The translations under genes and the position numbers were made by a program. Source: Qipengyuania sediminis (lineage in GTDB: Bacteria > Pseudomonadota > Alphaproteobacteria > Sphingomonadales > Sphingomonadaceae). From it: DNA of 64,000 nt. Positions 1-64,000 of the stretch are shown here, one piece after another. Each line of letters starts with the position of its first letter. Position 1 is the first letter of the stretch. The notes beneath the pieces are model-generated. The model was given only the letters and a program-made list of their open reading frames with translations, searched no databases and was not told where the DNA came from. The stretch is taken from contig NZ_CP037948.1 of NCBI RefSeq assembly GCF_004358425.1, positions 868,001 to 932,000 of the forward strand, written 5' to 3'.

Positions 1-144
1 GACCTCGTCTTCCTGCGCATGGACCTCGGCAATGCCGAGATCTGGAACGGCGACATGGGCCTGCTCACTACCGCCAAGATGGCGATGGGCATGCATGTCG
101 AGCCCGAGGCCGAAGAGCAGCATGTGAAGCAGACCAGCCTCTGA
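1..144 (+). CDS. C-terminal end of an unidentified protein (partial)
   Basis: Only the last 47 codons lie in the window; the frame is open from base 1 and stops at TGA 142-144. The tail is acidic and methionine-rich (MDLGNAEIW, KMAMGMHVE) and ends in QTSL. This resembles the tail of FMN split-barrel general stress proteins (pyridoxamine-phosphate-oxidase-like), but that rests on memory of a short stretch, so the function is not assigned. A strong terminator follows 14 bases after the stop, which supports this as a real gene end. Confidence 0.7.
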   Translation, partial: DLVFLRMDLGNAEIWNGDMGLLTTAKMAMGMHVEPEAEEQHVKQTSL

Positions 145-157
145 CCTGCTGACGAGG

Positions 158-191
158 AAAGGGCCGCTCCCTCGGTGAGGGGCGGCCCTTT
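158..191 (+). terminator. Rho-independent terminator
   Basis: AAAGGGCCGC (158-167) pairs with GCGGCCCTTT (182-191), with further pairing inside. The T-rich end follows the stem. It sits between the plus-strand gene ending at 144 and the minus-strand permease ending at 212, so it may terminate both in a convergent arrangement. Confidence 0.85.
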
Positions 192-211
192 CGTTCGCGT
201 GGCGGCCGCGA

Positions 212-1789
212 TCAGCCCGGCCGGTCGTCCTCGATCACCGGGCCGGGATAGACGCTCTCGTCCGGCGCATCGTCCTGGATCTCACCCCGCTGCAGGTTGG
301 AATTGCGCATGCCGTAGATGAAGTAGAGCACGATCCCGCCCAGCATGTACCACAGGAAGAACTGGAGCACGCTCCATGGCACGGTGGTGATGAGGTAGAG
401 GCAGGAAAGGATGCCCAGCACCGGCAGCACCGGGTAGAGCGGCACCTTGAACCCGCGTGGGAGCTCCGGCGCGGCCCGGCGGAGGTAGATTACCGAGAGG
501 CAGACGATGGCGAAGGCCGCCAGCGTGCCCACCGAGGTCATGTCTCCCAGCACGTTGATGTCGAAGAAGCCCGCGGCCACCGCCGTCACCACCCCCACGA
601 GAACGGTGTTCAGCGCGGGCGTCTTGAAACGCGGGTGGACCCGGCTGAAGACCCGCGGCAGCAATCCGTCGCGCGCCATGGTGTAGAAAATGCGGGTTTG
701 CGCATACATCAGCACCAGCACGACCGATGTCAGGCCGATGATCGCGCCGATCTTGATCGTCTTGGCAAGCCAGCCCCATTGCGGGCCGAAGCTGTCCACC
801 ACCACCGCGACCGGATCGGGCACGTTCAAGGTGCTGTAAGGCACCAGCAGCGTCATGATCGCGGCTACCAGCATGTAGATGACCGTGCAGACGATCAGCG
901 ATCCGATGATGCCGAAGGGCATGTCCTTGGCCGGATTCTTCGCCTCCTGACCGGCGGTCGAAACCGCTTCGAAGCCGATATAGGCGAAGAAGACGATCGA
1001 TGCCGCGCGCATGATCCCGTCAACGCCGAATTCGCCCGGGCCGGTATTCTCGGGGATGAAGGGCACCCAATTGGCCGCGCTGAGCTCACCGAAGCGTGAC
1101 AGCACGATGAGGCCGCCCACCACGATGAAGGCGGTCAGCACGCTGACCTTGATCGCGACGATGACGTTATTGACCTTGGCCGATTCCGACACGCCCACCA
1201 CCAGCAGCGCTGCCAGCGCGAGGCAGATGAGGAATGCGGGCAGGTTGAAGATCGTCGTCACCGGCGCCCCGTTCACCAGCACCGGCGCGCCATCGCGCAC
1301 CAGCTCGTAGCCGGCGGGCCCGGTGAATTGCGGCGGGATGACGATGCCGAAATCGGCGAGCAGGCTGACCACATATCCCGACCATCCGACCGCCACCACC
1401 GAAGCGGCGAGCCCGTATTCGAGCAGCAGGAGCGCGCCCATCACCCAGGCGACGAATTCCCCTAGAGTCGCATAGCCATAGGTGTAGGCGGATCCGGATA
1501 CCGGGAGGGTGGAAGAAAGCTCCGCATAGCAGAGCCCCGCGAAAGCGCATACGATACCGGCCACCACGAACGACAAGAGCACCGCCGGCCCGGCATGGAG
1601 CGCCGCGGCGCTGCCCGTCCGCACGAAGATGCCCGCACCGATGATGCAGCCGACGCCGAGCAGCAGCAGGTTCCACTTGCCGAGACTGCGCTTCAGCTCG
1701 CTGGACTGAGTCTCGCGCTGCACCTGCGCGATCGATTTGCGCGCGAACATGCGCGCCAGAACGGAGCGGTTGCCGGGAACACTGGCCAT
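212..1789 (-). CDS. APC-family amino acid permease
   Basis: A 525-residue inner-membrane transporter of the amino acid-polyamine-organocation superfamily, closest in pattern to cationic amino acid transporter/YfnA-type permeases. A hydrophilic N-terminus of about 38 residues leads into the first membrane helix with the family's broken-helix motif GAGIF (about 51-55). About 12 to 13 hydrophobic segments follow, ending in a charged tail. The FAYIGFEAVSTAGQEAKNP region (middle of the protein) is typical of this family. Substrate cannot be read from the sequence. ATG at 1787-1789. It is transcribed alone, divergent from panB with about 220 bases between the starts. Confidence 0.93.
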   Translation of the reverse strand: MASVPGNRSVLARMFARKSIAQVQRETQSSELKRSLGKWNLLLLGVGCIIGAGIFVRTGSAAALHAGPAVLLSFVVAGIVCAFAGLCYAELSSTLPVSGSAYTYGYATLGEFVAWVMGALLLLEYGLAASVVAVGWSGYVVSLLADFGIVIPPQFTGPAGYELVRDGAPVLVNGAPVTTIFNLPAFLICLALAALLVVGVSESAKVNNVIVAIKVSVLTAFIVVGGLIVLSRFGELSAANWVPFIPENTGPGEFGVDGIMRAASIVFFAYIGFEAVSTAGQEAKNPAKDMPFGIIGSLIVCTVIYMLVAAIMTLLVPYSTLNVPDPVAVVVDSFGPQWGWLAKTIKIGAIIGLTSVVLVLMYAQTRIFYTMARDGLLPRVFSRVHPRFKTPALNTVLVGVVTAVAAGFFDINVLGDMTSVGTLAAFAIVCLSVIYLRRAAPELPRGFKVPLYPVLPVLGILSCLYLITTVPWSVLQFFLWYMLGGIVLYFIYGMRNSNLQRGEIQDDAPDESVYPGPVIEDDRPG

Positions 1790-2008
1790 TACAGCGCCCC
1801 CCGCTGCGGTTCGCCGGTGCGGGCAAGCAACCCTGCCAGGTGCAGTCTCATCAAGTTGTAACCCCTTCCCTGACGGGCCTGATGCTCTAGCGGCGGGCCC
1901 GGAACGCGCGCAAAACTACCGAATGACCGGGGCATTACAAGGCGCAATCTGCTTGCTGTCCCCCGCCCCTTCCCCCGCGGCCTGGGGGCGTGTAGGGCCC
2001 AGCGCCTC

Positions 2009-2881
2009 ATGTCCACCACCTTTCAGCTCGACACGGCGACGAGCCGCGCGAACCCGACGCCGCAGCCAACCAGGCGCCTGACCGTCCCGGCGATCCGCGC
2101 GCGCAAGGCCGGCGGCGCCACGGCGCAGCCGCTGGTGATGCTGACGTCCTATACCGCGCGTCAGGCGCAGCTGCTGGACGCGCATTGCGACATGCTGCTG
2201 GTCGGGGACTCGCTCGGCCAGGTGATCTATGGTTTGCCGTCCACTCTTGCCGTGACGCTGGAGATGATGATCGCGCATGGGGCGGCAGTGGTGCGCGGCA
2301 GCTATCACGCGCTGGTGATCGTGGACATGCCCTTCGGCAGCTACGAAGCCTCGACCGCGCAGGCTTTCGCTTCGGCGAGCCGGATCATGGCGGAGACCGG
2401 CTGCGCGGCGGTCAAACTCGAAGGCGGGGCGGCCATGGCGGAGACGATCGCCTTCCTGTCAAGCCGCGGCATTCCCGTGATGGCTCATGTCGGATTGACC
2501 CCGCAGGCGGTGAACGTGCTCGGCGGCTATGGCGCGCGCGGACGCAGCGAGGCGGAGCACGACAAGATCATCGCGGACGGTAAGGCCGTGGCCGACGCGG
2601 GGGCCTTTGCCGTGGTGGCGGAGGGGGTACTCGAACCCATCGCAGTCGCCCTGACCGAGGCGCTGGAAGTGCCCGTCATAGGGATCGGCGCCAGCGCGCG
2701 ATGCGACGGGCAGGTGCTCGTCACCGAAGACATGCTCGGCATGTTCGAGCGTGTGCCCCGCTTCGTGAAACGCTACGAAAACCTTGCCGAAGTTATCCAT
2801 CAGGCCGCTGCGGCCTATGCGGGGGACGTGCGCGCGCGCGCCTTCCCCACGCCCGACCAGACCTATCAGCCGAAAGTCTGA
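2009..2881 (+). CDS. panB: 3-methyl-2-oxobutanoate hydroxymethyltransferase
   Basis: First committed enzyme of pantothenate (CoA) synthesis: transfers a hydroxymethyl group from methylene-tetrahydrofolate to 2-oxoisovalerate, giving ketopantoate. The 290-residue protein shows the PanB signatures [19 protein letters not shown] and VKLEGG, which carry the three metal-binding acidic residues, and a later VAEGVLEP with the catalytic glutamate. It is slightly longer than usual (about 265-280) because of a roughly 28-residue N-terminal extension rich in Thr, Pro and Arg; a later start cannot be excluded. The DUF475 gene follows after 8 bases, so the two are probably cotranscribed. Confidence 0.96.
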
Positions 2882-2889
2882 CCTTTCCG

Positions 2890-3963
2890 ATGCAATCGAT
2901 CCTGCGGCATTACACCTTTTCATTCGTCTTCATGGCGGTCTGCCTTGCCCTTGCCGCCTGGTATGGGCTCGAAAGCACGGGCACCCTGGGCGGTATGGCA
3001 CAATTGCTGTGGATCGTCTTCGTGCTGTCGATCCTCGAAATCTCGCTCAGCTTCGATAATGCCGTGGTGAACGCATCTGTCCTCAAGCAGATGGACGAGG
3101 TGTGGCAGCGGCGCTTCCTCACCTGGGGCATCGCCTTCGCGGTCTTCGGCATGCGTATCGTCTTTCCACTGGCGATCGTCGCGATCGCGGCCGATGTCGG
3201 CCCGGTGCAGGCGGTCGACCTCTCGCTCAACAACCCGGCCGAATACGAACGCATCGTCAGCAGCGCGCATGTCGGCATCGCGGGCTTCGGCGGCGCCTTC
3301 CTCGCCATGGTCGGGCTCAAGTTCTTTTTCGACCGCGACAAGGACGTGCACTGGATCGCCGCGATCGAGGCTCAGCTGAGCAAGTTCGCCGCCCTGCCCG
3401 CGGCGGAGATCGCGCTGTTGCTGCTTGCTCTGTGGGGCATATCGAGCTTGCTGCCCGCCGCCGATGCGCTGACCTTCCTCGTGGCCGGCATCCTCGGCCT
3501 CGTCACCTTTATCGCGGTCGAGGGTCTGAACACCATTCTCGAGATCAGCGAGGAGAAAAAGCGGCTGGCGGGCGCGGCGGTGCGGAGCGGGCTTGGCGGG
3601 TTTCTCTATCTCAATGTCCTCGACGCGAGCTTCAGCTTTGACGGGGTGATCGGGGCCTTCGCGCTGTCGAACAATATGGTCGTGATTGCGCTTGGCCTGT
3701 CGATCGGGGCCATGTTCGTGCGCTCGATGACCATCCACCTCGTCCGCCAGGGCACGCTCGCGCAATATCGCTATCTCGAGCACGGCGCTTTCTGGGCGAT
3801 TATCGCCCTTGGCGCGATCATGCTGCTATCGGCCCGCTGGCATATTCCCGAGACCATCACCGGCGTGATCGGCGCGGTCATGATCGGGCTGTCGCTGTGG
3901 TGGTCGGTGCGCTTCAACAAGCGCAATCCCGACGTCAGCGAGACCTCGCCCGCCACACACTAG
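2890..3963 (+). CDS. DUF475 (TerC-like) integral membrane protein
   Basis: A 357-residue protein with about eight to nine hydrophobic segments and the acidic intramembrane motifs typical of DUF475/TerC-related proteins, such as SFDNAVVNA (near residue 57) and SFSFDGVIGAFALSNN. TerC-superfamily members are linked to metal ion handling or export, but no substrate can be inferred here. The frame is open upstream to 2701, but that part lies inside panB. The ATG at 2890, 8 bases after the panB stop, gives the family-typical N-terminus. The gene converges on prsR; the two stops are one base apart. Confidence 0.9.
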   Translation: MQSILRHYTFSFVFMAVCLALAAWYGLESTGTLGGMAQLLWIVFVLSILEISLSFDNAVVNASVLKQMDEVWQRRFLTWGIAFAVFGMRIVFPLAIVAIAADVGPVQAVDLSLNNPAEYERIVSSAHVGIAGFGGAFLAMVGLKFFFDRDKDVHWIAAIEAQLSKFAALPAAEIALLLLALWGISSLLPAADALTFLVAGILGLVTFIAVEGLNTILEISEEKKRLAGAAVRSGLGGFLYLNVLDASFSFDGVIGAFALSNNMVVIALGLSIGAMFVRSMTIHLVRQGTLAQYRYLEHGAFWAIIALGAIMLLSARWHIPETITGVIGAVMIGLSLWWSVRFNKRNPDVSETSPATH

Positions 3964-3964
3964 C

Positions 3965-5326
3965 TCACTGCGGTTGCAGATCGTACTGCTTGAGCAGGTC
4001 GTAGAGGGTCGGCCGGCTGATCCCGAGCGATTTAGCGGTGCTCGAGATGTTGCCTTCGCTGCGGGCGAGCGCGTGGCGGATCATGCGCCGGTCGGCCTGC
4101 TCGCGCGCGGCCTTGAGATTGAGGCCCCCTTCGATGTCTCGGCTTGCGAGGTCGAGATCCTCGGCCGTGATCAGCTTGCCTTCGGCCATGATAACCGCGC
4201 GCTTCACCCGGTTCTCAAGCTCGCGGACATTGCCGGGCCAGCTCCAGCCATCGATCGCCGCCAGCGCATCGGGGGCGAAGCCCTTGATCGCCGGGTTCAT
4301 CTCTCGCGCGAAGCGGGCGAGGAAATGCTTGGCCAACAGCACCGCGTCTCCGGGCCGCTCGGCCAGCGTCGGAATCCGCACCACGATCTCGGCGAGGCGG
4401 TAGAACAGATCCTCTCGGAACGTTCCCGCCCCGATCATGCCTTCCACATCCTGATGCGTCGCACACACGATGCGGGTGTCGACCGCGATCGGCTTACGCC
4501 CGCCAATTCGCTCGATCGTGCGTTCCTGAAGGAAGCGCAGAAGCTTTACCTGAAGGGGCAGCGGAATATCGCCCACCTCGTCCAGGAACAGCGTGCCCCC
4601 GTGCGCCAGCTCGATCTTGCCCTCGGTGGTCTTGACCGCGCCCGTAAAGCTGCCCTTTTCGTGCCCGAACAGCTCGCTTTCGAGCAGGTTTTCCGGGATC
4701 GCCGCGCAATTGATCGCGATGAAGGCGCCATGGCGGCGCGGGCTGCTGTCGTGGACCCCGCGCGCCAGCAGCTCCTTCCCCGTGCCGCTGGCGCCGAGCA
4801 GCATTACGGAGACATCCGCCGCCGCCACGCGTTCAATGGTGCGCGCGACGCGCAGCATTTCCGGCGCGGCGGTGATCATCCGACCGAGCACGGTCTTGTC
4901 CTCGCCCGCCCTGTCGGCCAGCCTGCGGTTCTCCGCCTCGATGCCGTGGAGGTGGTAGGCGCGGCTGACGATGAGACCCAGCGTGTCGATATCAACGGGC
5001 TTGGCGTAGAAATCGTAAGCGCCGCGCCGGATCGCCTCCAGTACGCTGTCGCGCGCACCGTGGCCCGAAGCGACGATGACCTTGGTATCCGGCTTCAGCG
5101 CCATGATCGCATCGAGCACGGCGAAGCCCTCGCTCACTCCGTCGGGATCGGGCGGAAGGCCGAGGTCAAGCGTGACGACAGCGGGTGCCTCTGCCCGCAG
5201 CGCAGCGAGCGCGCTCTGGCGGTCGCTCGCGATCACCACGGTGAACGCGTCATAAGCCCATTTGAGCTGCGCTTGCAGCCCGGGATCGTCTTCGACCACC
5301 AGCAGCACGGGCTTCGTCTCGGGCAT
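3965..5326 (-). CDS. prsR: PEP-CTERM/XrtA-system sigma-54 response regulator PrsR
   Basis: A 453-residue NtrC-type activator. The N-terminal receiver domain has acidic pocket VVEDD, phospho-acceptor D54 in TLDLGLPP, and K in YAKPVD. The central sigma-54-interacting AAA+ domain has Walker A GASGTGKE, a GSFTGA loop (GAFTGA variant) and FLDEVGD. A C-terminal Fis-type HTH is seen around GNISSTAKSLGISRPTLYDLL. Overall pattern matches PrsR of the exosortase A/PEP-CTERM exopolysaccharide systems. The ATG at 5324-5326 shares one base with the prsK stop (TGATG), implying translational coupling. The frame runs further upstream within prsK; that extension was rejected. No exosortase or EPS gene lies in the window. 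Confidence 0.93.
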   Translation of the reverse strand: MPETKPVLLVVEDDPGLQAQLKWAYDAFTVVIASDRQSALAALRAEAPAVVTLDLGLPPDPDGVSEGFAVLDAIMALKPDTKVIVASGHGARDSVLEAIRRGAYDFYAKPVDIDTLGLIVSRAYHLHGIEAENRRLADRAGEDKTVLGRMITAAPEMLRVARTIERVAAADVSVMLLGASGTGKELLARGVHDSSPRRHGAFIAINCAAIPENLLESELFGHEKGSFTGAVKTTEGKIELAHGGTLFLDEVGDIPLPLQVKLLRFLQERTIERIGGRKPIAVDTRIVCATHQDVEGMIGAGTFREDLFYRLAEIVVRIPTLAERPGDAVLLAKHFLARFAREMNPAIKGFAPDALAAIDGWSWPGNVRELENRVKRAVIMAEGKLITAEDLDLASRDIEGGLNLKAAREQADRRMIRHALARSEGNISSTAKSLGISRPTLYDLLKQYDLQPQ

Positions 5327-7407
5327 CAGGCGGCTTCCTCGGTTGCAGGACAGGCGGGGGCGCGGCCGCGCGCTGAAATCAGGCGCGAGGCTTCGGCCAG
5401 CGGCAGGCTTATGGTGAAGCGCGAGCCCAGGCCTTCGCGCGATTCGACGTCGAGCCGGCCGCCCATCGCGCGAGCGTGGTCGCGCGCCTCGCATACGCCG
5501 ATGCCGAAGCCGCCCGGTTTAGTCGAGACGAAGGGGCGGAACAGGGCGGTGCGAATGAATTCGGCCGACATGCCCGCGCCCGCATCGACGACCGCGATCT
5601 CGCCGCGCAGCGCGGTGTTGGCGATCTCGATCGTGATCGGTGCCTCGGGCGCGCTGGCCTCGATCGCGTTCTGGATCAGATGCGACAGCGCCTGGTCGAG
5701 CAGCTCTTCATCGCCGAGCACCACGCAACCCGGTGCGCCGATCACATCCACCCGGCGCAGGGCGCGCAGGCGCTGCGCGATCCGCTGCGCGAGCGCATGA
5801 AGATCGAGCGCAACGCGCACCTCCGCCTGGCGCGGGCCGTAACGGCCGAGGCGCGCCACCAGCCCGTCGAGCTTTTCCGCGCTGCTGCGCAGAGTGACCA
5901 GCATGTCCTTGCGGAAGGCAGGATTGTCCGCGTGCTTTTCGGCGTTCCGCGCCAGCAGGCCGAACTGGCTCGAGAGGTTCTTGATGTCGTGCATCACGAA
6001 GGCCATGCGGCGGTGGAACTCCTCGAAGCGCGCCGCATCCTCGAGCGCGCTGTGCCCCGCCTGCTCGGCGAGCGCACTGGCGACGTGACGGCCCGCGATG
6101 CCGAGAAGATCGAAATCTTCCCAGTCGAGCCGCCGCTGGATCGCCGGACGCGCGAGGACCACGAGGCCCACCAGTCGCTCGCCATGCAGCAGCGGGACGG
6201 CGGCCCAGGCGGCGGGCTCAGCGATCAGCCAGTCGGGCACGAGCGCCGCTTCTCCGAACCGGTCAATTCCGGCACGCAGCGCATCGAGGTCGAGGATGCA
6301 GCCCTGCGTCTCGAGCACTTTCACGAGGCCCAGCGGGGCGGCACGCGCGGGCACTTCCAGCCCAGGCCACCGCCATCTGGCGGCTAGCGTCAGTTCGCCA
6401 TCATCGCCGGGCGTCAGGAGAACGCCCGCGCCGCTATCCGCGATCTGCGCCAGCGACTGCACCGCGCGTTCGGGGAGCGCCGCCCCGCCTCCCGCACCGC
6501 TGCCGATGGTGCGCGTGAAGCGCAGCCATTCCTCGCGGTAGTCGTAGCGGTGCTTGAACAAATGCTTGAGCGCGAGCACGCGCGCGGTCCCGCGCAGCCT
6601 CGGCGAAGGCAGCCAGATCAGCGCCGCCGTCGCGGCGAGGAGAAGGAAGCCGACCTGCGTCACCCGCGCCAGATCGCCGGCGAGCTTCGCCGCGCCACTG
6701 GCCAGACCGACCATGACGAGGAAATATACGGCGAGAACCGCGAGCGAGAGCGTGCTGAACGTGACCGCGCGCGAGGGGCGGAAGGCGAGCCCTGCCTTGC
6801 CCTGCGCCGCCCCGATAGCGAAGCCCACGCTTGCCAAAGCCAGAACGGCTGCGCGCGAGGCTTCGAGCCCGGCGGGCAATTCCCCCGTCAGTGCAACGAT
6901 GGTGAACACGTTGAGCTCGAACAGCCAGAAGAGCGCCATTGCCGCGCTGTTCCACCCGAGCAGCCGCCGCGAACTGTCCGACGCGCCGCCATAGAGATTG
7001 TGGACGAGCAAAAGCGCTCCGACAGCGATCAGCATCCTCAGCAGCGCAGAAGTCTCGAGCCCCGCCGGGGCACCAGGCAGCGCTAGCAGAAGCAGTTGCA
7101 ATCCTTCGACCAGAACCAGCGTCGCGATCAGCGGGCGCACGACGCGCAAGCTCTCGTCGCGGCCATCATTGGCGAAATGGCGGAACAGCGCCGCGATCCA
7201 TGCGAGGTTGCGCGCCACTTCCAGTGTCAGGACCGCCGGGTGGAGCGGGCCGAGCGCAGCCGCGCTACCCGCCCACAGCGCGCTCGCGGCGAGTGCCGCC
7301 ACCGTCGCCGAACGGTCGCGCCGCGGGGCCAAGCCAGCGCGTGCGGCGACCAGGGCCGCAACCGCCCCCGCCACTGCGGCCAGCGCGAAGAGCAGGAACG
7401 CGATCAA
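5326..7407 (-). CDS. prsK: PEP-CTERM/XrtA-system histidine kinase PrsK
   Basis: A 693-residue membrane sensor kinase, partner of PrsR. The N-terminal part (to about residue 285) is a series of hydrophobic segments; a GAF-like region follows (about 300-450). The H-box is FVMHDIKNLS with the phospho-histidine at about residue 473, and a HATPase domain shows NAIEAS, DAGAGMS and GGFGIGV. This order matches the PrsK family. The start is a TTG at 7405-7407 with no clear Shine-Dalgarno; an 8-bp stem ends 8 bases upstream. Likely function: sensing an unknown signal and phosphorylating PrsR to drive sigma-54 promoters of exopolysaccharide/sorting genes elsewhere. Confidence 0.92.
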   Translation of the reverse strand: MIAFLLFALAAVAGAVAALVAARAGLAPRRDRSATVAALAASALWAGSAAALGPLHPAVLTLEVARNLAWIAALFRHFANDGRDESLRVVRPLIATLVLVEGLQLLLLALPGAPAGLETSALLRMLIAVGALLLVHNLYGGASDSSRRLLGWNSAAMALFWLFELNVFTIVALTGELPAGLEASRAAVLALASVGFAIGAAQGKAGLAFRPSRAVTFSTLSLAVLAVYFLVMVGLASGAAKLAGDLARVTQVGFLLLAATAALIWLPSPRLRGTARVLALKHLFKHRYDYREEWLRFTRTIGSGAGGGAALPERAVQSLAQIADSGAGVLLTPGDDGELTLAARWRWPGLEVPARAAPLGLVKVLETQGCILDLDALRAGIDRFGEAALVPDWLIAEPAAWAAVPLLHGERLVGLVVLARPAIQRRLDWEDFDLLGIAGRHVASALAEQAGHSALEDAARFEEFHRRMAFVMHDIKNLSSQFGLLARNAEKHADNPAFRKDMLVTLRSSAEKLDGLVARLGRYGPRQAEVRVALDLHALAQRIAQRLRALRRVDVIGAPGCVVLGDEELLDQALSHLIQNAIEASAPEAPITIEIANTALRGEIAVVDAGAGMSAEFIRTALFRPFVSTKPGGFGIGVCEARDHARAMGGRLDVESREGLGSRFTISLPLAEASRLISARGRAPACPATEEAA

Positions 7408-7414
7408 GCGAGAA

Positions 7415-7445
7415 AGACCCGGAGCCGCATAGCGACACCGGGTCT
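7415..7445 (-). terminator. Stem-loop between the small membrane protein gene and prsK
   Basis: AGACCCGG (plus 7415-7422) and CCGGGTCT (7438-7445) form a perfect 8-bp stem. On the minus strand it is followed by TTTC and then, after a few bases, by the TTG start of prsK. It may terminate the upstream gene (stop at 7490) or lie in the prsK leader and affect its translation; the sequence does not decide. Confidence 0.5.
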
Positions 7446-7489
7446 AAGGGAAGGTAGTGAACTGTCGGTAAATTTGACAGCGAGGGAAT

Positions 7490-7765
7490 TCAGTTGCCGT
7501 CCACGGCCTCCTGCGCCGCATCGCCCACCTTGCCTGCCGCATCGGAGACGCTGTCCGCCGCTTCGGCCACAGCGTTGTCCTTGGCTACTTCGGAACCGCT
7601 CGCCTGTGAGAAGAAGTAAATCGCCGCCACGGCCGCGAGCAGCAGCGCCAGCGCGATAAGCCAGCCCGCGCCGCCCCGGCGCCGGCCGTCGTCAGTCACA
7701 ACGGTATGGCTGGTATGCGTATTGCCCGAAGGCGTGTGCGTTTCGGTAATGCGTTCTTCGGTCAC
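7490..7765 (-). CDS. Small single-pass membrane protein
   Basis: A 91-residue protein: a polar Thr/Arg-rich N-terminus, one hydrophobic helix (about residues 34-52, WLIALALLLAAVAAIYFF), then an acidic alanine-rich amphipathic tail (VAEAADSVSDAAGKVGDAAQ) of the kind seen in small envelope proteins. The GTG start (7763-7765) overlaps the stop of the upstream regulator gene as GTGA, so it is probably translated by coupling to it. I do not recognise the family; its function is unknown. Confidence 0.75.
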   Translation of the reverse strand: MTEERITETHTPSGNTHTSHTVVTDDGRRRGGAGWLIALALLLAAVAAIYFFSQASGSEVAKDNAVAEAADSVSDAAGKVGDAAQEAVDGN

Positions 7766-9210
7766 GGCAGGTCTCCGCGGGTATGGGATCGTGCGCCCTC
7801 AACGTCGCGCCCGAGGCGATGTTCCGCTTGGACCGCGGCCCCGCCCTCGAATGCGAAAGGCGTATTGGCCCGCGCGGCAGTATCGAACAGCAGCCGCGCC
7901 CGCCCGGGCGGCAGCGAACGCTGCGGACACCCGGCGACATGGCACAGGCGGCATCCCGGCCCGATTGCAATCGCCGCCTCGCGCAAGAGCAGCGCTCCGC
8001 GTGCCTGGGCGAGATCGCGGGCCAATGCGGCATCGATCCCGAGGACGACCGAAAACCGCGCCGCCCCGCGCGCGGTGCTTTGCGCGAAGCACAGCCAGTG
8101 CGACGGCCCCGCCCCGGTCTCAGCCAAGGCGACCGTCTGCACCAGCAGCTCGCCCGGCCGGGCAAAGGCCCGCGCCGCGCACCATAGCGGGCAGATGTGC
8201 TCGGCTTCGAGGAAGCTCGCCCCGCTCGCGCCAACGAAGCGCTTCGACAGCTGCCCCGCCGGGTCGCTGCGCGCCATGAAGAAGGGCAGGCCGCGCTGAC
8301 CGACGCGCTGCAACGTCGTCAGCCGGTGTGCGAGCTGCTCGAAGCTGACGCCGAAGCGGCGTTGCAACACGGGAAAATCGTAGCCCGTCGCTTCGCAGGC
8401 GCGCAGGAAGCGGCCATAGGGCATGATCAGCGCAGCGGCGAAATAGGCTTCGAGATGACGCGTAAGCAGCGCGCGCGCGGTGTTATCGGTCAGCGCCGAT
8501 CCGGCGACAAGCTGCGCGATCGTCTCGCGCTGTTCGAGGATAGCGATCTGGCTCGCGAGCTCGAAGACGCGCGCCTCGGGACCGAGCATCTCGGCGAGCT
8601 GGACCTGGCGGGCGTGCAGATCGAGCCGGCGGCGCGTCTCGGGCATTACCTCGCGCGGCAGGATGCGGACGGAGAGCTGGTGTCGCGCGCGCAATCGCTC
8701 AATCAGCGCCGCCGCGGTATCGCCGCGCGACAGCCGCATTTCATCCGCCAGCAGCTCGGCGGCATGGTCGAGATCGGCGAAATGGTTGCGCCAGCGTTCG
8801 ACCTCCCGCCGCGCCGCGGTAAGCGCATCCTCCTCGCCCGCACCGCTGCCACCGGGCACGGCGTCGTAAAGCCGCGCGAAAGCGGCGGCGATCTGCGGGC
8901 TTGCGGACAGGAACTCGTCCACTTCCTCCCGGTCGATACCGAGGTCGGCGAAGCGCTCGTCACGCAGCCGCCGTGCCATCCCTTCGGTGCCGCCGACCGC
9001 CGCCGCCCCGCCCAGCTCGCGCGGATCGAAGGCGAACTCGCTCATCAATTGCATGACCACCCGGGCGGTCATCGGGCGCTGGTTGCGTTCGAGGAGGTTG
9101 AGATAGCTCGCGGAAATTTGCAGCCGCGCGGCCATCCCCGCTTGGGTCATGCCCCCGCGCTTGCGCAATCGGCGCAGCGCTGGGCCGGCGAAGAGCGCGG
9201 TCTCGGTCAT
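7762..9210 (-). CDS. RamB/ScfR-type short-chain acyl-CoA-responsive transcriptional regulator
   Basis: A 482-residue XRE-family regulator. An N-terminal HTH (about residues 10-65) is followed by an ImmA/IrrE-like middle domain in which the usual zinc-protease HExxH is not apparent (LTRHLEAYFAAALIMPY instead). The C-terminal domain has the cysteine pattern GCRLCHVAGCPQR seen in short-chain fatty acyl-CoA regulators (DUF2083). Start ATG 9208-9210 has AAGGA 8 bases upstream; the frame is open to 9351, but that part is the intergenic region with aceA. RamB of Corynebacterium controls aceA, and this gene is divergent from aceA here, so it very likely regulates isocitrate lyase. Confidence 0.9.
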   Translation of the reverse strand: MTETALFAGPALRRLRKRGGMTQAGMAARLQISASYLNLLERNQRPMTARVVMQLMSEFAFDPRELGGAAAVGGTEGMARRLRDERFADLGIDREEVDEFLSASPQIAAAFARLYDAVPGGSGAGEEDALTAARREVERWRNHFADLDHAAELLADEMRLSRGDTAAALIERLRARHQLSVRILPREVMPETRRRLDLHARQVQLAEMLGPEARVFELASQIAILEQRETIAQLVAGSALTDNTARALLTRHLEAYFAAALIMPYGRFLRACEATGYDFPVLQRRFGVSFEQLAHRLTTLQRVGQRGLPFFMARSDPAGQLSKRFVGASGASFLEAEHICPLWCAARAFARPGELLVQTVALAETGAGPSHWLCFAQSTARGAARFSVVLGIDAALARDLAQARGALLLREAAIAIGPGCRLCHVAGCPQRSLPPGRARLLFDTAARANTPFAFEGGAAVQAEHRLGRDVEGARSHTRGDLP

Positions 9211-9220
9211 TGTGTTTTTC

Positions 9221-9280
9221 CTTACAACCTTACAACGCGCATACCGCATCAAAGCATAACGCGACAGCGTTAACTGTAAG
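9221..9280. promoter_or_regulatory. Candidate operator between the RamB-like regulator and aceA
   Basis: The 139-base divergent region holds a perfect tandem repeat, CTTACAAC CTTACAAC (9221-9236), and an inverted partial copy, ACTGTAAG (9273-9280; TGTAAG is the complement of CTTACA). Repeated half-sites next to a regulator gene suggest its binding site, controlling itself and aceA. This is inferred from position and repeats only. Confidence 0.45.
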
Positions 9281-9349
9281 TTTTCCTGCAATCCGCAGGC
9301 CGCTGAAGTTAGGAACGGGAAGCATCTAAAGCGTCTCGGAGACCCGCTC

Positions 9350-10948
9350 ATGACTTATCAGCGCCGTATCGGCGATCTTGCCCGCACCATCGAGGACGCG
9401 GGCGCGCCCTGGGCCGCGATCGATCCGGCTGCTGCGGCGCGGATGCAGGTTCAGAACCGCTTCGCCACCGGGCTCGACATCGCGCGCCATACCGCCGCGA
9501 TCATGCGTGCCGACATGGCCGCCTATGACGCTGACCCCGCCGCCTACACCCAGTCGCTGGGCGCCTGGCACGGCTTCATCGCGCAGCAGGAGATCATCAG
9601 TGTCAAGAAGCACTTCGGCTCCACCCAGCGCCGCTACATTTATCTGTCGGGCTGGATGGTCGCCGCGCTGCGCAGCGAGTTCGGCCCGCTTCCGGACCAG
9701 TCGATGCACGAAAAGACCAGTGTTCCGGCGCTGATCGAGGAGATCTACACCTTCCTTAAGCAGGCGGACGCGCGCGAGCTGGGCGGCATGTTTCGCGCGC
9801 TGGACGCCGCGCGCGAGGCCGGAGACGAGGTAGAAGCGAAGCGCATCGAACATGCCATTGACGCGCACGAGACGCATGTCGTGCCCATCATCGCCGATAT
9901 CGACGCGGGTTTCGGCAATGCCGAGGCGACTTATCTGCTCGCCAAGAAGATGATCGAGGCGGGCGCCTGCGCGCTGCAGATCGAAAACCAGGTCTCGGAC
10001 GAGAAGCAGTGCGGCCACCAGGACGGCAAGGTCACGGTCCCGCACGAAGATTTCCTCCAGAAGATCCGCGCCATCCGCTATGCTTTCCTCGAGCTTGGCG
10101 TGCCCGAAGGCATCATCGTTGCGCGCACCGACAGCCTTGGGGCGGGTCTCACCAAGCAGATCGCATACAGCCGCGAGCCGGGCGACCTTGGCGACCAGTA
10201 CAACAGCTTCCTCGACTGCGATCCGGCCGATCCCTCGGCGCTGACGGAAAGCCAGGTGCTGCTCGTGCGCGACGGCAAGCTCGCCGCGCCCAAGCGCCTC
10301 CCCTCCAACCTCTACCAATTCCGCGCGGGCACCGGCGAGGACCGCTGCGTGCTCGATTGCATCACCAGCCTGCAGCACGGGGCGGACCTCTTGTGGATCG
10401 AGACCGAGAAGCCGCACATCGGCCAGATCGGCGGCATGGTCCGCCGGATCCGCGAGGTCATTCCCAATGCCAAGCTCGTTTACAACAACTCGCCGAGCTT
10501 CAACTGGACTCTGAACTTCCGCCAGCAAGTGTTCGATGACTGGGCACAAGCGGGACGCGACCTAAGCGCCTACGACCGGGCCGGGCTGATGGCGGAGGAG
10601 TTTGACGGCACTGAACTGGGCCGCGAGGCTGACGAGCGCATCCGGACCTTCCAGGCCGATGCGGCGCGCGAGGCGGGGATCTTCCACCACCTCATCACTC
10701 TGCCAACCTATCACACCGCCGCGCTCAGCACCGACAACCTCGCCAAGCGCTATTTCGGCGAGGAGGGCATGCTCGGCTACGTCAAGCAGGTCCAGCGCGA
10801 GGAAATCCGCCAGGGGATCGCCTGCGTGAAGCACCAGAACATGGCCGGAAGCGACATCGGCGACGATCACAAGGAATACTTCGCCGGCGAGGCCGCGCTG
10901 AAGGCCGGCGGCAAGGACAACACCATGAACCAGTTTGCCGCCGCCTGA
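9350..10948 (+). CDS. aceA: Isocitrate lyase
   Basis: Glyoxylate-shunt enzyme that cleaves isocitrate to succinate and glyoxylate, allowing growth on acetate and fatty acids. The 532-residue length marks the longer isocitrate lyase type rather than the E. coli type (about 434). Signatures: IIADIDAGFGN (metal-binding aspartate), active-site loop DEKQCGHQDGK with Cys at about 221, and NNSPSFNW near the end. ATG 9350 has GGAG upstream. The last codons NQFAAA lie in the first copy of a 36-bp tandem repeat. No malate synthase lies in the window. Confidence 0.97.
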   Translation: MTYQRRIGDLARTIEDAGAPWAAIDPAAAARMQVQNRFATGLDIARHTAAIMRADMAAYDADPAAYTQSLGAWHGFIAQQEIISVKKHFGSTQRRYIYLSGWMVAALRSEFGPLPDQSMHEKTSVPALIEEIYTFLKQADARELGGMFRALDAAREAGDEVEAKRIEHAIDAHETHVVPIIADIDAGFGNAEATYLLAKKMIEAGACALQIENQVSDEKQCGHQDGKVTVPHEDFLQKIRAIRYAFLELGVPEGIIVARTDSLGAGLTKQIAYSREPGDLGDQYNSFLDCDPADPSALTESQVLLVRDGKLAAPKRLPSNLYQFRAGTGEDRCVLDCITSLQHGADLLWIETEKPHIGQIGGMVRRIREVIPNAKLVYNNSPSFNWTLNFRQQVFDDWAQAGRDLSAYDRAGLMAEEFDGTELGREADERIRTFQADAAREAGIFHHLITLPTYHTAALSTDNLAKRYFGEEGMLGYVKQVQREEIRQGIACVKHQNMAGSDIGDDHKEYFAGEAALKAGGKDNTMNQFAAA

Positions 10949-11020
10949 TCGGCGGCGGTCGGGAACCAGTTCGCCGCCGCCTGATCGGCGGCGGTCGGGA
11001 ACCAGTTCGCCGCCGCCTGA
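10928..11020 (+). repeat. 36-bp tandem repeat over the aceA stop codon
   Basis: Three copies start at 10928, 10964 and 11000 (the third is cut after 21 bases), identical except for one T/C change. Each copy encodes NQFAAA followed by TGA. The first two contain an 8-bp stem (CCGCCGCC/GGCGGCGG) with loop TGATC that encloses the stop codon. The period is 12 codons, so all three stops are in one frame. It separates aceA from the 60-codon gene at 11033. Confidence 0.95.
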
Positions 11021-11032
11021 GAGGAGACCAAT

Positions 11033-11215
11033 ATGACCACCGAGACCCCCCAGACCGCCGAGCCGAGCCGCGCGCGCGCGCTGTTCTCCACCGCCGACTT
11101 TCGCCTGTTGCGCGATGCGCTGACCAGCCATGCGCGCAATACCGAGGATCGCGAGGAGCTGGCGCGCATCAACGCGCTGCACCACCGCCTCGGCACCTAT
11201 GTGAGCGGCGACTAG
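11033..11215 (+). CDS. Small protein encoded behind isocitrate lyase
   Basis: A 60-residue, soluble, charged protein, probably helical, with no cysteine or membrane segment; residues 19-50 (FSTADFRLLRDALTSHARN, then EELARINALHHRL) look like a two-helix unit. A strong Shine-Dalgarno, GAGGAGA, lies at 11021-11027. It follows aceA by 84 bases in the same reading frame and is probably cotranscribed. The stop TAG sits in a CTAG shared with the convergent amidohydrolase. Function unknown. Confidence 0.75.
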   Translation: MTTETPQTAEPSRARALFSTADFRLLRDALTSHARNTEDREELARINALHHRLGTYVSGD

Positions 11216-12531
11216 CCCGCGCGCTTGGGCATCAGCCGCATGGCCGTGGCGGTCAGCGCCTCGGCCCCGGTGGCGATCACCGCCTCTGCGTCGGGCGCCC
11301 AGAACGGCGAGTGCAGCGAGGGCAGCGGCGCCGCGCCCGGCCGCTGCGCCGCGTCCCATTTCGCCTGCGGCACTCCGCCGACCCATAGCAGCAGCGACTG
11401 GACCCGCTCGGGATCGGCAAGGCGATATTCGGAAAAATCTTCCCCCACCGTGGATGGCGGGACCTGCCGGACGCGCGCGGTACCAAAGCGTTCGGCGAGA
11501 TCGGCCGCCACACGGGTCGTCAGTTCGGGCGTGTTGAAGGTCGCGCGCGTGTAATCGGGTTCAACCTTCACGTCAGGCAAGCCATCTTCAGGAAGCCCGG
11601 CAGCGATCGCCTCCCCCCGGGCGATGCGGGCAATGCCGTCCAGCAGCAGCTTGCGCGAGGCATCCGAATAGCTGCGCACGGTAAGCTGCAGCTTCGCCTC
11701 GTCCGGGATGATGTTGTAGGTGGTGCCAGCGCGGAACGAACCGACCGTGACCACCGAGGGATCGAACGGGCTGCTCTCACGGCTTACGAGCGTCTGCAAC
11801 CGGGTCACGATCGCACTCGCCAGCACAATCGGATCGCGCGTGGTGTGCGGGCTCGCGCCATGGCCGCCGACCCCCTTCACGGTGATATCGACGCTGTCGA
11901 CGTTGGCCATGGTATAGCCGGGAGTATAGCCGATCGTGCCCGCGGGCAGCGTCGCACTGTCGTGAAAGGCAAGCACGGTATCGGGCTTGGGGAAGCGGCT
12001 ATAGAGCCCGTCCGCCAGCATGGCCCGCGCGCCGTCGCCGGTTTCTTCCGCGGGCTGCGCGATCATCACCAGCGTACCGGACCATTCGCCCTTCCGCGAC
12101 GCGAGCAGCCGCGCGGCCGCGATCCAGGCGGTCATATGGGTATCATGCCCGCAGGCATGCATCACCGCGCTCTCCGTCCCGGCAGCCGTGACCCCCCGCG
12201 CGCTGCTGGCGAAGGGGAGCCCGGTCTGCTCGGCGAGAGGAAGCGCGTCCATGTCGGCGCGGATCATCACCACCGGCCCCGCGCCATTCTTCATCACGGC
12301 AACGACGCCGGTTTTGCCGACCCTTTCAGTCACCGCGAAGCCCGCCTTGCGCGCCGCCTCCGCCATGATCCTCGCGCTCCGCGCCTCCCCGAACGCCAGC
12401 TCGGGATTGCGATGCAGATCGCGGTAGATCGCAGTAAGCCCCGGCATCTCCGCAGCGAGCGCGGCGCGCAGATCGTTCGCCTGCGCGGGGGTCGACATGA
12501 TCCCTGCCAGAACGCTGAGACAGTAAGCCAT
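11212..12531 (-). CDS. M20-family metallopeptidase/amidohydrolase, probably exported
   Basis: A 439-residue zinc-dependent amidohydrolase of the IAA-amino acid hydrolase/hippurate hydrolase type. Metal-site motifs: MIRADMDALPL, HACGHDTH and, later, PAEETGDGAR. It hydrolyses an N-acyl or peptide bond; the substrate is unknown. The chosen ATG (12529-12531) gives a short hydrophobic leader ending in TPAQA, which looks like a signal peptide, but it lacks N-terminal positive charges and a clear ribosome site, so the start could be further upstream (the frame is open to 12960) or at the inner ATG 33 bases downstream. Confidence 0.88.
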   Translation of the reverse strand: MAYCLSVLAGIMSTPAQANDLRAALAAEMPGLTAIYRDLHRNPELAFGEARSARIMAEAARKAGFAVTERVGKTGVVAVMKNGAGPVVMIRADMDALPLAEQTGLPFASSARGVTAAGTESAVMHACGHDTHMTAWIAAARLLASRKGEWSGTLVMIAQPAEETGDGARAMLADGLYSRFPKPDTVLAFHDSATLPAGTIGYTPGYTMANVDSVDITVKGVGGHGASPHTTRDPIVLASAIVTRLQTLVSRESSPFDPSVVTVGSFRAGTTYNIIPDEAKLQLTVRSYSDASRKLLLDGIARIARGEAIAAGLPEDGLPDVKVEPDYTRATFNTPELTTRVAADLAERFGTARVRQVPPSTVGEDFSEYRLADPERVQSLLLWVGGVPQAKWDAAQRPGAAPLPSLHSPFWAPDAEAVIATGAEALTATAMRLMPKRAG

Positions 12532-12930
12532 GGACCGGGTGCGACACGGTCCAGGAGCGAAACTATGACCGGGCCTCGCACAGCCCCCGACGCCCTCGCC
12601 CACCGCCCGCGCCTTCGCCATCATTTTGCTCCCAGCCCCCGTCAAACGCTGAACGTGGCAGGCGAATTCCTTGTAGGAAAGACCTGATTTCGCGCCAGCG
12701 ACCGGGGGGATAGGCAATGTCGAAATCGAAGAAGGCCGGCACGGTGCGATTGCGCGCGGTCGTCCCCGCCGAGGGTTCCGAAATACTGGTCGCTGCCTGC
12801 CGGCCGAGCTGGCAGTGACGGACCCTTCGAAGGGCAGCACGACTGCGCTTGCCGGCGCTGCCGAAGCAGTCGCCAGCGCGGCTGCAGCATACCGTCCCCT
12901 TGCTTCGCTGCGGTCGCCGACAAACCTGTG
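12532..12930. other. Intergenic region without a clear gene
   Basis: About 400 bases between the amidohydrolase and tRNA-Leu. A plus-strand reading frame at 12718 encodes 33 residues (MSKSKKAGTVRLRAVV...), preceded by a G-rich stretch, but nothing else supports it. No terminator or promoter of good quality was found. Confidence 0.3.
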
Positions 12931-13015
12931 TGGTGCCCCCGGTCGGACTCGAACCGACACTCCTTGCGGAACTCGATTTTGAGTCGAGCGCGTCTACCAA
13001 TTCCACCACAGGGGC
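12931..13015 (-). tRNA. tRNA-Leu (anticodon CAA)
   Basis: 85 nt including encoded CCA. Acceptor GCCCCTG pairs with CGGGGGC, the anticodon stem CTCGA/TCGAG encloses loop CTCAAAA giving anticodon CAA, a long variable arm is present as expected for a class II tRNA, and the T arm contains GGTTCGAGTCC. Confidence 0.95.
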
Positions 13016-13067
13016 CCGCGGCGAAGCGGGCGCTTAGCGGCGCGTGCGCGCGCATTCAAGCGAATGG

Positions 13068-13340
13068 CTAGAAGCGCCAGCCGATCGCCACGTGGGCCAG
13101 CTTGGGCGCGGCGGCGTTACGGCCGCCGAATGCGCCGATGCGCAGCACCGGCCCGACCGCGGGGTCGAGAAGCGCCAATTCGACCTCGGGCGCCTTGTCA
13201 TCGGTCACAAGGCCGCGCGGGGGCACAGGCGGGGCGGGCGCGGCGGTTTCGCGCGATATCATGCGAGTGTCGCGAATAGCGGCGGCGGGCGGGGCCGTAG
13301 CGACCGCGTTGGCGGAAACGGCGGCGAGATATAGCAACAT
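13068..13340 (-). CDS. Small exported protein of unknown function
   Basis: A 90-residue protein with a plausible signal peptide (LLYLAAVSANAVATAPPAAA) and a Pro/Ala-rich mature part ending in VAIGWRF, an aromatic end reminiscent of envelope proteins. Start ATG 13338-13340 is preceded by GGAG at 7 bases; a GTG two codons earlier is also possible. No family recognised. It lies alone between tRNA-Leu and the monophosphatase gene. Confidence 0.6.
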   Translation of the reverse strand: MLLYLAAVSANAVATAPPAAAIRDTRMISRETAAPAPPVPPRGLVTDDKAPEVELALLDPAVGPVLRIGAFGGRNAAAPKLAHVAIGWRF

Positions 13341-13436
13341 GGGCACGCTCCGATGGCCTGATCGGGCGAAGGTGAAGGTCCTGTGGTTAATCCGCGGTTC
13401 CGCCGCGTAGTTACCGGAACGTTTGCTTCAAGATAC

Positions 13437-14255
13437 CTACTTGAGCGAGCCCGCCAGCAGCTTGTGCAATCGCGAGTGCAGGGCATCGTTCGCAGCGAGG
13501 ACTTGCTTCGAATGCAGCGCGGAGGAGCGGCCGCGGAAGTCGGAAACGAAGCCGCCCGCTTCGCGCACGATCAGCACGCCCGCGGCGGTATCCCAATCGG
13601 CAAGGTCGCTTTCCCAGAAGCCGTCGAAACGACCCGCCGCCACCCAGGCGAGATCGAGCGAGGCGGCGCCGAAACGGCGGATACCGGCCACTTGCGGTCC
13701 GATCGCGCCGAAGATGCGCGCCCATTCGCCAAAATCGCCGTGCCCGCCATAGGGGATGCCGGTGGCGATGAGCGCCTCGCCCAGATTGCGCCGGCCCGAA
13801 ACGCGCAAGCGGCCATCGTGCAGCCAGGCGCCGCGGCTCTTCTCCGCCCAGAAGGTTTCGTCGGTGATCGGGTTGTAGATCACCCCCGCCACCACGTCGC
13901 CCCACCCCTTACCATCAAGGGTGCGTTCCTGCGCGGCAATGCTGATTGCGAAATGGGGGATGCCGTGAAGGAAATTGCTGGTGCCGTCGAGTGGATCGAT
14001 TATCCAGCGCGGAGCATCGGGATCGCCTTCGATGACTCCCGCTTCCTCCATCACGAAACCCCAGCCCGGGCGCGCAGTCCTGAGCTCGTCGTAGAGCGTG
14101 CGTTCGGAGCGCAGGTCCGCCTTGCTGACGAAATCGGCCGGCCCCTTCTGGCTGACCTGCAGATGCGCGACCTCGCCGAAATCGCGCCGCAATTTGCCCC
14201 CCGCCTTGCGCGCGGCCTTTTCCATCACCCGGATCAGTCCCGATACGGCGGCCAT
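13437..14255 (-). CDS. suhB: Inositol monophosphatase family protein
   Basis: A 272-residue Mg-dependent phosphatase acting on inositol monophosphate or a related sugar phosphate. Motifs: FVMEEAG (metal-binding Glu), WIIDPLDGTSNFLHGIPHF (the family's DPLDGT signature) and SDLADWDTAAG (second metal site). ATG with AGGA 6 bases upstream. It follows efp and a small unknown gene on the same strand, with 7 bases between it and the latter, so probably one transcript. Confidence 0.94.
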   Translation of the reverse strand: MAAVSGLIRVMEKAARKAGGKLRRDFGEVAHLQVSQKGPADFVSKADLRSERTLYDELRTARPGWGFVMEEAGVIEGDPDAPRWIIDPLDGTSNFLHGIPHFAISIAAQERTLDGKGWGDVVAGVIYNPITDETFWAEKSRGAWLHDGRLRVSGRRNLGEALIATGIPYGGHGDFGEWARIFGAIGPQVAGIRRFGAASLDLAWVAAGRFDGFWESDLADWDTAAGVLIVREAGGFVSDFRGRSSALHSKQVLAANDALHSRLHKLLAGSLK

Positions 14256-14262
14256 GCTGGTC

Positions 14263-14610
14263 CTACTCCGTCAGCACGCGGATCGAGCGCGCCTGGAGGT
14301 GTATCTTCCCCCAGTCGCAGGCGAGATCGCAGCGACTGCCTTCGATGGCGAAGGACTGGATTGCGAAACGGCGCGCGCCGGCCGGGGCCTCGGCGCGTTC
14401 GAGATTGAGCGTGGTGATCCCGCCGAAGCGGATCATACCGGGGTGAAAGCAGCACGCCTCCCCCTCCCCCGGCGCTTCATAGGCGGGGTGGCCGGGCTCG
14501 AGGCAGAAATCCATTTCCAGCGTCAGTTGATCGTCATCCACCACGACGCCCAGGAGCATCGAGCGTTCGACGGCGATATCGGCGAAGCGGCTGGCGATGC
14601 TCTTGCCCAT
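14263..14610 (-). CDS. Conserved small protein between efp and suhB
   Basis: A 115-residue soluble protein starting MGKSIASRF, with the stretches LTLEMDFCLEPGHPAYEAP and EACCFHPGMIRF. The alternating hydrophobic pattern suggests a beta-rich fold. No catalytic motif or family was recognised. It starts 8 bases after the efp stop and ends 7 bases before suhB, so it is part of an efp-orf-suhB transcript. The frame is open far upstream, but that region is antisense or out of frame to efp. Confidence 0.75.
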   Translation of the reverse strand: MGKSIASRFADIAVERSMLLGVVVDDDQLTLEMDFCLEPGHPAYEAPGEGEACCFHPGMIRFGGITTLNLERAEAPAGARRFAIQSFAIEGSRCDLACDWGKIHLQARSIRVLTE

Positions 14611-14618
14611 GGCGCGCG

Positions 14619-15182
14619 TCAGCCCGCCTTCCCGACATAGGCCTGCTCGTAGACATCGACCACGATGCGCGTGCCGCTCTCGATATGTGGCGGGACCATG
14701 ATGCGCACGCCGTTGTCGAGGATCGCGGGCTTGAAGCTGGAGGACGCGGTCTGCCCCTTCACCACCGCATCTGCCTCCACGATGGTCGCCTCGACCTGCC
14801 CGGGCAATTCGACCGAGATCGGCTTCTCGTCCCACAGTTCGAGCATGACCTGCATCCCGTCCTGAAGGAACGCCTTGGCCTCTCCCAGGAGGTCCGAAGG
14901 AAGCGTGATCTGCTCGTAGGTGTCCTGGTCCATGAAGACGAGGCTGTCGCCGTCCTCGTAAAGGAACTGATAGTCCTTGGTATCGAGCCGCACCCGCTCC
15001 ACCGTATCGGCGCTGCGGAAGCGGACGTTGGTCTTGCGCCCGTCTTGCAAGTTCTTCATCTCGACCTGCATGTAGGCGCCGCCCTTGCCCGGCTGGGTGT
15101 GCTGGATCTTGGCGACCTTCCAGATGCCGCCTTCGTATTCGAGGATATTGCCGGGACGGATGTCCACGCCGGAAATCTTCAT
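14619..15182 (-). CDS. efp: Elongation factor P
   Basis: A 187-residue translation factor that relieves ribosome stalling at consecutive prolines. Three beta-barrel domains of standard length; the loop that contacts the P-site tRNA carries QPGKGGA with K33, the position that is modified in many bacteria. The C-terminal signature region ([19 protein letters not shown]) is intact. No epmA/epmB modification gene is in the window. Confidence 0.97.
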
Positions 15183-15315
15183 GTGCTTGCGATGCCTTCA
15201 TGCGGAGGAAGAGCGGGCGCCGGAAAGGGTGCCACCAGTGCCGGCGCGTTAGCGAATGGGTCAGGCTGGGGCAAGGTTGCTGGCCTAGCCTGCGCGATGG
15301 GAGTATGCGCCGTTC

Positions 15316-15669
15316 ATGATCCGATCCGCTTTCGCCATCGCGCTGGCTGCTTCGCCCGCCGTTGCTGTCGCCGCCACCGATCTCGGCGTGCTGCCGCAGG
15401 GCCGCTACGATTGCTGGACCGCGGGCAGCGCGGCGGGGCCGGCGGTGAACGGCGATCCGCGCCATCGTTTCACGGTCCTGCGCGGATCGAGCTATGCGAG
15501 CGCAAGCGGGGGCGGAACCTATCTCCTCGCCGGCGACCTCGTGACCTTCACCCGCGGACCGTTCAAGGACCTGCGCCTGCGCCGGAATCGCGACGGATTG
15601 TGGCAAGAGATCGCCCGCGACGGGGAGCCTGGGCGGATGAAGTGCAGCCGGATGGGTGGGGCCGCCTGA
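15316..15669 (+). CDS. Exported protein of unknown function
   Basis: A 117-residue protein with a signal peptide (MIRSAFAIALAASPAVAVAA) and a mature part with two Cys residues (YDCW, MKCSR) that could form a disulphide in the periplasm. GTYLLAGDLVTFTRGPFKDLRLRR suggests a small beta-sheet domain. It is divergent from efp with about 130 bases between the starts. No family named. Confidence 0.75.
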   Translation: MIRSAFAIALAASPAVAVAATDLGVLPQGRYDCWTAGSAAGPAVNGDPRHRFTVLRGSSYASASGGGTYLLAGDLVTFTRGPFKDLRLRRNRDGLWQEIARDGEPGRMKCSRMGGAA

Positions 15670-15685
15670 GTTGTCGATAATCGCC

Positions 15686-16384
15686 TTACTGCCCCCGCCC
15701 CACCAGTAGGGGATAGGGGTTGATCGCCTTTGCCGGTTCCCACCATTTCGCTTGCGGTGTGGTCTCAAAAACGGCGAAATGCAGGTGCGGCGCAGCGGGG
15801 TCGGCGTTGCCCGTATAACCCACCGTTCCGAGCCGGGCCCCGCGCGCGATTGGCTGCCCTTCGGCAAGACCGGGGGCATAGGCATCGAGATGCGCGTAAT
15901 AGGTGATCGTGCGCCGATCGGGACTGCGAATGTAGATCGTCAGCCCGCCCTGGCGCGAGGTGAAGAGCTTTTCCACGCTTCCCTCCGCCGCCGCGATCAC
16001 CGGCGCACCGCGCGGCGCCATGATGTCGATTGCATCGTGGACGCGGGAGCCCCCGCCGCGGGCCGCGGTGAAAGTGTCGCTGAGATCGCCGGGCCGCACT
16101 CCCGCAACGGGAATGAGCATCGCGGCCCCGGCTGCCGGGGCGGGCGGCGCTGCCTTTGCGGAGGCGGGAGCGGGCGACCCCTGAGCGATCAGCTTGGGCT
16201 GGGCCGGCGCCGCCAGCGTCCTTCCCGTTGCTCCGCCGGGCGCAGCGAAACTGCGTGTCGTATCGGACAAGAAGCCGCCGAAAACGATCCAGCCTATGCT
16301 CGTCACCAGCGCGGTGGCCGCGATGGTGCGGAGCCGGTCGCCGATCGCCATGCGGCCGGGGGCGCGACCGGCGCGCCAGATCAT
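15686..16384 (-). CDS. M23-family peptidoglycan endopeptidase-like protein
   Basis: A 232-residue cell-wall protein with an N-terminal membrane anchor (about residues 22-42), an Ala/Pro-rich linker, and a C-terminal LytM/M23 domain. The zinc site appears as HDAIDI (H..D) and PHLHFAVFE (HxH), so it is likely active. ATG 16384 overlaps the stop of the L,D-transpeptidase gene as ATGA, so the two wall enzymes are translationally coupled. Probable role: cleaving peptide crosslinks, possibly balancing the transpeptidase. Confidence 0.92.
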   Translation of the reverse strand: MIWRAGRAPGRMAIGDRLRTIAATALVTSIGWIVFGGFLSDTTRSFAAPGGATGRTLAAPAQPKLIAQGSPAPASAKAAPPAPAAGAAMLIPVAGVRPGDLSDTFTAARGGGSRVHDAIDIMAPRGAPVIAAAEGSVEKLFTSRQGGLTIYIRSPDRRTITYYAHLDAYAPGLAEGQPIARGARLGTVGYTGNADPAAPHLHFAVFETTPQAKWWEPAKAINPYPLLVGRGQ

Positions 16385-17619
16385 GCCACGAACTCGACCT
16401 TGGTATTGGTGCTGACCATCTGCGCGAGACGCGCGGCGTCCCAGTTCGTCAGCCGCACGCAGCCGCTCGATTGTGCGCGGCCGATGGTCTCCGGCTCGGG
16501 CGTGCCATGGATGCCGTAATGCTCCTTGCTGAGATCGATCCAGACCACGCCCACCGGGCTATTGGGTCCGGGCGGCAGGCGATGCTTGCCCTCGCTCTTG
16601 TCGACGCCTTCGAGGAGCTCGGGATTGAAGTTGAAATCGGGGTTGAAGGATTTGCCGCGAATTTCCCAATTGCCGAGCGGCAGCGGGAAGCGGCTCGACC
16701 CGGAGCTGACGGTAAAGATCGCGGTCAGCTTGCCGCTCGCATCATAAGTCTTGAGCGTATTCTGCGATTTGCTGACCACCAGCCGGTCCGCCTTGGGCTG
16801 GATCGTGCCGACGCCAAGCGCGGTCAGGGTGCGCTGCCAGTTCGCATCCTGAACCTTGCCGGGCTCGATCCGGTCGGCGCCGATATTGGGCACGCGGATC
16901 TGTTGACCTGCGGTAAAGAACGACTTTGGTCCCGGCTGCGGCGTGAAGGCCGTTCCGCTCCCGCTGGCAGCGGGGCTCGGCGATGGCGGGGCGGCGGTTG
17001 TCGCGGAAGCGGTTGTGCTCGGGGTGGCGGCGGCACCGGTCGCGGCCGGTGCGCCGGCGGGGCGCCCCCCCGGGTTCAGTGCCTTCAAAGTCTCGACCGT
17101 GGTGTGGAAGCGCTCCGCCAGACGCTCGTCGAGCGAGGTGTAGGCGAGGCTCTCGAGCTTCGCCTGATCCGCCGCTTTCTCGGGCGTGGCGAAATATTGC
17201 TCCTGGCCCCAGTCGGCGGGGATGGTCACCACGCGGGTGGCGGGGATGGTCTGCCATTTCGCCAGCGCCTGCGCCGTCGCTTGGTCCAACTTGCCGGTGA
17301 TCTGAAGGTTGTTCGCTTCCTGGAAGCCCTTGAGGGCATTGACTGTGGACATGCCCATCTTGCCGTCCACCACGCCCGGCATGAAGCCGATCCGGTCGAG
17401 CACCACCTGCGCCTGCATGATCGGGCGCTTTTCCGGATCGGGGATCGCGTTCGCATCCTGCCGGCCATCGGTCGAAGCCATGCTGTCGGCGAGGCTCTCG
17501 GCCCCGCCCTTCGCCTCCGCGCCTGCCTTGTCCTCGCCTTCCCCGGCATAGCGATCGGTGCCGTTGAGACCGCAGGCGGCAAGGGCGATACAGGAAGTGA
17601 TGGCGATGATGCGACGCAT
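16381..17619 (-). CDS. L,D-transpeptidase (YkuD) lipoprotein with peptidoglycan-binding domain
   Basis: A 412-residue lipoprotein: lipobox LAAC at residues 16-19, a peptidoglycan-binding-like segment (QVVLDRIGFMPGVVDGKMG), a low-complexity Ala/Thr/Pro linker, and a C-terminal YkuD domain. The catalytic motif is HGTPEPETIGRAQSSGCVRL with the nucleophilic Cys. It forms 3-3 crosslinks or attaches proteins to peptidoglycan. First gene of a two-gene unit with the M23 protein. Confidence 0.94.
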   Translation of the reverse strand: MRRIIAITSCIALAACGLNGTDRYAGEGEDKAGAEAKGGAESLADSMASTDGRQDANAIPDPEKRPIMQAQVVLDRIGFMPGVVDGKMGMSTVNALKGFQEANNLQITGKLDQATAQALAKWQTIPATRVVTIPADWGQEQYFATPEKAADQAKLESLAYTSLDERLAERFHTTVETLKALNPGGRPAGAPAATGAAATPSTTASATTAAPPSPSPAASGSGTAFTPQPGPKSFFTAGQQIRVPNIGADRIEPGKVQDANWQRTLTALGVGTIQPKADRLVVSKSQNTLKTYDASGKLTAIFTVSSGSSRFPLPLGNWEIRGKSFNPDFNFNPELLEGVDKSEGKHRLPPGPNSPVGVVWIDLSKEHYGIHGTPEPETIGRAQSSGCVRLTNWDAARLAQMVSTNTKVEFVA

Positions 17620-17662
17620 GGAATGTTACCTCGAGGTTTGTGAGGGAACGCAGCCCCCTGTT

Positions 17663-18319
17663 TCAGGTTTCCGCGGCGGCGATCGCACGCTGGAAGGCTC
17701 TCACAGCCCCCGCTTCGTCCCCGCCCCAGACCGCACCCGATACCGCGAGGAAATCCGCCCCGGCGGCGACCAGCGGCGCGCAATTGTCCGGGGTGATCCC
17801 GCCGATCGCGACGCAGGGCAGCTCGAACAGCTGTTGCCACCAGGCGAGCAGCCCGGGCTCCGCGCGATGGCCGCTGTCCTTGGTCGCGCTCGCGAAGAAC
17901 GCACCGAAGGCGACATAGTCCGCCCCGGCCTCCCCAGCCTCCATCGCGAGATGGCGGCTGGCATGACAGGTGACGCCGATCTGCATCTCCCGGCCGACGC
18001 GCTCGCGCGCTTCACGAATATCGCCATCCGATTGACCGAGATGGACGCCGTCCGCCTTCAGCCGCCGGGCGAGCGCGAGGCTGTCGTTTACGATGAAAGC
18101 GCAGTCGTGCGCGGCGCATACCTCCTGCAAGGGACCCGCCAGCCGGACTGCACTATGCTCGTCCACCCCCTTCACCCGGAACTGGAAAGCGGCGACCGGT
18201 CCCGCTGCCAGCGCGCGCGCGAGCCGGTCCGGGAAAGTGCCCCCAACGTCGAGCGGTGAGATCAGATAAAGCTGGCACTTCGGCGGCGCGGCGGCATTGC
18301 CCGGAGCATGACCGGCCAT
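17663..18319 (-). CDS. thiE: Thiamine phosphate synthase
   Basis: A 218-residue TIM-barrel enzyme joining the thiazole and pyrimidine phosphates to thiamine phosphate. Pattern: LYLISP start, FIVNDSLALARRLKADGVHLGQSD, GVTCHASRHLAMEAGEAGADYVAFGAFF, and AIGGITPDN near the phosphate site. The conserved region begins at about residue 16. The apparent ATG at 18317-18319 lies inside the first codons of the divergent DUF72 gene, so the two 5' ends overlap by 12 bases. Confidence 0.9.
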   Translation of the reverse strand: MAGHAPGNAAAPPKCQLYLISPLDVGGTFPDRLARALAAGPVAAFQFRVKGVDEHSAVRLAGPLQEVCAAHDCAFIVNDSLALARRLKADGVHLGQSDGDIREARERVGREMQIGVTCHASRHLAMEAGEAGADYVAFGAFFASATKDSGHRAEPGLLAWWQQLFELPCVAIGGITPDNCAPLVAAGADFLAVSGAVWGGDEAGAVRAFQRAIAAAET

Positions 18320-19081
18320 GCTTCAGCCCCGCCCGCGCCGGTGCGCATCGGGTGCTCCGGATGGATGTACAAGCATTGGCGCGGGTTGTTCTATCCCGAC
18401 GCGCTTCCGGTCAAGCATTGGTTCGCGCACTACGCCGCGCATTTCGACACCGTGGAGATCAACAACAGCTTCTACCGGCTCCCCGCCCCCGGCACGTTTG
18501 CAGCATGGCTGGCGCAGGCCCCGCCCCGGTTCCGCTATGCGGTCAAGGCCAATCGGTACCTCACCCAGGCAAAGAAGCTGAAGGACTGCGAAGAGCCGCT
18601 GGCACGCATGATGGCCTCGGTCGATGCACTGCGGCCGGCGCTCGGCCCCGTGCTCTACCAGCTCCCGCCGCGTTTCACGGTCAATCTTGAGCGGCTCGAA
18701 GCCTTCCTTGCGATCCTGCCGCGCGATACCGTCAGCGTGTTCGAGTTCCGCGAGCCAAGCTGGTATTGCGACCCGGTCTTCGCGCTGCTCGACCGCTGCG
18801 GCGCGAGCCTGTGCGTCCACGACCTCCCCGGCTCCGCCAGCCCCCGCCTCGCCATCGGCCCCATCGCCTACCTCCGCCTTCACGGCACGACCGGCAAGTA
18901 TGTCGGCCGCTATAGCGAGCAGGCGCTGGCTGAATGGGCGGATTGGATGTGCGTTCAGAGCCACGGCGGGCGCGCGGTCTGGGCCTATTTCAACAACGAC
19001 ATCCACGGCCACGCGATCGAGGATGCGAAGGCGCTGCGCGAGATAACCCGCGCAGCCTACCTCCCCGTAACCGCGCCGTAA
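18308..19081 (+). CDS. DUF72 (YecE-like) TIM-barrel protein
   Basis: A 257-residue protein of the widespread DUF72 family of unknown function. Signatures: RIGCSGWMYKHWRGLFYP, FDTVEINNSFYRLP, YAVKANRYLT, and AYFNNDIHGHAIEDA near the end. Start ATG 18308 overlaps the thiE 5' end head to head. The stop is one base from the fba stop on the other strand. It sits on the opposite strand between fba and thiE. Confidence 0.93.
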   Translation: MTGHASAPPAPVRIGCSGWMYKHWRGLFYPDALPVKHWFAHYAAHFDTVEINNSFYRLPAPGTFAAWLAQAPPRFRYAVKANRYLTQAKKLKDCEEPLARMMASVDALRPALGPVLYQLPPRFTVNLERLEAFLAILPRDTVSVFEFREPSWYCDPVFALLDRCGASLCVHDLPGSASPRLAIGPIAYLRLHGTTGKYVGRYSEQALAEWADWMCVQSHGGRAVWAYFNNDIHGHAIEDAKALREITRAAYLPVTAP

Positions 19082-19082
19082 C

Positions 19083-19970
19083 TCAAGTTACGCTGGCCGC
19101 GTGGATCTGATCGATTGCCCTGCCCAGCGTGCCGTCGAATTCGTCGTCCGATTGCTGATGCCGCAGGTCCTGTAGCAGACCCCGGCTGAAGCTCGCGATC
19201 ATGCCCGGGTTCTGCGCCAGCTTCTCGCAAGCCTCCTCGGTCGAATAGCCGCCCGATAGCGCCACCACGCGCAGCACCTTCGGATGCGCGATCAGCGGCG
19301 CATATATCCCCGCTTCGGCCGGGATCGAAAGCTTCAGCATCACCTGCTGGTCCGGCCCCAGCGTGTCGAGGTGGCGGGTAATGCTTTCGAGCAGAATGCG
19401 CTCCCCCTCGGCCCGGTCGGCGGCGTGGATGTCGTATTCGGGCTCCAGCATGGGGACGAGGCCGGCTGACAGGATGCGCCGCCCCTCCTCGAACTGCTGC
19501 GCGACGATCGCCTCGATCCCCTCGCGGTTCGCGCTCTTGATGACGCTGCGCATCTTGGTGCCGAAAACGCCGAGCGCGCGCGCGCGTTCGCACAGCGCCT
19601 CCAGCCCCGGCATCGGCTTCATCAGCTGGACGCCATTGGCCTCGTCTTCGAGCCCCTTGTCGACCTTCAGCAAAGGCACCACGCCGCGCTCGGCGAGGCG
19701 CGCGGGAACCGGCTTGCCGCCGCTCTCGCCATCCATGGTCTTTTCGAACAGGATCGCGCCGATAACCTTGCCGTTGCCGAAGCAGGGGCTCTCGATGATG
19801 CGCTGGCGCATCTGGTGGATGAGGCCGAACATCTCGTCCTCGCTGCGCCACGCGCCATCTTCGATCCCATAACCCTTCAGCGCCTTGGGCGTGGAGCCCC
19901 CCGATTGGTCGAGCGCGGTGATGAAGCCCTCGCCCGTGGCGATCCGCGCGCGCATGTCGTCGAAATTCAT
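19083..19970 (-). CDS. Class I fructose-bisphosphate aldolase
   Basis: Cleaves or forms fructose 1,6-bisphosphate from the two triose phosphates by a Schiff-base mechanism. The 295-residue length and pattern (ALDQSGGSTPKALKGYG near the start, ILFEKTMDGE, LVPMLEPEYDI, MLKLSIP with the probable Schiff-base K at about 213, SGGYSTEEAC) match the bacterial class I (fda-like) family, not the zinc-dependent class II. Last gene of the tkt-gap-pgk-thioesterase-fba run. Confidence 0.95.
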   Translation of the reverse strand: MNFDDMRARIATGEGFITALDQSGGSTPKALKGYGIEDGAWRSEDEMFGLIHQMRQRIIESPCFGNGKVIGAILFEKTMDGESGGKPVPARLAERGVVPLLKVDKGLEDEANGVQLMKPMPGLEALCERARALGVFGTKMRSVIKSANREGIEAIVAQQFEEGRRILSAGLVPMLEPEYDIHAADRAEGERILLESITRHLDTLGPDQQVMLKLSIPAEAGIYAPLIAHPKVLRVVALSGGYSTEEACEKLAQNPGMIASFSRGLLQDLRHQQSDDEFDGTLGRAIDQIHAASVT

Positions 19971-20029
19971 CGTGATCCCCGTTGTTTGATTGGTCGCGCG
20001 CGCTTACCCGCGCCTGAGCCTAGGGGCAA

Positions 20030-20455
20030 CTAACGGCGGGTGACCTTGCGAATGATGCCGGTGAAACTCAGCGCCGGGGTCCCATCGGCAGTTACGAGGC
20101 CGCGGATGAAGATCGTCTTGCCGCCGCCGCGGGTGACTTCTCCGCGTGCCTCGACCCATTGGCCAGCCCGCACTGCTTCGAGGAAGTCGCCGGCAAGGTT
20201 AAGCGTCACTCCGTGCGCGCCGTCCATCGCCCTGCGCGCGATGGTGAAGAGCGCGCTGTCGGCGAAGGTCATGAGGCAACCGCCATGCATGAAGCCCGCG
20301 CCGTTCATGTGCCGCGCCTCGGCGCGGAAGGCGATCACTGCCCCGCCGCTCTGGTCGGTCTTCTCGTAGAACGGGCCGGCGCGCTGCTCGAAGGCGTCGG
20401 ACTGCCACACCTGCCAGCCCGCGAACTCGCCCTCAGTGACGGTCACCAGGCTCAT
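20030..20455 (-). CDS. PaaI-type hotdog-fold thioesterase
   Basis: A 141-residue acyl-CoA thioesterase-like protein. The active-site region MNGAGFMHGGCLMTFADSALF is the standard HGG motif of the PaaI/YbgC-like hotdog family. Substrate unknown. The ATG at 20453-20455 overlaps the pgk stop as ATGA, so it is coupled to a glycolytic gene although its reaction is unrelated. The frame is open 15 codons further upstream inside pgk; that start was rejected. Confidence 0.9.
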   Translation of the reverse strand: MSLVTVTEGEFAGWQVWQSDAFEQRAGPFYEKTDQSGGAVIAFRAEARHMNGAGFMHGGCLMTFADSALFTIARRAMDGAHGVTLNLAGDFLEAVRAGQWVEARGEVTRGGGKTIFIRGLVTADGTPALSFTGIIRKVTRR

Positions 20456-21657
20456 CGCATCAGCGCCGCGACGCCGGGCAATTCGCGACCTTCCATCCAT
20501 TCGAGGAAAGCGCCGCCAGCGGTTGAAATGTAGGTGAAATCCTGCGTGACGTCAGCGTGAGCCAGGGCCGCCACAGTGTCGCCGCCGCCAGCAACCGACG
20601 TCAAACTGCCATCCTGCGTCAGCGCCGCGGCGGTGCGGGCGAGCGCAACCGTGGCGGCGTCGAAGGGCGGCGTCTCGAAGGCGCCGAGCGGGCCGTTCCA
20701 CACCAGGGTGCGGCAGGTCTTGAGCACATCGCCCAGCGCTTCGACCGCTTGCGGCCCCACATCCAGGATCATTTCGTCCGATGCAACCTCGTGCACGTTG
20801 ACGGTGCGAAGGCTCGGCGGATTGGGTGCGAATTCCTTCGCGACCACGACGTCATAGGGCAGATGCACCGTGCAGCCGGCATGGTCTGCCTCGTCCATGA
20901 TGCGGTTGGCGGTGGTGGCAAGATCGTGCTCGCACAAGGACTTGCCCACGGCAACGCCCCGCGCGGCGAGAAAGGTGTTCGCCATGCCGCCGCCGATCAC
21001 GAGGTGCTGCACGCGCGCGACGAGGTGCTGCAAAACGTCGAGCTTGGTCGAGACCTTGGCCCCTCCCACCACGGCCGCAACCGGCCGTTCGGGGTTGCCG
21101 AGCGCGGCATCGAGCGCGCGCAGTTCCGCCTCCATCGCGCGCCCGGCGTAGGCGGGGAGGAGGTGCGCGAGCGCCTCGGTGCTGGCATGCGCGCGGTGCG
21201 CGGCGGAGAAGGCGTCATTGACGTAGAAATCGGCGTTTTCGGCGATGGTCTGAGCAAAAGCCCGATCGTTCGCCTCTTCGCCCGGCCAGAAGCGGACGTT
21301 GTCGAGGAGCCCGATATCACCGGGGCGGAAGATGCCGAGCGATTGCCGCACCACCGGCCCGCCGACTTCGGAGACGAACATGACTTCGCGCCCCAGCACG
21401 CGCTCGAGATCGCCCTGGACCACGCTGGTGCTCATGGTGGAATGCCGTTCGCCCCCGGGACGGCCGAAATGCGCGAGGAGAAGCACTTTCGCGCCGCGAT
21501 CGGCGAGCTCGAGGATGGTGGGCTTCACTGCCTCCACCCGTGTCACGTCGCTGGCGCGGCCATCCTGCATGGGCAGATTGAGATCGACGCGCACCAACCC
21601 GACCTGGCCAGTGAGGTCCTGCGGCAGATCGTCGAGGGTTTTGAAGTTAGCCACCAT
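20452..21657 (-). CDS. pgk: Phosphoglycerate kinase
   Basis: A 401-residue enzyme interconverting 1,3-bisphosphoglycerate plus ADP and 3-phosphoglycerate plus ATP. Signatures: VRVDLNLPMQDGR (family pattern), LLAHFGRPGG, AVVGGAKVSTKLDVL, WNGPLGAFE and VAGGGDTVAAL. Between gap and this gene lie 107 bases that contain a palindromic repeat. Length is normal for the family. Confidence 0.97.
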   Translation of the reverse strand: MVANFKTLDDLPQDLTGQVGLVRVDLNLPMQDGRASDVTRVEAVKPTILELADRGAKVLLLAHFGRPGGERHSTMSTSVVQGDLERVLGREVMFVSEVGGPVVRQSLGIFRPGDIGLLDNVRFWPGEEANDRAFAQTIAENADFYVNDAFSAAHRAHASTEALAHLLPAYAGRAMEAELRALDAALGNPERPVAAVVGGAKVSTKLDVLQHLVARVQHLVIGGGMANTFLAARGVAVGKSLCEHDLATTANRIMDEADHAGCTVHLPYDVVVAKEFAPNPPSLRTVNVHEVASDEMILDVGPQAVEALGDVLKTCRTLVWNGPLGAFETPPFDAATVALARTAAALTQDGSLTSVAGGGDTVAALAHADVTQDFTYISTAGGAFLEWMEGRELPGVAALMR

Positions 21658-21662
21658 AAATC

Positions 21663-21752
21663 CATTCGCCCTGAGCTTGCCGAAGAGCCGTTTTCCCTGC
21701 GAGCGCGGTGCCGATAGACAAGCGGTGCTTCGACAGGCTCAGCACGAACGGT
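21663..21752. repeat. Dispersed palindromic repeat, family A (intergenic copy)
   Basis: The ends are imperfect inverted repeats: TTCGCCCTGAGCTTGCCGAAG (left, from 21665) and CTTCGACAGGCTCAGCACGAA (right, 21729-21749). The core differs between copies. A related copy lies at 27899-27975 inside bkdB. It occupies almost all of the gap-pgk spacer. Confidence 0.8.
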
Positions 21753-21764
21753 TTCCCGGGCAAA

Positions 21765-22772
21765 TCACAGGAAGCGCGCCATTACGCCGGCGGTGTCGAT
21801 CATCCGGTTCGAGAAACCCCACTCGTTGTCGTACCAGCTGACGACGCGCACGAGCTTGCCCTCCAGCACCGAGGTTTCCAGAGAATCCACTGTAGATGAC
21901 GCCGGGAAGTGGTTGAAATCGCTCGAGACCAGGGGCTGGTCCGTATAGGCGAGGACGCCCTTCATCGGGCCGTCCGCCGCGGCTTTGAGCGCTGCATTCA
22001 CCTCGTCCTTCGTCGTATCCCGGCCGGGGGCGAAGACCAGGTCGACAAGGCTGACGTTGGGTGTCGGCACTCGCACGCTCGATCCGTCAAGTTTGCCCTT
22101 CAATTCGGGCAGCACCAGCCCCACCGCCCGCGCCGCGCCGGTGGTGGTCGGGATCATGTTCTGCGCCCCGCCGCGCGCCCGGCGCAGGTCCTTGTGGATC
22201 TGGTCGAGCATGCGCTGGTCGTTGGTATAGGAATGGATCGTGGTCATGAAACCGCGCTCGATCCCCACCGCCTCGTGCAGCACCTTGGCGACCGGGGCAA
22301 GGCAATTGGTGGTGCAGCTGGCGTTCGAAATGATCACGTCGTCCGCGGTCAGCGTGTCCTGATTGACGCCGAAAACGATGGTCTTGGAAACGCCGTCCGC
22401 GGGGGCGGAGATGAGCACCCGCTTGGCGCCGGCGTCGAGATGCGGGCGGCTGGCGGCGTCCGACTGGAAGAAGCCGGTGCATTCCAGCACGATGTCGATG
22501 CCCTGCGCGGCGTGCGGCAGCTTGCCGGGGTCGCGCTCCTTGGTCACCAGAATGTCGCGGCCATTGACCTGCATGGAATCGCCGTCGCTGGTGACGGTGC
22601 CGGGGAAGCGGCCGTGGGTGCTGTCGTACTGGAACAGCAGCGCATTGTCCTTGGGCTCGGCAAGATCGTTGATGCTGACGAGTTCGAGATCGTGGTCGCT
22701 GCGCTCGAGGATGGCGCGCGCGACCAGGCGCCCGATGCGCCCGAAACCGTTGATTGCAACCTTAGTCGCCAT
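21765..22772 (-). CDS. gap: Glyceraldehyde-3-phosphate dehydrogenase
   Basis: A 335-residue NAD-dependent enzyme. N-terminal Rossmann motif [13 protein letters not shown], catalytic signature [12 protein letters not shown] with the nucleophilic Cys at about 155, and C-terminal [12 protein letters not shown]. Length is normal. It follows tkt by 15 bases on the same strand and precedes pgk, so the order matches sequential sugar-phosphate metabolism. Confidence 0.97.
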
Positions 22773-22787
22773 GTGAAGTTTCCCTGT

Positions 22788-24785
22788 CTAGCTGTTCAAT
22801 CTATTGAGAATTTGCGGTACGATGGCCGCTTCGGTGAAACCGAATTTGGCGAAAAGGTCCTCCGCCGGGGCACTTGCCCCGAAGCCATCGATGCCGATGC
22901 GAAGGCCATTGGTCATCGTATAGCGATCCCACCCGAACGTGGTCCCTGCCTCGATGCTCACCCGCAGGATCTCCTCTGGCTGCGTATCCGGCAGGATATC
23001 GGCGCGATAGGCGGCGTCCTGCTCGTCAAAGAGCTGCGTCGAGACCATCGAGACCACATCAGCGCCCACGCCTTGCGCTTCAAGCGCAGCGGCGCAGTCG
23101 AGCGCCAGCGCGACCTCGGAACCGGTGGCAATAAGGATGACCCGCCGCGCGTTGTCGGCCGCTTTCAGCCGGTAAGCGCCCCGCGCGCTCGATCCACCCG
23201 ATTGCGTCCGCACCTGCGGCAGGTTTTGCCGGCTGAGCGCCAGGACGGTCGGCCGCGTCCGCTGCCGAAGCGCGATCTCCCAGCACTCGGCGGTCTCCAC
23301 TGCATCGGCAGGGCGCATGACGAGCAGATTGGGGATCATTCGCAGCGATTGGAGGTGTTCGATCGGCTGGTGCGTCGGCCCGTCCTCGCCGAGGCCGATG
23401 CTGTCGTGCGTCATCACGTAGACCACGCGCGCCTGCTGCAGCGCCGCAAGCCGGATCGCGGCCCGGCAATAGTCGGTGAAGACGAGGAACGTGCCGCCAT
23501 AGGGGACGACCCCGCCGTGGAGCGCCATCCCGTTCATCGCCGCCGCCATGCCGAACTCGCGGATGCCGTAATAGAGGTAACGGCCGCCATAGTTCCCGGC
23601 GGTCAGCGGCGCGATCCCGCCGGCCTTGGTGTTGTTCGAGCCGGTGAGATCCGCGCTGCCGCCGATGGTCTCGGGCACCGCGGGGTTGAGCGCCGCCAAG
23701 GCCAACTCGCTCGCCTTGCGGGTCGCGACCTCCTGCGGCTTTTCAAGCAAACCGGCGATATGCGCCTCGAGGGTGAAGCCAGCGGGTGGTTCGCCGGACA
23801 TTCGCCTTCGAAATTCCAAGCGTCCTGAATGGTTTGCAAGGCGTTCCTGCCACGCCTTGTGCATCGGCGGACCATGCTCTGCCGCTGTGCGCCAGCTTTG
23901 GATAACCTCTTTCGGAAGGACGAAGGCTTCATGCGGCCAACCGAGCGCCTCGCGGGTCGCGGCGACCTCGTCCTTGCCGAGCGGTGACCCATGCGTGGCG
24001 CTGGTGCCCTGCTTTCCGGGCGCACCCTTGCCGATCACGGTGCGGCAGGCGACCAGGCTCGGCCGTTCGTCTTCATACGCTTCCTGAAGAGCGCGCCGTA
24101 TGTCGTTGAAATCATGGCCGTCGCACCGCACGGTGTGCCACCCGCACGCCCGGTAACGGGCCTCGACATCCTCGCTGGTCGACAGATCGGTCGCGCCGTC
24201 GATGGTGATGCGGTTGTCGTCCCACAGCACGTTAAGCCGTGCCAGCTTCAAATGACCGGCCAACCCGATCGCTTCGTGGTTGAGGCCTTCCATCAGGCAG
24301 CCGTCCCCGGCTATCACCCAGGTGCGGTGGTCGACCAGCTCGTCGCCGAATGCGGCATTGAGGTGCCGCTCCGCGATCGCCATGCCGACCGCCATCCCGA
24401 GCCCTTGCCCCAGCGGCCCGGTGGTGCATTCCACTCCTTCGAGAAGGAAGTTCTCCGGGTGCCCCGCGCAGGGGCTGCCCAGCTTGCGGAAGCCTGCGAT
24501 GTCCTCGATGGTCGGGCGCGCGTATCCGCTTAGATGCAGCAGGCTGTAGATCAGCATCGACCCGTGCCCGGCCGAAAGCACGAAGCGGTCGCGGTCGGGC
24601 CAATCGGGCGCGGCGGGATCGTGCTTGAGGAACTCGCCCCACAGCACCGCCGCGACATCGGCCATGCCCATCGGCATTCCCGGATGGCCGGAATTGGCCG
24701 CTTCCACCGCATCCATCGAAAGCACGCGGATCGCGTCGGCCATCAGGCGCAGCCGTGCGGCTTCGATACGGCGCTGCTGGCTCAT
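22788..24785 (-). CDS. tkt: Transketolase
   Basis: A 665-residue thiamine-diphosphate enzyme of the pentose phosphate pathway, moving two-carbon ketol units. Motifs: SGHPGMPMGMA, the cofactor-binding stretch AGDGCLMEGLNHEA through WDDN, the catalytic Glu region in the second domain (MTHDSIGLGEDGPTHQPIEHL), and FGFT near the end. First gene of the tkt-gap-pgk run. It is divergent from the small coiled-coil gene and zapA. Confidence 0.97.
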   Translation of the reverse strand: MSQQRRIEAARLRLMADAIRVLSMDAVEAANSGHPGMPMGMADVAAVLWGEFLKHDPAAPDWPDRDRFVLSAGHGSMLIYSLLHLSGYARPTIEDIAGFRKLGSPCAGHPENFLLEGVECTTGPLGQGLGMAVGMAIAERHLNAAFGDELVDHRTWVIAGDGCLMEGLNHEAIGLAGHLKLARLNVLWDDNRITIDGATDLSTSEDVEARYRACGWHTVRCDGHDFNDIRRALQEAYEDERPSLVACRTVIGKGAPGKQGTSATHGSPLGKDEVAATREALGWPHEAFVLPKEVIQSWRTAAEHGPPMHKAWQERLANHSGRLEFRRRMSGEPPAGFTLEAHIAGLLEKPQEVATRKASELALAALNPAVPETIGGSADLTGSNNTKAGGIAPLTAGNYGGRYLYYGIREFGMAAAMNGMALHGGVVPYGGTFLVFTDYCRAAIRLAALQQARVVYVMTHDSIGLGEDGPTHQPIEHLQSLRMIPNLLVMRPADAVETAECWEIALRQRTRPTVLALSRQNLPQVRTQSGGSSARGAYRLKAADNARRVILIATGSEVALALDCAAALEAQGVGADVVSMVSTQLFDEQDAAYRADILPDTQPEEILRVSIEAGTTFGWDRYTMTNGLRIGIDGFGASAPAEDLFAKFGFTEAAIVPQILNRLNS

Positions 24786-24953
24786 CGGGGTGCCGGGCTC
24801 CGGGACGCTCGCGCCACGATTCGGACGCGCCGCGGCCTTGGCCCAAGCGCGGTAGAGGGGTCAACCCGGCCGCCGGCCTGCGCGCTTCACGCGGTTGTCA
24901 ACAAACCGCCGCAAGCCTTTGCGCGGGCCGCCGTATTGCCATATCATCCGGGC

Positions 24954-25136
24954 ATGAGCGCCGAGCGCATCGACAGCCTGTTCACCCGGATCGAGGCGGC
25001 CCTCGCGCGGATCGAGGCGGCTGCCACTGCGCTGCCCCCGCCTTCCGGCGGCTGGAACCTCTACCGGAAGCTTCGCGACGACGTTCGCGGCACCGTGCAG
25101 GAGCTTGATACGCTGATCGCCGAGCTGGAGACATGA
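24954..25136 (+). CDS. Small coiled-coil protein preceding zapA
   Basis: A 60-residue protein with heptad-like spacing (IDSLFTRIEAALARIEAAAT and VQELDTLIAELE), predicted as a coiled coil with no membrane segment. Its stop overlaps the zapA ATG as ATGA, so translation is coupled and a cell-division role is plausible by position only. The frame is open far upstream, but the ATG at 24954 is the first that lies outside the tkt promoter region. Confidence 0.75.
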   Translation: MSAERIDSLFTRIEAALARIEAAATALPPPSGGWNLYRKLRDDVRGTVQELDTLIAELET

Positions 25137-25459
25137 GCGAAGTAACGCTCGAGGTGGGTGGGCGGCCCTATACGGTCTCCTGCGCCGATGGGGAGGAGGA
25201 GCACGTCCGCCACCTCGCCGGGCTCGTCGATGCGAAGCTGAAGGCGATGGGGGGCAACCGCGCGCCGGGGGATGCGAAGAACCTGCTCTTCGCAGCGCTT
25301 ATCCTGGCGGACGAGGCCGAAGAGGCCCGCCGCGCGCCCGCCCCGGCGCCCGTTGCGGATGACGCGGTCGCCGACAGCATCGCGCGCGGTCTGGAGGCGC
25401 TCGCCGAGCGGCTCGAGCTCGTGGCCGACAGCCTTGAGAAGCGTGGACAGAGCGCCTAG
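25133..25459 (+). CDS. zapA: Cell division protein ZapA
   Basis: A 108-residue FtsZ-binding protein that stabilises the Z ring. N-terminal globular head (TLEVGGRPYTVSCADGEEEHVRHLAGLVDAKL) matches ZapA, followed by a long helical C-terminal half for tetramer formation (ARGLEALAERLELVADSLE). It lies directly before the 6S RNA and fau, the common bacterial zapA-ssrS-fau arrangement. Confidence 0.92.
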   Translation: MSEVTLEVGGRPYTVSCADGEEEHVRHLAGLVDAKLKAMGGNRAPGDAKNLLFAALILADEAEEARRAPAPAPVADDAVADSIARGLEALAERLELVADSLEKRGQSA

Positions 25460-25469
25460 GTAGCGAGGC

Positions 25470-25630
25470 GACGGGACTGCCCGGCACGAGCCTTCGAACA
25501 TCCCTGAGGCTATAAGCAATCCAATGGGCGCTGTCCCTGCCCCCGCCCGCGGGTCCGTCCCGAGAGCCCGGGTACATGGTGCCCACCTGACGTGAAGGCG
25601 TCGGTGGATTTCTCGGCAACCGACCCATGG
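25470..25630 (+). ncRNA. ssrS: 6S RNA
   Basis: The zapA-fau spacer contains the conserved 6S elements in order: CCCTGAGGCTATAA (25502-25515), a GGGCGCTG block (about 25526-25533), and GGTCCGTCCCGAGAGCCCGG (25552-25571). GCCTTC (25490-25495) pairs with GAAGGC (25594-25599) as a closing stem of the central bubble. 6S RNA mimics an open promoter and holds sigma-70 RNA polymerase in stationary phase. Exact ends are estimated. A small GC hairpin (25651-25665) follows and may be part of the terminator. Confidence 0.85.
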
Positions 25631-25815
25631 TGGTTCCGTCACCCTGTTTTGGCGCCTCAAGCGCCGGTGGCCGCGCCCGCCAACCTGGCTTTCCCCGGCA
25701 CAAAGCACTCCGCCCGGCGGTTCGGCCTTGGGGCCTGGTGTCCCGTTTCTCGTCCCCCGACCGGGGAGGGATCCAATCGCTCGACAGTGCGGCACTCGAA
25801 CGCCAAGGGCACCCC

Positions 25816-26388
25816 GTGACCAAGGACAATCTTCGCCAGCACCTGCGCACCATTCGCCGCGACCATGTCGCAGCGCTCGACCCCTCGACGCGGGCGCTCA
25901 TCCTGCATCGCCCGCCTGAGCCGCTGCTGGCCCTGGTGCCCGAAGGTGCCGTAATCGGCCTCTATCACGCGGGGCCGCACGAGGCACCCACGGCAGGTTA
26001 TGCGCGCTTCTTCCACGAGCGCGGCCATGCGCTCGTGCTCCCTCGCTTCGCCGGACGCGGGGCACAGATGGCGTTCGCAGCCTATGCCGACCCGTGGAGC
26101 GACAATGGTCTGGAGACCGGACCCTATGGCGCTTTGCAGCCCCCCGTCGGCGCGGAAACCGCGACGCCGCAAGTGCTCATCGTCCCGCTCCTCGGCTTTA
26201 TCGAAACCGGCGCGCGGCTCGGCCAGGGGGGCGGGCATTACGACCGCTGGCTGGCGGCGCACCCGGGCACCATCGCGATCGGCCTCGCCTGGGATGTGCA
26301 GCGGGTGGACGCGCTACCGCTGGAACCGCACGACCGCCTTCTCACCGCCATCGTCACGCCGACCCGCTTCTACGGACCCTTTGCATGA
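25816..26388 (+). CDS. fau: 5-formyltetrahydrofolate cyclo-ligase
   Basis: A 190-residue ATP-dependent enzyme converting 5-formyl- to 5,10-methenyl-tetrahydrofolate. The signature RLGQGGGHYDRWL is the family's nucleotide/substrate loop (GxGxGYYD type). The frame is open back to 25627, but that part is 6S RNA leader; the GTG at 25816 gives the usual N-terminus TKDNLRQHLR. It lies downstream of the 6S RNA as in many proteobacteria. Confidence 0.92.
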   Translation: MTKDNLRQHLRTIRRDHVAALDPSTRALILHRPPEPLLALVPEGAVIGLYHAGPHEAPTAGYARFFHERGHALVLPRFAGRGAQMAFAAYADPWSDNGLETGPYGALQPPVGAETATPQVLIVPLLGFIETGARLGQGGGHYDRWLAAHPGTIAIGLAWDVQRVDALPLEPHDRLLTAIVTPTRFYGPFA

Positions 26389-26600
26389 GAACCGAACCCA
26401 CCTGGCGGATACCGGTCGGCATTCTGGGCCTGCTGGCCGCGCTCTCGCTTTACGGCATCGCGATCGCGAACTTCGTCCACCCGCTCATCGGCGGCTGGGC
26501 CGGACTGGCGCAAGCCGCAATCTATGCGGGGCTGGGACTGGTCTGGCTGCTGCCGCTCAAACGCTTCCTGATCTGGATGGAGACCGGGCGCTGGGGGTGA
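26385..26600 (+). CDS. DUF2842 small membrane protein
   Basis: A 71-residue protein with two hydrophobic segments (about 12-30 and 38-55) and the family-like beginning PTWRIPVGILGLL and end WLLPLKRFLIWME. This matches DUF2842, found in alphaproteobacteria, with unknown function. The ATG overlaps the fau stop as ATGA, so translation is coupled. Confidence 0.85.
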   Translation: MRTEPTWRIPVGILGLLAALSLYGIAIANFVHPLIGGWAGLAQAAIYAGLGLVWLLPLKRFLIWMETGRWG

Positions 26601-26611
26601 ACAGTCCCAAG

Positions 26612-26688
26612 TGGCGCGAGTGACGGGGCTCGAACCCGCGACCTCCGGCGTGACAGGCCGGCACTCTAACCAACTGAGCTACACCCGC
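26612..26688 (-). tRNA. tRNA-Asp (anticodon GTC)
   Basis: 77 nt including encoded CCA. Acceptor GCGGGTG/CACTCGC (one G-U), D arm GCTCAGTTGGTTAGAG, anticodon stem GCCGG with loop containing GTC, T arm GCGGGTTCGAACCCCGT. Confidence 0.95.
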
Positions 26689-26863
26689 GTGATCGGCGGT
26701 GCACCGCTTGGGAGAGGCGCCACTAAGCGGCACCTTTGGGCCTGTCAATGGCGCCGCGGCGGGGGCGGAGGCAAAAGAAGGTTACCCCGCCGCTACCTCC
26801 AGATCTAAACCCGGTGTTAACCCTGGGCGCGCAGCTTGCTGGCAAGAGACGGGGGTTTCTGCC

Positions 26864-27019
26864 ATGCGATACGGTCTGCTTGCCTTGTCCTTCGCCATGC
26901 TGGCCGGGGGCGGCGTCGCGGCCCAATCCGCGCTGGCAATTACCGGCGCCGCCCGCGCCGCGCCGGCCTATGCCGATGCGGGAAGCGGGAAGGTGCCCCC
27001 GCTCGCGCTGGCCGATTAG
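26864..27019 (+). CDS. Putative short exported peptide
   Basis: A 51-residue frame: a clear signal-peptide-like start (MRYGLLALSFAMLAGGGVAAQSALA) and a short Ala/Pro-rich mature part. A GGGGG tract lies about 10 bases before the ATG. It ends at the convergent bkdB stop, sharing bases. No family is known; it could also be a chance frame. Confidence 0.4.
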   Translation: MRYGLLALSFAMLAGGGVAAQSALAITGAARAAPAYADAGSGKVPPLALAD

Positions 27020-28344
27020 ACCAGCAGCAGCGCCGGGGTTTCGAGCAGGCGCCGCAGCGCCTGGACAAAGCTCGCCGCGTCCCAGCCATCGACCACGCGG
27101 TGGTCGCAACTGATCGACAGGTTCATCAGCTTGCGCTTTGCCACCCGCTCGCCTCCCATGCCGTCGGATACGAACATCGGCCGCTCGACAATGCGGTTTG
27201 GGCCGATGATCGCGACCTCGGGCCGATTGATGACCGGGGTCGTCGCTACCCCGCCCAAGGGCCCGAGCGAAGTGACCGTAAGCGTGGAGCCGGACAGCTC
27301 TTCGCTCTTCGCCTTGCCGCTGCGCGCGGCTTCGGCGAGCCGCGCGATCTCGCCGGCGAGCTGCCACAGGTTACGGGCCTGCGCATCGCGGATCACCGGC
27401 ACCATCAGCCCGGCCTCGGTCTGCGTCGCCATGCCGAGATGCACCGCCCCGTGGCGGGTCACCACCCCCGCCTCGTCGTCATAGCGCGCGTTGATCATCG
27501 GGAAGTCGGGCAGCGCCTTGCAGATCGCGGTGATGATCAGCGGCAGCAGGGTGAGCTTGGGCTTGGTCCCGCGCGCGGCGTTGAGCTGTTCGCGCAAGGT
27601 CTCGAGATCGGTGACGTCGATCTCCTCGACATAGGTGAAATGCGGGATGTGCCGCTTGGCGGCTGCCATGTTCTCGGCAATGCGGCGGCGCATCCCGATG
27701 ACCTTGACCTGCTCGTCGGCGCGCCGGGGGGCGGCGGCGGCGTAACCGGCGTTGTAGCTGAGGAAGGCATCGAGATCGGCATGGCGCAGCCGGCCGTCTT
27801 CGGCGGGTTTCACCTCGCCAAGGTCGATGCCCAGGTCCTTGGCGCGGGCCCGGACGGCGGGGGAGGCGAGGATCTTTGTCGTGGGCGTGGTGCCCGATGC
27901 TTCGACAGGCTCAGCATGAGCGGGTCTGGCATCTTGGCCTTGTGAGACGTCCTCTCGTCCCGAGCTTGTCGAAGGATCTGGCGCAACCACCGCCTCCATC
28001 ACCCGGTCCGCGTCGCCGGCGTCCGAGTTCTCCGCCTCGATCCGCTCCGCGACCGCTTCGGCCACCGGCGGCGCGGGCAGATCGGGCTCCCCCTCGCCCT
28101 CGCCCTCGGTCTCGATCACGACCAGCATCGATCCGATGGCGATCACCTCGCCCGCTTCGCCCGCAATTTCGAGCACCGTGCCGGCGACGGGGCTTTCCAT
28201 CTCGACCGTGGCCTTGTCGGTCATCATGTCGGCAAGTTGCTGGTCCTCCTCGACCCGGTCACCGGGTTTCACATGCCAGGCGACGATCTCGGCCTCGGCG
28301 ATGCCTTCGCCGATGTCGGGGAGGTTGAAGGTGAAGCGGGCCAT
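27016..28344 (-). CDS. bkdB: Branched-chain 2-oxoacid dehydrogenase E2 (lipoamide acyltransferase)
   Basis: A 442-residue E2 subunit. One N-terminal lipoyl domain with lipoyl-lysine motif MTDKATVEME, a linker, a peripheral-subunit-binding domain (LASPAVRARAKDLGIDL), and a C-terminal catalytic domain with SCDHRVVDGWDA. It transfers the branched acyl group from E1 to CoA. The linker (residues about 123-148, DPSTSSGRED... to AHAEPVEAS) is encoded by an inserted palindromic repeat that keeps the frame. Start ATG 28342-28344; upstream sequence is a different repeat element. Last gene of the bkd run. Confidence 0.94.
   Translation of the reverse strand: MARFTFNLPDIGEGIAEAEIVAWHVKPGDRVEEDQQLADMMTDKATVEMESPVAGTVLEIAGEAGEVIAIGSMLVVIETEGEGEGEPDLPAPPVAEAVAERIEAENSDAGDADRVMEAVVAPDPSTSSGREDVSQGQDARPAHAEPVEASGTTPTTKILASPAVRARAKDLGIDLGEVKPAEDGRLRHADLDAFLSYNAGYAAAAPRRADEQVKVIGMRRRIAENMAAAKRHIPHFTYVEEIDVTDLETLREQLNAARGTKPKLTLLPLIITAICKALPDFPMINARYDDEAGVVTRHGAVHLGMATQTEAGLMVPVIRDAQARNLWQLAGEIARLAEAARSGKAKSEELSGSTLTVTSLGPLGGVATTPVINRPEVAIIGPNRIVERPMFVSDGMGGERVAKRKLMNLSISCDHRVVDGWDAASFVQALRRLLETPALLLV
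27899..27975. repeat. Dispersed palindromic repeat, family A (copy inside bkdB)
   Basis: CTTCGACAGGCTCAGCATGA at the left end and CGTCCCGAGCTTGTCGAAGG at the right end form imperfect inverted repeats of the same type as 21663-21752. It lies within the coding region of the E2 linker and adds about 26 residues without breaking the frame. Confidence 0.85.
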
Positions 28345-28360
28345 AAATCCTGTTCCTAAC

Positions 28361-28442
28361 TCATCGTCATCACGAGGAGCCGCGGCGACGCGGCGATCCA
28401 TGGTCCGACCCTGGATTGCTTCGCTTCGCTCGCAATGACGAG
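28361..28442. repeat. Dispersed repeat, family B (bkd copy)
   Basis: A roughly 80-bp element with inverted ends (CTCATCGTCATCACGAG ... CTCGCAATGACGAG) and the interior CCTGGATTGCTTCGCTTCGCTCGCAATGACG. It fills the 117-base spacer between bkdA2 and bkdB. The second copy in the window is at 58283-58360. Confidence 0.85.
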
Positions 28443-28461
28443 CAACCGGCGGACGTCTCGC

Positions 28462-29529
28462 TCATTCTGCCAGAATCGTATCGAGCGCCTCGCCGATGCG
28501 GACGGGGCCGGGAAAGTAGGCCCATTCGAGGCTGTGCGGATAGGGCGTGTCGAAGCCGGTGACGCGCAGCACCGGGGCTTCGAGATGATAGAAGCAGCGT
28601 TCGGTGACGAGTGCGGAGAGTTCGGCCCCGAAGCCGCTGGTGCGCGTTGCCTCGTGCACCACCAGGCAGCGGCCGGTCTTTTCGACCGAAGCCTCGATCG
28701 CCTCGATATCGAGCGGGACGAGCGTTCGCAGGTCGAGGATCTCGGCATCAATACCCTTCTGCCGGCACACCTCCTCCACCACATGGACCATTGTGCCATA
28801 GGCCAGCACCGTCAGCGCCTCGCCCTCGGACACCAGCCGCGCCTTGCCCAGCGGCACGCGGTAGTAGCCTTCGGGCACCGCACTGTCGGGATGCGCCTTC
28901 CACGCCTGCGCCGGCTTGTCATAATAGCCGTTGAAGGGCCCGTTGTAGATGCGCTTGGGCTCGAAGAAGATGACGGGGTCATTGTCCTCGATGGCGGCGA
29001 TCAGCAGACCCTTGGCATCGTAGGGTGTCGAGGGGATGACGGTCTTGAGCCCGGCGACGTGGGTGAACAGCGCTTCCGGGCTCTGGCTGTGCGTCTGGCC
29101 GCCGAAGATGCCGCCGCCGAAGGGGCTGCGCACTGTCATCGGCGCGATGAATTCGCCCGCGGAGCGGTAGCGCAACCGCGCCGCCTCGCTCACCAACTGG
29201 TCGATGCCGGGGTAGATGTAATCGGCAAACTGGATTTCGGGAACCGGCCTCAGGCCGTAGGCGCCCATGCCGATCGCCGCTGCAACGATGCCGCATTCGC
29301 TGATGGGGGTGTCGAAAACGCGGGTCTTGCCGAAGCGCTGCTGAAGGCCCGCGGTGGCGCGAAACACGCCGCCGAAATAGCCGACATCCTCCCCCATGAT
29401 CACGACGTTCGGATCGCGCTCAAGCATGATGCCGAGCGCGTCGTTGATGGCCTCGATCATATTGAGGCGGCGTTCTTGCAGATTCGCGTGCGATCCTTGA
29501 AGGTCGCTTTCGGTGGGAGCAGCGCTCAC
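28462..29529 (-). CDS. bkdA2: Branched-chain 2-oxoacid dehydrogenase E1 beta
   Basis: A 355-residue E1 beta subunit. Pattern: MGEDVGYFGGVFRAT, FDTPISECGIVAAAIGMG, PMTVRSPFGGG, GTMVHVVEE and LVVHEATRTSGFGAE, as in 2-oxoisovalerate dehydrogenase beta. GTG start at 29527-29529 overlaps the E1 alpha stop as GTGA. It forms the heterotetrameric, TPP-dependent E1 with bkdA1, decarboxylating 2-oxoacids from Val, Leu and Ile. Confidence 0.95.
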   Translation of the reverse strand: MSAAPTESDLQGSHANLQERRLNMIEAINDALGIMLERDPNVVIMGEDVGYFGGVFRATAGLQQRFGKTRVFDTPISECGIVAAAIGMGAYGLRPVPEIQFADYIYPGIDQLVSEAARLRYRSAGEFIAPMTVRSPFGGGIFGGQTHSQSPEALFTHVAGLKTVIPSTPYDAKGLLIAAIEDNDPVIFFEPKRIYNGPFNGYYDKPAQAWKAHPDSAVPEGYYRVPLGKARLVSEGEALTVLAYGTMVHVVEEVCRQKGIDAEILDLRTLVPLDIEAIEASVEKTGRCLVVHEATRTSGFGAELSALVTERCFYHLEAPVLRVTGFDTPYPHSLEWAYFPGPVRIGEALDTILAE

Positions 29530-30827
29530 TCGTCAAGGCTCCCCGGCCATTTGATTTGTCGTTCCTTTACAGCCTGTTGCGCCTGTTCCTTCAGATGCCA
29601 TGGCAAGTCTTCGAAGACATCCTCGAACATTGTGCGAAAGGGATGATGGAGCCCATGGCCGAGGATGCCGTTCGCTTCCGCCTCCTTGGTGACAGCGCGA
29701 ACCTGTTCGGCCGCCTCCTTGTCCATGGCAGCCTGCCGCTCCTCGTCCCATTCGCCAAGCGCGATAAGGTGGTTTTTCAACCGGTTGACGGGATCTCCCA
29801 GGGGCCATTCCGAACGCTCGTCGGCGCTGCGATAGCCGCTCGGGTCGTCCGAGGTCGAATGTCCTTCCGCCCGATAGGTGAAGAACTCGATCAGCGTCGG
29901 CCCCGCGTTCGCCCGCGCGCGGTTCGCCGCCCAGCGCTCCGCCGCGTAGCAGGCCAGCGCATCGTTACCGTCCACGCGCAAGCCCGCGATGCCATAGCCC
30001 ACGGCGCGCGCCGCGAAGGTCGTCCGCTCAGCTCCGGCAAAACCTGAAAACGATGAAATAGCCCATTGATTGTTCACGACATTGACGATGACGGGCGCGT
30101 TATAGACGGCGGCGAAGGTGCAGGCGGCGTGGAAGTCCCCTTCCGCAGTGCTCCCCTCGCCCACCCAGGTCGCGGCAATGCGGCTGTCACCCTTGATTGC
30201 GCTGGCCATCGCCCAGCCCACCGCCTGCGGCGTTTGCGTCGCGAGATTGCCGCTGATCGTAAAGAAACTCTTCTCGCGGCTCGAATACATGATCGGGAGC
30301 TGGCGCCCCTTCAGCTTGTCACCCTTGTTCGAATAGATCTGGTTGATCATCTCGACGAGCGGATAGCCGCGCGCGATCAGGATGCCCTGCTGGCGGTAGC
30401 TCGGGAACACCATGTCGTCTGCGGCGAGCGCCATCGAGGCCGCGATGCTGGTCGCCTCCTCACCGGTGCATTTCATGTAGAAGCTGGTCTTGCCCTGCCG
30501 CTGCCCGCGGAACATGCGCTCGTCGAAAGCGCGGGTGAGCGCCATATGGCCGAGCATGGTGCGCAGGGTCTCGGGATCGAGCCGCGGGTCCCAGGGGCCG
30601 CAAGCGCGATCGTCATCGCCCAAGACCCGGATCAGGCCATAGGCGTGATCGGTCAGCTCGCGCGGATGACACGTTTCGTCCGGGCGGGGAACCGCCCCCG
30701 GCGCGCCGATGTCGATATGCGAGAAATCGGCCGCATCGCCCGGTCGGAAGCGCGGTTCGGGCACATGCAGCGACAAGCCGGGCGCGTTCGCGCCGGCGCG
30801 GTCAATGGGGCTCGGCCCGTCGGCCAT
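29526..30827 (-). CDS. bkdA1: Branched-chain 2-oxoacid dehydrogenase E1 alpha
   Basis: A 433-residue E1 alpha subunit. The TPP-binding region is WVGEGSTAEGDFHAA through VVNNQWAISS; the phosphorylation-loop region RAEGHSTSDDPSGYR is the BCKDH type. The N-terminal roughly 70 residues are the usual bacterial BCKDH extension. First of bkdA1-bkdA2-bkdB. E3 (lipoamide dehydrogenase) is not in the window. thyA lies 24 bases upstream on the same strand. Confidence 0.95.
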   Translation of the reverse strand: MADGPSPIDRAGANAPGLSLHVPEPRFRPGDAADFSHIDIGAPGAVPRPDETCHPRELTDHAYGLIRVLGDDDRACGPWDPRLDPETLRTMLGHMALTRAFDERMFRGQRQGKTSFYMKCTGEEATSIAASMALAADDMVFPSYRQQGILIARGYPLVEMINQIYSNKGDKLKGRQLPIMYSSREKSFFTISGNLATQTPQAVGWAMASAIKGDSRIAATWVGEGSTAEGDFHAACTFAAVYNAPVIVNVVNNQWAISSFSGFAGAERTTFAARAVGYGIAGLRVDGNDALACYAAERWAANRARANAGPTLIEFFTYRAEGHSTSDDPSGYRSADERSEWPLGDPVNRLKNHLIALGEWDEERQAAMDKEAAEQVRAVTKEAEANGILGHGLHHPFRTMFEDVFEDLPWHLKEQAQQAVKERQIKWPGSLDE

Positions 30828-30851
30828 TGAAACGTTTCTCCCGCGCGCGTC

Positions 30852-31784
30852 CTACACCGCCACCGGCGCCTGGATCGGCGGGTGCGGCGTGTAGCCATGC
30901 ACCGCGAAGTCTTCAATGCGATAGTCAAAGACGCTGGCGGGACGGCGCAGGATCTTGAGCGCGGGATATCCGCGCGGCTCGCGCGAAAGCTGTTCCTCGA
31001 TCAGATGCGCGTGGTTGAGATAGAGATGCGTATCGCCGCCCATCCAGACAAGCTCGCCGGGCTCGAGATCGGTCTGCTGCGCGATCATGCGCGTCAGCAG
31101 CGCCGCCGACCACAGATTGAACGGCAGCCCGAGCGCGACGTCGCAGCTTCGCTGATAGAGCACGGCGTTCAGCCGGCCATCGGCGACATGGAACTGATAG
31201 GTCTTGTGGCAGGGCGGCAGCGCCATCTGATCGAGGTCGGCAACGTTCCATCCTTCGATGATGTGGCGGCGACTGCCCGGATCATCCCGTAGCGAGCGCA
31301 CCACCTGTGCAATTTGATTGACGCCCGGCCCGCGCTCGAAGCGCCCGTCGCTCGTCCGGATGTAGGTCGGCCAGTCGGTCCACTGCTTGCCATAGACCGG
31401 CCCCAGCTCGCCCCAGCGCACCGCAAAAGCCTCATCTTCCGCGATCCGCGCCACAAAGTCATCGAGCGGCAGCGCATCGCCCGTCTCGCGCACATAGCGC
31501 GCGTGCGGCCACTCGTTCCAGATCTTGACGCCTTGAAGGACCAGCGGGCGGATATTGGTCTCGCCCGTCAGAAACCACAGCAGCTCGCGCGTCGCCGTCT
31601 TCCAATAGACGCGCTTGGTGGTGACGAGCGGCATCGCGCCGCCCGCCAGTTCGAAGCGAAGTACGGCCCCCATGACCGAGCGCGTGCCGACCCCGGTGCG
31701 GTCGGTACGCTCGCTGCCCTGCGTCCAAACGTGACGCATGAGGGCGAGATATTGCTGTTCGGGATGGGTTTGCGTGTTTGCCAC
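30852..31784 (-). CDS. thyA: Thymidylate synthase
   Basis: A 310-residue enzyme methylating dUMP to dTMP with methylene-tetrahydrofolate. Catalytic motif LPPCHK with the nucleophile at about residue 193, plus RRHIIEGWN (phosphate binding), QRSCDVALGLPFN, and DYRIEDFAVHGY near the end. GTG start (31782-31784). Standard folate-dependent ThyA type, not ThyX. It is divergent from the lipoprotein hydrolase gene. Confidence 0.96.
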   Translation of the reverse strand: MANTQTHPEQQYLALMRHVWTQGSERTDRTGVGTRSVMGAVLRFELAGGAMPLVTTKRVYWKTATRELLWFLTGETNIRPLVLQGVKIWNEWPHARYVRETGDALPLDDFVARIAEDEAFAVRWGELGPVYGKQWTDWPTYIRTSDGRFERGPGVNQIAQVVRSLRDDPGSRRHIIEGWNVADLDQMALPPCHKTYQFHVADGRLNAVLYQRSCDVALGLPFNLWSAALLTRMIAQQTDLEPGELVWMGGDTHLYLNHAHLIEEQLSREPRGYPALKILRRPASVFDYRIEDFAVHGYTPHPPIQAPVAV

Positions 31785-31852
31785 GATGCGTTACGCCTAT
31801 GATCGAGACGGAGCGCTGGCAAGCGCCGGGCAAACGGCAGGGAGACGCGCAG

Positions 31853-32644
31853 ATGCGCTTGCGACATCGGATCATGATCTTGCCCGTTCTTGTCGCGGGG
31901 CTCGCTGGTTGTGCCGGGATCATTCGCGACCGCATCTTCCAGCCTGTGCCGATCACGCAGACGCCAGTTACCTGGGAAAGCGAGGCACCGCAGAGCGTGA
32001 CCACCGTGACCGAGGACGGGCTGACGCTCCAGGGGTATTTCTGGCCCGGCGCGCCGGGCAACACGCGCCTTCTGATCGCGTTCCAAGGCAATTCGGCCAA
32101 CCAACTCGTCAATGCCGCGCGGGTCGAACCGTTTCGAAACGGTGGCAACGGTGTGCTGGTCGCATCGTATCGCGGCTATGGCGGCAATCCAGGGCGCCCG
32201 TCGGAGGAGGGTGTGATGCGCGACGCGGCGGCATGGATGTCGCGTGCGAAGACCCTCGCGCCCGGCGCGCGGCATTATGTGTTCGGCCACTCGCTCGGGG
32301 GTGCGGTCGCGATGGCGATGGGGGGACGTCACCCGGTGGCCGGCGTGGCGACGCTTGGCACCTTCTCCAGCATGTCGGCGATGGTGCCGCCGATCGCAAG
32401 GCCGTGGCTGCGCGATCGGTTCGACAACACACGGCTTATCACGAAGGTATCGGCGCCGATCTTTCTTTACCACGGGACCGAGGATCGCACGATACCCTTC
32501 GCGGCGGCCGAGACGCTTCGCGGTGCAAGCGGCGGGCGCGCGGTGGTGGTCCCGCTCCCCGGCGGCGATCATCACGTGCCGATGGACAAGCTCGCGGTGT
32601 TGGTCTGGGCGAACTTCGCCGCCAGCGAGGCTGCGACACGTTAG
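31853..32644 (+). CDS. Alpha/beta hydrolase lipoprotein
   Basis: A 263-residue protein of the serine aminopeptidase/ABHD-type alpha/beta hydrolase fold, probably anchored in the outer membrane. Lipobox LAGC after a basic start MRLRHR. Oxyanion region SYRGYGGNPGRPSEEG, nucleophile elbow FGHSLGGA, and acid/His in GTEDRTIP and GGDHHVP. Start ATG 31853 with AGGGAG 9 bases upstream; an open frame back to 31778 was rejected. Substrate unknown. Confidence 0.88.
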   Translation: MRLRHRIMILPVLVAGLAGCAGIIRDRIFQPVPITQTPVTWESEAPQSVTTVTEDGLTLQGYFWPGAPGNTRLLIAFQGNSANQLVNAARVEPFRNGGNGVLVASYRGYGGNPGRPSEEGVMRDAAAWMSRAKTLAPGARHYVFGHSLGGAVAMAMGGRHPVAGVATLGTFSSMSAMVPPIARPWLRDRFDNTRLITKVSAPIFLYHGTEDRTIPFAAAETLRGASGGRAVVVPLPGGDHHVPMDKLAVLVWANFAASEAATR

Positions 32645-32753
32645 GCAGCCACGTCGCTCGATACCAAAACCGCGCTTGCCACCCCCGCTGCCCCTCCCTA
32701 TAGGCACGCGCCTTGCCTCGACCCGTGGCGCTCGGCGCTCGGGAACGATCGGT

Positions 32754-32830
32754 CGGGGAGTAGCTCAGCCTGGTAGAGCACTGTCTTCGGGAGGCAGGGG
32801 CCGGAGGTTCGAATCCTCTCTCCCCGACCA
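32754..32830 (+). tRNA. tRNA-Pro (anticodon CGG)
   Basis: 77 nt including CCA. Acceptor CGGGGAG/CTCCCCG, D arm GCTCAGCCTGGTAGAG, anticodon stem CTGTC/GGCAG enclosing loop TTCGGGA (anticodon CGG), T arm GGAGGTTCGAATCCTCT. Confidence 0.95.
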
Positions 32831-33172
32831 ACATCCGCAGCTCGAATGAAAAATGGCCAGCCCGGATGGCCCATGCGAACCCTTGTCGGTCGTGCCGGGG
32901 ACGACAGAGGCCCCAGGTCCAATCATCTTTCCCCGGCCATTTCGCGCATCGCTAGCCCCCTGGATCGGCGGATCGACGCCTGCCATCTGACCAGATGCGG
33001 CACTTGTCTTAACCGCGTACCATAAAGTTATCGCGTGCATGCTGTCGGCGCCTATGCCTCTGCGCGCGCAGTTGAAATGGGTCCGATCGCCACGAGATGC
33101 GCGAAACCCCTATAGCGCCGGTTACCGCTTGCTAAGGGGTTCATTAACCGTTCGAGCCTATGCGAGCCGCCT
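32831..33172. other. Leader region of the DUF11 gene cluster
   Basis: About 340 bases without a convincing reading frame. The last 60 bases are relatively AT-rich with TTGCTAAGGGGTTCATTAACC just upstream of the first cluster gene; a promoter is expected here, but no consensus site is clear. No Shine-Dalgarno of good match precedes the ATG at 33173. Confidence 0.4.
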
Positions 33173-34156
33173 ATGAGGACGCGGGGTCATCGCAATCGAA
33201 CGGCAGCCTGTGTGCTGTGCGCCGCCGGGTTGAGCGGTGGTTTCGCCGCGCCCGCCACGGCTGCCGGCGTCACCGCGGGATCGCTGATCGAGAATACGGC
33301 GCAGGCGACTTATACCGCCAATAGCGCCCCGCAAACCGTCAGTTCGAATACGGTGACGCTGCGGGTGGACGAAGTGCTCGACGTCGCCGCAGTCTCGCAG
33401 GAAGGCGGGCCGGTTTCGGCCACCACCACCGCGGTGCTGCGCTACAAGGTCACGAACACCGGCAACGGGCCCGAAGCCTTCACGCTCAACGCCGATCCGG
33501 CCGTCTCGGGCAATGCCTTCGACGCGGTCGTCACCGGTCTCGCGATCGATGCGAACGGCAACGGGGTCTATGATCCCGGCGTCGACACCGCACTGGCGAA
33601 CGGTGCGGCGGCTCCGGCGCTCGCCTCGGACGGCGCGCTCGACGTACTCGTGCTGTTGAGCATCCCCGCCGCCGCGCCCGCGGGGGCGACAAGCCGAGTG
33701 GCGCTGATCGCCACGGCCGTCACGGGATCCGGCGCGCCGGGCACGCTCTATGCAGGCGCAGGCCTTGGCGGCGGCGATGCGGTCGTCGGCGCCTCAACCG
33801 CGCGCCAGTCGCCCGAAGGCGTGCTCAGAGTCGACCGGACGCTCGTCGCGCTCGTCAAGTCAGCCTCTATCTCCGATCCTTTCGGCGGCACGCGGCCCGT
33901 TCCCGGCGCCATCATCACCTACCGCATCGTAGCCGATGTGACAGGCACCGGCAGCGCGGCGGGTCTGGCGATCAGCGATCCGATCCCGGCGGGCTCGACC
34001 TATCAGGCCGGTACGCTCCAGCTCGACGGTGCACCGCTTTCCGATGCTGCCGATACGGATGTGGGTGAAGCCTCCGCCAGCGGTATCGCGGTCCGGATCG
34101 GCACGCTCGCCGCGGGCGCGCAGCGCACCGTCAACTTTCAGGTCAAGATCAACTGA
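33173..34156 (+). CDS. Exported DUF11-like repeat protein (cluster gene 1)
   Basis: A 327-residue exported protein. Signal peptide to about residue 31 (ends ATAAG), then the module GSLIENTAQATYTANSAPQT with SSNTVTLRV, a central beta-rich region with Asp/Asn loops (DANGNGVYDPG, possible calcium binding), and a C-terminal DUF11-like domain (SDPFGG, VPGAIITYRI, AISDPIPAGSTYQAGTLQLDG). DUF11 is common in surface proteins built from stacked Ig-like domains. No membrane anchor or sorting signal is visible at its C-terminus. First of four same-strand genes; the next gene starts 11 bases later. Confidence 0.85.
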   Translation: MRTRGHRNRTAACVLCAAGLSGGFAAPATAAGVTAGSLIENTAQATYTANSAPQTVSSNTVTLRVDEVLDVAAVSQEGGPVSATTTAVLRYKVTNTGNGPEAFTLNADPAVSGNAFDAVVTGLAIDANGNGVYDPGVDTALANGAAAPALASDGALDVLVLLSIPAAAPAGATSRVALIATAVTGSGAPGTLYAGAGLGGGDAVVGASTARQSPEGVLRVDRTLVALVKSASISDPFGGTRPVPGAIITYRIVADVTGTGSAAGLAISDPIPAGSTYQAGTLQLDGAPLSDAADTDVGEASASGIAVRIGTLAAGAQRTVNFQVKIN

Positions 34157-34167
34157 GGACCACGGCC

Positions 34168-34644
34168 ATGTTTACCCGCATCCTTGCCCCCGCCCTCGCC
34201 ATCGCCATGTTCGCCGGCGCCGCCGCTCCTGCCCCGGTGCTGGCCGAGGCGGGATCGGTGTCGCTGAAGGGCGAGGTCAAGCTGGTCCGCCAGGTAGTAA
34301 AGGACGGCAAGACCACCGAGACGCTGGAGGAGCCCGGCCAGGTGCTCCCTGGGGACCGGCTGCTGTTTGCCACCCGCTACACCAATTCGGGCGCCGAGCC
34401 CGCGACCGATCTCGTGGTCGTCAATCCGCTGCCCCAGCCGGTGCGGCTCGCGACGGCCGAGGGGCTCGATGTCTCGGTCGACGGGGGCAAGACCTTCGGC
34501 CTGCTTGCGGCGTTGAAGATCGCCGACAGAACCGGCGCCGCCCGCGCTGCCGAACTCGGTGATGTCACCCATGTGCGCTGGCGGATCGCCAGCATCGCGC
34601 CCGGCAGCAGCGGCGAGGTCCGATATCTGGGCGAGGTGCGCTGA
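34168..34644 (+). CDS. Small exported DUF11-like single-domain protein (cluster gene 2)
   Basis: A 158-residue protein with a signal peptide (cleavage near VLAEAG) and one beta domain: KLVRQVVKDGKTTETLEEPG, then LLFATRYTNSGAEPATDLVVVNPLP (the typical DUF11 strand pattern). The Shine-Dalgarno GAGGA precedes the ATG in the same phrase seen before gene 4 (CTGAGGACCA). It may act as a partner or subunit of the larger neighbours; this is inference. Confidence 0.82.
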   Translation: MFTRILAPALAIAMFAGAAAPAPVLAEAGSVSLKGEVKLVRQVVKDGKTTETLEEPGQVLPGDRLLFATRYTNSGAEPATDLVVVNPLPQPVRLATAEGLDVSVDGGKTFGLLAALKIADRTGAARAAELGDVTHVRWRIASIAPGSSGEVRYLGEVR

Positions 34645-34731
34645 GCACTTTTCAGAAAAAAGCACATCCGGCGTCTTCGGTCCGCGGACGCAGCGGGATC
34701 ACCAGCGGACCAGGACTGAGGGACTTACGAT

Positions 34732-35859
34732 ATGACACGCACCACGCATTGGATGGGAACGGTCAGCGCGCTGGCGCTGGCGGGTGCTCCCACGCTCGCC
34801 ATCGCCGCGCCCGTCGGGACCGCGGCGGGTGTCGACATCAGCAACACCGCGAGCGTGAGCTTCAGCGTCGGCGGAACGGCGCAGCCGACCGTCACGTCCG
34901 CAGCCGACGTCTTCAAGGTCGACCGCAAGATTGACCTCGAAGTGACGACGCAGGATTCATCCGCCGTTTCGGTCACCCTCGGTCAGGCCAACGCCGTCAC
35001 GACCTTCCGCGTGACCAACGAATCGAACGCGACCATCGACTTCCTGCTTGCAGCAACGCAGCAGGCGACGGGCACCTCGGCCAAGTTCGGCGGGATGAAC
35101 GATGGCGCCGACGTCAGCAACGTCCGCGTCTTCGTGGAAACCAACGGCACCGCCGGCTGGCAGGCAGGCGATACGCTGGCGAGCTCCCTGGCGGGCGTCG
35201 CCTCGGGCGATGCCGTCACCGTCTACGTCGTATCCGATGCGCCGACCGTAGCGCCCAACGGAACTGTTGCCACAGTGATCCTCACTGCGACCGCGGCTTC
35301 GGGGGCGACTGCGGTTACCGGCACGCCCGCCGGTACCGCCGGCACGGGCGGCAGTGCACTCGCCCAGACCCCGATCGGCACGGCCAACAACAAGACTCAG
35401 ATGGAAACCGTCTATGCCGATGCGCAGGCGGAAAGCCAGACCGGCGACGGCCTGCGCGATGGCAGGCATGCCTCGCGCAGCGATTACCGCGTGTCCGCGG
35501 CCACGCTCACGATCGGCAAGTACAGCCGCATCATCAGCGACCCCTTCAGCGGTGCGGCGAGCCCGCGCGCGATCCCGGGCGCGGTGGTCGAATATTGCAT
35601 CGTTGTGAACAACACCGGCGGCTCCGCCGCCGATGCGGTCACCATCTCCGACCAAGTGCCGAGCGACCTCACCTATGTGACGAGCTCGATCTATTTGAAC
35701 GGAGCGTTCAACGGCACCGACACCTGCGCTTCCACCGGAGGCACCGCGGGGGTCGATGCAACCAATTGGAACGCCGGCACCACCACGGTTTCGAACAATT
35801 TCGCGACAGTCGCGGCAGGAGCGACACGCACCCTGCGCTTCCAGGCGACGATCAAGTGA
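34732..35859 (+). CDS. Exported DUF11-like protein (cluster gene 3)
   Basis: A 375-residue exported protein. Signal peptide (to about residue 26, IAAPVG), then the same N-terminal module as gene 1 (VDISNTASVSFSVGG), a Thr/Ala-rich central region, and a C-terminal DUF11 domain clearly paralogous to that of gene 1 (IISDPFSG, IPGAVVEYCIVVNNTGG, TISDQVPSDLTYVTSSIYLNG, AAGATRTLRFQATIK). Two Cys in the last domain could pair. Strong ribosome site GAGGGA 8 bases upstream. Confidence 0.85.
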   Translation: MTRTTHWMGTVSALALAGAPTLAIAAPVGTAAGVDISNTASVSFSVGGTAQPTVTSAADVFKVDRKIDLEVTTQDSSAVSVTLGQANAVTTFRVTNESNATIDFLLAATQQATGTSAKFGGMNDGADVSNVRVFVETNGTAGWQAGDTLASSLAGVASGDAVTVYVVSDAPTVAPNGTVATVILTATAASGATAVTGTPAGTAGTGGSALAQTPIGTANNKTQMETVYADAQAESQTGDGLRDGRHASRSDYRVSAATLTIGKYSRIISDPFSGAASPRAIPGAVVEYCIVVNNTGGSAADAVTISDQVPSDLTYVTSSIYLNGAFNGTDTCASTGGTAGVDATNWNAGTTTVSNNFATVAAGATRTLRFQATIK

Positions 35860-35892
35860 CGCCCGGCAGATTGGCCTGGCGCCTGAGGACCA

Positions 35893-38800
35893 TTGCGTTG
35901 GTTTAGGACTTTCCCCCGATTGGCAGCGGCGCTTTTCCCCGCGCTGCTGACCATTCCGGGCCCGGGCCACGCCCAATCGATCGTCAATACCGCCCGCGCC
36001 ACCTGGGTGCAGGGCGGCGAAACCCGTTCGGTTTCCTCAAACACAGTCGCGACCGCGATCGAGCGGCAGCGGCTGGCAATCGACCTGTTCCATCCCGCGC
36101 TTGGCGCAGCGCCGCTGGTGATGACGCCGTCGCATTGCGGCGGGCAACCGCTCCCCACGATCCCGACCGCCGACGGCGGCACGATCTCGCTTCCAGCCGC
36201 CGCGACAGACGCCGTGCGAATGGGCGAGATTCTGGTCGTGAAGGTCAGCGCCCCGCTTGCCAACCGCGATCCGAGCGCGGCCGACAGCCTGATGGTCACG
36301 CTCACCGGTGCATCGGGCGACCGGGAGAAGCTGACCATTTTCGAGACCGGCGAGAATACCGGCGTATTCGCGGGTGCCATCCGCACCGCTTCCATCCCCG
36401 TTGTCCCGATACGGGACGATTGCCGTTTGAGCGTCCGAGCAGGCGACACCATCCAGGCGTCCCTTGCAGGGGCAGATGGCAGCGAGCCGATCGTTTCCCA
36501 AATCGTTAACGTCCTCGCGGACCCGTTCGGCGTCGTGTTCGACAGCGTCGACGGGACGCCGGTCTCGGGTGCGCGTGTGGTCATCGTCGACGCGGCGACC
36601 GGTGCCCCCGCGCCCGTCTTTGCGGAAGACGGCGCGACGCCCTGGCCCTCTGCCATCACCAGCGGCGAGCCGGTAACCGATTCAGGAGGGAACAGCTATT
36701 CGATGGCGCCCGGCGAATACCGTTTCCCGCTGATGCCCTTCGGCAGGTACCGCATCCTCGTTACCCCGCCCGCGCCCTATAGTGCCCCCTCGACGGCCCC
36801 GACCGAGGCACTCGCTGCGCTGACCAGGCCCGGGGGCGGCGCGTTCCAGATCGGAGACGCAAGCTACGGCCGCCCCTTCGACCTCGCGACGCCGGAGGCG
36901 ATTCGTGTCGATGTACCGGTTGACCGGCCCGCCCTGGGAGTGACCCTGACCAAATCGGTATCCCGCGCGCAGGCGCAACCGGGCGACAGCGTGCTTTACA
37001 CCGTGAACATCACGAATCCCGATCCGGGACATGCGCAGCGCAACACTATCCTCTTCGACCACCCCTCCCCCTGGCTGCGGGTTCGCGCGGGTTCGCTGCG
37101 GATCGACGGCAGGCCCGCCCCCGCAGCTTTGACGAGAGCGCTCGATGGAAGGAGCTTCACCATCGATCCGGGCCCGATCCTGCCTGGCGCGACGGTCCGC
37201 GTCACTTACGCCATGACAGTCGACGGCGGAGCCCCGCCCGGCCAGGCGCTCAACCGGATCGAGGCGCGCGATGCGGGAGGCCGACGAGCCGTCGCCGAAG
37301 CGGCCTTGCGAGTGACGCGCGACAGCATCGCGGCGCGCATGACGGTGATCGGCCGCGTGGTGCTGGGCACCTGCGCGCCGACAGAGTCCGGGATCGGCAT
37401 TCCCGGCGTTCGCATCATGCTGGAAGACGGCAGCTTCGCCATAACTGATCGCGACGGGCGCTATCATTTCGAAGGCGTGGAGCCCGGCACGCACGTGGTC
37501 GCGCTCGCGCCGCAGACCTTGCCGCCAGGGGCCGAAGCGATCGATTGCGAGCGTTCTACCCGCAGCGCCGGCAGCGCGATTTCGCGTTTCGTGACCGGCC
37601 AGGGCGGATCGCTAGCCGTCGCCGATTTCAATGCTGCGCTCCCTGGCGCTCCGCCCTCTGCGCCACCAGCCCCGGCGCGCGGGTCCGACGGTCCTTCGGC
37701 CCGCCCCGCCCCGCCCTCGCCCGTGGCGGACCCGCTGATCATCGCAAGCGACCGCGCCGCATCCGGCGCGGAAACCGACTGGCTGGCGCTGGGCGATGGC
37801 CCCGCGGATTTCCTCTTCCCGGCCGCAGGCCACAATCCGCGCATCCCCTCCACGCGCGCTGTGATCCGCCACCGTCCCGGGCAAACGGTGGCTCTCAAAG
37901 TCAACGGCCGGGCGGTCGATCCCTTGGCTTTTGAAGGCACCCGAAGCGCGCCGGGCGGGGGTTGGGCAGTTTCGATCTGGCGGGGCATTCCGCTGGGGCA
38001 ATCGAAGAGCGTGCTCGCCGCCACGATCACGAATGCTGATGGCGCTGTCGCACAAGAGCTTGTGCGCGAAATACAGTTCGTTTCCGCGCCATGGCACGCC
38101 GAGCTGATACCGGCGCGTTCGCAGCTCATCGCGGATGGCCGCACCCGCCCGGTCGCCGCGGTGCGCTTCACCGATCGCGAGGGCCGACCAGTGCGGAGCG
38201 GTGTCACCGGCAGTTTCGCGGTCAGCGAGCCCTATGAAAGCGCCGCACTGCTCGATCAGCTCCAGCTCGGCCAGCTTACCGGCGCGCCGGCCGGACTTCC
38301 CGGCGGGGGCGCGATCTGGACGATCGAGGGCGACGATGGGGTGGCGCTGATCGAGCTTGCCCCGACCATGGTGAGCGGTCCGCTGCATCTCGACTTCGCT
38401 TTCGCCGATCAAAGCCTCACCCGTCAGCAGCAGATCGAAGCCTGGGTGGTCCCAGGTGACCTGCCCTTCACGCTCGTCGGCATCGCCGAAGGGACGCTGG
38501 GGGCGAAAAGCATCGCCGATCAGATGGACCGCAGCCACCGCTTCGATAGCGATCTGGGGGATGATGCGCGCGTGGCCTTTTACGCAAAGGGGCGGGTGCC
38601 AGGCAGAATGCTGCTGACCGTGGCCTATGACAGCGCGAAAGAGGAGGCGGGGCAGCGCCTTCTCGGCAGCATCGACCCCGCCGCCTATTACACCATTTAT
38701 GCCGACGGTTCGACCCGCCGCTTCGATGCCGCCAGCACCGAAAAGCTCTACGTGCGGCTGGAGGCGCAGTCTTTTTATGCGCTCTACGGCGATTTCGTCA

Positions 38801-40980
38801 CCGGCTTCGATCAGACCCGGCTGGCCCGCTATCAGCGCACGCTTACGGGCCTAAAGGCGGAGACGCGGGTGGGCGCTGTCCACGCGCAGGGTTTTGCTGC
38901 CAGGGTCGCGGGCCGCTACCGCCGTGACGAAATCCAGGGCGCGGGGATCACCGGGCCCTATGCGCTGGGCAGCCGCGATCTCCTCGCCAACAGCGAGAAG
39001 GTGGCGATCGAGGTGCGCGACCGGTTGCGGTCCGAAGTCATCGTCAGCCGGCGCGAGCTGATCCGCTTCGTCGATTACGATATTGACCCCCTTGCCGCCA
39101 CGATCCGGTTTCGCGAGCCGGTGCTCAGCCGCGATTTCGATCTCAACCCGCAATTCATCGTCATCGATTACGAGACCCTGGGCGGCGATGGCGAAGCGGA
39201 ATGGAACGCGGGGCTGCGCGCCGACGTGACCCTTGGGGCGCGCGACCCGATACGGATCGGCGCCACGGCCATCAGCGATCGCGGCGAAGGTCCCCGCACC
39301 GGCATCGCAGGCGTGGACCTGCGCGCCCGCATCGGCGATGCGACCGAATTGCGTGCCGAAGCCGCGTTAAGCCGGGGCGGAGGCGAAGATAGTACCGCCT
39401 GGCTGGTCGAGGCAGAGCATCGCAGCGGCAAGCTCGACGTTCTGGGCTATGCCCGACAGACCGATCGTGAATTCGGGGTCGGCCAGCAGAACGGGGTCGA
39501 GCTCGGCCGCCGCAAGTTCGGGGTCGATGCGCGGCTCCAGCTCGGCGACAATGCCAGCCTGGTCGCGCGCAGCTGGCATGACGAAAGCCTGACCGACACC
39601 GGCCGCCGCCTGGGCGTGCAGGGCGATTACGTCTGGCGCGGGGCGGAGGGCGATGCGCGGATCGGGATCGCACACCTCACCGACAAACTGCCCGATGGCC
39701 GCAGCGCCAGCTCCACCATGCTTGACGGGCAAGCCACGCGGCGGCTGATGGGCAATCGGCTCGAGATCGGCGTCGGCACCAGCGTCGCGCTGGGCTCGGA
39801 CGCCGCGGTCGACCTTCCCGCCCGCCACCGGGTCCGCGCACGCTATGCGCTGAGCGATGCTGTCCGGGTCGTGGGCAATTACGAGATTGCCAAGGGCGAG
39901 GAGATCGACGCGCGGACCTTCAACCTCGGCCTCGAATTGTCGCCCTGGGCGGGGGCCCGGATCGTCAGCACGATCGGCCGACAGGACATCGCGGAAGCCG
40001 GTGCGCGCAGCTATGCGGCGTTCGGGCTGGCGCAGAGTGTCACGCTGTCTCCCACGCTGACTCTCGATGCCACGGTGGACGGCAACCGCGAGCTGGGCGG
40101 CGCTGATGTCTTCGATCTGGTCAACCCGCAGCACCCGGCTTCAAGCGGCGGGCACCTGTCGCAGGATGGTGCGCTGTTTGAAGATTTCACCGCCCTCACG
40201 CTCGGGCTCGGCTGGCGGATCGAGAGCTGGTCTGCCACCTTGCGCGGCGAATGGCGCGATGGCGAATACGCGAACCGTAAGGGGCTGACGGGCGGGGTCA
40301 TCCGCCAGCTTGGTGACGGAGTGACGGTAGGCGGCGGCGCAAGCTGGACACGCGCGGCGGGCAGCGGCGCGGCCGCGACCGAGGTGATCGACGCCGCCAT
40401 CGCCGCTGCCTACCGCCCCGCGGGATCGGAGTTGGCCGGACTCGCCAAGCTCGAATTCCGCAGCGATCGCGTCAGCGATGCCGTGCTGGGCCAGACGGGG
40501 CCGGCGGGACGCACCGCGCTCACGGTCGATGGCGACGCGAAATCCCAGCGGCTGATTGCGAGTGTCTCGACCAGCTGGCGGCCAGTCGACGAAAATGCCG
40601 GCAAATCCGTGCGGCGCAGCGAGATCGGGCTGTTTGCGGGTGCGCGCTACAATCTCGACCGGTTGGAGCGTCAGGAGATCGCCGGCACCGCGCTGCTCGC
40701 GGGGGTCGATGCGCGCCTCGGCATTGGGGAGCGGATCGAGGTCGGCGGCAGCGGCACGCTACGCGCCAATGTGACCGAAGGGACCACCGCTTTCGCAATT
40801 GGACCGCAAATCGGCATCTCGCCTGCGAAGAACACGCTGCTCACGGTCGGCTACAATATCAAGGGGTTCCGCGATGCGGACTTCGCCGAGGCCCGGCATA
40901 CCGGGCGCGGGCTCTATGCCTCGGTCAAGCTCAAGCTCGATCGCGACAGCCTGGGCTTTCTCGGCCTTGGCAGACGCTGA
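35893..40980 (+). CDS. Giant outer-membrane protein with DUF11 and regulatory-like domains (cluster gene 4)
   Basis: A 1695-residue protein. Signal peptide (1-28, ends GHAQS), then the shared N-terminal module (SIVNTARATWVQGG ... SSNTVATAI), a region with Ig-like sandwich patterns, a DUF11 domain (about 349-470, TKSVSRAQAQPGDSVLYTV), a carboxypeptidase-regulatory/SdrD-B-like domain (about 486-536, GVRIMLEDGSFAITDRDGRYHF), a Pro/Ala linker, more beta domains, and from about residue 1000 a long series of alternating amphipathic strands typical of a beta-barrel with 20 or more strands. The end is LGFLGLGRR, without the usual terminal aromatic residue. TTG start (35893) with GAGG 4 bases upstream. 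Probably displays the N-terminal domains or exports partners; the function is not known to me. Confidence 0.85.
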   Translation: MRWFRTFPRLAAALFPALLTIPGPGHAQSIVNTARATWVQGGETRSVSSNTVATAIERQRLAIDLFHPALGAAPLVMTPSHCGGQPLPTIPTADGGTISLPAAATDAVRMGEILVVKVSAPLANRDPSAADSLMVTLTGASGDREKLTIFETGENTGVFAGAIRTASIPVVPIRDDCRLSVRAGDTIQASLAGADGSEPIVSQIVNVLADPFGVVFDSVDGTPVSGARVVIVDAATGAPAPVFAEDGATPWPSAITSGEPVTDSGGNSYSMAPGEYRFPLMPFGRYRILVTPPAPYSAPSTAPTEALAALTRPGGGAFQIGDASYGRPFDLATPEAIRVDVPVDRPALGVTLTKSVSRAQAQPGDSVLYTVNITNPDPGHAQRNTILFDHPSPWLRVRAGSLRIDGRPAPAALTRALDGRSFTIDPGPILPGATVRVTYAMTVDGGAPPGQALNRIEARDAGGRRAVAEAALRVTRDSIAARMTVIGRVVLGTCAPTESGIGIPGVRIMLEDGSFAITDRDGRYHFEGVEPGTHVVALAPQTLPPGAEAIDCERSTRSAGSAISRFVTGQGGSLAVADFNAALPGAPPSAPPAPARGSDGPSARPAPPSPVADPLIIASDRAASGAETDWLALGDGPADFLFPAAGHNPRIPSTRAVIRHRPGQTVALKVNGRAVDPLAFEGTRSAPGGGWAVSIWRGIPLGQSKSVLAATITNADGAVAQELVREIQFVSAPWHAELIPARSQLIADGRTRPVAAVRFTDREGRPVRSGVTGSFAVSEPYESAALLDQLQLGQLTGAPAGLPGGGAIWTIEGDDGVALIELAPTMVSGPLHLDFAFADQSLTRQQQIEAWVVPGDLPFTLVGIAEGTLGAKSIADQMDRSHRFDSDLGDDARVAFYAKGRVPGRMLLTVAYDSAKEEAGQRLLGSIDPAAYYTIYADGSTRRFDAASTEKLYVRLEAQSFYALYGDFVTGFDQTRLARYQRTLTGLKAETRVGAVHAQGFAARVAGRYRRDEIQGAGITGPYALGSRDLLANSEKVAIEVRDRLRSEVIVSRRELIRFVDYDIDPLAATIRFREPVLSRDFDLNPQFIVIDYETLGGDGEAEWNAGLRADVTLGARDPIRIGATAISDRGEGPRTGIAGVDLRARIGDATELRAEAALSRGGGEDSTAWLVEAEHRSGKLDVLGYARQTDREFGVGQQNGVELGRRKFGVDARLQLGDNASLVARSWHDESLTDTGRRLGVQGDYVWRGAEGDARIGIAHLTDKLPDGRSASSTMLDGQATRRLMGNRLEIGVGTSVALGSDAAVDLPARHRVRARYALSDAVRVVGNYEIAKGEEIDARTFNLGLELSPWAGARIVSTIGRQDIAEAGARSYAAFGLAQSVTLSPTLTLDATVDGNRELGGADVFDLVNPQHPASSGGHLSQDGALFEDFTALTLGLGWRIESWSATLRGEWRDGEYANRKGLTGGVIRQLGDGVTVGGGASWTRAAGSGAAATEVIDAAIAAAYRPAGSELAGLAKLEFRSDRVSDAVLGQTGPAGRTALTVDGDAKSQRLIASVSTSWRPVDENAGKSVRRSEIGLFAGARYNLDRLERQEIAGTALLAGVDARLGIGERIEVGGSGTLRANVTEGTTAFAIGPQIGISPAKNTLLTVGYNIKGFRDADFAEARHTGRGLYASVKLKLDRDSLGFLGLGRR

Positions 40981-41002
40981 GATTGCGCATTAACAAGCCA
41001 GC

Positions 41003-43063
41003 TCATCCGCCGCGCAGCGTTCTTACCCCGGCATCGCGCTCGAACAGATAAAGCAGAAGCCGCGCCGCCTCCCCCCGCGGCCCCTCCAGCCCGCCATCGC
41101 GCTCCATCAGCAGGCGCGCGTCATCATAGGCGGCCGGAAGCAGCCGCGTGATCTGATCGAGGCTCGCGATCTGGAAAGGCGTGTCGCCGGATTGCCGGGT
41201 GCCGAGCAACTCACCCCCGCCGCGCAGGCGCAGATCCTCCTCCGCAAGGCGAAACCCGTCCTGCGTCTCGCGCATCAGCGCCAGCCGGTCCCGTGCAGTT
41301 TCGCTGAGTTCGCCCGAGCGCAGCAGCAGGCAGACCGACTTCCCCGCGCCCCGCCCGACGCGCCCCCGCAATTGGTGCAGCTGCGCGAGGCCGAAGCGTT
41401 CAGCCTGCTCGATCACCATCAGCGTCGAATTGGGAACGTCGACGCCGACCTCGATGACCGTGGTGGCCACCAGCAGTTTGGCGCCGCCGGCGGCAAAGCG
41501 CGCCATGGCCGCGTCCTTCGCCTCGGGGCTAAGCTGGCCGTGGACCAGCACCACATCCGTTCCGAACCGTTCGGCGAGGGTTGCGTAGCGCGCCTCCGCT
41601 GCGGCGGTATCGCCATCCTCGCAGCCGCGCACCATCGGGCAGACCCAATAGGCCTGGCTGCCGGTGCGAAGATGCCGCGCGATCCCCGCGACGACTTCCT
41701 CCAGTCTCTCGACCCCGACCACCCGCGTATCGATCGCTTGGCGGCCGGGCGGCAGCTCGTCGAGCTTGCTGACTTCCAGCTCGCCATATTGCGCGAGCTG
41801 CAGCGTGCGCGGGATCGGGGTCGCGGTCATGGCGAGCACATGCGGGGCGCGCTTTCCCTTGCCCGCCAGCATGAGCCGTTGCGAGACTCCGAAGCGGTGC
41901 TGCTCGTCGATCACCACCAGCGCGAGATTGCGATAGGCGACCTGGTCCTGGAAAATCGCATGCGTGCCGACAACGATATCGACGCTGCCGTTCACCAGCC
42001 CCATCAGCGTCGCCTCGCGGCTCCGGCCCTTGTCGCGGCCGGTGAGGATCGCGACGTCGGCGCCCGTCGGCGCGGCCATGCGGCGCAGCGTCTCGAAGTG
42101 CTGGCGGGCGAGGATTTCAGTGGGGGCAAGCAGCGCCGCCTGTGCCCCCGCCTCCACCGCGATCAGCATGGCTTCCAATGCCACGACGGTCTTGCCCGAG
42201 CCGACATCGCCCTGGAGCAGCCGCAGCATTGGCGCCGATTGCGCGAGATCGCCTTCGATCTCGGCGATGCTGCGCTGCTGAGCGCCGGTCAGCGGGAACG
42301 GCAGCGCGAGTTTTGCGCGCAATCGGCCATCGCCGGCAAGGGGTGTCCCGCGCCGGGCGCGGTTGTCCGCCTTGACCAGCATCAGCGCGAGGCTGTTCGC
42401 CAGCATTTCGTCATAAGCGAGCCGGTCGCGCGCACCCGCGTGTTCGCCGCGGTGCGCGAGATGCAGCGCATCGCGCCAGCCTGGCCAGGCGGCGGCCTCG
42501 AACTGGCCGCGTTCGATCCATTCGGGCAGCTCGGGTGCGCGCGCCAGCGCCTGCGCGGCCAGCCGCGCCATCATCGGCTGCGTCAGCCCTTCTGACAGGC
42601 GATAGACCGGCTCGGTCAGGTGACCCAGGCTCGCCCCGCCCTCCTCCAGCACATGGTCGGGGTGGACGATCTGGAGCATGTCGCCATAGCGTTCGAGCTT
42701 GCCCGCCACCCAGCGCTTCGCCCCCACCGGCAGCTGCTTTTTCGCCGAAAACGCGGCGCGCCCGAAATAGGTAAGCGCGAGCACATTGCCGGCCGCGTCC
42801 TGCGCCAGCACGCGATAGGGCCCGCGCGTGTTGCGCGCCGCCCGGTGCTCGACCGGCGTCAGCGCGACGACGATCTGTTCGCCTTCTACCGCCTCGTCCA
42901 CATTCGCGACCGCCCGGCGCGAGACGAAGCGGTCGGGGAGGTGAAAGGCGACGTCCTTGACGCGCTCAAGCCCCAGCCGGGTGAGCGGCTTCCTGAGCTT
43001 GGGCCCGACGCCTTCCAGCGTCTCTATTTCCGCAAACAGGGGGTTGAGCGCTTCTGGCCGCAT
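41003..43063 (-). CDS. recG: ATP-dependent DNA helicase RecG
   Basis: A 686-residue branch-migrating helicase for stalled fork rescue. N-terminal wedge/OB domain (start MRPEALNPLFAEIETLEGVGPKL), helicase core with Walker A GDVGSGKTVVAL, Walker B IDEQHRFG, ATATPIPRTL, and motif VI region HQLRGRVGRG; the C-terminal TRG region is present. Start ATG 43061-43063 chosen by homology; the open frame to 43441 overlaps sdhE. Divergent from sdhE with 48 bases between starts. Confidence 0.96.
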   Translation of the reverse strand: MRPEALNPLFAEIETLEGVGPKLRKPLTRLGLERVKDVAFHLPDRFVSRRAVANVDEAVEGEQIVVALTPVEHRAARNTRGPYRVLAQDAAGNVLALTYFGRAAFSAKKQLPVGAKRWVAGKLERYGDMLQIVHPDHVLEEGGASLGHLTEPVYRLSEGLTQPMMARLAAQALARAPELPEWIERGQFEAAAWPGWRDALHLAHRGEHAGARDRLAYDEMLANSLALMLVKADNRARRGTPLAGDGRLRAKLALPFPLTGAQQRSIAEIEGDLAQSAPMLRLLQGDVGSGKTVVALEAMLIAVEAGAQAALLAPTEILARQHFETLRRMAAPTGADVAILTGRDKGRSREATLMGLVNGSVDIVVGTHAIFQDQVAYRNLALVVIDEQHRFGVSQRLMLAGKGKRAPHVLAMTATPIPRTLQLAQYGELEVSKLDELPPGRQAIDTRVVGVERLEEVVAGIARHLRTGSQAYWVCPMVRGCEDGDTAAAEARYATLAERFGTDVVLVHGQLSPEAKDAAMARFAAGGAKLLVATTVIEVGVDVPNSTLMVIEQAERFGLAQLHQLRGRVGRGAGKSVCLLLRSGELSETARDRLALMRETQDGFRLAEEDLRLRGGGELLGTRQSGDTPFQIASLDQITRLLPAAYDDARLLMERDGGLEGPRGEAARLLLYLFERDAGVRTLRGG

Positions 43064-43111
43064 TGGGCCCCCGCATGGACCAAGCCGCGCCCCTTCGCTA
43101 GGGGGCGGGGC

Positions 43112-43405
43112 GTGACCCCGCCCGACCGCCAACACCGCCTCTCCCGCGCCCGCTTCCGCGCCTGGCACCGCGGCACGCGTGAGGCGGATTATGTCTTCGG
43201 CGGTTACTTCGACCGTTTCCACGAGAGCTGGGACGAGGCGGAGCTGGCCTGGTTCGAGGCGGTTCTGGAGGAAGACGATGCCGATGTGCTGGGCTGGGTG
43301 ATGGGCTGGGCCGAGGTCCCCGAACGGTTCGCAGGTACACAGATCGAAGCCATGCGAAGGCTTGATTACGTGGCAACGGAGCCTCGATCGTCGGCCCTGA
43401 CTTGA
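43112..43405 (+). CDS. sdhE: FAD assembly factor SdhE
   Basis: A 97-residue protein that promotes covalent FAD attachment to succinate dehydrogenase SdhA. The family motif RGxxE is present as RGTRE, followed by DYVFGGYFDRF and WVMGWAEVPERF. A GTG (43112) is the only start that fits. The last residues (after DYVA) and the stop codon come from a palindromic repeat, so the C-terminus is probably altered relative to relatives. Confidence 0.9.
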   Translation: MTPPDRQHRLSRARFRAWHRGTREADYVFGGYFDRFHESWDEAELAWFEAVLEEDDADVLGWVMGWAEVPERFAGTQIEAMRRLDYVATEPRSSALT

Positions 43406-43487
43406 TCCGGGCCAAGGCTTTTTCTTCCAGCTCCGCTTCAAAAGGGGCAGCGGACCCCCGAGCGATGCCGGGGCGACGAAGAAGAGA
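43388..43487. repeat. Dispersed repeat, family C (at the sdhE 3' end)
   Basis: A roughly 100-bp element starting in the last codons of sdhE: ATCGTCGGCCCTGACTTGAT with an internal GGCCCTGACTTGATCCGGGCC palindrome-like part (43394-43413, ends pairing), and CCCCGAGCGATGCCGGGGCGACGA near the right end (43458-43481), partly complementary to the left end. It provides the sdhE stop codon. No second copy was found in the window. Confidence 0.55.
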
Positions 43488-43617
43488 AATGCGGCGCTTT
43501 AGAAGCGTTGCGCATCCCGCCCCGTCCCCTAAATGACCGTTCACCTGCCCCGCCCGATATGTCGGGCGGGCTTTTCCGCGTGCTGCAACCCCCGCCCGCG
43601 CCACATCTGGACCTTCG

Positions 43618-46600
43618 ATGCCCGACCTCTCCCGCATCCTTTCCGCCGATCGCCCGCTGACGCTCGCCTCGATGGCGCGGGGCGCGCAGCCCTTGGTGCT
43701 GGCAGATCTCGCCCGCGCGGCGGCGCGGCGGGCGGTGATGGTCACGCCCGACGAGGCGGCGATGCGCGCGGTATCCGATGCAGCGCGCTATTTCGCGCCA
43801 GAGCTCGAAGTGATCGAGTTCCCCGCCTGGGACTGCCTCCCCTACGACCGCGCCAGCCCCGCGCTTTCGGTCAGCGCGCGCCGGCTGGCGGCGCTGCATC
43901 GGCTGCAGAAAAAAGGCGGTGGCCCCCAACTCATCGTCACCACGATCAACGCGCTAACCCAGCGCGTCCTCACCCCCTTCCGCGTGCGCGAGACGGTGCG
44001 CGAGTTCCGCCCTGGCATGGAGATCGGCCGCGACAGCCTCGCCGTGCTGCTGCGGCGGCAGGGCTATGGCCGCACCGACACGGTGATCGACGCGGGCGAG
44101 TTCGCGATCCGCGGCTCGATCGTCGATATCTACCCCAGCGGCCTCGGCCAGGGACTCCGGCTCGACTTCTTCGGTGACGAGCTTGAAACCCTGCGAACCT
44201 TCGATCCCGGCACCCAGCTCACGACGGGTACGCTCGAAAGCCACCTGCTGTTGCCCGCCAGCGAGGCGTTGCTCGACGAGGACAGCATCAGACGCTTCCG
44301 CACCCGCTACCGCGAGTTGTTCGGCGCGGCGGCCACGCAGGACCCGCTCTACGAGGCGGTGAGCGAGGGCCGCCGCCTCGCCGGCATGGAGCACTGGCTG
44401 CCGCTGTTCGAGGACAAGCTTGCCACGCTGTTCGACCACCTCGGCACGGGCGATGTCGCTGTCATCGACGCTGCTGCCATCGGCGCGGGCGAGGAGCGCC
44501 TGTCGGATATCGCAGACTATTTCGAGCAGCGCCGCAGCACCGCGGGGCAGGCCAAGGGCAGCTACCGTCCCTTGCCGCCCGATGCGCTGTACCTCTCCAG
44601 CGACGAGCTCGCCCGCTCGCTCGAACGCTGGCCCGTGCATCGGGCGACCGGTTTTGCGGAGCCCGAAAGCGCGCGGGTCATTGATTTCGGCTTCCGCTCC
44701 GGCCGCGACTTCACGCCCGAACGTGCCCGCGGGGACAATGTCTATCCGGTGCTCGCCGACCACTTCCGCGCGGTTGCGAAGGAGGGGCGGCGCTCGCTGC
44801 TCGCGGCCTACAGCACGGGCAGCCGCGCGCGCATCGCCTCGATTCTGGAGGAGGCGGGGGTAAAGGTCGCGCTGGCCGAGGACTGGCAGGATGCGCTCGG
44901 CAAAGCCGCCAAGGGCAAGGTCGCCGCGCTGGTCCTGCCGCTCGAGGCGAGCTTCGCGAACGACGAGATCGAGCTCGTCACCGAGCAGGACCTGCTGGGC
45001 GACCGGCTGGTCCGCCGCCGCAAGCGCAAGAAGGACGCCGACGCGTTCCTGGCGGAGCTCTCCGCGCTCGGTCAGGGCGATCTCGTGGTTCACTCGGATC
45101 ACGGCATCGGGCGCTATCTCGGGCTGGAACCGATCACTGTCGGCAAAAGCGCGCACGACTGCGTGATGCTCGAATATGCTGGCGGGGATAAGCTCTTCAT
45201 CCCGGTCGAGAACATTGACGTGCTGTCGCGCTACGGTTCGTCCGATCAGCCGGTGCAGCTCGACCGGTTGGGGGGCGAAGCCTGGCAACGCCGCCGCGCC
45301 AGGATGCGCGAGCGCATCCGCGAGATCGCGAACGAGCTGCTCAAGACCGCAGCGGCGCGGGCGCTGCGCAAGGCACCGGTGCTGGAGGCGGAGGATGGGC
45401 CTTACGGCCAGTTCACGGACCGCTTCCCCTGGGAGGAGACCGACGACCAGGACCGCGCCATCGCCGATGTTCTTGCGGACCTCGAAAGCGGGCGGCCGAT
45501 GGACCGGCTGGTTTGCGGCGATGTCGGGTTCGGCAAGACCGAGGTGGCGCTGCGCGCTGCCTTCGTCTCAGCCATGGGCGGCAAGCAGGTGGCGGTTGTC
45601 GCCCCCACCACCCTCCTCGCACGCCAACACTACGAAAACTTCGCCGCGCGCTTCGCGGGCTTCCCGCTCAAGGTCGGGCGGCTCAGCCGTCTGGTCGGCG
45701 CCAAGGAGGCGAAGGAGACCCGCGAGGGGCTCGCCTCGGGCGATATCGACGTGGTCATCGGCACCCACGCGATCCTCTCTAAACAGACCGCGTTCAAGGA
45801 CCTGGGTCTCGTCATCGTCGACGAGGAGCAGCGCTTCGGTGTCACCCACAAGGAGAAGCTGAAGCAGCTGCGTGCTGACGTGCATATGCTGACCCTTACC
45901 GCCACGCCCATCCCGCGCACGCTGCAAATGGCGATGACGGGGCTACGCGAGCTTTCGACCATCCAGACCCCGCCGGTCGATCGCCTGGCGGTGCGCACCT
46001 ATGTCATGGAATGGGACGAGATGGTGGTGCGCGAGGCGCTGCTGCGCGAGCATCATCGCGGCGGGCAGAGCTTCATCGTCGTCCCGCGCATCTCGGACAT
46101 GGCCGATCTTGAGGATTGGTTGAAGAAAAGCGTGCCCGAGGTGAAGGTCATCGCCGCGCATGGCCAGATGGGCCCAAGCGAGATCGAGGAGAAGATGAGC
46201 GCTTTCTACGAGGGCAGATACGATGTGCTGCTGTCCACCACGATCGTCGAAAGCGGGCTCGATCTGCCGAGTGCCAACACCATCATTATCCACCGCGCCG
46301 ACCGTTTCGGCCTCGCCCAGCTTTACCAGCTGCGCGGCCGCGTTGGCCGGTCGAAGCTGCGCGCCTATGCCTATCTGACGACGCCCGCAGATACCGCGCT
46401 CAACGAAGTGGCGGAGAAGCGCCTGAAGGTGCTCGGCGATCTGGACAGCCTGGGCGCGGGCTTCCAGCTTGCGAGCCACGATCTCGACATTCGCGGCGCG
46501 GGCAACCTCCTCGGCGATGAACAATCGGGTCACATTCGCGAGGTTGGGTTCGAGCTCTACCAGTCCATGCTGGAGGACGCCATCTTGGCCGCCAAGGCGG

Positions 46601-47103
46601 GCGAGATGGGGCTGGAGCCGAAGCGCGACCGGGTAAGCCCGCAGATCACCGTCGATGCGCCGATCATGATCCCGGAACCTTATGTGCCCGATCTCGCGGT
46701 GCGCATGGGCCTCTACCGGCGTCTCAACGACGCCGAGAACAAATCCGACCTTGATGCCCTCGCCGCAGAAATGATCGACCGCTTTGGCCCGCTTCCCGCC
46801 TCCGCTGCCAATCTCGTCAAGCTGCTCGAGATCAAGCAGCAGGCCGTCGCGGCGAACATCGCCAAGATCGATGTCGGCGCGGCGGGCACGCTCGTCACCT
46901 TCCACAACGACGAGTTCGCCGATCCGGCGGGCCTCATCGCCTATGTCGAGCGGCTGCAGGGCACCGCCAAGCTGCGCCCCGATATGAAGCTCGTCATCAC
47001 GCGCGCCTGGAAGGACCCTGCAAGCCGCCTCAACGGCTTGTTTCAGCTCACCAAGGGCTTATCGGGCATATTGGCACGCAGCGAGCGCAAGCAGGCGGCG
47101 TAA
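43618..47103 (+). CDS. mfd: Transcription-repair coupling factor
   Basis: A 1161-residue protein that removes stalled RNA polymerase and recruits UvrA. N-terminal UvrB-like part, RNA polymerase interaction domain (about 470-540, LGQGDLVVHSDHGIGRYLG), RecG-like translocase with Walker A GDVGFGKTEVALR and VDEEQRFGVTHKEKL, TATPIPRTLQMA, QLRGRVGRSKLRAYAY, and a C-terminal TRCF domain. Full length for the family. Only a weak ribosome site is visible before ATG 43618. Confidence 0.97.
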   Translation: MPDLSRILSADRPLTLASMARGAQPLVLADLARAAARRAVMVTPDEAAMRAVSDAARYFAPELEVIEFPAWDCLPYDRASPALSVSARRLAALHRLQKKGGGPQLIVTTINALTQRVLTPFRVRETVREFRPGMEIGRDSLAVLLRRQGYGRTDTVIDAGEFAIRGSIVDIYPSGLGQGLRLDFFGDELETLRTFDPGTQLTTGTLESHLLLPASEALLDEDSIRRFRTRYRELFGAAATQDPLYEAVSEGRRLAGMEHWLPLFEDKLATLFDHLGTGDVAVIDAAAIGAGEERLSDIADYFEQRRSTAGQAKGSYRPLPPDALYLSSDELARSLERWPVHRATGFAEPESARVIDFGFRSGRDFTPERARGDNVYPVLADHFRAVAKEGRRSLLAAYSTGSRARIASILEEAGVKVALAEDWQDALGKAAKGKVAALVLPLEASFANDEIELVTEQDLLGDRLVRRRKRKKDADAFLAELSALGQGDLVVHSDHGIGRYLGLEPITVGKSAHDCVMLEYAGGDKLFIPVENIDVLSRYGSSDQPVQLDRLGGEAWQRRRARMRERIREIANELLKTAAARALRKAPVLEAEDGPYGQFTDRFPWEETDDQDRAIADVLADLESGRPMDRLVCGDVGFGKTEVALRAAFVSAMGGKQVAVVAPTTLLARQHYENFAARFAGFPLKVGRLSRLVGAKEAKETREGLASGDIDVVIGTHAILSKQTAFKDLGLVIVDEEQRFGVTHKEKLKQLRADVHMLTLTATPIPRTLQMAMTGLRELSTIQTPPVDRLAVRTYVMEWDEMVVREALLREHHRGGQSFIVVPRISDMADLEDWLKKSVPEVKVIAAHGQMGPSEIEEKMSAFYEGRYDVLLSTTIVESGLDLPSANTIIIHRADRFGLAQLYQLRGRVGRSKLRAYAYLTTPADTALNEVAEKRLKVLGDLDSLGAGFQLASHDLDIRGAGNLLGDEQSGHIREVGFELYQSMLEDAILAAKAGEMGLEPKRDRVSPQITVDAPIMIPEPYVPDLAVRMGLYRRLNDAENKSDLDALAAEMIDRFGPLPASAANLVKLLEIKQQAVAANIAKIDVGAAGTLVTFHNDEFADPAGLIAYVERLQGTAKLRPDMKLVITRAWKDPASRLNGLFQLTKGLSGILARSERKQAA

Positions 47104-47117
47104 GCGGGGAGAGCGTT

Positions 47118-48173
47118 ATGGCAGTGGCGAGCGAGGAAATCCTTGAACCCGAGCTGCCGATCATCGACCCACATCATCACCTCTGGGACCTTCGTCCCCT
47201 CCTCCCCGCCTTCCCCGAGCCGCGCCACCCGTTCCTTGAGGCGATCGCGGGGGCGCCCTACTACGCCTTCGACGCGCTCCATGCCGACACGCACAGCGGC
47301 CACAACATCGTCGCGACCGTCTTCATGGAATGCGGGGCGTTCTATGACCCGGCGCGGGGCGAGGCCTTGAAGACCGTTGGCGAGATCGAGTTCGTCAATG
47401 GCGTCGCGGCGCAGGGGGCGAGCGGGCTCTATGGCGCCTATCGCCCCTGCGCTGGCATTATTGGTCATGCCGATCTGACGCTGGGCGACCGGGTGAAGCC
47501 GGTGATCGAGGCGCTGATCGCGGCGGGCTGCGGACGATTCCGGGGCATTCGGCATCACGGTGCTTGGGATGCCGATCCCAACGTGCTCGGCCCGCCGTTC
47601 CATGCCCCCGCCGGGCTTTATGCTTCGGAAGCCTTTCGCGCGGGTTTCGCCGCCTACGCGGGATACGGCCTCACCTTCGACGCCTGGCTGCTCGAGCCGC
47701 AGCTTGGCGATGTTCTGACGCTCGCACGCGCCTTTCCCGACCAGACGATCGTCCTCGACCACTGCGGCACCCCGCTCGGCATTGCGAGTTATGCCGGAAC
47801 CCTGCCCGATACCTTCGACCGCTGGCGAGCGAATATCCGCGCCATTGCCGAGTGTCCGAACGTCTCGGTCAAGCTCGGCGGGCTGGCGATGGCCTTCTGC
47901 GGGATGCCCACAGTGGGCCCGGCGGCTGGGCTGGGCTCCGAGGCGCTGGCCGAAATGTGGAAGCCGTATATCGAGACCTGCATCGAAGCCTTCGGGCCAA
48001 CCCGCGCGATGTTCGAGAGCAACTACCCGGTCGATCGCTGGGGCGCGAGCTATCCGGTTCTGTGGAATGCGTTCAAGCGCATCGCTGCGAGCGCTTCGGC
48101 CGACGAGAAACGCGCGCTGTTCGCCGGAACTGCCGCACAGGTTTACGGGATCGGACACGTCCTGACGGCCTGA
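47118..48173 (+). CDS. Amidohydrolase family protein (COG3618-like)
   Basis: A 351-residue TIM-barrel metal-dependent hydrolase. N-terminal PIIDPHHHLWDLRP is the amidohydrolase HxH motif; later motifs include FRGIRHHGAWD, IVLDHCGTPLG (His) and FESNYPVDRWG with the metal-binding Asp. Relatives include L-fuconolactonase and other lactonases, so a lactone or amide substrate is likely, though unidentified. Shine-Dalgarno GGGGAGA before the ATG; it starts 14 bases after mfd. Confidence 0.9.
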   Translation: MAVASEEILEPELPIIDPHHHLWDLRPLLPAFPEPRHPFLEAIAGAPYYAFDALHADTHSGHNIVATVFMECGAFYDPARGEALKTVGEIEFVNGVAAQGASGLYGAYRPCAGIIGHADLTLGDRVKPVIEALIAAGCGRFRGIRHHGAWDADPNVLGPPFHAPAGLYASEAFRAGFAAYAGYGLTFDAWLLEPQLGDVLTLARAFPDQTIVLDHCGTPLGIASYAGTLPDTFDRWRANIRAIAECPNVSVKLGGLAMAFCGMPTVGPAAGLGSEALAEMWKPYIETCIEAFGPTRAMFESNYPVDRWGASYPVLWNAFKRIAASASADEKRALFAGTAAQVYGIGHVLTA

Positions 48174-48240
48174 CCCCTCGACAAGCCCCGAGTGCCCCGA
48201 TAGCCGGGCAAAGCGTTTCTCTTTGCCACGGAGATTGCCG

Positions 48241-49209
48241 TTGCCCCTCCCCGCCCCTTTCGACCGGTTGCGCCTTCCCGTCATCGGCTCGCCACTGTTC
48301 ATCGTCTCGGGGCCGGAGCTGGTTATCGCGCAGTGCAAGGCGGGCATCGTCGGCAGTTTTCCGGCGCTCAATGCCCGTCCGCAGAGCGAGCTCGACGAGT
48401 GGATCCATCGCATCACCGAAGAACTGGCCGCACACAACCGCGCGCATCCCGAGCGTCCCGCCGCGCCTTTTGCGGTCAATCAGATCGTCCACAGGACCAA
48501 CGACCGGCTAGAAGCCGATATGGCGACCTGCGCGAAATGGCAGGTGCCGCTGATGATCACCTCGCTGGGCGCGCGCGAGGACATCTTCGCCGCGGTGCGC
48601 GGCTGGGGCGGGATCACCCTGCATGACGTCATCAACGACCGCTTCGCGCATAAAGCCATCGAGAAAGGCGCCGATGGCCTCATCCCGGTCGCGGCGGGGG
48701 CGGGAGGGCACGCCGGCGTGCTCAGCCCCTTCGCCTTGATGCAGGAAATCCGGGCCTGGTTCACCGGGCTCGTCGCGCTGTCGGGCTCGATCGGGCACGG
48801 GCGCTCGATCCTCGCGGCGCAAGCGCTGGGGGCCGACTTCGCCTATATCGGCAGCCCCTGGATCGCGGCGACCGAGGCCAATGCGCCTGAAGCTTACAAG
48901 CAGGGGATCGTCAGCGGCAGCGCGGAGGGGATCGTCTACACCAATCTCTTCACCGGCGTGCACGGCAATTACCTTCGCTCCAGTATCGAAGCCGCAGGGA
49001 TGGACCCCGAAAACCTGCCGCAAAGCGATCCCAGCAAGATGAACTTCGGCAGCGGCGGCAATACCAAGGCCAAGGCCTGGAAAGACATCTGGGGTTCGGG
49101 CCAGGGCATCGGCACGGTCACCGAAAGCGCGCCGGTAAAAGCCACCGTGGCCAGATTGGAGGCGGAGTACCGCGCCGCACGGGAGGAACTAGCGGCGCGG
49201 ACAGCCTAG
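48241..49209 (+). CDS. Nitronate monooxygenase (NMO) family flavoprotein
   Basis: A 322-residue FMN-dependent TIM-barrel enzyme of the nitronate monooxygenase/2-nitropropane dioxygenase type. Motifs: GSPLFIVSGPELVIAQ, the FMN-phosphate/active-site motif AGAGGHAG (His), and ALGADFAYIGSPWIA. Oxidises alkyl nitronates or related propionate 3-nitronate; the physiological substrate is unknown. TTG start at 48241 chosen because CGGAG lies 7 bases upstream; an in-frame TTG at 48223 is possible. It ends in a CTAG shared with the convergent EF-hand gene. Confidence 0.9.
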   Translation: MPLPAPFDRLRLPVIGSPLFIVSGPELVIAQCKAGIVGSFPALNARPQSELDEWIHRITEELAAHNRAHPERPAAPFAVNQIVHRTNDRLEADMATCAKWQVPLMITSLGAREDIFAAVRGWGGITLHDVINDRFAHKAIEKGADGLIPVAAGAGGHAGVLSPFALMQEIRAWFTGLVALSGSIGHGRSILAAQALGADFAYIGSPWIAATEANAPEAYKQGIVSGSAEGIVYTNLFTGVHGNYLRSSIEAAGMDPENLPQSDPSKMNFGSGGNTKAKAWKDIWGSGQGIGTVTESAPVKATVARLEAEYRAAREELAARTA

Positions 49210-49664
49210 CACCGGCAGGCCGGCCTGGCGCTGCGTTTCGGCTTGGTTCGCGCGAATTCGGCCGGGTTCAGCACGGCATTACCATCGCGGTCAGCGCCTT
49301 CGAAGCGGGTGACAGTCGCGACCGCCCATTCTTCGAAGGTCAGCAGGTTGTTTCGGTCCTTGTCGAGCCGGCGGAACGCCTCCGTACGGGTCGAGAGCAT
49401 CTCGTTACGGCTGATCTCGCCATCCCGGTCGCGGTCGTAACGGCCGAAGCGCTGCTGCTCTCGGGTGAGCTCGGTCGCTTCGGGCGGTGGGGGGCCCGTC
49501 AGCCCGGCGGGATCGGCGGTGGGGATGTCGGTTGCGTCGGGTGTCGCAACGACAGGCTGCGGCGGCGGGGCCCCACGTTCGACTTCGGCGCGGCCTTCCC
49601 ACCAGAACAGACCGATCGCGACCATGACCAGCGCGGCGAGCGCACCCGTAACCATGCGGTTCAT
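49206..49664 (-). CDS. EF-hand calcium-binding membrane-anchored protein
   Basis: A 152-residue protein: N-terminal membrane segment (about 4-21), Pro-rich linker (about 33-62), then EF-hand loops DRDRDGEISRNE, DKDRNNLLTFEE and DRDGNAVLNPAE. The first and third loops fit the calcium-binding consensus well; the second less so. Anchored in the inner membrane facing the periplasm, so probably a periplasmic calcium-binding protein. No partner is indicated. Confidence 0.88.
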   Translation of the reverse strand: MNRMVTGALAALVMVAIGLFWWEGRAEVERGAPPPQPVVATPDATDIPTADPAGLTGPPPPEATELTREQQRFGRYDRDRDGEISRNEMLSTRTEAFRRLDKDRNNLLTFEEWAVATVTRFEGADRDGNAVLNPAEFARTKPKRSARPACRC

Positions 49665-49693
49665 GCCACTGTCCTCCCTTGCAGAGTTCTAGC

Positions 49694-50335
49694 TCACCGC
49701 CCTAGAATTCCAAGCCGCATGGCCACGAAGGGGCTGGCCCGGTCCCCCAGTAGCAATGGCGATCCGCGCAGCGCCGCGCGCCGCGCGAGACCGTCGAGTA
49801 CCGTGAGCGGGCGCAGCGCCGCGGGCAGCTTTCGCCGCCCGCTCGCGCGTGCGAGGTCGTAGAGCGCTTCGGGGGCGGCGCTTCGCGCTGCGAGCGTCAG
49901 CGCGCTCCACGGCAGCCCCGCTTCCTCGATCGACGCAGGAGCTACCTGTGCGCAGGCAGCAAACGCGCGTTCACGCCCTGCAGCCAAAGCTCGCGGCGCG
50001 GCGATTGCCCCCCCTTCCCCCACGGCCACCTGCTCCCATGCGTCGACGAGGCCGACGAGCGGTGCGGCTCCGCCGGTCCAAACCCGCGAGAGCAGGGCGA
50101 TTACCGGATGCTCCCCGCTCGCAAGGTCCGCCGTCCGGTCCCGCCACCAGGCCAGCTTCATCTGCGCCAGCAACGGCTCGCGCGCGCCGAGGACAAGGCG
50201 CTGCATTCTCGCGTCAAGCGCCAGCACGGCATGGTATTTCGCCCGCGCGCTCGCCGGCGCGTAGGCCAGCGCGAGACGCTCCGCTTCGCCAAGCCGCGGT
50301 AGCGTTCGCTGCTCTCCGCTCACAGGCCTGAACAC
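49694..50335 (-). CDS. Short squalene/phytoene synthase-like protein
   Basis: A 213-residue protein with the pattern LALAYAPASARAKYHAVLALDARMQRLV and PLLAQMKLAWWRD, as in short squalene/phytoene-synthase-family proteins annotated in sphingomonads. Typical enzymes are about 270-350 residues and carry two DxxxD motifs; neither is evident here, so catalysis is doubtful. GTG start at 50333-50335, or a second GTG 12 bases further in. Divergent from the tad-like genes. Confidence 0.65.
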   Translation of the reverse strand: MFRPVSGEQRTLPRLGEAERLALAYAPASARAKYHAVLALDARMQRLVLGAREPLLAQMKLAWWRDRTADLASGEHPVIALLSRVWTGGAAPLVGLVDAWEQVAVGEGGAIAAPRALAAGRERAFAACAQVAPASIEEAGLPWSALTLAARSAAPEALYDLARASGRRKLPAALRPLTVLDGLARRAALRGSPLLLGDRASPFVAMRLGILGR

Positions 50336-50400
50336 GTCAAAAGCGGACTTTCCGGACCGTTAACCAAACCCCTGAAACTTTCGTTCGCCATGGTGCGCCT

Positions 50401-52812
50401 ATGGGCTGTCCCATGGGTAACCGGCGGGCAAGTGAGATGGCGTATACCGACACCACGCGCCTCGTCCTGTGGCGCGGCGGCACCATGGCGCGCCTTGCCC
50501 GGGACGAAGCGGGTAACACACTGGCGCTCGCGACCGCGGGGATCATGGCGGTGATGGGCATGGTCGGCGGCGCGGTCGACATGAGCCGCAGCTATATGGT
50601 GCAGAGCCGATTGCAGCAGGCCTGCGACGCCGGCGCGCTCGCAGCGCGCAAGGCGATGGCGGGAGAGACCCTGACCAACGCCAACAAAGCCGTCGGCTAT
50701 CGTTACTTCGATTTCAACTTTCCCGCCGGCACGCTGGGTGCCGAGCTGGTGTCGCGAACCTATACCCAGCCCACCAGCCTCGCCGGTACGCCGCAGGCGA
50801 TCGTGAACGGCACCGTGGTCGCGAACGTGCCCACCACCATCATGCGCGCTTTCGGCAACGCGAACGTGCCGCTGACGATCAATTGTTCGTCCAAGATGGA
50901 GGTGCAGAGCGCGGATGTCGCCATGGTGCTCGACATCACCGGGTCGATGGGCACCGATATGCGTATCAACAGCACCGGGACTGCGACGGAAGACCGGATC
51001 TCGGCGCTCCACAAGGCGGTGCGGGCGTTCTACACCGCACTCGGCCCCGGGCGCGCAGGGGGCGATCTCAGCAAGGGGCGGATCCGCTACGGCATCGTGC
51101 CCTACGGCGTGGTCGTCAACGTCGGCCATCTGCTCAGCCACGATCAGATGGTGAGCAGCTGGACCTATCAAAGCCGCGAAGCGGTCTCGGGAACGCTGTA
51201 CGGATGGGAGCTGGACGACGACGAGAACGAGTCATCGATCACCTACACCGCTTGGTCGGCCTTTACGACGGCCGATCTTAACGAGACCCTGAACGCCGCT
51301 TCCTACAACGGCTGGACCGATACGAGCGGCACGGGGAATGAAAGCTATGTCGGGCTCGACGGAGTGACCCGCACGCTCGCCAGGACCATTGCGGGCCAGA
51401 CCAGCACGACCTGCAATACCGCCACAAACAACGACTATTCGGGCGGGACCGGCATCAAGATGGTCAGCCTGGTCAGCGCGACGAGTCCGACCAACGTCAC
51501 GTCTCCCGCCGAGGTGGCCCCCGTCTACCCAAGCGGGACGCGCACCAAGAACTATTCCGAGCGGCGCGATTGGAGCGTGCGCGGCTGGCGCTACGAATGG
51601 CGATCCAATACCTGCCGCCTGCGCTGGGCGAACGGGCGTACCAGCGGCCCCGACACCCGGATGCGCCAGACCCGTACCGGCACCTCCACCCACGAGATCG
51701 ACTGGACCTCCTATACCGGAGTCAATTACGTCTACGGGACGCGCACTTTCGATGTCTCGGCGATCAAGGGCCTCTTGGGCGCCTGGAACAGTTCGATCAC
51801 GCTCCCCGCACTTAATCGTACGGGTACGAGCACCCGGTACGAGGGTGTCAAGCTGTCGGGCAGCCTCACGGGCACGGACGTCTACACGGGTGGAACGATC
51901 GCGAGCCAGGCGGTGACCTGGCGCGGCTGCATCGAAGAGCGCGCGACCGTCAATACCATCGACGGCTCCACGCTGCTGACCGCGATCCCTACCGGCGCCA
52001 AGGACCTCGACAGCACCCTGCTCGCCGTCCCGTCGGACGATACCACGCGCTGGCGGCCGTGGCTCTGGAACGCGGTCTTCAACCCCAGCAATGGCGCTAT
52101 GCCCACCGACAGCGACGAGTGCGGCCCGCCAGCGCTGCGGCTGCAGGAGATCGCGAATTACGATACGACCATCCTCAGCTCGAACTATCCCGACTTGTTC
52201 GACGCGGCGTCGGGCGGCGCAGTCTCGCACTACTATCCCTACACCACCAGCCTGTGGCCAGGTACTGCGCCCGCGGCGGAGCGGTCGAAGAACCTCTTCA
52301 CCCTGCGCAATTATATCGATCGGATCGATGTCGCATCGGGCAATCTCACTGATGGCACCCTCCACGATGCGGGTTTCATGTGGGGCCTCCATCTTGTTTC
52401 GGGGGACGGCATGTTCGCGGCCGACAACCCCGATCGCTTCAATGGCCAGGTGGTCAACCGCAATATCGTCTTCATGACGGACGGCGAGATGAACCCGGGC
52501 GAGGAGCGCTACGTCTTCAGCGGCTACAACCAGCGCGACGCGCGCCTTGCTCCCGCAAGCACGACCAACAGCCAGATGATCGCCATCGAAAACCGTCGGC
52601 TGCGTATCCAGTGCGAAGCGGCGAAGCGGCAGGGTATTACCGTCTGGGTGGTTGCCATCACCAGCACCGACACCACGCTGGACGAATACGACGACTTGCG
52701 CGCCTGTGCGAGCTCGCCGGGTAACTTCAAGGCGGCAGCCACTACGGAGGAGCTGGTTGCCAGCTTCACGACGATCGCCAACAGCATCGGCGGGCTGAGG
52801 ATCGCGACATGA
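50401..52812 (+). CDS. TadG-like pilus assembly protein with von Willebrand A domain
   Basis: An 803-residue protein. A basic N-terminus, a single membrane helix (about 36-58, TLALATAGIMAVMGMVGGAVD), Flp/TadG-like pseudopilin region (SYMVQSRLQQACDAGALAARKAM), and a large vWA-type domain: MVLDITGSMGTDM (MIDAS), later FMTDGEMNPGEERY. Only TadG/TadE genes are here; Tad secretion ATPases are not in the window. The start is uncertain: ATG at 50401, 50437 or 50485, the last giving the family-typical MARLARDEAG. A MIDAS suggests ligand or surface adhesion. Confidence 0.88.
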   Translation: MGCPMGNRRASEMAYTDTTRLVLWRGGTMARLARDEAGNTLALATAGIMAVMGMVGGAVDMSRSYMVQSRLQQACDAGALAARKAMAGETLTNANKAVGYRYFDFNFPAGTLGAELVSRTYTQPTSLAGTPQAIVNGTVVANVPTTIMRAFGNANVPLTINCSSKMEVQSADVAMVLDITGSMGTDMRINSTGTATEDRISALHKAVRAFYTALGPGRAGGDLSKGRIRYGIVPYGVVVNVGHLLSHDQMVSSWTYQSREAVSGTLYGWELDDDENESSITYTAWSAFTTADLNETLNAASYNGWTDTSGTGNESYVGLDGVTRTLARTIAGQTSTTCNTATNNDYSGGTGIKMVSLVSATSPTNVTSPAEVAPVYPSGTRTKNYSERRDWSVRGWRYEWRSNTCRLRWANGRTSGPDTRMRQTRTGTSTHEIDWTSYTGVNYVYGTRTFDVSAIKGLLGAWNSSITLPALNRTGTSTRYEGVKLSGSLTGTDVYTGGTIASQAVTWRGCIEERATVNTIDGSTLLTAIPTGAKDLDSTLLAVPSDDTTRWRPWLWNAVFNPSNGAMPTDSDECGPPALRLQEIANYDTTILSSNYPDLFDAASGGAVSHYYPYTTSLWPGTAPAAERSKNLFTLRNYIDRIDVASGNLTDGTLHDAGFMWGLHLVSGDGMFAADNPDRFNGQVVNRNIVFMTDGEMNPGEERYVFSGYNQRDARLAPASTTNSQMIAIENRRLRIQCEAAKRQGITVWVVAITSTDTTLDEYDDLRACASSPGNFKAAATTEELVASFTTIANSIGGLRIAT

Positions 52813-53420
52813 GGGGCCTTGTCGCACGCCTTCGCCAGCTGCGCGCCGATCGCGAAGGCGCAACGCTGATGGAGTTCGGCTTCGTCGCGCCGGTCATGAT
52901 CCTCATGCTCATGGCAGGGTTCGAGACCGGTTACGGCATCTATCTGAAAACCGTTGCGGCGGGCACTTTGGAGGCGCGGGCACGCTCGGCCTCGCTCGAA
53001 GGCGCCACCGAATCGCAATTCGATAGCGAGGTACGGCGCTCGATGATGAACATCATGCCGGCCTATGCGCGCAGCAACGACAACATCACTCTCTCCAAGC
53101 GCAATTACACCGATTACTCGCGGATCGACGCGCCCGAGAAGATCACCACCGACGTCGACGGCGACGGTATCCTCGATGTCGGCGACTGCTGGCTGGACGA
53201 GGATTTCAACGACACCTTCGGCACCAACGAAGGCGCGAGCGGGCTTGGCGGACCGGACGACGGCGTGTTCTACTCAGTCACGATCTCCTTCCCGCGCATG
53301 TTCCCCATGGTTTCGATGATGGGACTGTCGGAAAACGTTTCCGTGACGGTGCGCACGCTCGTCATCAACCAGCCCTTCGGCACGCAGCTCGAACGGCCGA
53401 CGAAGTGCCGCGAGGTATGA
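52809..53420 (+). CDS. TadE-like pseudopilin protein (first)
   Basis: A 203-residue protein with the TadE pattern: basic start, DREGATLMEFGFVAPVMILMLMAGFETGYGIYL (Glu-containing pilin-like helix, about 18-45), then a soluble domain with an Asp-rich stretch (DVDGDGILDVGDC) that could bind calcium. The ATG overlaps the preceding stop as ATGA. It probably forms a pseudopilus or envelope complex with its two neighbours. Confidence 0.88.
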   Translation: MRGLVARLRQLRADREGATLMEFGFVAPVMILMLMAGFETGYGIYLKTVAAGTLEARARSASLEGATESQFDSEVRRSMMNIMPAYARSNDNITLSKRNYTDYSRIDAPEKITTDVDGDGILDVGDCWLDEDFNDTFGTNEGASGLGGPDDGVFYSVTISFPRMFPMVSMMGLSENVSVTVRTLVINQPFGTQLERPTKCREV

Positions 53421-54109
53421 GCCTTGCCCTGCCGGCAGTCCTGAGCCGTTTAGCGCGTGATCTGCGCCACGATAGGCGCGGGCTCGCGCTGACCGAATTC
53501 GCGATGTCGCTTCCCATTCTGGGGCTGCTGTGCGTCACTGGGATCGAGTTCGCGAATTACGCGCGCGCGTGCATGAATCTCAGCCAGATGGCGCTTTCCG
53601 CCGCGGACAATGCGGGCCGCATCCAGGACCGCATCGACGAGGCGGATGTCGACTCGATATTCATCGGCACGCGGAACGCAGGCGAAGGCATTCGCTTCGG
53701 CGCCAACGGGCGGATCATCATGTCGATGGTCGAAGTGAACGGCCAGCCGGCGCCCAACACCGGACAGAAGATTACCTGGCAGCGCTGTTATGGCGCGAAG
53801 AACATCGCCTCCACCCACGGCGCGGCGGGGGACGGGGCCACCAATGCTACCCTGGTCGCGGGCGTGGGGACGAAGCCGACGAACAGGATCACCGCCGAGG
53901 CCGGCACCGGTGTCATGTTCGTAGAGATCGTGTACGACTACCAGCCGCTGTTCCCCGTCACCGGCTTCATGATCGATGGCCTGAAAGCGAATGCGCTACG
54001 CTACACCGCGGCCTTTCCCGTGCGCGAGCGTGCCGACAACGCTCTCACAAACGGATTTTCCTTCACGGACGCTCAGAAACGGCTTTGCACGCACTTCAAC
54101 GCCACCTAG
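53417..54109 (+). CDS. TadE-like pseudopilin protein (second)
   Basis: A 230-residue protein similar in layout to its neighbour: HDRRGLALTEFAMSLPILGLLCVTGIEFANY helix (about 21-50), then a soluble domain with GAGDGATN-like low-complexity and an end rich in polar residues. The ATG at 53417 overlaps the previous stop as ATGA. The three genes form one unit, with pdhB convergent downstream. Confidence 0.87.
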   Translation: MSLALPAVLSRLARDLRHDRRGLALTEFAMSLPILGLLCVTGIEFANYARACMNLSQMALSAADNAGRIQDRIDEADVDSIFIGTRNAGEGIRFGANGRIIMSMVEVNGQPAPNTGQKITWQRCYGAKNIASTHGAAGDGATNATLVAGVGTKPTNRITAEAGTGVMFVEIVYDYQPLFPVTGFMIDGLKANALRYTAAFPVRERADNALTNGFSFTDAQKRLCTHFNAT

Positions 54110-54122
54110 GCCTATAGGCTCA

Positions 54123-55550
54123 TCAGTCGCGGTAACAGACCTTGCGCACCGCCTGCACTATGCGATCGGCGTCGATCAGTGCGGCCTTCTCCAGATTGGC
54201 GGCATAAGGCAATGGCACGTCCTCGTCGGTGACCCGCAGTACGGGCGCATCCAGGTGATCGAAGCCTTCCTCCATGCAGATCGCCATCACTTCCGATGCG
54301 ATTGAGCAAACCGGCCAGCCTTCCTCCGCGATGACGAGCCGGTTGGTCTTTGCAAGGCTCGTCAGGATGGCCTGCTTGTCCAGGGGACGAAGCGTGCGAA
54401 GGTCTATGACCTCCACCCCTATTCCCTCGCCCGCCAGGGTCTCGGCAGCTTCCAGCGCCAGGCCGACCGCGATCGAATAGGCGACGATGGTCACGTCCGC
54501 GCCCTCGCGTACGATCCGCGCTTTGCCGATGGGAAGAACCCAGTCGCCACTGTCCGGAACCTCGAAGCTGCGGCCGTAGACGAGCTCGTTCTCTAGGAAA
54601 ATGACGGGGTCTTCGCTGCGGATCGCTGCTTTCAAAAGCCCTTTGCAATCTGCTGCGTCATAAGGCGCGATGACGATGAGGCCCGGGACGCTGGCATACC
54701 ATGGGCCGAAGTTCTGGCTGTGCTGTGCGCCCACCCGGCTGGCGGCCGCATTGGGGCCGCGGAACACGATCGGACAGCGCATCTGACCGCCGCTCATGTA
54801 ATTGGTCTTGGCCGCGGAATTGACGATGTGGTCGATCGCCTGAAGCGCGAAGTTGAAGGTCATGAACTCGACGATGGGGCGCAAACCCCCCATCGCCGCG
54901 CCCGCGCCGATGCCCGCAAAGCCGTATTCGGTGATGGGCGTATCGATCACTCGCTTGGGCCCGAACTCGTCGAGCAGACCCTGCGTCACCTTGTAGGCGC
55001 CCTGGTACTGCGCGACTTCCTCGCCCATCACGAAGACACGCTCGTCCGCGCGCATTTCCTCCGCCATCGCATCGCGCAGCGCCTCGCGGACGGTCACGGC
55101 CTTCACGGTGGCGGGGGCACGTTCCGGAGCGGGTGCCGGTTGTGACTGAACGCCCGTGGCGGACCCATCCGAGGGGGTTTGCAGGTCGGGTTCACCGCCC
55201 AAAGCGATTGTCGCAGCGCTTTCCTGCGCCCCCGCGGAGGCGGGCGATCCGGTGTTGGATGTGCTGTCGCCCGAGACGCCTTGTTGCGGGGGCTTTGCGT
55301 CTTGGTTTCCCTCCCCCGCCATCGTCGCGATGACGGTGCCGACCTTCACCCCTTCGGTCCCTTCCGGCACCAGGATCGCGCCGAGCGTGCCCTCGTCGAC
55401 CGCTTCGAACTCCATCGTCGCCTTGTCGGTCTCGATCTCCGCGATGATATCTCCGGCCGCGATGGTGTCGCCTTCCTTCTTGAGCCAGCGCGCGAGCGTC
55501 CCTTCCTCCATGGTCGGTGAAAGCGCCGGCATCTTCAGTTCAAGCGCCAT
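54123..55550 (-). CDS. pdhB: Pyruvate dehydrogenase E1 beta with N-terminal lipoyl domain
   Basis: A 475-residue subunit: an N-terminal lipoyl domain (1-80; lipoyl lysine in [12 protein letters not shown]), a Pro/Ala/Ser-rich linker (about 80-145), then E1 beta ([61 protein letters not shown]). The lipoyl-E1beta fusion is typical of alphaproteobacterial PDH. Start ATG 55548-55550 shares one base with the pdhA stop (TGATG). The linker is GC-biased and repetitive. Confidence 0.96.
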
Positions 55551-56602
55551 CAATAGCTCCCCACCAGGACATCGGTGTGGAGCTCGCTGAGCGCCGGCTC
55601 GGGCGAGCTTTCAGCGAAGTCGGCGGCTTCCGAAACGGTATCGCGGATGCGCTTGTCGATCGCCTTCAGTTCATCCTCACCCCGCCCCTGCTCGAGCAGA
55701 ACCTTTTTCAGCCCCTCGATCGGATCGCGATGCTCGCGCATGTCCTGTACTTCTTCGCGGGTGCGGTATTTAGCGGGATCGGACATCGAATGGCCGCGGT
55801 AGCGATAGGTGTTGAGCTCCATCAGCACGGGGCCGTGCCCCCCGCGCACATGGGCAAAGGCGATCTCTGCCGCCGCGCGCACTTCCAGCACGTCCATGCC
55901 GTTCACGTCCATGCCCGGGATGCGGAATGCGGTGCCCCGGCGGTGGAACTCGGTCTCGGCGCTCGAGCGCGTGACCGCGGTTCCCATGGCGTATTGATTG
56001 TTTTCGATCACGAAGACGATCGGCAGCTTCCACAGGCTGGCCATGTTGAAGGTTTCATAGACCTGCCCCTGGTTGGCCGCGCCATCGCCGAAATAGGCGA
56101 GACAAAGGCCGCCATCGCCGCGGTACTGGTGCGCTAGGGCCAGGCCCCCGCCCAGTGCCACCTGCGCGCCCACGATGCCGTGCCCGCCGTAGAAGCGGTG
56201 CGCGGTCGAGAACATATGCATCGAGCCGCCCTTGCCCTTCGAGATGCCCGCCCCGCGGCCGGTCAGCTCGGCCATGATCACCTTGGGGTCGATGCCATAG
56301 GCGAGCATGTGGCCATGATCGCGGTAGCCGGTGATAACGCTGTCGAGCCCTTCGGTCAGCGCCGATTGCAGCCCCACCGCCACCGCCTCCTGTCCGATAT
56401 AGAGATGGCAGAAACCACCGATCAGGCCGAGACCATAAAGCTGGCCCGCGCGCTCCTCGAACCGGCGGATCAGCAGCATCTGCTCGTAGAAGCCGAGCAT
56501 CTGTTCCGGCGTCGCGGCAAAGGACTTGCGCTGCTCGAACGCGTCCTGAAGACTGTGCAGAGAGAACGCAGGCGCGTCGGTTTGAGACAGGGCTTCAGCC
56601 AA
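55550..56602 (-). CDS. pdhA: Pyruvate dehydrogenase E1 alpha
   Basis: A 350-residue E1 alpha subunit. TPP region: [52 protein letters not shown] is the regulatory-loop type. Start is a TTG at 56600-56602, chosen because AAGGA lies 7 bases upstream and the protein then begins near the conserved [15 protein letters not shown]; the open frame upstream has no ATG in a good context. The E2 and E3 genes are not in the window. Confidence 0.95.
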
Positions 56603-56690
56603 AATCGCGTCCTTCGAAAGCCGCCAGGGGAGCGAGCCGCTGCGGCCTATAGGCTCACCGCGCGGCCGCTTGCAACGGGGGGCGCAGCGG

Positions 56691-57011
56691 TCAGTCTTCC
56701 AGCTTGACGACCACCTCGTCGGGATGAACGACGCCCATCTGACGGCGAACCAGCTCGCCTGCAAGATCGGGATCGGCATTGGCGGGATCGAGCAGTTCGA
56801 CCCGGTTCTTCAGCCTGTCGCGCTCCGCCTCCAGCTTCGCGAGCCGCGCTTCGCGCGCATCGCGCAGTTGCAGCGTCTCGCTCCAGGCGAACAGTCCGGA
56901 CGGTCCCGCGATGGCGAGCCCGGTCATCACCAGCAATGCCGCGAGCGCGAACGCTTCGCTGCGGCGGGCGGGGAGGCGCAGGCGGCTATAAAGAGAGCGG
57001 GGTTGGGCCAT
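56691..57011 (-). CDS. ftsB: Septum formation initiator FtsB/DivIC
   Basis: A 106-residue bitopic protein: short cytoplasmic tail, one membrane segment (about 19-41), a coiled coil (about 45-80, EARLAKLEAERDRLKNRVELLD), and a C-terminal periplasmic end with LVRRQMGVVHPDEVV. Part of the FtsQLB complex in cell division. ATG 57009-57011; a start 19 codons further upstream was rejected. It precedes pdhA on the same strand. Confidence 0.9.
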   Translation of the reverse strand: MAQPRSLYSRLRLPARRSEAFALAALLVMTGLAIAGPSGLFAWSETLQLRDAREARLAKLEAERDRLKNRVELLDPANADPDLAGELVRRQMGVVHPDEVVVKLED

Positions 57012-57151
57012 GCGCGCGGATGAATCACGTTTCTGCCAAGCAGGCAAGTCTCTTGACGTGATGCCCACCGCCGCGTTGACGCGCGGCTAGCGGCTCCCTA
57101 TTGGTTTCGCTTGTAACCAGACGCTATCGCCGGCGTGCAGCGGAGCACAAT

Positions 57152-58273
57152 ATGGCCGATCTTTTTGACAATCCAATCGGCCTCGACGGGTTCGAATTCG
57201 TCGAATTCTGCGCGCCGCAGAAGGGCGTGATCGAGCCCGTCTTTCAGACCATGGGCTTCACCCATGTCGCCAGCCACCGGCGCAAGGATGTGCAGCTGTG
57301 GCGGCAGGGCCAGATCAATCTGATCCTCAACTACGAACCGCGCAGCGCCGCGTGGTACTTTGCCCGCGAGCATGGCCCCAGCGCCTGCGGCATGGGCTTC
57401 CGCGTGCGCGATGCACGCAAGGCTTATGAGCTGCTGCTCGAACGCGGGGCGGAGCCGGTGCAGGTCGAGACCGGACCGATGGAACTGCGCCTTCCCGCGA
57501 TCCGCGGCATTGGTGGCGCGATCGTCTATCTGATCGATCGCTACGCCGACGAGGCCGGGCGAGGCCTGTCCATCTACGACATAGATTTCGAATATCTGCC
57601 CGGCGTCGATCGCAATCCCGTAGGCGCGGGTTTCGACCGGATCGATCACCTGACCCACAACGTCTACAACGGCCGGATGAAATACTGGGCCGATTATTAC
57701 GAGACTCTGTTCGGTTTTCGCGAAATCCGCTTCTTCGACATCAAGGGCGAATATACCGGTCTCACCAGCAAGGCGCTGACCGCGCCCGACGGGAAGATAC
57801 GCATTCCGCTTAATGAGGAAGGCGAAGGCGGCAAGGGGCAGATCGAGGAGTTCCTGAAGCAGTTCAATGGCGAGGGCATCCAGCACATCGCATTGATCTG
57901 CGACGACCTCACCGCCGCCTGGGATCGGCTGAAGGCGCTGGGCGTGCCGTTCATGACCGCGCCCCCTGCCACCTATTACGAGATGCTGCCCGAGCGCTTG
58001 CCCGGCCACGGCGAGGATGCGGCTGCGCTGCAGGCGCGCGGCATCCTGCTCGATGGCACTACTGAAGGCGGCCAGCCTCGCCTGCTGCTGCAGATCTTCG
58101 CCGAGGCGCGGGTCGGCCCGGTGTTTTTCGAATTCATCCAGCGCAAGGGCGACGAAGGCTTCGGCGAAGGCAATTTCAAGGCGCTGTTCGAAAGCATGGA
58201 GCGCGATCAGATCAAGCGCGGGGCGCTGAAGCCTGTCCCGAGCCCGGTGGAGGGGGTGGAGGAGCCGGCGTAA
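57152..58273 (+). CDS. hppD: 4-Hydroxyphenylpyruvate dioxygenase
   Basis: A 373-residue iron(II) dioxygenase converting 4-hydroxyphenylpyruvate to homogentisate in tyrosine breakdown. Two VOC-type repeats. Iron-ligand regions: [12 protein letters not shown] (His), [13 protein letters not shown] (His), and FFEFIQRKG (Glu). The ATG at 57152 gives the standard [10 protein letters not shown] start. The last residues ([13 protein letters not shown]) come from a low-complexity, repeat-like 3' end just before a dispersed repeat. A VOC gene follows; homogentisate dioxygenase is not in the window. Confidence 0.96.
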
Positions 58274-58282
58274 TCAACCGAA

Positions 58283-58360
58283 GCTCGTCATTCAGGAGCC
58301 AAGGCGACGCGGCAACCCAGCCCTGCCCTGGATTGCTTCGCTGCGCTCGCAATGACGAAG
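58283..58360. repeat. Dispersed repeat, family B (hppD copy)
   Basis: Starts CTCGTCATTCAGGAGCC, holds CCTGGATTGCTTCGCTGCGC and ends CTCGCAATGACGAAG: same family as 28361-28442, with about 75% identity in the ends and the GATTGCTTCG core. It lies between hppD and the VOC gene, ending 15 bases before the latter's ATG. Confidence 0.85.
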
Positions 58361-58375
58361 ACAAAGGGTAAAGAC

Positions 58376-58948
58376 ATGACCGAAACCAGTCCCCACCCCA
58401 TCGCCCTTCGCGGCATCCATCACACCGCCTATCGCTGCAAGGACGCCAAGGAGACGGTGGAGTGGTACGGCCGTGTGCTCGGCATGGACTACACCACCGC
58501 CTTTGCCGAGGATCATGTGCCCTCGACCGGCGAATACGATCCCTACATGCACGTCTTCCTCGACGCCGGAAACGGCAATGTTCTCGCCTTCTTCGAGCTG
58601 CCGAACCAGAAGGATATGGGGCGCGACGAGAACACGCCGGCCTGGGTCCAGCACCTGGCGCTGCGCGTTGGGTCAGAAGCGGAGCTGCTCGCGGCCAAGG
58701 CCCATATCGAAGCGCAGGGGATCGACGTGCTCGGCCCCACCCATCACGGCATCTTCAAGTCGATCTATTTCTTCGATCCGAACGGGCACCGGGTGGAACT
58801 CGCCGCCGACATCGGAACGCAGGACCAGTATGAAGAGCTGAAGCGTGTCGCGCCCGACATGCTGGAGGAGTGGTCGCGCACCAAAAAGGCGCCCCAGCAC
58901 GCCGCCTGGCTGCATGAACTCGCACGCGCAGAGCATGGCAAGACTTAA
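58376..58948 (+). CDS. VOC-family (glyoxalase-like) protein
   Basis: A 190-residue vicinal-oxygen-chelate protein. First half GIHHTAYRCKDAKETVEWY (His ligand), second half VQHLALRV (His) and NGHRVELAAD (Glu), so the metal site looks complete. Substrate unknown; position after hppD suggests aromatic amino acid breakdown. Start ATG 58376 preceded by AAGGGT about 7 bases upstream; 8 codons of open frame before it lie inside the repeat. Confidence 0.88.
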   Translation: MTETSPHPIALRGIHHTAYRCKDAKETVEWYGRVLGMDYTTAFAEDHVPSTGEYDPYMHVFLDAGNGNVLAFFELPNQKDMGRDENTPAWVQHLALRVGSEAELLAAKAHIEAQGIDVLGPTHHGIFKSIYFFDPNGHRVELAADIGTQDQYEELKRVAPDMLEEWSRTKKAPQHAAWLHELARAEHGKT

Positions 58949-59271
58949 GCCCGGCCCGCTTGCATCCCAGCAATAGAATGTCATTGTTCCTCGGCGTGAA
59001 ACCGGCGGGTGCGCATGACGGAGCGTCGATCGATTCCATAGCATCTTTTGCCGGACGGGGCGATTGTAAGCGTGGCTGGCTTGTGGGGGATCTTTTTCGG
59101 GGCGGATGCCGACCCGCAGCCCCGCCATTATTTGCATATCGTCACGGCTTTAATTTGGTTGAATCTACTGCTCGTTCAACTCATCGCGATCGACCGCTGG
59201 CGATATGCGCGGTGAGACAAATCGTCGGTTCGCCCAGCAAGCCAGGTGCCTCGATTCAATCGGCTGGGGTG
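58949..59271. other. Intergenic region after the VOC gene
   Basis: About 320 bases holding only the short frame at 59072-59215. The stretch 59085-59165 is comparatively AT-rich and might hold promoter or regulatory sites; none matches a consensus closely enough to report. Confidence 0.3.
59072..59215 (+). CDS. Putative 47-residue single-pass membrane protein
   Basis: GTG start followed by AGLWGIFFGADADPQPRHYLH, then a 20-residue hydrophobic helix IVTALIWLNLLLVQLIAI and a basic end DRWRYAR. The amphipathic start, single helix and positive-inside C-terminus are what a small membrane protein would show, and the region is AT-richer than the genome. No family or good ribosome site was found. Confidence 0.35.
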   Translation: MAGLWGIFFGADADPQPRHYLHIVTALIWLNLLLVQLIAIDRWRYAR

Positions 59272-59348
59272 TGGTGCGCCCGACAGGATTCGAACCTGTG
59301 GCCCCCAGATTAGGAATCTGATGCTCTATCCTGCTGAGCTACGGGCGC
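59272..59348 (-). tRNA. tRNA-Arg (anticodon CCT)
   Basis: 77 nt including CCA. Acceptor GCGCCCG/CGGGCGC, D arm GCTCAGCAGGATAGAG, anticodon loop TTCCTAA (anticodon CCT), T arm ACAGGTTCGAATCCTGT. Confidence 0.95.
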
Positions 59349-59445
59349 GCCGCGCATCTGATAAGCATGCGTCCTTAAGCTGACAACGACAGGATTGTCC
59401 TCCGCTGCGCTCCGGACGTCTTCGCCGCTTCGCGGCTCCGACTCC

Positions 59446-59501
59446 GAACCTGTGGCCCCAGATTAGGAATCTGATGCTCTATCCTGCTGAGCTACGGGCG
59501 C
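59446..59501 (-). pseudogene. Broken copy of tRNA-Arg(CCT)
   Basis: 56 bases match the tRNA-Arg gene at 59292-59348 with one base missing in the variable region, covering its 5' acceptor strand, D arm, anticodon arm and half of the T arm. The 3' acceptor and T-arm side are replaced by unrelated sequence (CTTCGCGGCTCCGACT), so it cannot fold as a tRNA. It lies 153 bases from the intact copy. Flanks after both share GCTGACAACG, which suggests a decayed tandem duplication. Confidence 0.85.
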
Positions 59502-59545
59502 GCCGGCGGTGCGATAGGCTTTCGCAGCCCGGCTGACAACGCAGC

Positions 59546-60001
59546 TCAGTTCAACTCCTCTGGCGGCGCGACCGGGATCAACAGCGGCGCGACCGCGATG
59601 CCTTCCTTGAGCAAAGCCAGGGCATCGTCCCTGCTGGCCCGGCCGTGGACCTGCTTCTCCTCGATTTCGCCATAATGCATCGAGCGTACGTCCTCGGCAA
59701 AGCGATCGCCGACCCATTCACTGCGTTCGAGAGCCTTCGCCTGCGCCATGGCGAGCGCTTGCACCGCTTCGCGAACCTCTGGCGGCCAGGAGCGGTTGGC
59801 GAGAGCCGCACGCCCATCGGCTGAGGTGCGATTGGCCTTGGCGGGGACCGCGGGGGCCATGGGCGCCTTTGTCACCGCGGCGTTTTCGCAAACGGGACAG
59901 GCGAGAAGTCCGCGTGCCTGCTGATCGGCGTAATCGTCCGAGGAGGCGAACCAGCCTTCGAAGCTATGCGCATTGCCGCAGGAAAGCTGGAAGACGATCA
60001 T
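59546..60001 (-). CDS. DUF1178 protein
   Basis: A 151-residue protein starting MIVFQLSCGNAHSFEGWF with a CxxC pair (CPVC) after a first Cys, as in DUF1178, a small zinc-ribbon-like family common in alphaproteobacteria. The C-terminus ends VAPLLIPVAPPEEL. Last gene of grxC-nitrilase-DUF1178. ATG 59999-60001 with the nitrilase stop 7 bases upstream. Confidence 0.9.
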   Translation of the reverse strand: MIVFQLSCGNAHSFEGWFASSDDYADQQARGLLACPVCENAAVTKAPMAPAVPAKANRTSADGRAALANRSWPPEVREAVQALAMAQAKALERSEWVGDRFAEDVRSMHYGEIEEKQVHGRASRDDALALLKEGIAVAPLLIPVAPPEELN

Positions 60002-60008
60002 CTGCCGA

Positions 60009-60827
60009 TCAAGTGGCGATTCCGCGGCGATTGGCAAGGCTCGGCAATTGGGCGCGCACCTCGGCGACGCGGGCCAGGTCGATCTCGGCAAACCCCAGTC
60101 CCGCCGCATCGCCTCCCATGTCGAGAAGCACCTCGCCCCAGGGATCGGCCACGAGGCTGTGCCCATAGGTTCGACGGCCATCCTCGTGCTCGCCGACCTG
60201 CGCTGCCGCCACTACGAAGGCGCTCGCCTCGATCGCGCGCGCGCGCAGCAGAACATGCCAATGCGCTTGGCCCGTCGGGACCGTGAAGGCAGAGGGGATG
60301 GCGATCGTGTCGCACCCCGCTCGCCCGAGCACTTCGAACAGCGCCGGGAAACGCATGTCGTAGCAGATCGCAAGACCCAGGCGGCCGACGGGCGTATCCG
60401 CAGCCGTAACCGCACGCTCACCCGCGCGATAGGCGCTCGATTCGCGCCAGCTTTCGCCACTTGCCAGATCGACATCGAACATGTGCAGCTTGTCATAGGT
60501 CGCGGCGATCTCGCCGTCGGGGCGGATCAGCATGGAGCGATTGGCCCAGCCCGACTGCGCATGGCTGACCGCGAGCGAGCCGAGCGCGATCCACAAGCCC
60601 TTGTCGCGCGCCGCCGCGCGGGCGGCCCTCAGCGCCACATCGTCTTCCGGCGCACGGATGGTGCGCGCGGCGCGGGTCCGATCGCGATCGAGGACGTTGC
60701 TCATCTCCGGCGTGAACAGCATGGCTGCCCCGCCCCGCGCGGCGTCTGCAGCAGCGTGCTCGATGATAGCGCCATTGACGGCAGGATCGGTTCCCGCGGT
60801 CATCTGCAAGACGGCGATCCGGGTCAC
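60009..60827 (-). CDS. Carbon-nitrogen hydrolase (nitrilase superfamily)
   Basis: A 272-residue Nit/deaminated-glutathione-amidase-like enzyme. The catalytic triad is visible: Glu in TPEMSN, Lys in YDKLHMFDVD, and Cys in AICYDMRFP. Neighbours (grxC, DUF1178) and length fit the deaminated glutathione amidase group, which repairs a damaged form of glutathione. Start GTG 60825-60827 with GAGGGG 7 bases before. Confidence 0.92.
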   Translation of the reverse strand: MTRIAVLQMTAGTDPAVNGAIIEHAAADAARGGAAMLFTPEMSNVLDRDRTRAARTIRAPEDDVALRAARAAARDKGLWIALGSLAVSHAQSGWANRSMLIRPDGEIAATYDKLHMFDVDLASGESWRESSAYRAGERAVTAADTPVGRLGLAICYDMRFPALFEVLGRAGCDTIAIPSAFTVPTGQAHWHVLLRARAIEASAFVVAAAQVGEHEDGRRTYGHSLVADPWGEVLLDMGGDAAGLGFAEIDLARVAEVRAQLPSLANRRGIAT

Positions 60828-60836
60828 CAGTGCCCC

Positions 60837-61100
60837 TCAGCCCGCCAGCAGCGCGTCCAGCTTGCCCGCCCGCTCCATAGCGGCCAGATCGTCGGAACCG
60901 CCGACGTGCGTGGCGCCGATGAAGATCTGCGGCACCGTGCGCGCATTAGGCGCCCGCGCCAGCATCTCGTCACGCTTCGCGCCGCCCATGGTGATGTCGT
61001 GTTCGGTATAGGCCACGCCCTTTTCGTCGAGCAGCCGCTTGGCGCGCGCGCAATAGGGGCAGCCGAACTTCGTATAAAGGATGACCTGCGGTTCGCTCAT
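60837..61100 (-). CDS. grxC: Glutaredoxin 3
   Basis: An 87-residue glutathione-dependent dithiol oxidoreductase. Active site CPYC near the N-terminus (FGCPYCARAKRLL), TVPQIFIG (cis-Pro) and GGSDDLAAME (glutathione site). ATG 61098-61100 with GGAG 8 bases upstream; the open frame beyond runs into the hsp20 leader. First gene of grxC-nit-DUF1178. Confidence 0.96.
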   Translation of the reverse strand: MSEPQVILYTKFGCPYCARAKRLLDEKGVAYTEHDITMGGAKRDEMLARAPNARTVPQIFIGATHVGGSDDLAAMERAGKLDALLAG

Positions 61101-61143
61101 CGAAGCATCTCCAAAAAATTTTGTTCGAATGCGAATATGGGGT

Positions 61144-61170
61144 CTTGAAGCGCTTTGCGCCAAAATTATC
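61144..61170 (+). promoter_or_regulatory. Candidate RpoH (sigma-32) promoter of hsp20
   Basis: CTTGAAG (61144-61150) as -35 and ATTATC (61165-61170) as -10, with 14 bases between the elements, resembles the alphaproteobacterial RpoH pattern (CTTGAA ... CCATNT), with a poor match in the -10. A start near 61178 would place the leader at the ROSE-like element. Weak consensus; only position supports it. Confidence 0.45.
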
Positions 61171-61178
61171 TCGTCCCT

Positions 61179-61272
61179 GCCGCCGGGATTTCGGTCCGGC
61201 GGCACCGCCGGGGATGCCGCGTCTGCGGGTCCCCACACCAACGAATTGCTCATTGGAGGATTTGTTTCGATG
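61179..61272 (+). promoter_or_regulatory. ROSE-type RNA thermometer upstream of hsp20
   Basis: The last hairpin pairs AATTGCTC (61244-61251) with GGAGGATT (61255-61262, minus one G at the start), giving A-T, A-T, T-A, T-G, then a bulged G (61248), C-G, T-A, C-G, with loop ATTG. This is the hallmark TTGCT/AGGA arrangement of ROSE elements, with the SD GGAGG (61255-61259) masked. A stable 8-bp stem GCCGCCGG/CCGGCGGC (61179-61186/61196-61203) precedes it. At higher temperature the hairpin should open and permit translation from ATG 61270. Confidence 0.85.
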
Positions 61273-61740
61273 AACCGCTTCGACTTCACCCCCTACCGCC
61301 GCAGCACCGTCGGTTTCGACCGTCTGTTCGACCTGCTCGAAAATCAGGCGCGCGGCAATTCGGGCGAGAATTATCCGCCCTTCAACATCGAGCGCCGGGG
61401 CGATGACGCCTATCGCATCACTCTGGCGGTGGCCGGCTTCCGCGGCGAAGACCTCGACATCACCGCGCAGCAGAACCTGCTGACGATCGTCGGCAAGAAG
61501 AACGAGGACGCGCCTGCGGGCGAGATGCTGCACGTCGGCATCGCCAACCGCGGTTTCGAGCGCAAGTTCGAGCTCGCCGATTTCGTGCGGGTAGCCAACG
61601 CCGATCTCGCTGATGGCCTGCTGGTCATCGATCTCGTGCGCGAAGTGCCCGAGGCTATGAAGCCCAAGAAGATCACGCTGGGCAAGCAGGGCCTCGAGAT
61701 CGTTCAGCAGCGTGAGGACGAAGGCACGAAGGCAGCTTAA
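61270..61740 (+). CDS. Small heat-shock protein Hsp20 (IbpA-like)
   Basis: A 156-residue alpha-crystallin-domain chaperone. PPFNIERRGDDAYRITLAVAGFRGEDLDI and NLLTIVGKK mark the crystallin domain, ending LEIVQQREDEGTKAA. Typical IbpA/HspA-group length. Start ATG 61270 chosen for the thermometer hairpin directly before it; a frame open to 61081 is non-coding leader. Confidence 0.95.
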   Translation: MNRFDFTPYRRSTVGFDRLFDLLENQARGNSGENYPPFNIERRGDDAYRITLAVAGFRGEDLDITAQQNLLTIVGKKNEDAPAGEMLHVGIANRGFERKFELADFVRVANADLADGLLVIDLVREVPEAMKPKKITLGKQGLEIVQQREDEGTKAA

Positions 61741-61776
61741 GCCCGCTCAAAAAAGCCGCTTAGCGCCGGTTAAGTA

Positions 61777-61804
61777 GGGGGTGGTGCCTTACGGCGCCAC
61801 CCCC
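61777..61804 (+). terminator. Strong stem-loop downstream of hsp20
   Basis: GGGGGTGGTGCC (61777-61788) and GGCGCCACCCCC (61793-61804) pair over 12 base pairs around TTAC. One pair is T-G, which folds in RNA from the plus strand but would mismatch (A-C) on the minus strand, so the RNA is plus. No T run follows, so termination by this alone is uncertain. Confidence 0.6.
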
Positions 61805-61945
61805 GCGACGCGTTAGCGCCGCCCTGCTCCGATTACGGCTGTCCGGGTCGCAAGAGACAGCCCAAGCCGGAGCAAGCCTGTTGTTCGTGCCGCGCGGAAA
61901 AAGTGCCAACCAGTCGGCGCTGTCCGCGCGTCGCCCCCAAGGGGC
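61805..61945 (+). ncRNA. Candidate structured non-coding RNA between hsp20 and pyrG
   Basis: Several pairings occur in order: GCGACGCG (61805-61812) with CGCGTCGC (61927-61934); AGCGCCG (61815-61821) with CGGCGCT (61915-61921); GCTCCG (61826-61831) with CGGAGC (61868-61873); GGCTGTC (61837-61843) with GACAGCC (61856-61862), capped by GCAA (61850-61853). An alternative uses CGCGCGGA (61891-61898) with TCCGCGCG (61923-61930) and AGTGCC (61902-61907) with GGCGCT (61916-61921). GCCCC/GGGGC (61933-61945) follows. Both folds cannot form at once. No known family; it may instead be an extended 3' UTR of hsp20. Confidence 0.45.
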
Positions 61946-62044
61946 AGCCTTAGCATAAGTTGATGACAAAGCGCAAAGCGAACCCCAGGGTTTTCGCAAG
62001 AATAGTGCGTTATCTCGCGCTTACAGCAGCTTGTACTTCAGCGA

Positions 62045-63679
62045 TTAGACCAGCCGGGCCTGTTCCAGCGCCGCACCGATGAAGCCTGCGAAGAGCGGAT
62101 GGGGCGCGAAGGGCTTCGACTTGAGCTCAGGATGGAACTGCACCCCGATGAACCACGGATGGTCCGGGCGTTCCACGATCTCAGGCAGAAGCCCGTCGGG
62201 CGACATCCCCGAGAAGATCAGCCCATCCTTGGTCAGCGGATCGATATAGGCGCTGTTGACCTCGTAGCGGTGGCGGTGGCGTTCCGAGATGCTGTCCGCC
62301 CCATCGTAAACGTTCGCCGCGCGGCTGTTGCCGGCGAGCACCGCTTCGTAAGCGCCCAGCCGCATGGTGCCACCGAGATCGCCCTCGCTCTCGCGCTTCT
62401 GGAGCCCTTCGCGGCTCATCCATTCGGTGATTATCCCGACGACCGGCTCCCTGGTCGGGCCGAACTCGGTGGAGCTTGCCTCGGGGAAGCCCGCTGCGCG
62501 CGCCGCTTCGATGCAGGCCATCTGCATGCCGAGGCAGATGCCGAGGAAGGGCACCCGCCGCTCGCGTGCAAAGCGTACGCTCGCGATCTTGCCCTCGCTC
62601 CCGCGCTCGCCGAAGCCTCCGGGCACGAGGATACCGTGCATGGGTTCGAGCCGCGCCGCGATGTCGGCGCTGCCTTCCTCGAACAGTTCGGCATCCAGCC
62701 AGCGGATGTTGACCTTGACCCGGTGCGCCATCCCGCCGTGGACGAGCGCTTCATTGAGGCTCTTATAAGCATCAGGCAGGCCGACATACTTGCCCACCAC
62801 GCCGATGGTAACCTCGCCCTCCGGATGGTTGTAGCGATCGGTTACATCATACCAACGGGCGAGATCGGGCTCGGGCGCGTCGGTTATGCCGAACCCGCGC
62901 AGGACTTCGCGGTCGAGCCCTTCGGCATGATATTGCAGCGGAACCGAATAGATCGAGGGCGCGTCGAGCGCGGGGATCACGGCTTCGGCGCGGACATTGC
63001 AGAACTGCGCGATCTTGCGGCGGTCGCTTTCGGGAATCGGATGCTCGGCTCGGCACAGCAGCACGTCGGGCTGGATGCCGAGGCTGGCGAGCTCGCGCAC
63101 CGAATGCTGCGTGGGCTTGGTCTTCAGCTCGCCTGCCGCCCTGATATAGGGGACGAGCGTCACATGGACGCTCAGCGTGTCCCCGCGCGGCAGCTCGTTC
63201 CTGAGCTGTCGGATCGCCTCCATGAAGGGCAGGCCCTCGATATCGCCGACCGTGCCGCCGAATTCGCACAGGATAAAATCGTGGTCGCTCTGGTCAGCGA
63301 GCGCGAAGCTTTTGATCGCGTCGGTGACATGCGGGACCACCTGCACCGTCGCGCCGAGGTAATCGCCGCGCCGTTCGCGGGCAATGATCTGCTGATAGAT
63401 GCGGCCGCTCGTGACATTGTCCGCCTGGCGCGCGGAAACGCCGGTGAAGCGTTCGTAGTGGCCGAGATCGAGATCGGTCTCCGCCCCGTCGTCGGTCACA
63501 TAGACCTCGCCGTGCTGGTAGGGGCTCATGGTGCCCGGGTCGACGTTCAGATAGGGGTCGAACTTGCGGATGCGGACCTTGTAGCCGCGCGCCTGCAAGA
63601 GCGCCGCGAGCGAGGCGGCCATGAGGCCCTTGCCAAGCGAGGAGACCACGCCGCCGGTGATGAAAATATACCGCGCCAT
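62045..63679 (-). CDS. pyrG: CTP synthase
   Basis: A 544-residue enzyme making CTP from UTP, with glutamine as nitrogen source. N-terminal synthase domain: [59 protein letters not shown]-terminal glutaminase domain: [26 protein letters not shown] (Cys), VQFHPELKS (His). Length is normal. It follows secG as expected for the common tpiA-secG-pyrG order. Confidence 0.97.
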
Positions 63680-63771
63680 GGGAGCCGGGCCTTAGGGTGC
63701 GCTTCGGATTCGAGGCAAGCGCCAATGCGGCGGGGCGAGCGCCCGCCGCCTTTCGTCCACAAGCGAAGCGA

Positions 63772-64000
63772 TCAGTTGCTGGCAGGCCCGCCGAGCGGAT
63801 CGGCGGGGGTCGCCGGCGGGGCGGCCGGGGCCGGGGCCGCGAGCGGGTCGGTGGGGGCGGTGCGGCCGAGCGGATCGACGGGAGCCGCGGGTGCGACATT
63901 GCGGTCGAGCGTGGTTTCGAGCGAACCCGCATCGGTCTCGCGCACCGCGAGCGTGGCGAGCAGGATCGATAGCGCCACGAACAGCACCGCCAGCCATTTG
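63772..64000 (-). CDS. secG: Preprotein translocase subunit SecG (partial, C-terminal part)
   Basis: The frame enters from beyond the window. The visible part starts in the second membrane helix (KWLAVLFVALSILLATLAV) and runs into an Ala/Pro-rich tail with PVDPLGR, PTDPLAA and PADPLGG repeats, ending GPASN. This is the SecG pattern in sphingomonads, and secG precedes pyrG in this group. The N-terminal helix is not in the window. Confidence 0.8.
   Translation of the reverse strand, partial: KWLAVLFVALSILLATLAVRETDAGSLETTLDRNVAPAAPVDPLGRTAPTDPLAAPAPAAPPATPADPLGGPASN

What the first reader, a model, noticed from the sequence alone, without database searches (positions are those of the whole stretch)
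33173..40980. Four-gene exported DUF11 locus with a giant beta-barrel protein
Seen: four consecutive plus-strand genes (327, 158, 375 and 1695 residues), all with signal peptides. Genes 1, 3 and 4 share an N-terminal module of the form NTA followed by SN.V; genes 1 and 3 also share a C-terminal DUF11-like domain. Gene 4 combines the module, a DUF11 domain, a carboxypeptidase-regulatory-like domain and a C-terminal stretch of many amphipathic strands. Known: DUF11 domains occur in stacked surface proteins. Inferred: the barrel anchors or exports the small partners and forms a surface structure. No secretion or sorting gene is nearby. I know no described function for such a cluster.
Basis: partly seen in the sequence, partly recalled or inferred. 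Interest (0 to 1): 0.75.

Follow-up and report, generated by a model that had tools for sequence, protein, structure and literature searches.

The report
Split-domain surface fibre with membrane barrel
Four neighbouring genes look like a self-assembling bacterial surface fibre whose subunits each lack the end of an Ig-like domain and carry that missing piece at their own start, so that neighbours can click together, probably by a chemical bond, onto a large outer-membrane barrel.

Summary
The four genes are real and form a conserved unit: order g1-g2-g3-g4 in 47 of 47 g4-bearing loci examined. The C-terminal DUF11 of g1, g2 and g3 stops at profile position 84-85 of 125; the N-termini of g1, g3 and, weakly, g4 match the missing tail. 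Roles follow: g1 and g3 carry donor plus acceptor, g2 acceptor only, g4 donor only plus a predicted barrel. A further DUF11 gene follows g4 in 32 of 47 loci; here an acceptor-only candidate lies about 186 kb away. The Lys and Asp of the known DUF11 isopeptide bond sit in the acceptors of g1/g3, the partner Asn in the donors of g1/g3/g4, nearly invariant. Best reading: a sortase-free donor-hairpin fibre, probably joined by intermolecular Lys-Asn bonds, based on g4, perhaps also its exit pore. The split-domain grammar has family-level sequence support. Polymer, bond and export are inferred: no complex was modelled, no experiment was seen.

The parts
33173..34156 (+). g1: fibre subunit, donor + Ig-like middle domain + acceptor (327 aa)
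33263..33370 (+). g1 N-terminal donor hairpin (residues 31-66), Asn41 = predicted isopeptide Asn
   Evidence: matches full-DUF11 profile positions 88-120 (iE 0.5 alone; tail HMM iE 0.024), family-level support; Asn 45 of 48 in the alignment
33839..34153 (+). g1 C-terminal acceptor: DUF11 lacking its last two strands; Lys229 and Asp269
   Evidence: profile positions 11-84 of 125, chain ends there; Lys 47/48, Asp 48/48
34168..34644 (+). g2: acceptor only, no donor; in this family the catalytic Asp is replaced (Asn86 here)
   Evidence: profile 14-85 of 125; Asp site N 44, S 3, T 1 of 48
34732..35859 (+). g3: second fibre subunit, donor + middle + acceptor (375 aa)
34807..34926 (+). g3 donor hairpin (residues 26-65), Asn38
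   Evidence: profile 63-123 over residues 7-66, iE 0.0019; Asn 48/48
35479..35856 (+). g3 acceptor (residues 250-375), Lys263 and Asp307
   Evidence: profile 12-84; Lys 48/48, Asp 47/48 and Glu 1/48
35893..40980 (+). g4: base/anchor, N-terminal donor + complete DUF11 + CarboxypepD_reg + Ig-like domains + barrel (1695 aa, TTG start)
35974..36063 (+). g4 N-terminal donor (residues 28-57), Asn32
   Evidence: weak tail-HMM match at 27-54 (iE 0.55); family: 117 of 120 above one shuffle each; Asn 118 of 120, 2 gaps, 48/48
36925..37332 (+). g4 complete cis DUF11 (residues 345-480) with Lys354, Asp389, Asn454
   Evidence: profile 3-124 (this domain was in the training set); K/D/N 120 of 120
37384..37503 (+). 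g4 CarboxypepD_reg match (residues 498-537)
38575..40932 (+). g4 predicted OM beta-barrel (residues 895-1680, 39 strands of 6+ residues in the model)

Best explanation
The cluster encodes a donor-strand-type surface fibre. g1 and g3 are shaft subunits: a donor hairpin (last two DUF11 strands) at the mature N-terminus, an Ig-like middle domain, and at the C-terminus a DUF11 domain cut off before exactly those strands. The donor of one subunit completes the acceptor of the next, so chains grow head to tail. Acceptor-only proteins (a tip protein, here probably encoded elsewhere in the genome, and g2) can only sit at the distal end or bind donors reversibly. g4, with a donor but no C-terminal acceptor, ends the chain at its base and holds it in the outer membrane by its barrel; it may also be the exit pore, like an usher and a terminator in one protein. 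In g1/g3 links the acceptor Lys and Asp meet the donor Asn, so a spontaneous Lys-Asn isopeptide bond should join the chains without a sortase. Shown by sequence: the complementary halves at family level, the donor/acceptor grammar, the conserved residues, the gene order. Inferred: that pairing is between chains, that the bond forms, the order of subunits, export through g4, and g2's role (in this family a non-covalent acceptor, perhaps a donor-guarding chaperone or cap).
Confidence: 0.64

Rival explanations
1. The donor hairpin folds back into the acceptor of its own chain: g1 and g3 are circularly permuted monomers displayed on g4, not a polymer.
For: Sequence alone cannot tell intra- from intermolecular completion; the g1 model has its N-terminal 36 residues at high confidence (block means 86-96), so they are packed or form a stable hairpin.
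Against: An acceptor-type g2 and a donor-bearing g4 without C-terminal acceptor stand beside g1 and g3 in all 47 loci examined, and a further DUF11 gene in 32; self-closed monomers would not need them.
Confidence: 0.17
2. The fibre forms by non-covalent hairpin exchange only; Lys, Asp and Asn are kept for folding, not for a bond.
For: [quoted passage not shown] g2 in this family lacks the Asp in 48 of 48.
Against: Lys/Asp/Asn are nearly invariant in g1, g3 and the donor of g4, in the arrangement of a bond-forming DUF11.
Confidence: 0.25
3. g4 is only an anchor or a porin-like surface protein; the subunits are exported by another route and g4 is not their conduit.
For: The barrel model is moderate; Foldseek ranks SlpA first, then LptD, TonB-type and other barrels, FimD only at rank 21.
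Against: None of the other three genes looks like an exporter; 100 of the 120 distant g4 listed carry a peptidoglycan-binding OmpA domain (my count), in L003 just before the barrel, which puts that segment, and probably the donor, in the periplasm, so the fibre would have to pass the membrane next to it.
Confidence: 0.35
4. Ordinary unlinked DUF11 surface adhesins that happen to be neighbours.
For: DUF11 is common in stalks of surface proteins (PMC12617251, passages).
Against: Order conserved in 47 of 47 loci examined; complementary truncation and motif.
Confidence: 0.05

Closest known systems
CLIPPER (DUF11, PF01345) isopeptide domains, structure 9IFR (PMC12617251; abstract and passages seen)
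   Same: Domain family; Lys/Asp/Asn triad; surface proteins of Gram-negative bacteria among others
   Different: There the triad is in one chain. Here the domain is cut before the Asn strand, and Asn comes on an N-terminal hairpin shared by other chains
Chaperone-usher pili (FimA/FimD; introduction passage of PMC9715654, the rest recalled)
   Same: Incomplete Ig-like subunits, N-terminal donor, acceptor-only tip, donor-only terminator, large OM barrel; FimD heads the VIA-align list of the barrel
   Different: Donor is a hairpin (two strands) by profile, predicted covalent link, no Pfam usher match in g4, no chaperone match among the four genes, base and barrel in one protein
Archaeal thread filament Saci_0406 (PMC9715654; abstract and passages seen)
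   Same: Head-to-tail donor strand complementation with a proposed intermolecular isopeptide bond and a proposed cap protein
   Different: Bond is between the N-terminal Asp24 amine and Asn57 two subunits on; the word DUF11 is absent from its text; no outer membrane (recalled)
DUF11 'grappling hook-like' filament GhlA of Litorilinea aerophila (PMC13319060; passages seen)
   Same: Extracellular filament of DUF11 domains
   Different: One 6,596-residue protein with 49 DUF11 domains in a row; no split domain described in the passages seen
Split CnaB tag/catcher pairs (PMC5487036, abstract and outline seen; the SpyTag/SpyCatcher name is recalled)
   Same: Split isopeptide domain that rejoins covalently between chains
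   Different: Engineered, CnaB fold, Gram-positive source; here the split appears natural
Sortase-dependent pili (RrgB, SpaA; recalled, and titles/abstract starts)
   Same: Covalent chains of Ig-like subunits
   Different: No sortase match in this genome; chains end in the last acceptor strand, not in a sorting signal

Membership tests
DUF11/CLIPPER domain proteins | Match above Pfam gathering score (24.6 bits) | tested here: met
   g1 27.8 and g3 32.9; g2 15.9 and g4 14.6 are below
DUF11/CLIPPER domain proteins | Lys, Asp and Asn triad within one continuous domain of one chain | tested here: not met
   g1 and g3: Lys and Asp in the C-terminal half, Asn on the N-terminal hairpin. g4's internal domain has all three in cis, 120 of 120
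Chaperone-usher pili | Usher protein (PF00577) | tested here: not met
   No usher family in g4 at E<=1; the genome's PF00577 match is elsewhere, G000:C1 2,008,530-2,009,996
Chaperone-usher pili | Periplasmic chaperone in the cluster | tested here: not met
   None of the four genes has a Pfam chaperone match; the rest of the genome was not searched for one
Chaperone-usher pili | Incomplete Ig domain completed by the N-terminal strand of a neighbour | tested here: inconclusive
   Sequence complementarity at family level; pairing between chains not modelled
Chaperone-usher pili | Usher barrel fold | tested here: inconclusive
Sortase-dependent pili | Sortase in the genome | tested here: not met
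   PF04203: 0 matches; control rings in 3 of 14 genomes
Sortase-dependent pili | C-terminal sorting signal (LPXTG, hydrophobic stretch, basic tail) | tested here: not met
   Read directly: g1, g2 and g3 end ..NFQVKIN..RYLGEVR..RFQATIK
Archaeal threads | Homology to Saci_0406 | not tested
   No comparison was run
Intermolecular isopeptide fibre | Covalent Lys-Asn bond between subunits | not testable with these tools
   Only residue conservation

The most novel reading that the evidence does not exclude
A widespread, undescribed class of Gram-negative surface fibre: a natural tag/catcher system in which split CLIPPER domains lock subunits together by spontaneous intermolecular isopeptide bonds without a sortase, carried by one giant barrel protein that is exporter, terminator and anchor at once, with an acceptor that in sphingomonads has lost the catalytic Asp and guards donors until assembly.
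Probability: 0.42. Interest if true: 0.92.

Novelty: new variant of a known kind. Interest (0 to 1): 0.8.

Why it matters
If true, it gives a function to a large set of proteins now named only "DUF11 domain-containing", "TIGR01451 family" or "hypothetical" (1118 g4 and 1243 g1 relatives at E<=0.001 reported, 120 of each listed). It offers a reason why DUF11 proteins of this kind end mid-domain, and adds a way to build covalent pili across an outer membrane. It also offers natural donor/acceptor pairs as protein-joining tools. Each gene's role is testable by mixing purified proteins.

Tried and rejected
Considered and set aside: (a) reading the NTA module as its own domain or as a generic surface motif: rejected because at family level it aligns to the tail of DUF11 and the C-termini lack that tail. 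(b) A PDB sequence search with g4 and with one joined piece: nothing significant (best E 0.92 and 0.36); 9IFR did not appear. (c) Foldseek and VIA-align of g1: general Ig-like folds (integrins, complement and alpha-2-macroglobulin, antigen I/II domains, SafDAA); useful mainly in showing residues 67-222 as one Ig-like domain. (d) The tally (350 of 398 genomes) is not a distribution of this system: the query contains an OmpA domain, which gives most of the weak matches that I could see; I used only selected long rows. (e) Promoter and terminator scan: 0 promoter-like sites; 4 terminator-like against 4.4 expected, so the operon is inferred from gaps and conservation only. (f) Papers: nothing describing this cluster was seen in searches; subscription papers and bioRxiv are not in that library, so it may be in print elsewhere. 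(g) I first thought the loss of Asp in g2 was general; one search shows several g2 outside the family keep Asp, so I withdrew that.
Full report
OBSERVATION. Upstream are a tRNA-Pro (32754-32830), an alpha/beta-hydrolase-like gene and a thymidylate-synthase-like gene; downstream, convergent, a RecG-like helicase, and then Mfd. The hydrolase and Mfd were checked with Pfam; the other two names are recalled from the sequence. Pfam sees DUF11 at the ends of g1 and g3, weakly in g2 and g4, and CarboxypepD_reg in g4. Signal peptides were read by eye only.

THE KEY POINT. Pfam's DUF11 match covers only profile positions 11-84 of 114 in g1 (residues 240-326 of 327) and 12-85 in g3 (residues 279-361 of 375). 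I built an HMM from 14 complete, in-chain DUF11 domains (six tandem copies of a Desulfuromonadales protein in L004, two in L003, two from tip-like genes, four internal domains of g4 relatives including the window's own) and searched proteins of the window and relatives. g1, g2 and g3 were not used to build it. g1 matches 11-84 at its C-terminus (to residue 326) and 88-120 at its N-terminus (iE 0.5; 0.024 with an HMM of the tail alone); g3 12-84 (to residue 374) and 63-123 (iE 0.0019); g2 14-85 only. g4's internal domain is complete (3-124; it was in the training set) and its N-terminus matches the tail weakly (iE 0.55). Profile against profile, the C-terminal columns of the g1 family align to 8-93 of the domain (probability 95.4) and its N-terminal columns to 95-132 (probability 2.6, E 0.018): two contiguous halves in swapped order. 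In 113 of 120 g1 relatives the tail HMM finds its best place in the first 80 residues (about 25% expected by length), and real N-termini beat one shuffle each in 118 of 120 (g1) and 117 of 120 (g4); in g4 the N-terminus is among the two best places in 98 of 120, the internal domain usually being the best. These relatives are not independent. Joining C- and N-terminal pieces raised the Pfam DUF11 score clearly for g1 (31.0 to 38.8, 38.1 and 39.5 with the g1, g3 and g4 donors; control 33.0), but not clearly beyond control for g3 (33.5 to 34.6 and 36.3; control 35.0). With the sister family DUF7507, g1 rose from 16.5 to 33.5 with its own donor (20.8 with g4's, none listed with g3's, control 18.9); with DUF7927 the control (26.8) beat two of the three donors (28.6, 24.7, 23.7).

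GRAMMAR AND GENE ORDER. I examined 47 loci: 7 of the same genus and 40 other genomes of the family, taken from the 55 with a match for near-full-length g4 (partial matches and second copies were not taken). g1-g2-g3-g4 stand in that order on one strand in 47 of 47 (in L046 g1 is in two open frames). A C-terminal acceptor is flagged by the HMM end criterion in 45 g1, 37 g2, 39 g3 and 0 g4; a loose donor pattern is found in 44 g1, 46 g3, 47 g4, and also in 4 g2. A further DUF11 gene follows g4 in 32 of 47; an acceptor is flagged in 13 of these, the donor pattern in 7, which I read as chance hits. Two of the three same-genus examples given to Pfam carry a P_proprotein domain. The window lacks this gene, but the genome's only other DUF11 match (23.8 bits, below the cut-off) lies in a 624-aa gene about 186 kb away, without a donor as I read it, ending FTISFDARVK, with Lys and Asp; the HMM covers only part of the domain, 13-60: a tip candidate. 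Among 41 relatives, g1, strong g2 matches and g4 occur in the same 8 genomes; one more, 75% complete, has a g4 fragment at a contig end, and four more have weak g2 matches only. In the family 55 of 149 genomes and 42 of 96 genera have a g4 match, some of them only partial: patchy.

OUTSIDE THE FAMILY. Of 22 loci outside the family (L001-L004, L073-L087, L090-L092; L005, cut inside g4, was left out), by my reading, 15 have a g2-like gene and a donor-bearing subunit upstream of g4 (in L075 the donor pattern is doubtful), 3 are cut by contig ends, and 4 (L086, L087, L090, L091) lack the pattern; in three of those a long DUF11 protein is followed by a separate barrel-like gene. Named records with g4 relatives include Hyphomonadaceae, Deltaproteobacteria, Desulfuromonadales, Pseudomonadales, Nitrospirota and Thermoanaerobaculia. 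Of the 120 distant g4 listed, 100 carry an OmpA (peptidoglycan-binding) domain by my count; in L003 it is at 831-931, just before the barrel.

CHEMISTRY. The DUF11 structure 9IFR has a Lys715-Asn806 bond with Asp748 in a domain of residues 708-828 (PMC12617251, passages). The Asn lies near the end of the domain, that is, in the part moved to the N-terminus here. Counts over 48 sequences (47 loci plus window): g1 Lys 47 (the other is the L046 fragment by my reading), Asp 48, donor Asn 45 (L046 I read as an alignment artefact; L053 and L070 are Ser); g3 Lys 48, Asp 47 and Glu 1, donor Asn 48; g4 donor Asn 48; downstream genes, 32 plus the distant one, Lys 31 and Asp 31 of 33. g2: the Asp site is Asn 44, Ser 3, Thr 1; the Lys site Arg 22, Lys 19, others or gap 7. 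In L070, g1 has lost the donor Asn, g3 has Glu for Asp, and the following gene lacks both Lys and Asp: a joint loss expected if these residues meet across chains, but a single case. Outside the family several g2 keep Asp.

MECHANISM. As in chaperone-usher pili (recalled), a protein with only an acceptor must sit at the tip, one with both halves in the shaft, one with only a donor at the base. That puts g4 at the base. The OmpA domain of its distant relatives suggests that the part before the barrel is periplasmic, so the simplest model is: subunits cross by Sec, the tip starts the chain, g1 and g3 add by donor insertion, the chain leaves through g4's barrel, and g4's own donor ends and anchors it. 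Lys-Asn bonds then lock the links. g2, an acceptor that in this family lacks the Asp, may hold donors reversibly before assembly; this is my least certain assignment, also because g2-like genes stand alone in some genomes.

NOVELTY. Donor-strand fibres and DUF11 isopeptide domains are both known; a natural split DUF11 used to join chains was not seen in the paper searches listed under Tried and rejected. Closest in working are archaeal threads (PMC9715654, passages), chaperone-usher pili and engineered tag/catcher pairs (PMC5487036, abstract); a DUF11 filament made of giant chains is known in a Chloroflexota member (PMC13319060, passages). I file it as a new variant of donor-strand fibres, with the covalent, sortase-free, barrel-based reading as the bold case.

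Noticed in passing
L027:5580-7454 (G000:C1:713580-715454): Unlinked 624-aa exported-looking protein of the same genome with a C-terminal DUF11 match (partial by HMM), Lys and Asp, and no donor seen: likely tip subunit.
   Followed up: partly
L028:8143-8565, L029:8977-9426, L030:8159-8575, L032:8963-9538: Stand-alone g2-like genes (138-149 aa; the L032 frame is 191) in same-genus genomes; three of these four genomes lack g1 and g4 matches. Function unknown.
   Followed up: no
L070: Joint loss of the bond residues: g1 donor Asn to Ser, g3 Asp to Glu, following gene without Lys and Asp.
   Followed up: partly
L087, L090, L091: Variant architecture: a giant protein with 6-8 complete DUF11 domains followed by a separate barrel-like gene of 1206-1402 aa.
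   Followed up: no
G000:C1:2008530-2009996: A separate Pfam usher match (PF00577) elsewhere in the genome, so the strain may also have a classical chaperone-usher system.
   Followed up: no
window 38440-39387 (g4 residues about 850-1165): The first part of the barrel recurs alone in plasmid and chromosomal proteins variously named TonB-dependent receptor, OmpA family or hypothetical. One search also counts Deinococcus (16) and Thermus (11) plasmid records, whose matched parts were not listed.
   Followed up: no
window 32754-32830: tRNA-Pro (cgg) just upstream of the operon, which is patchily present in the genus; possible insertion site, not tested.
   Followed up: no
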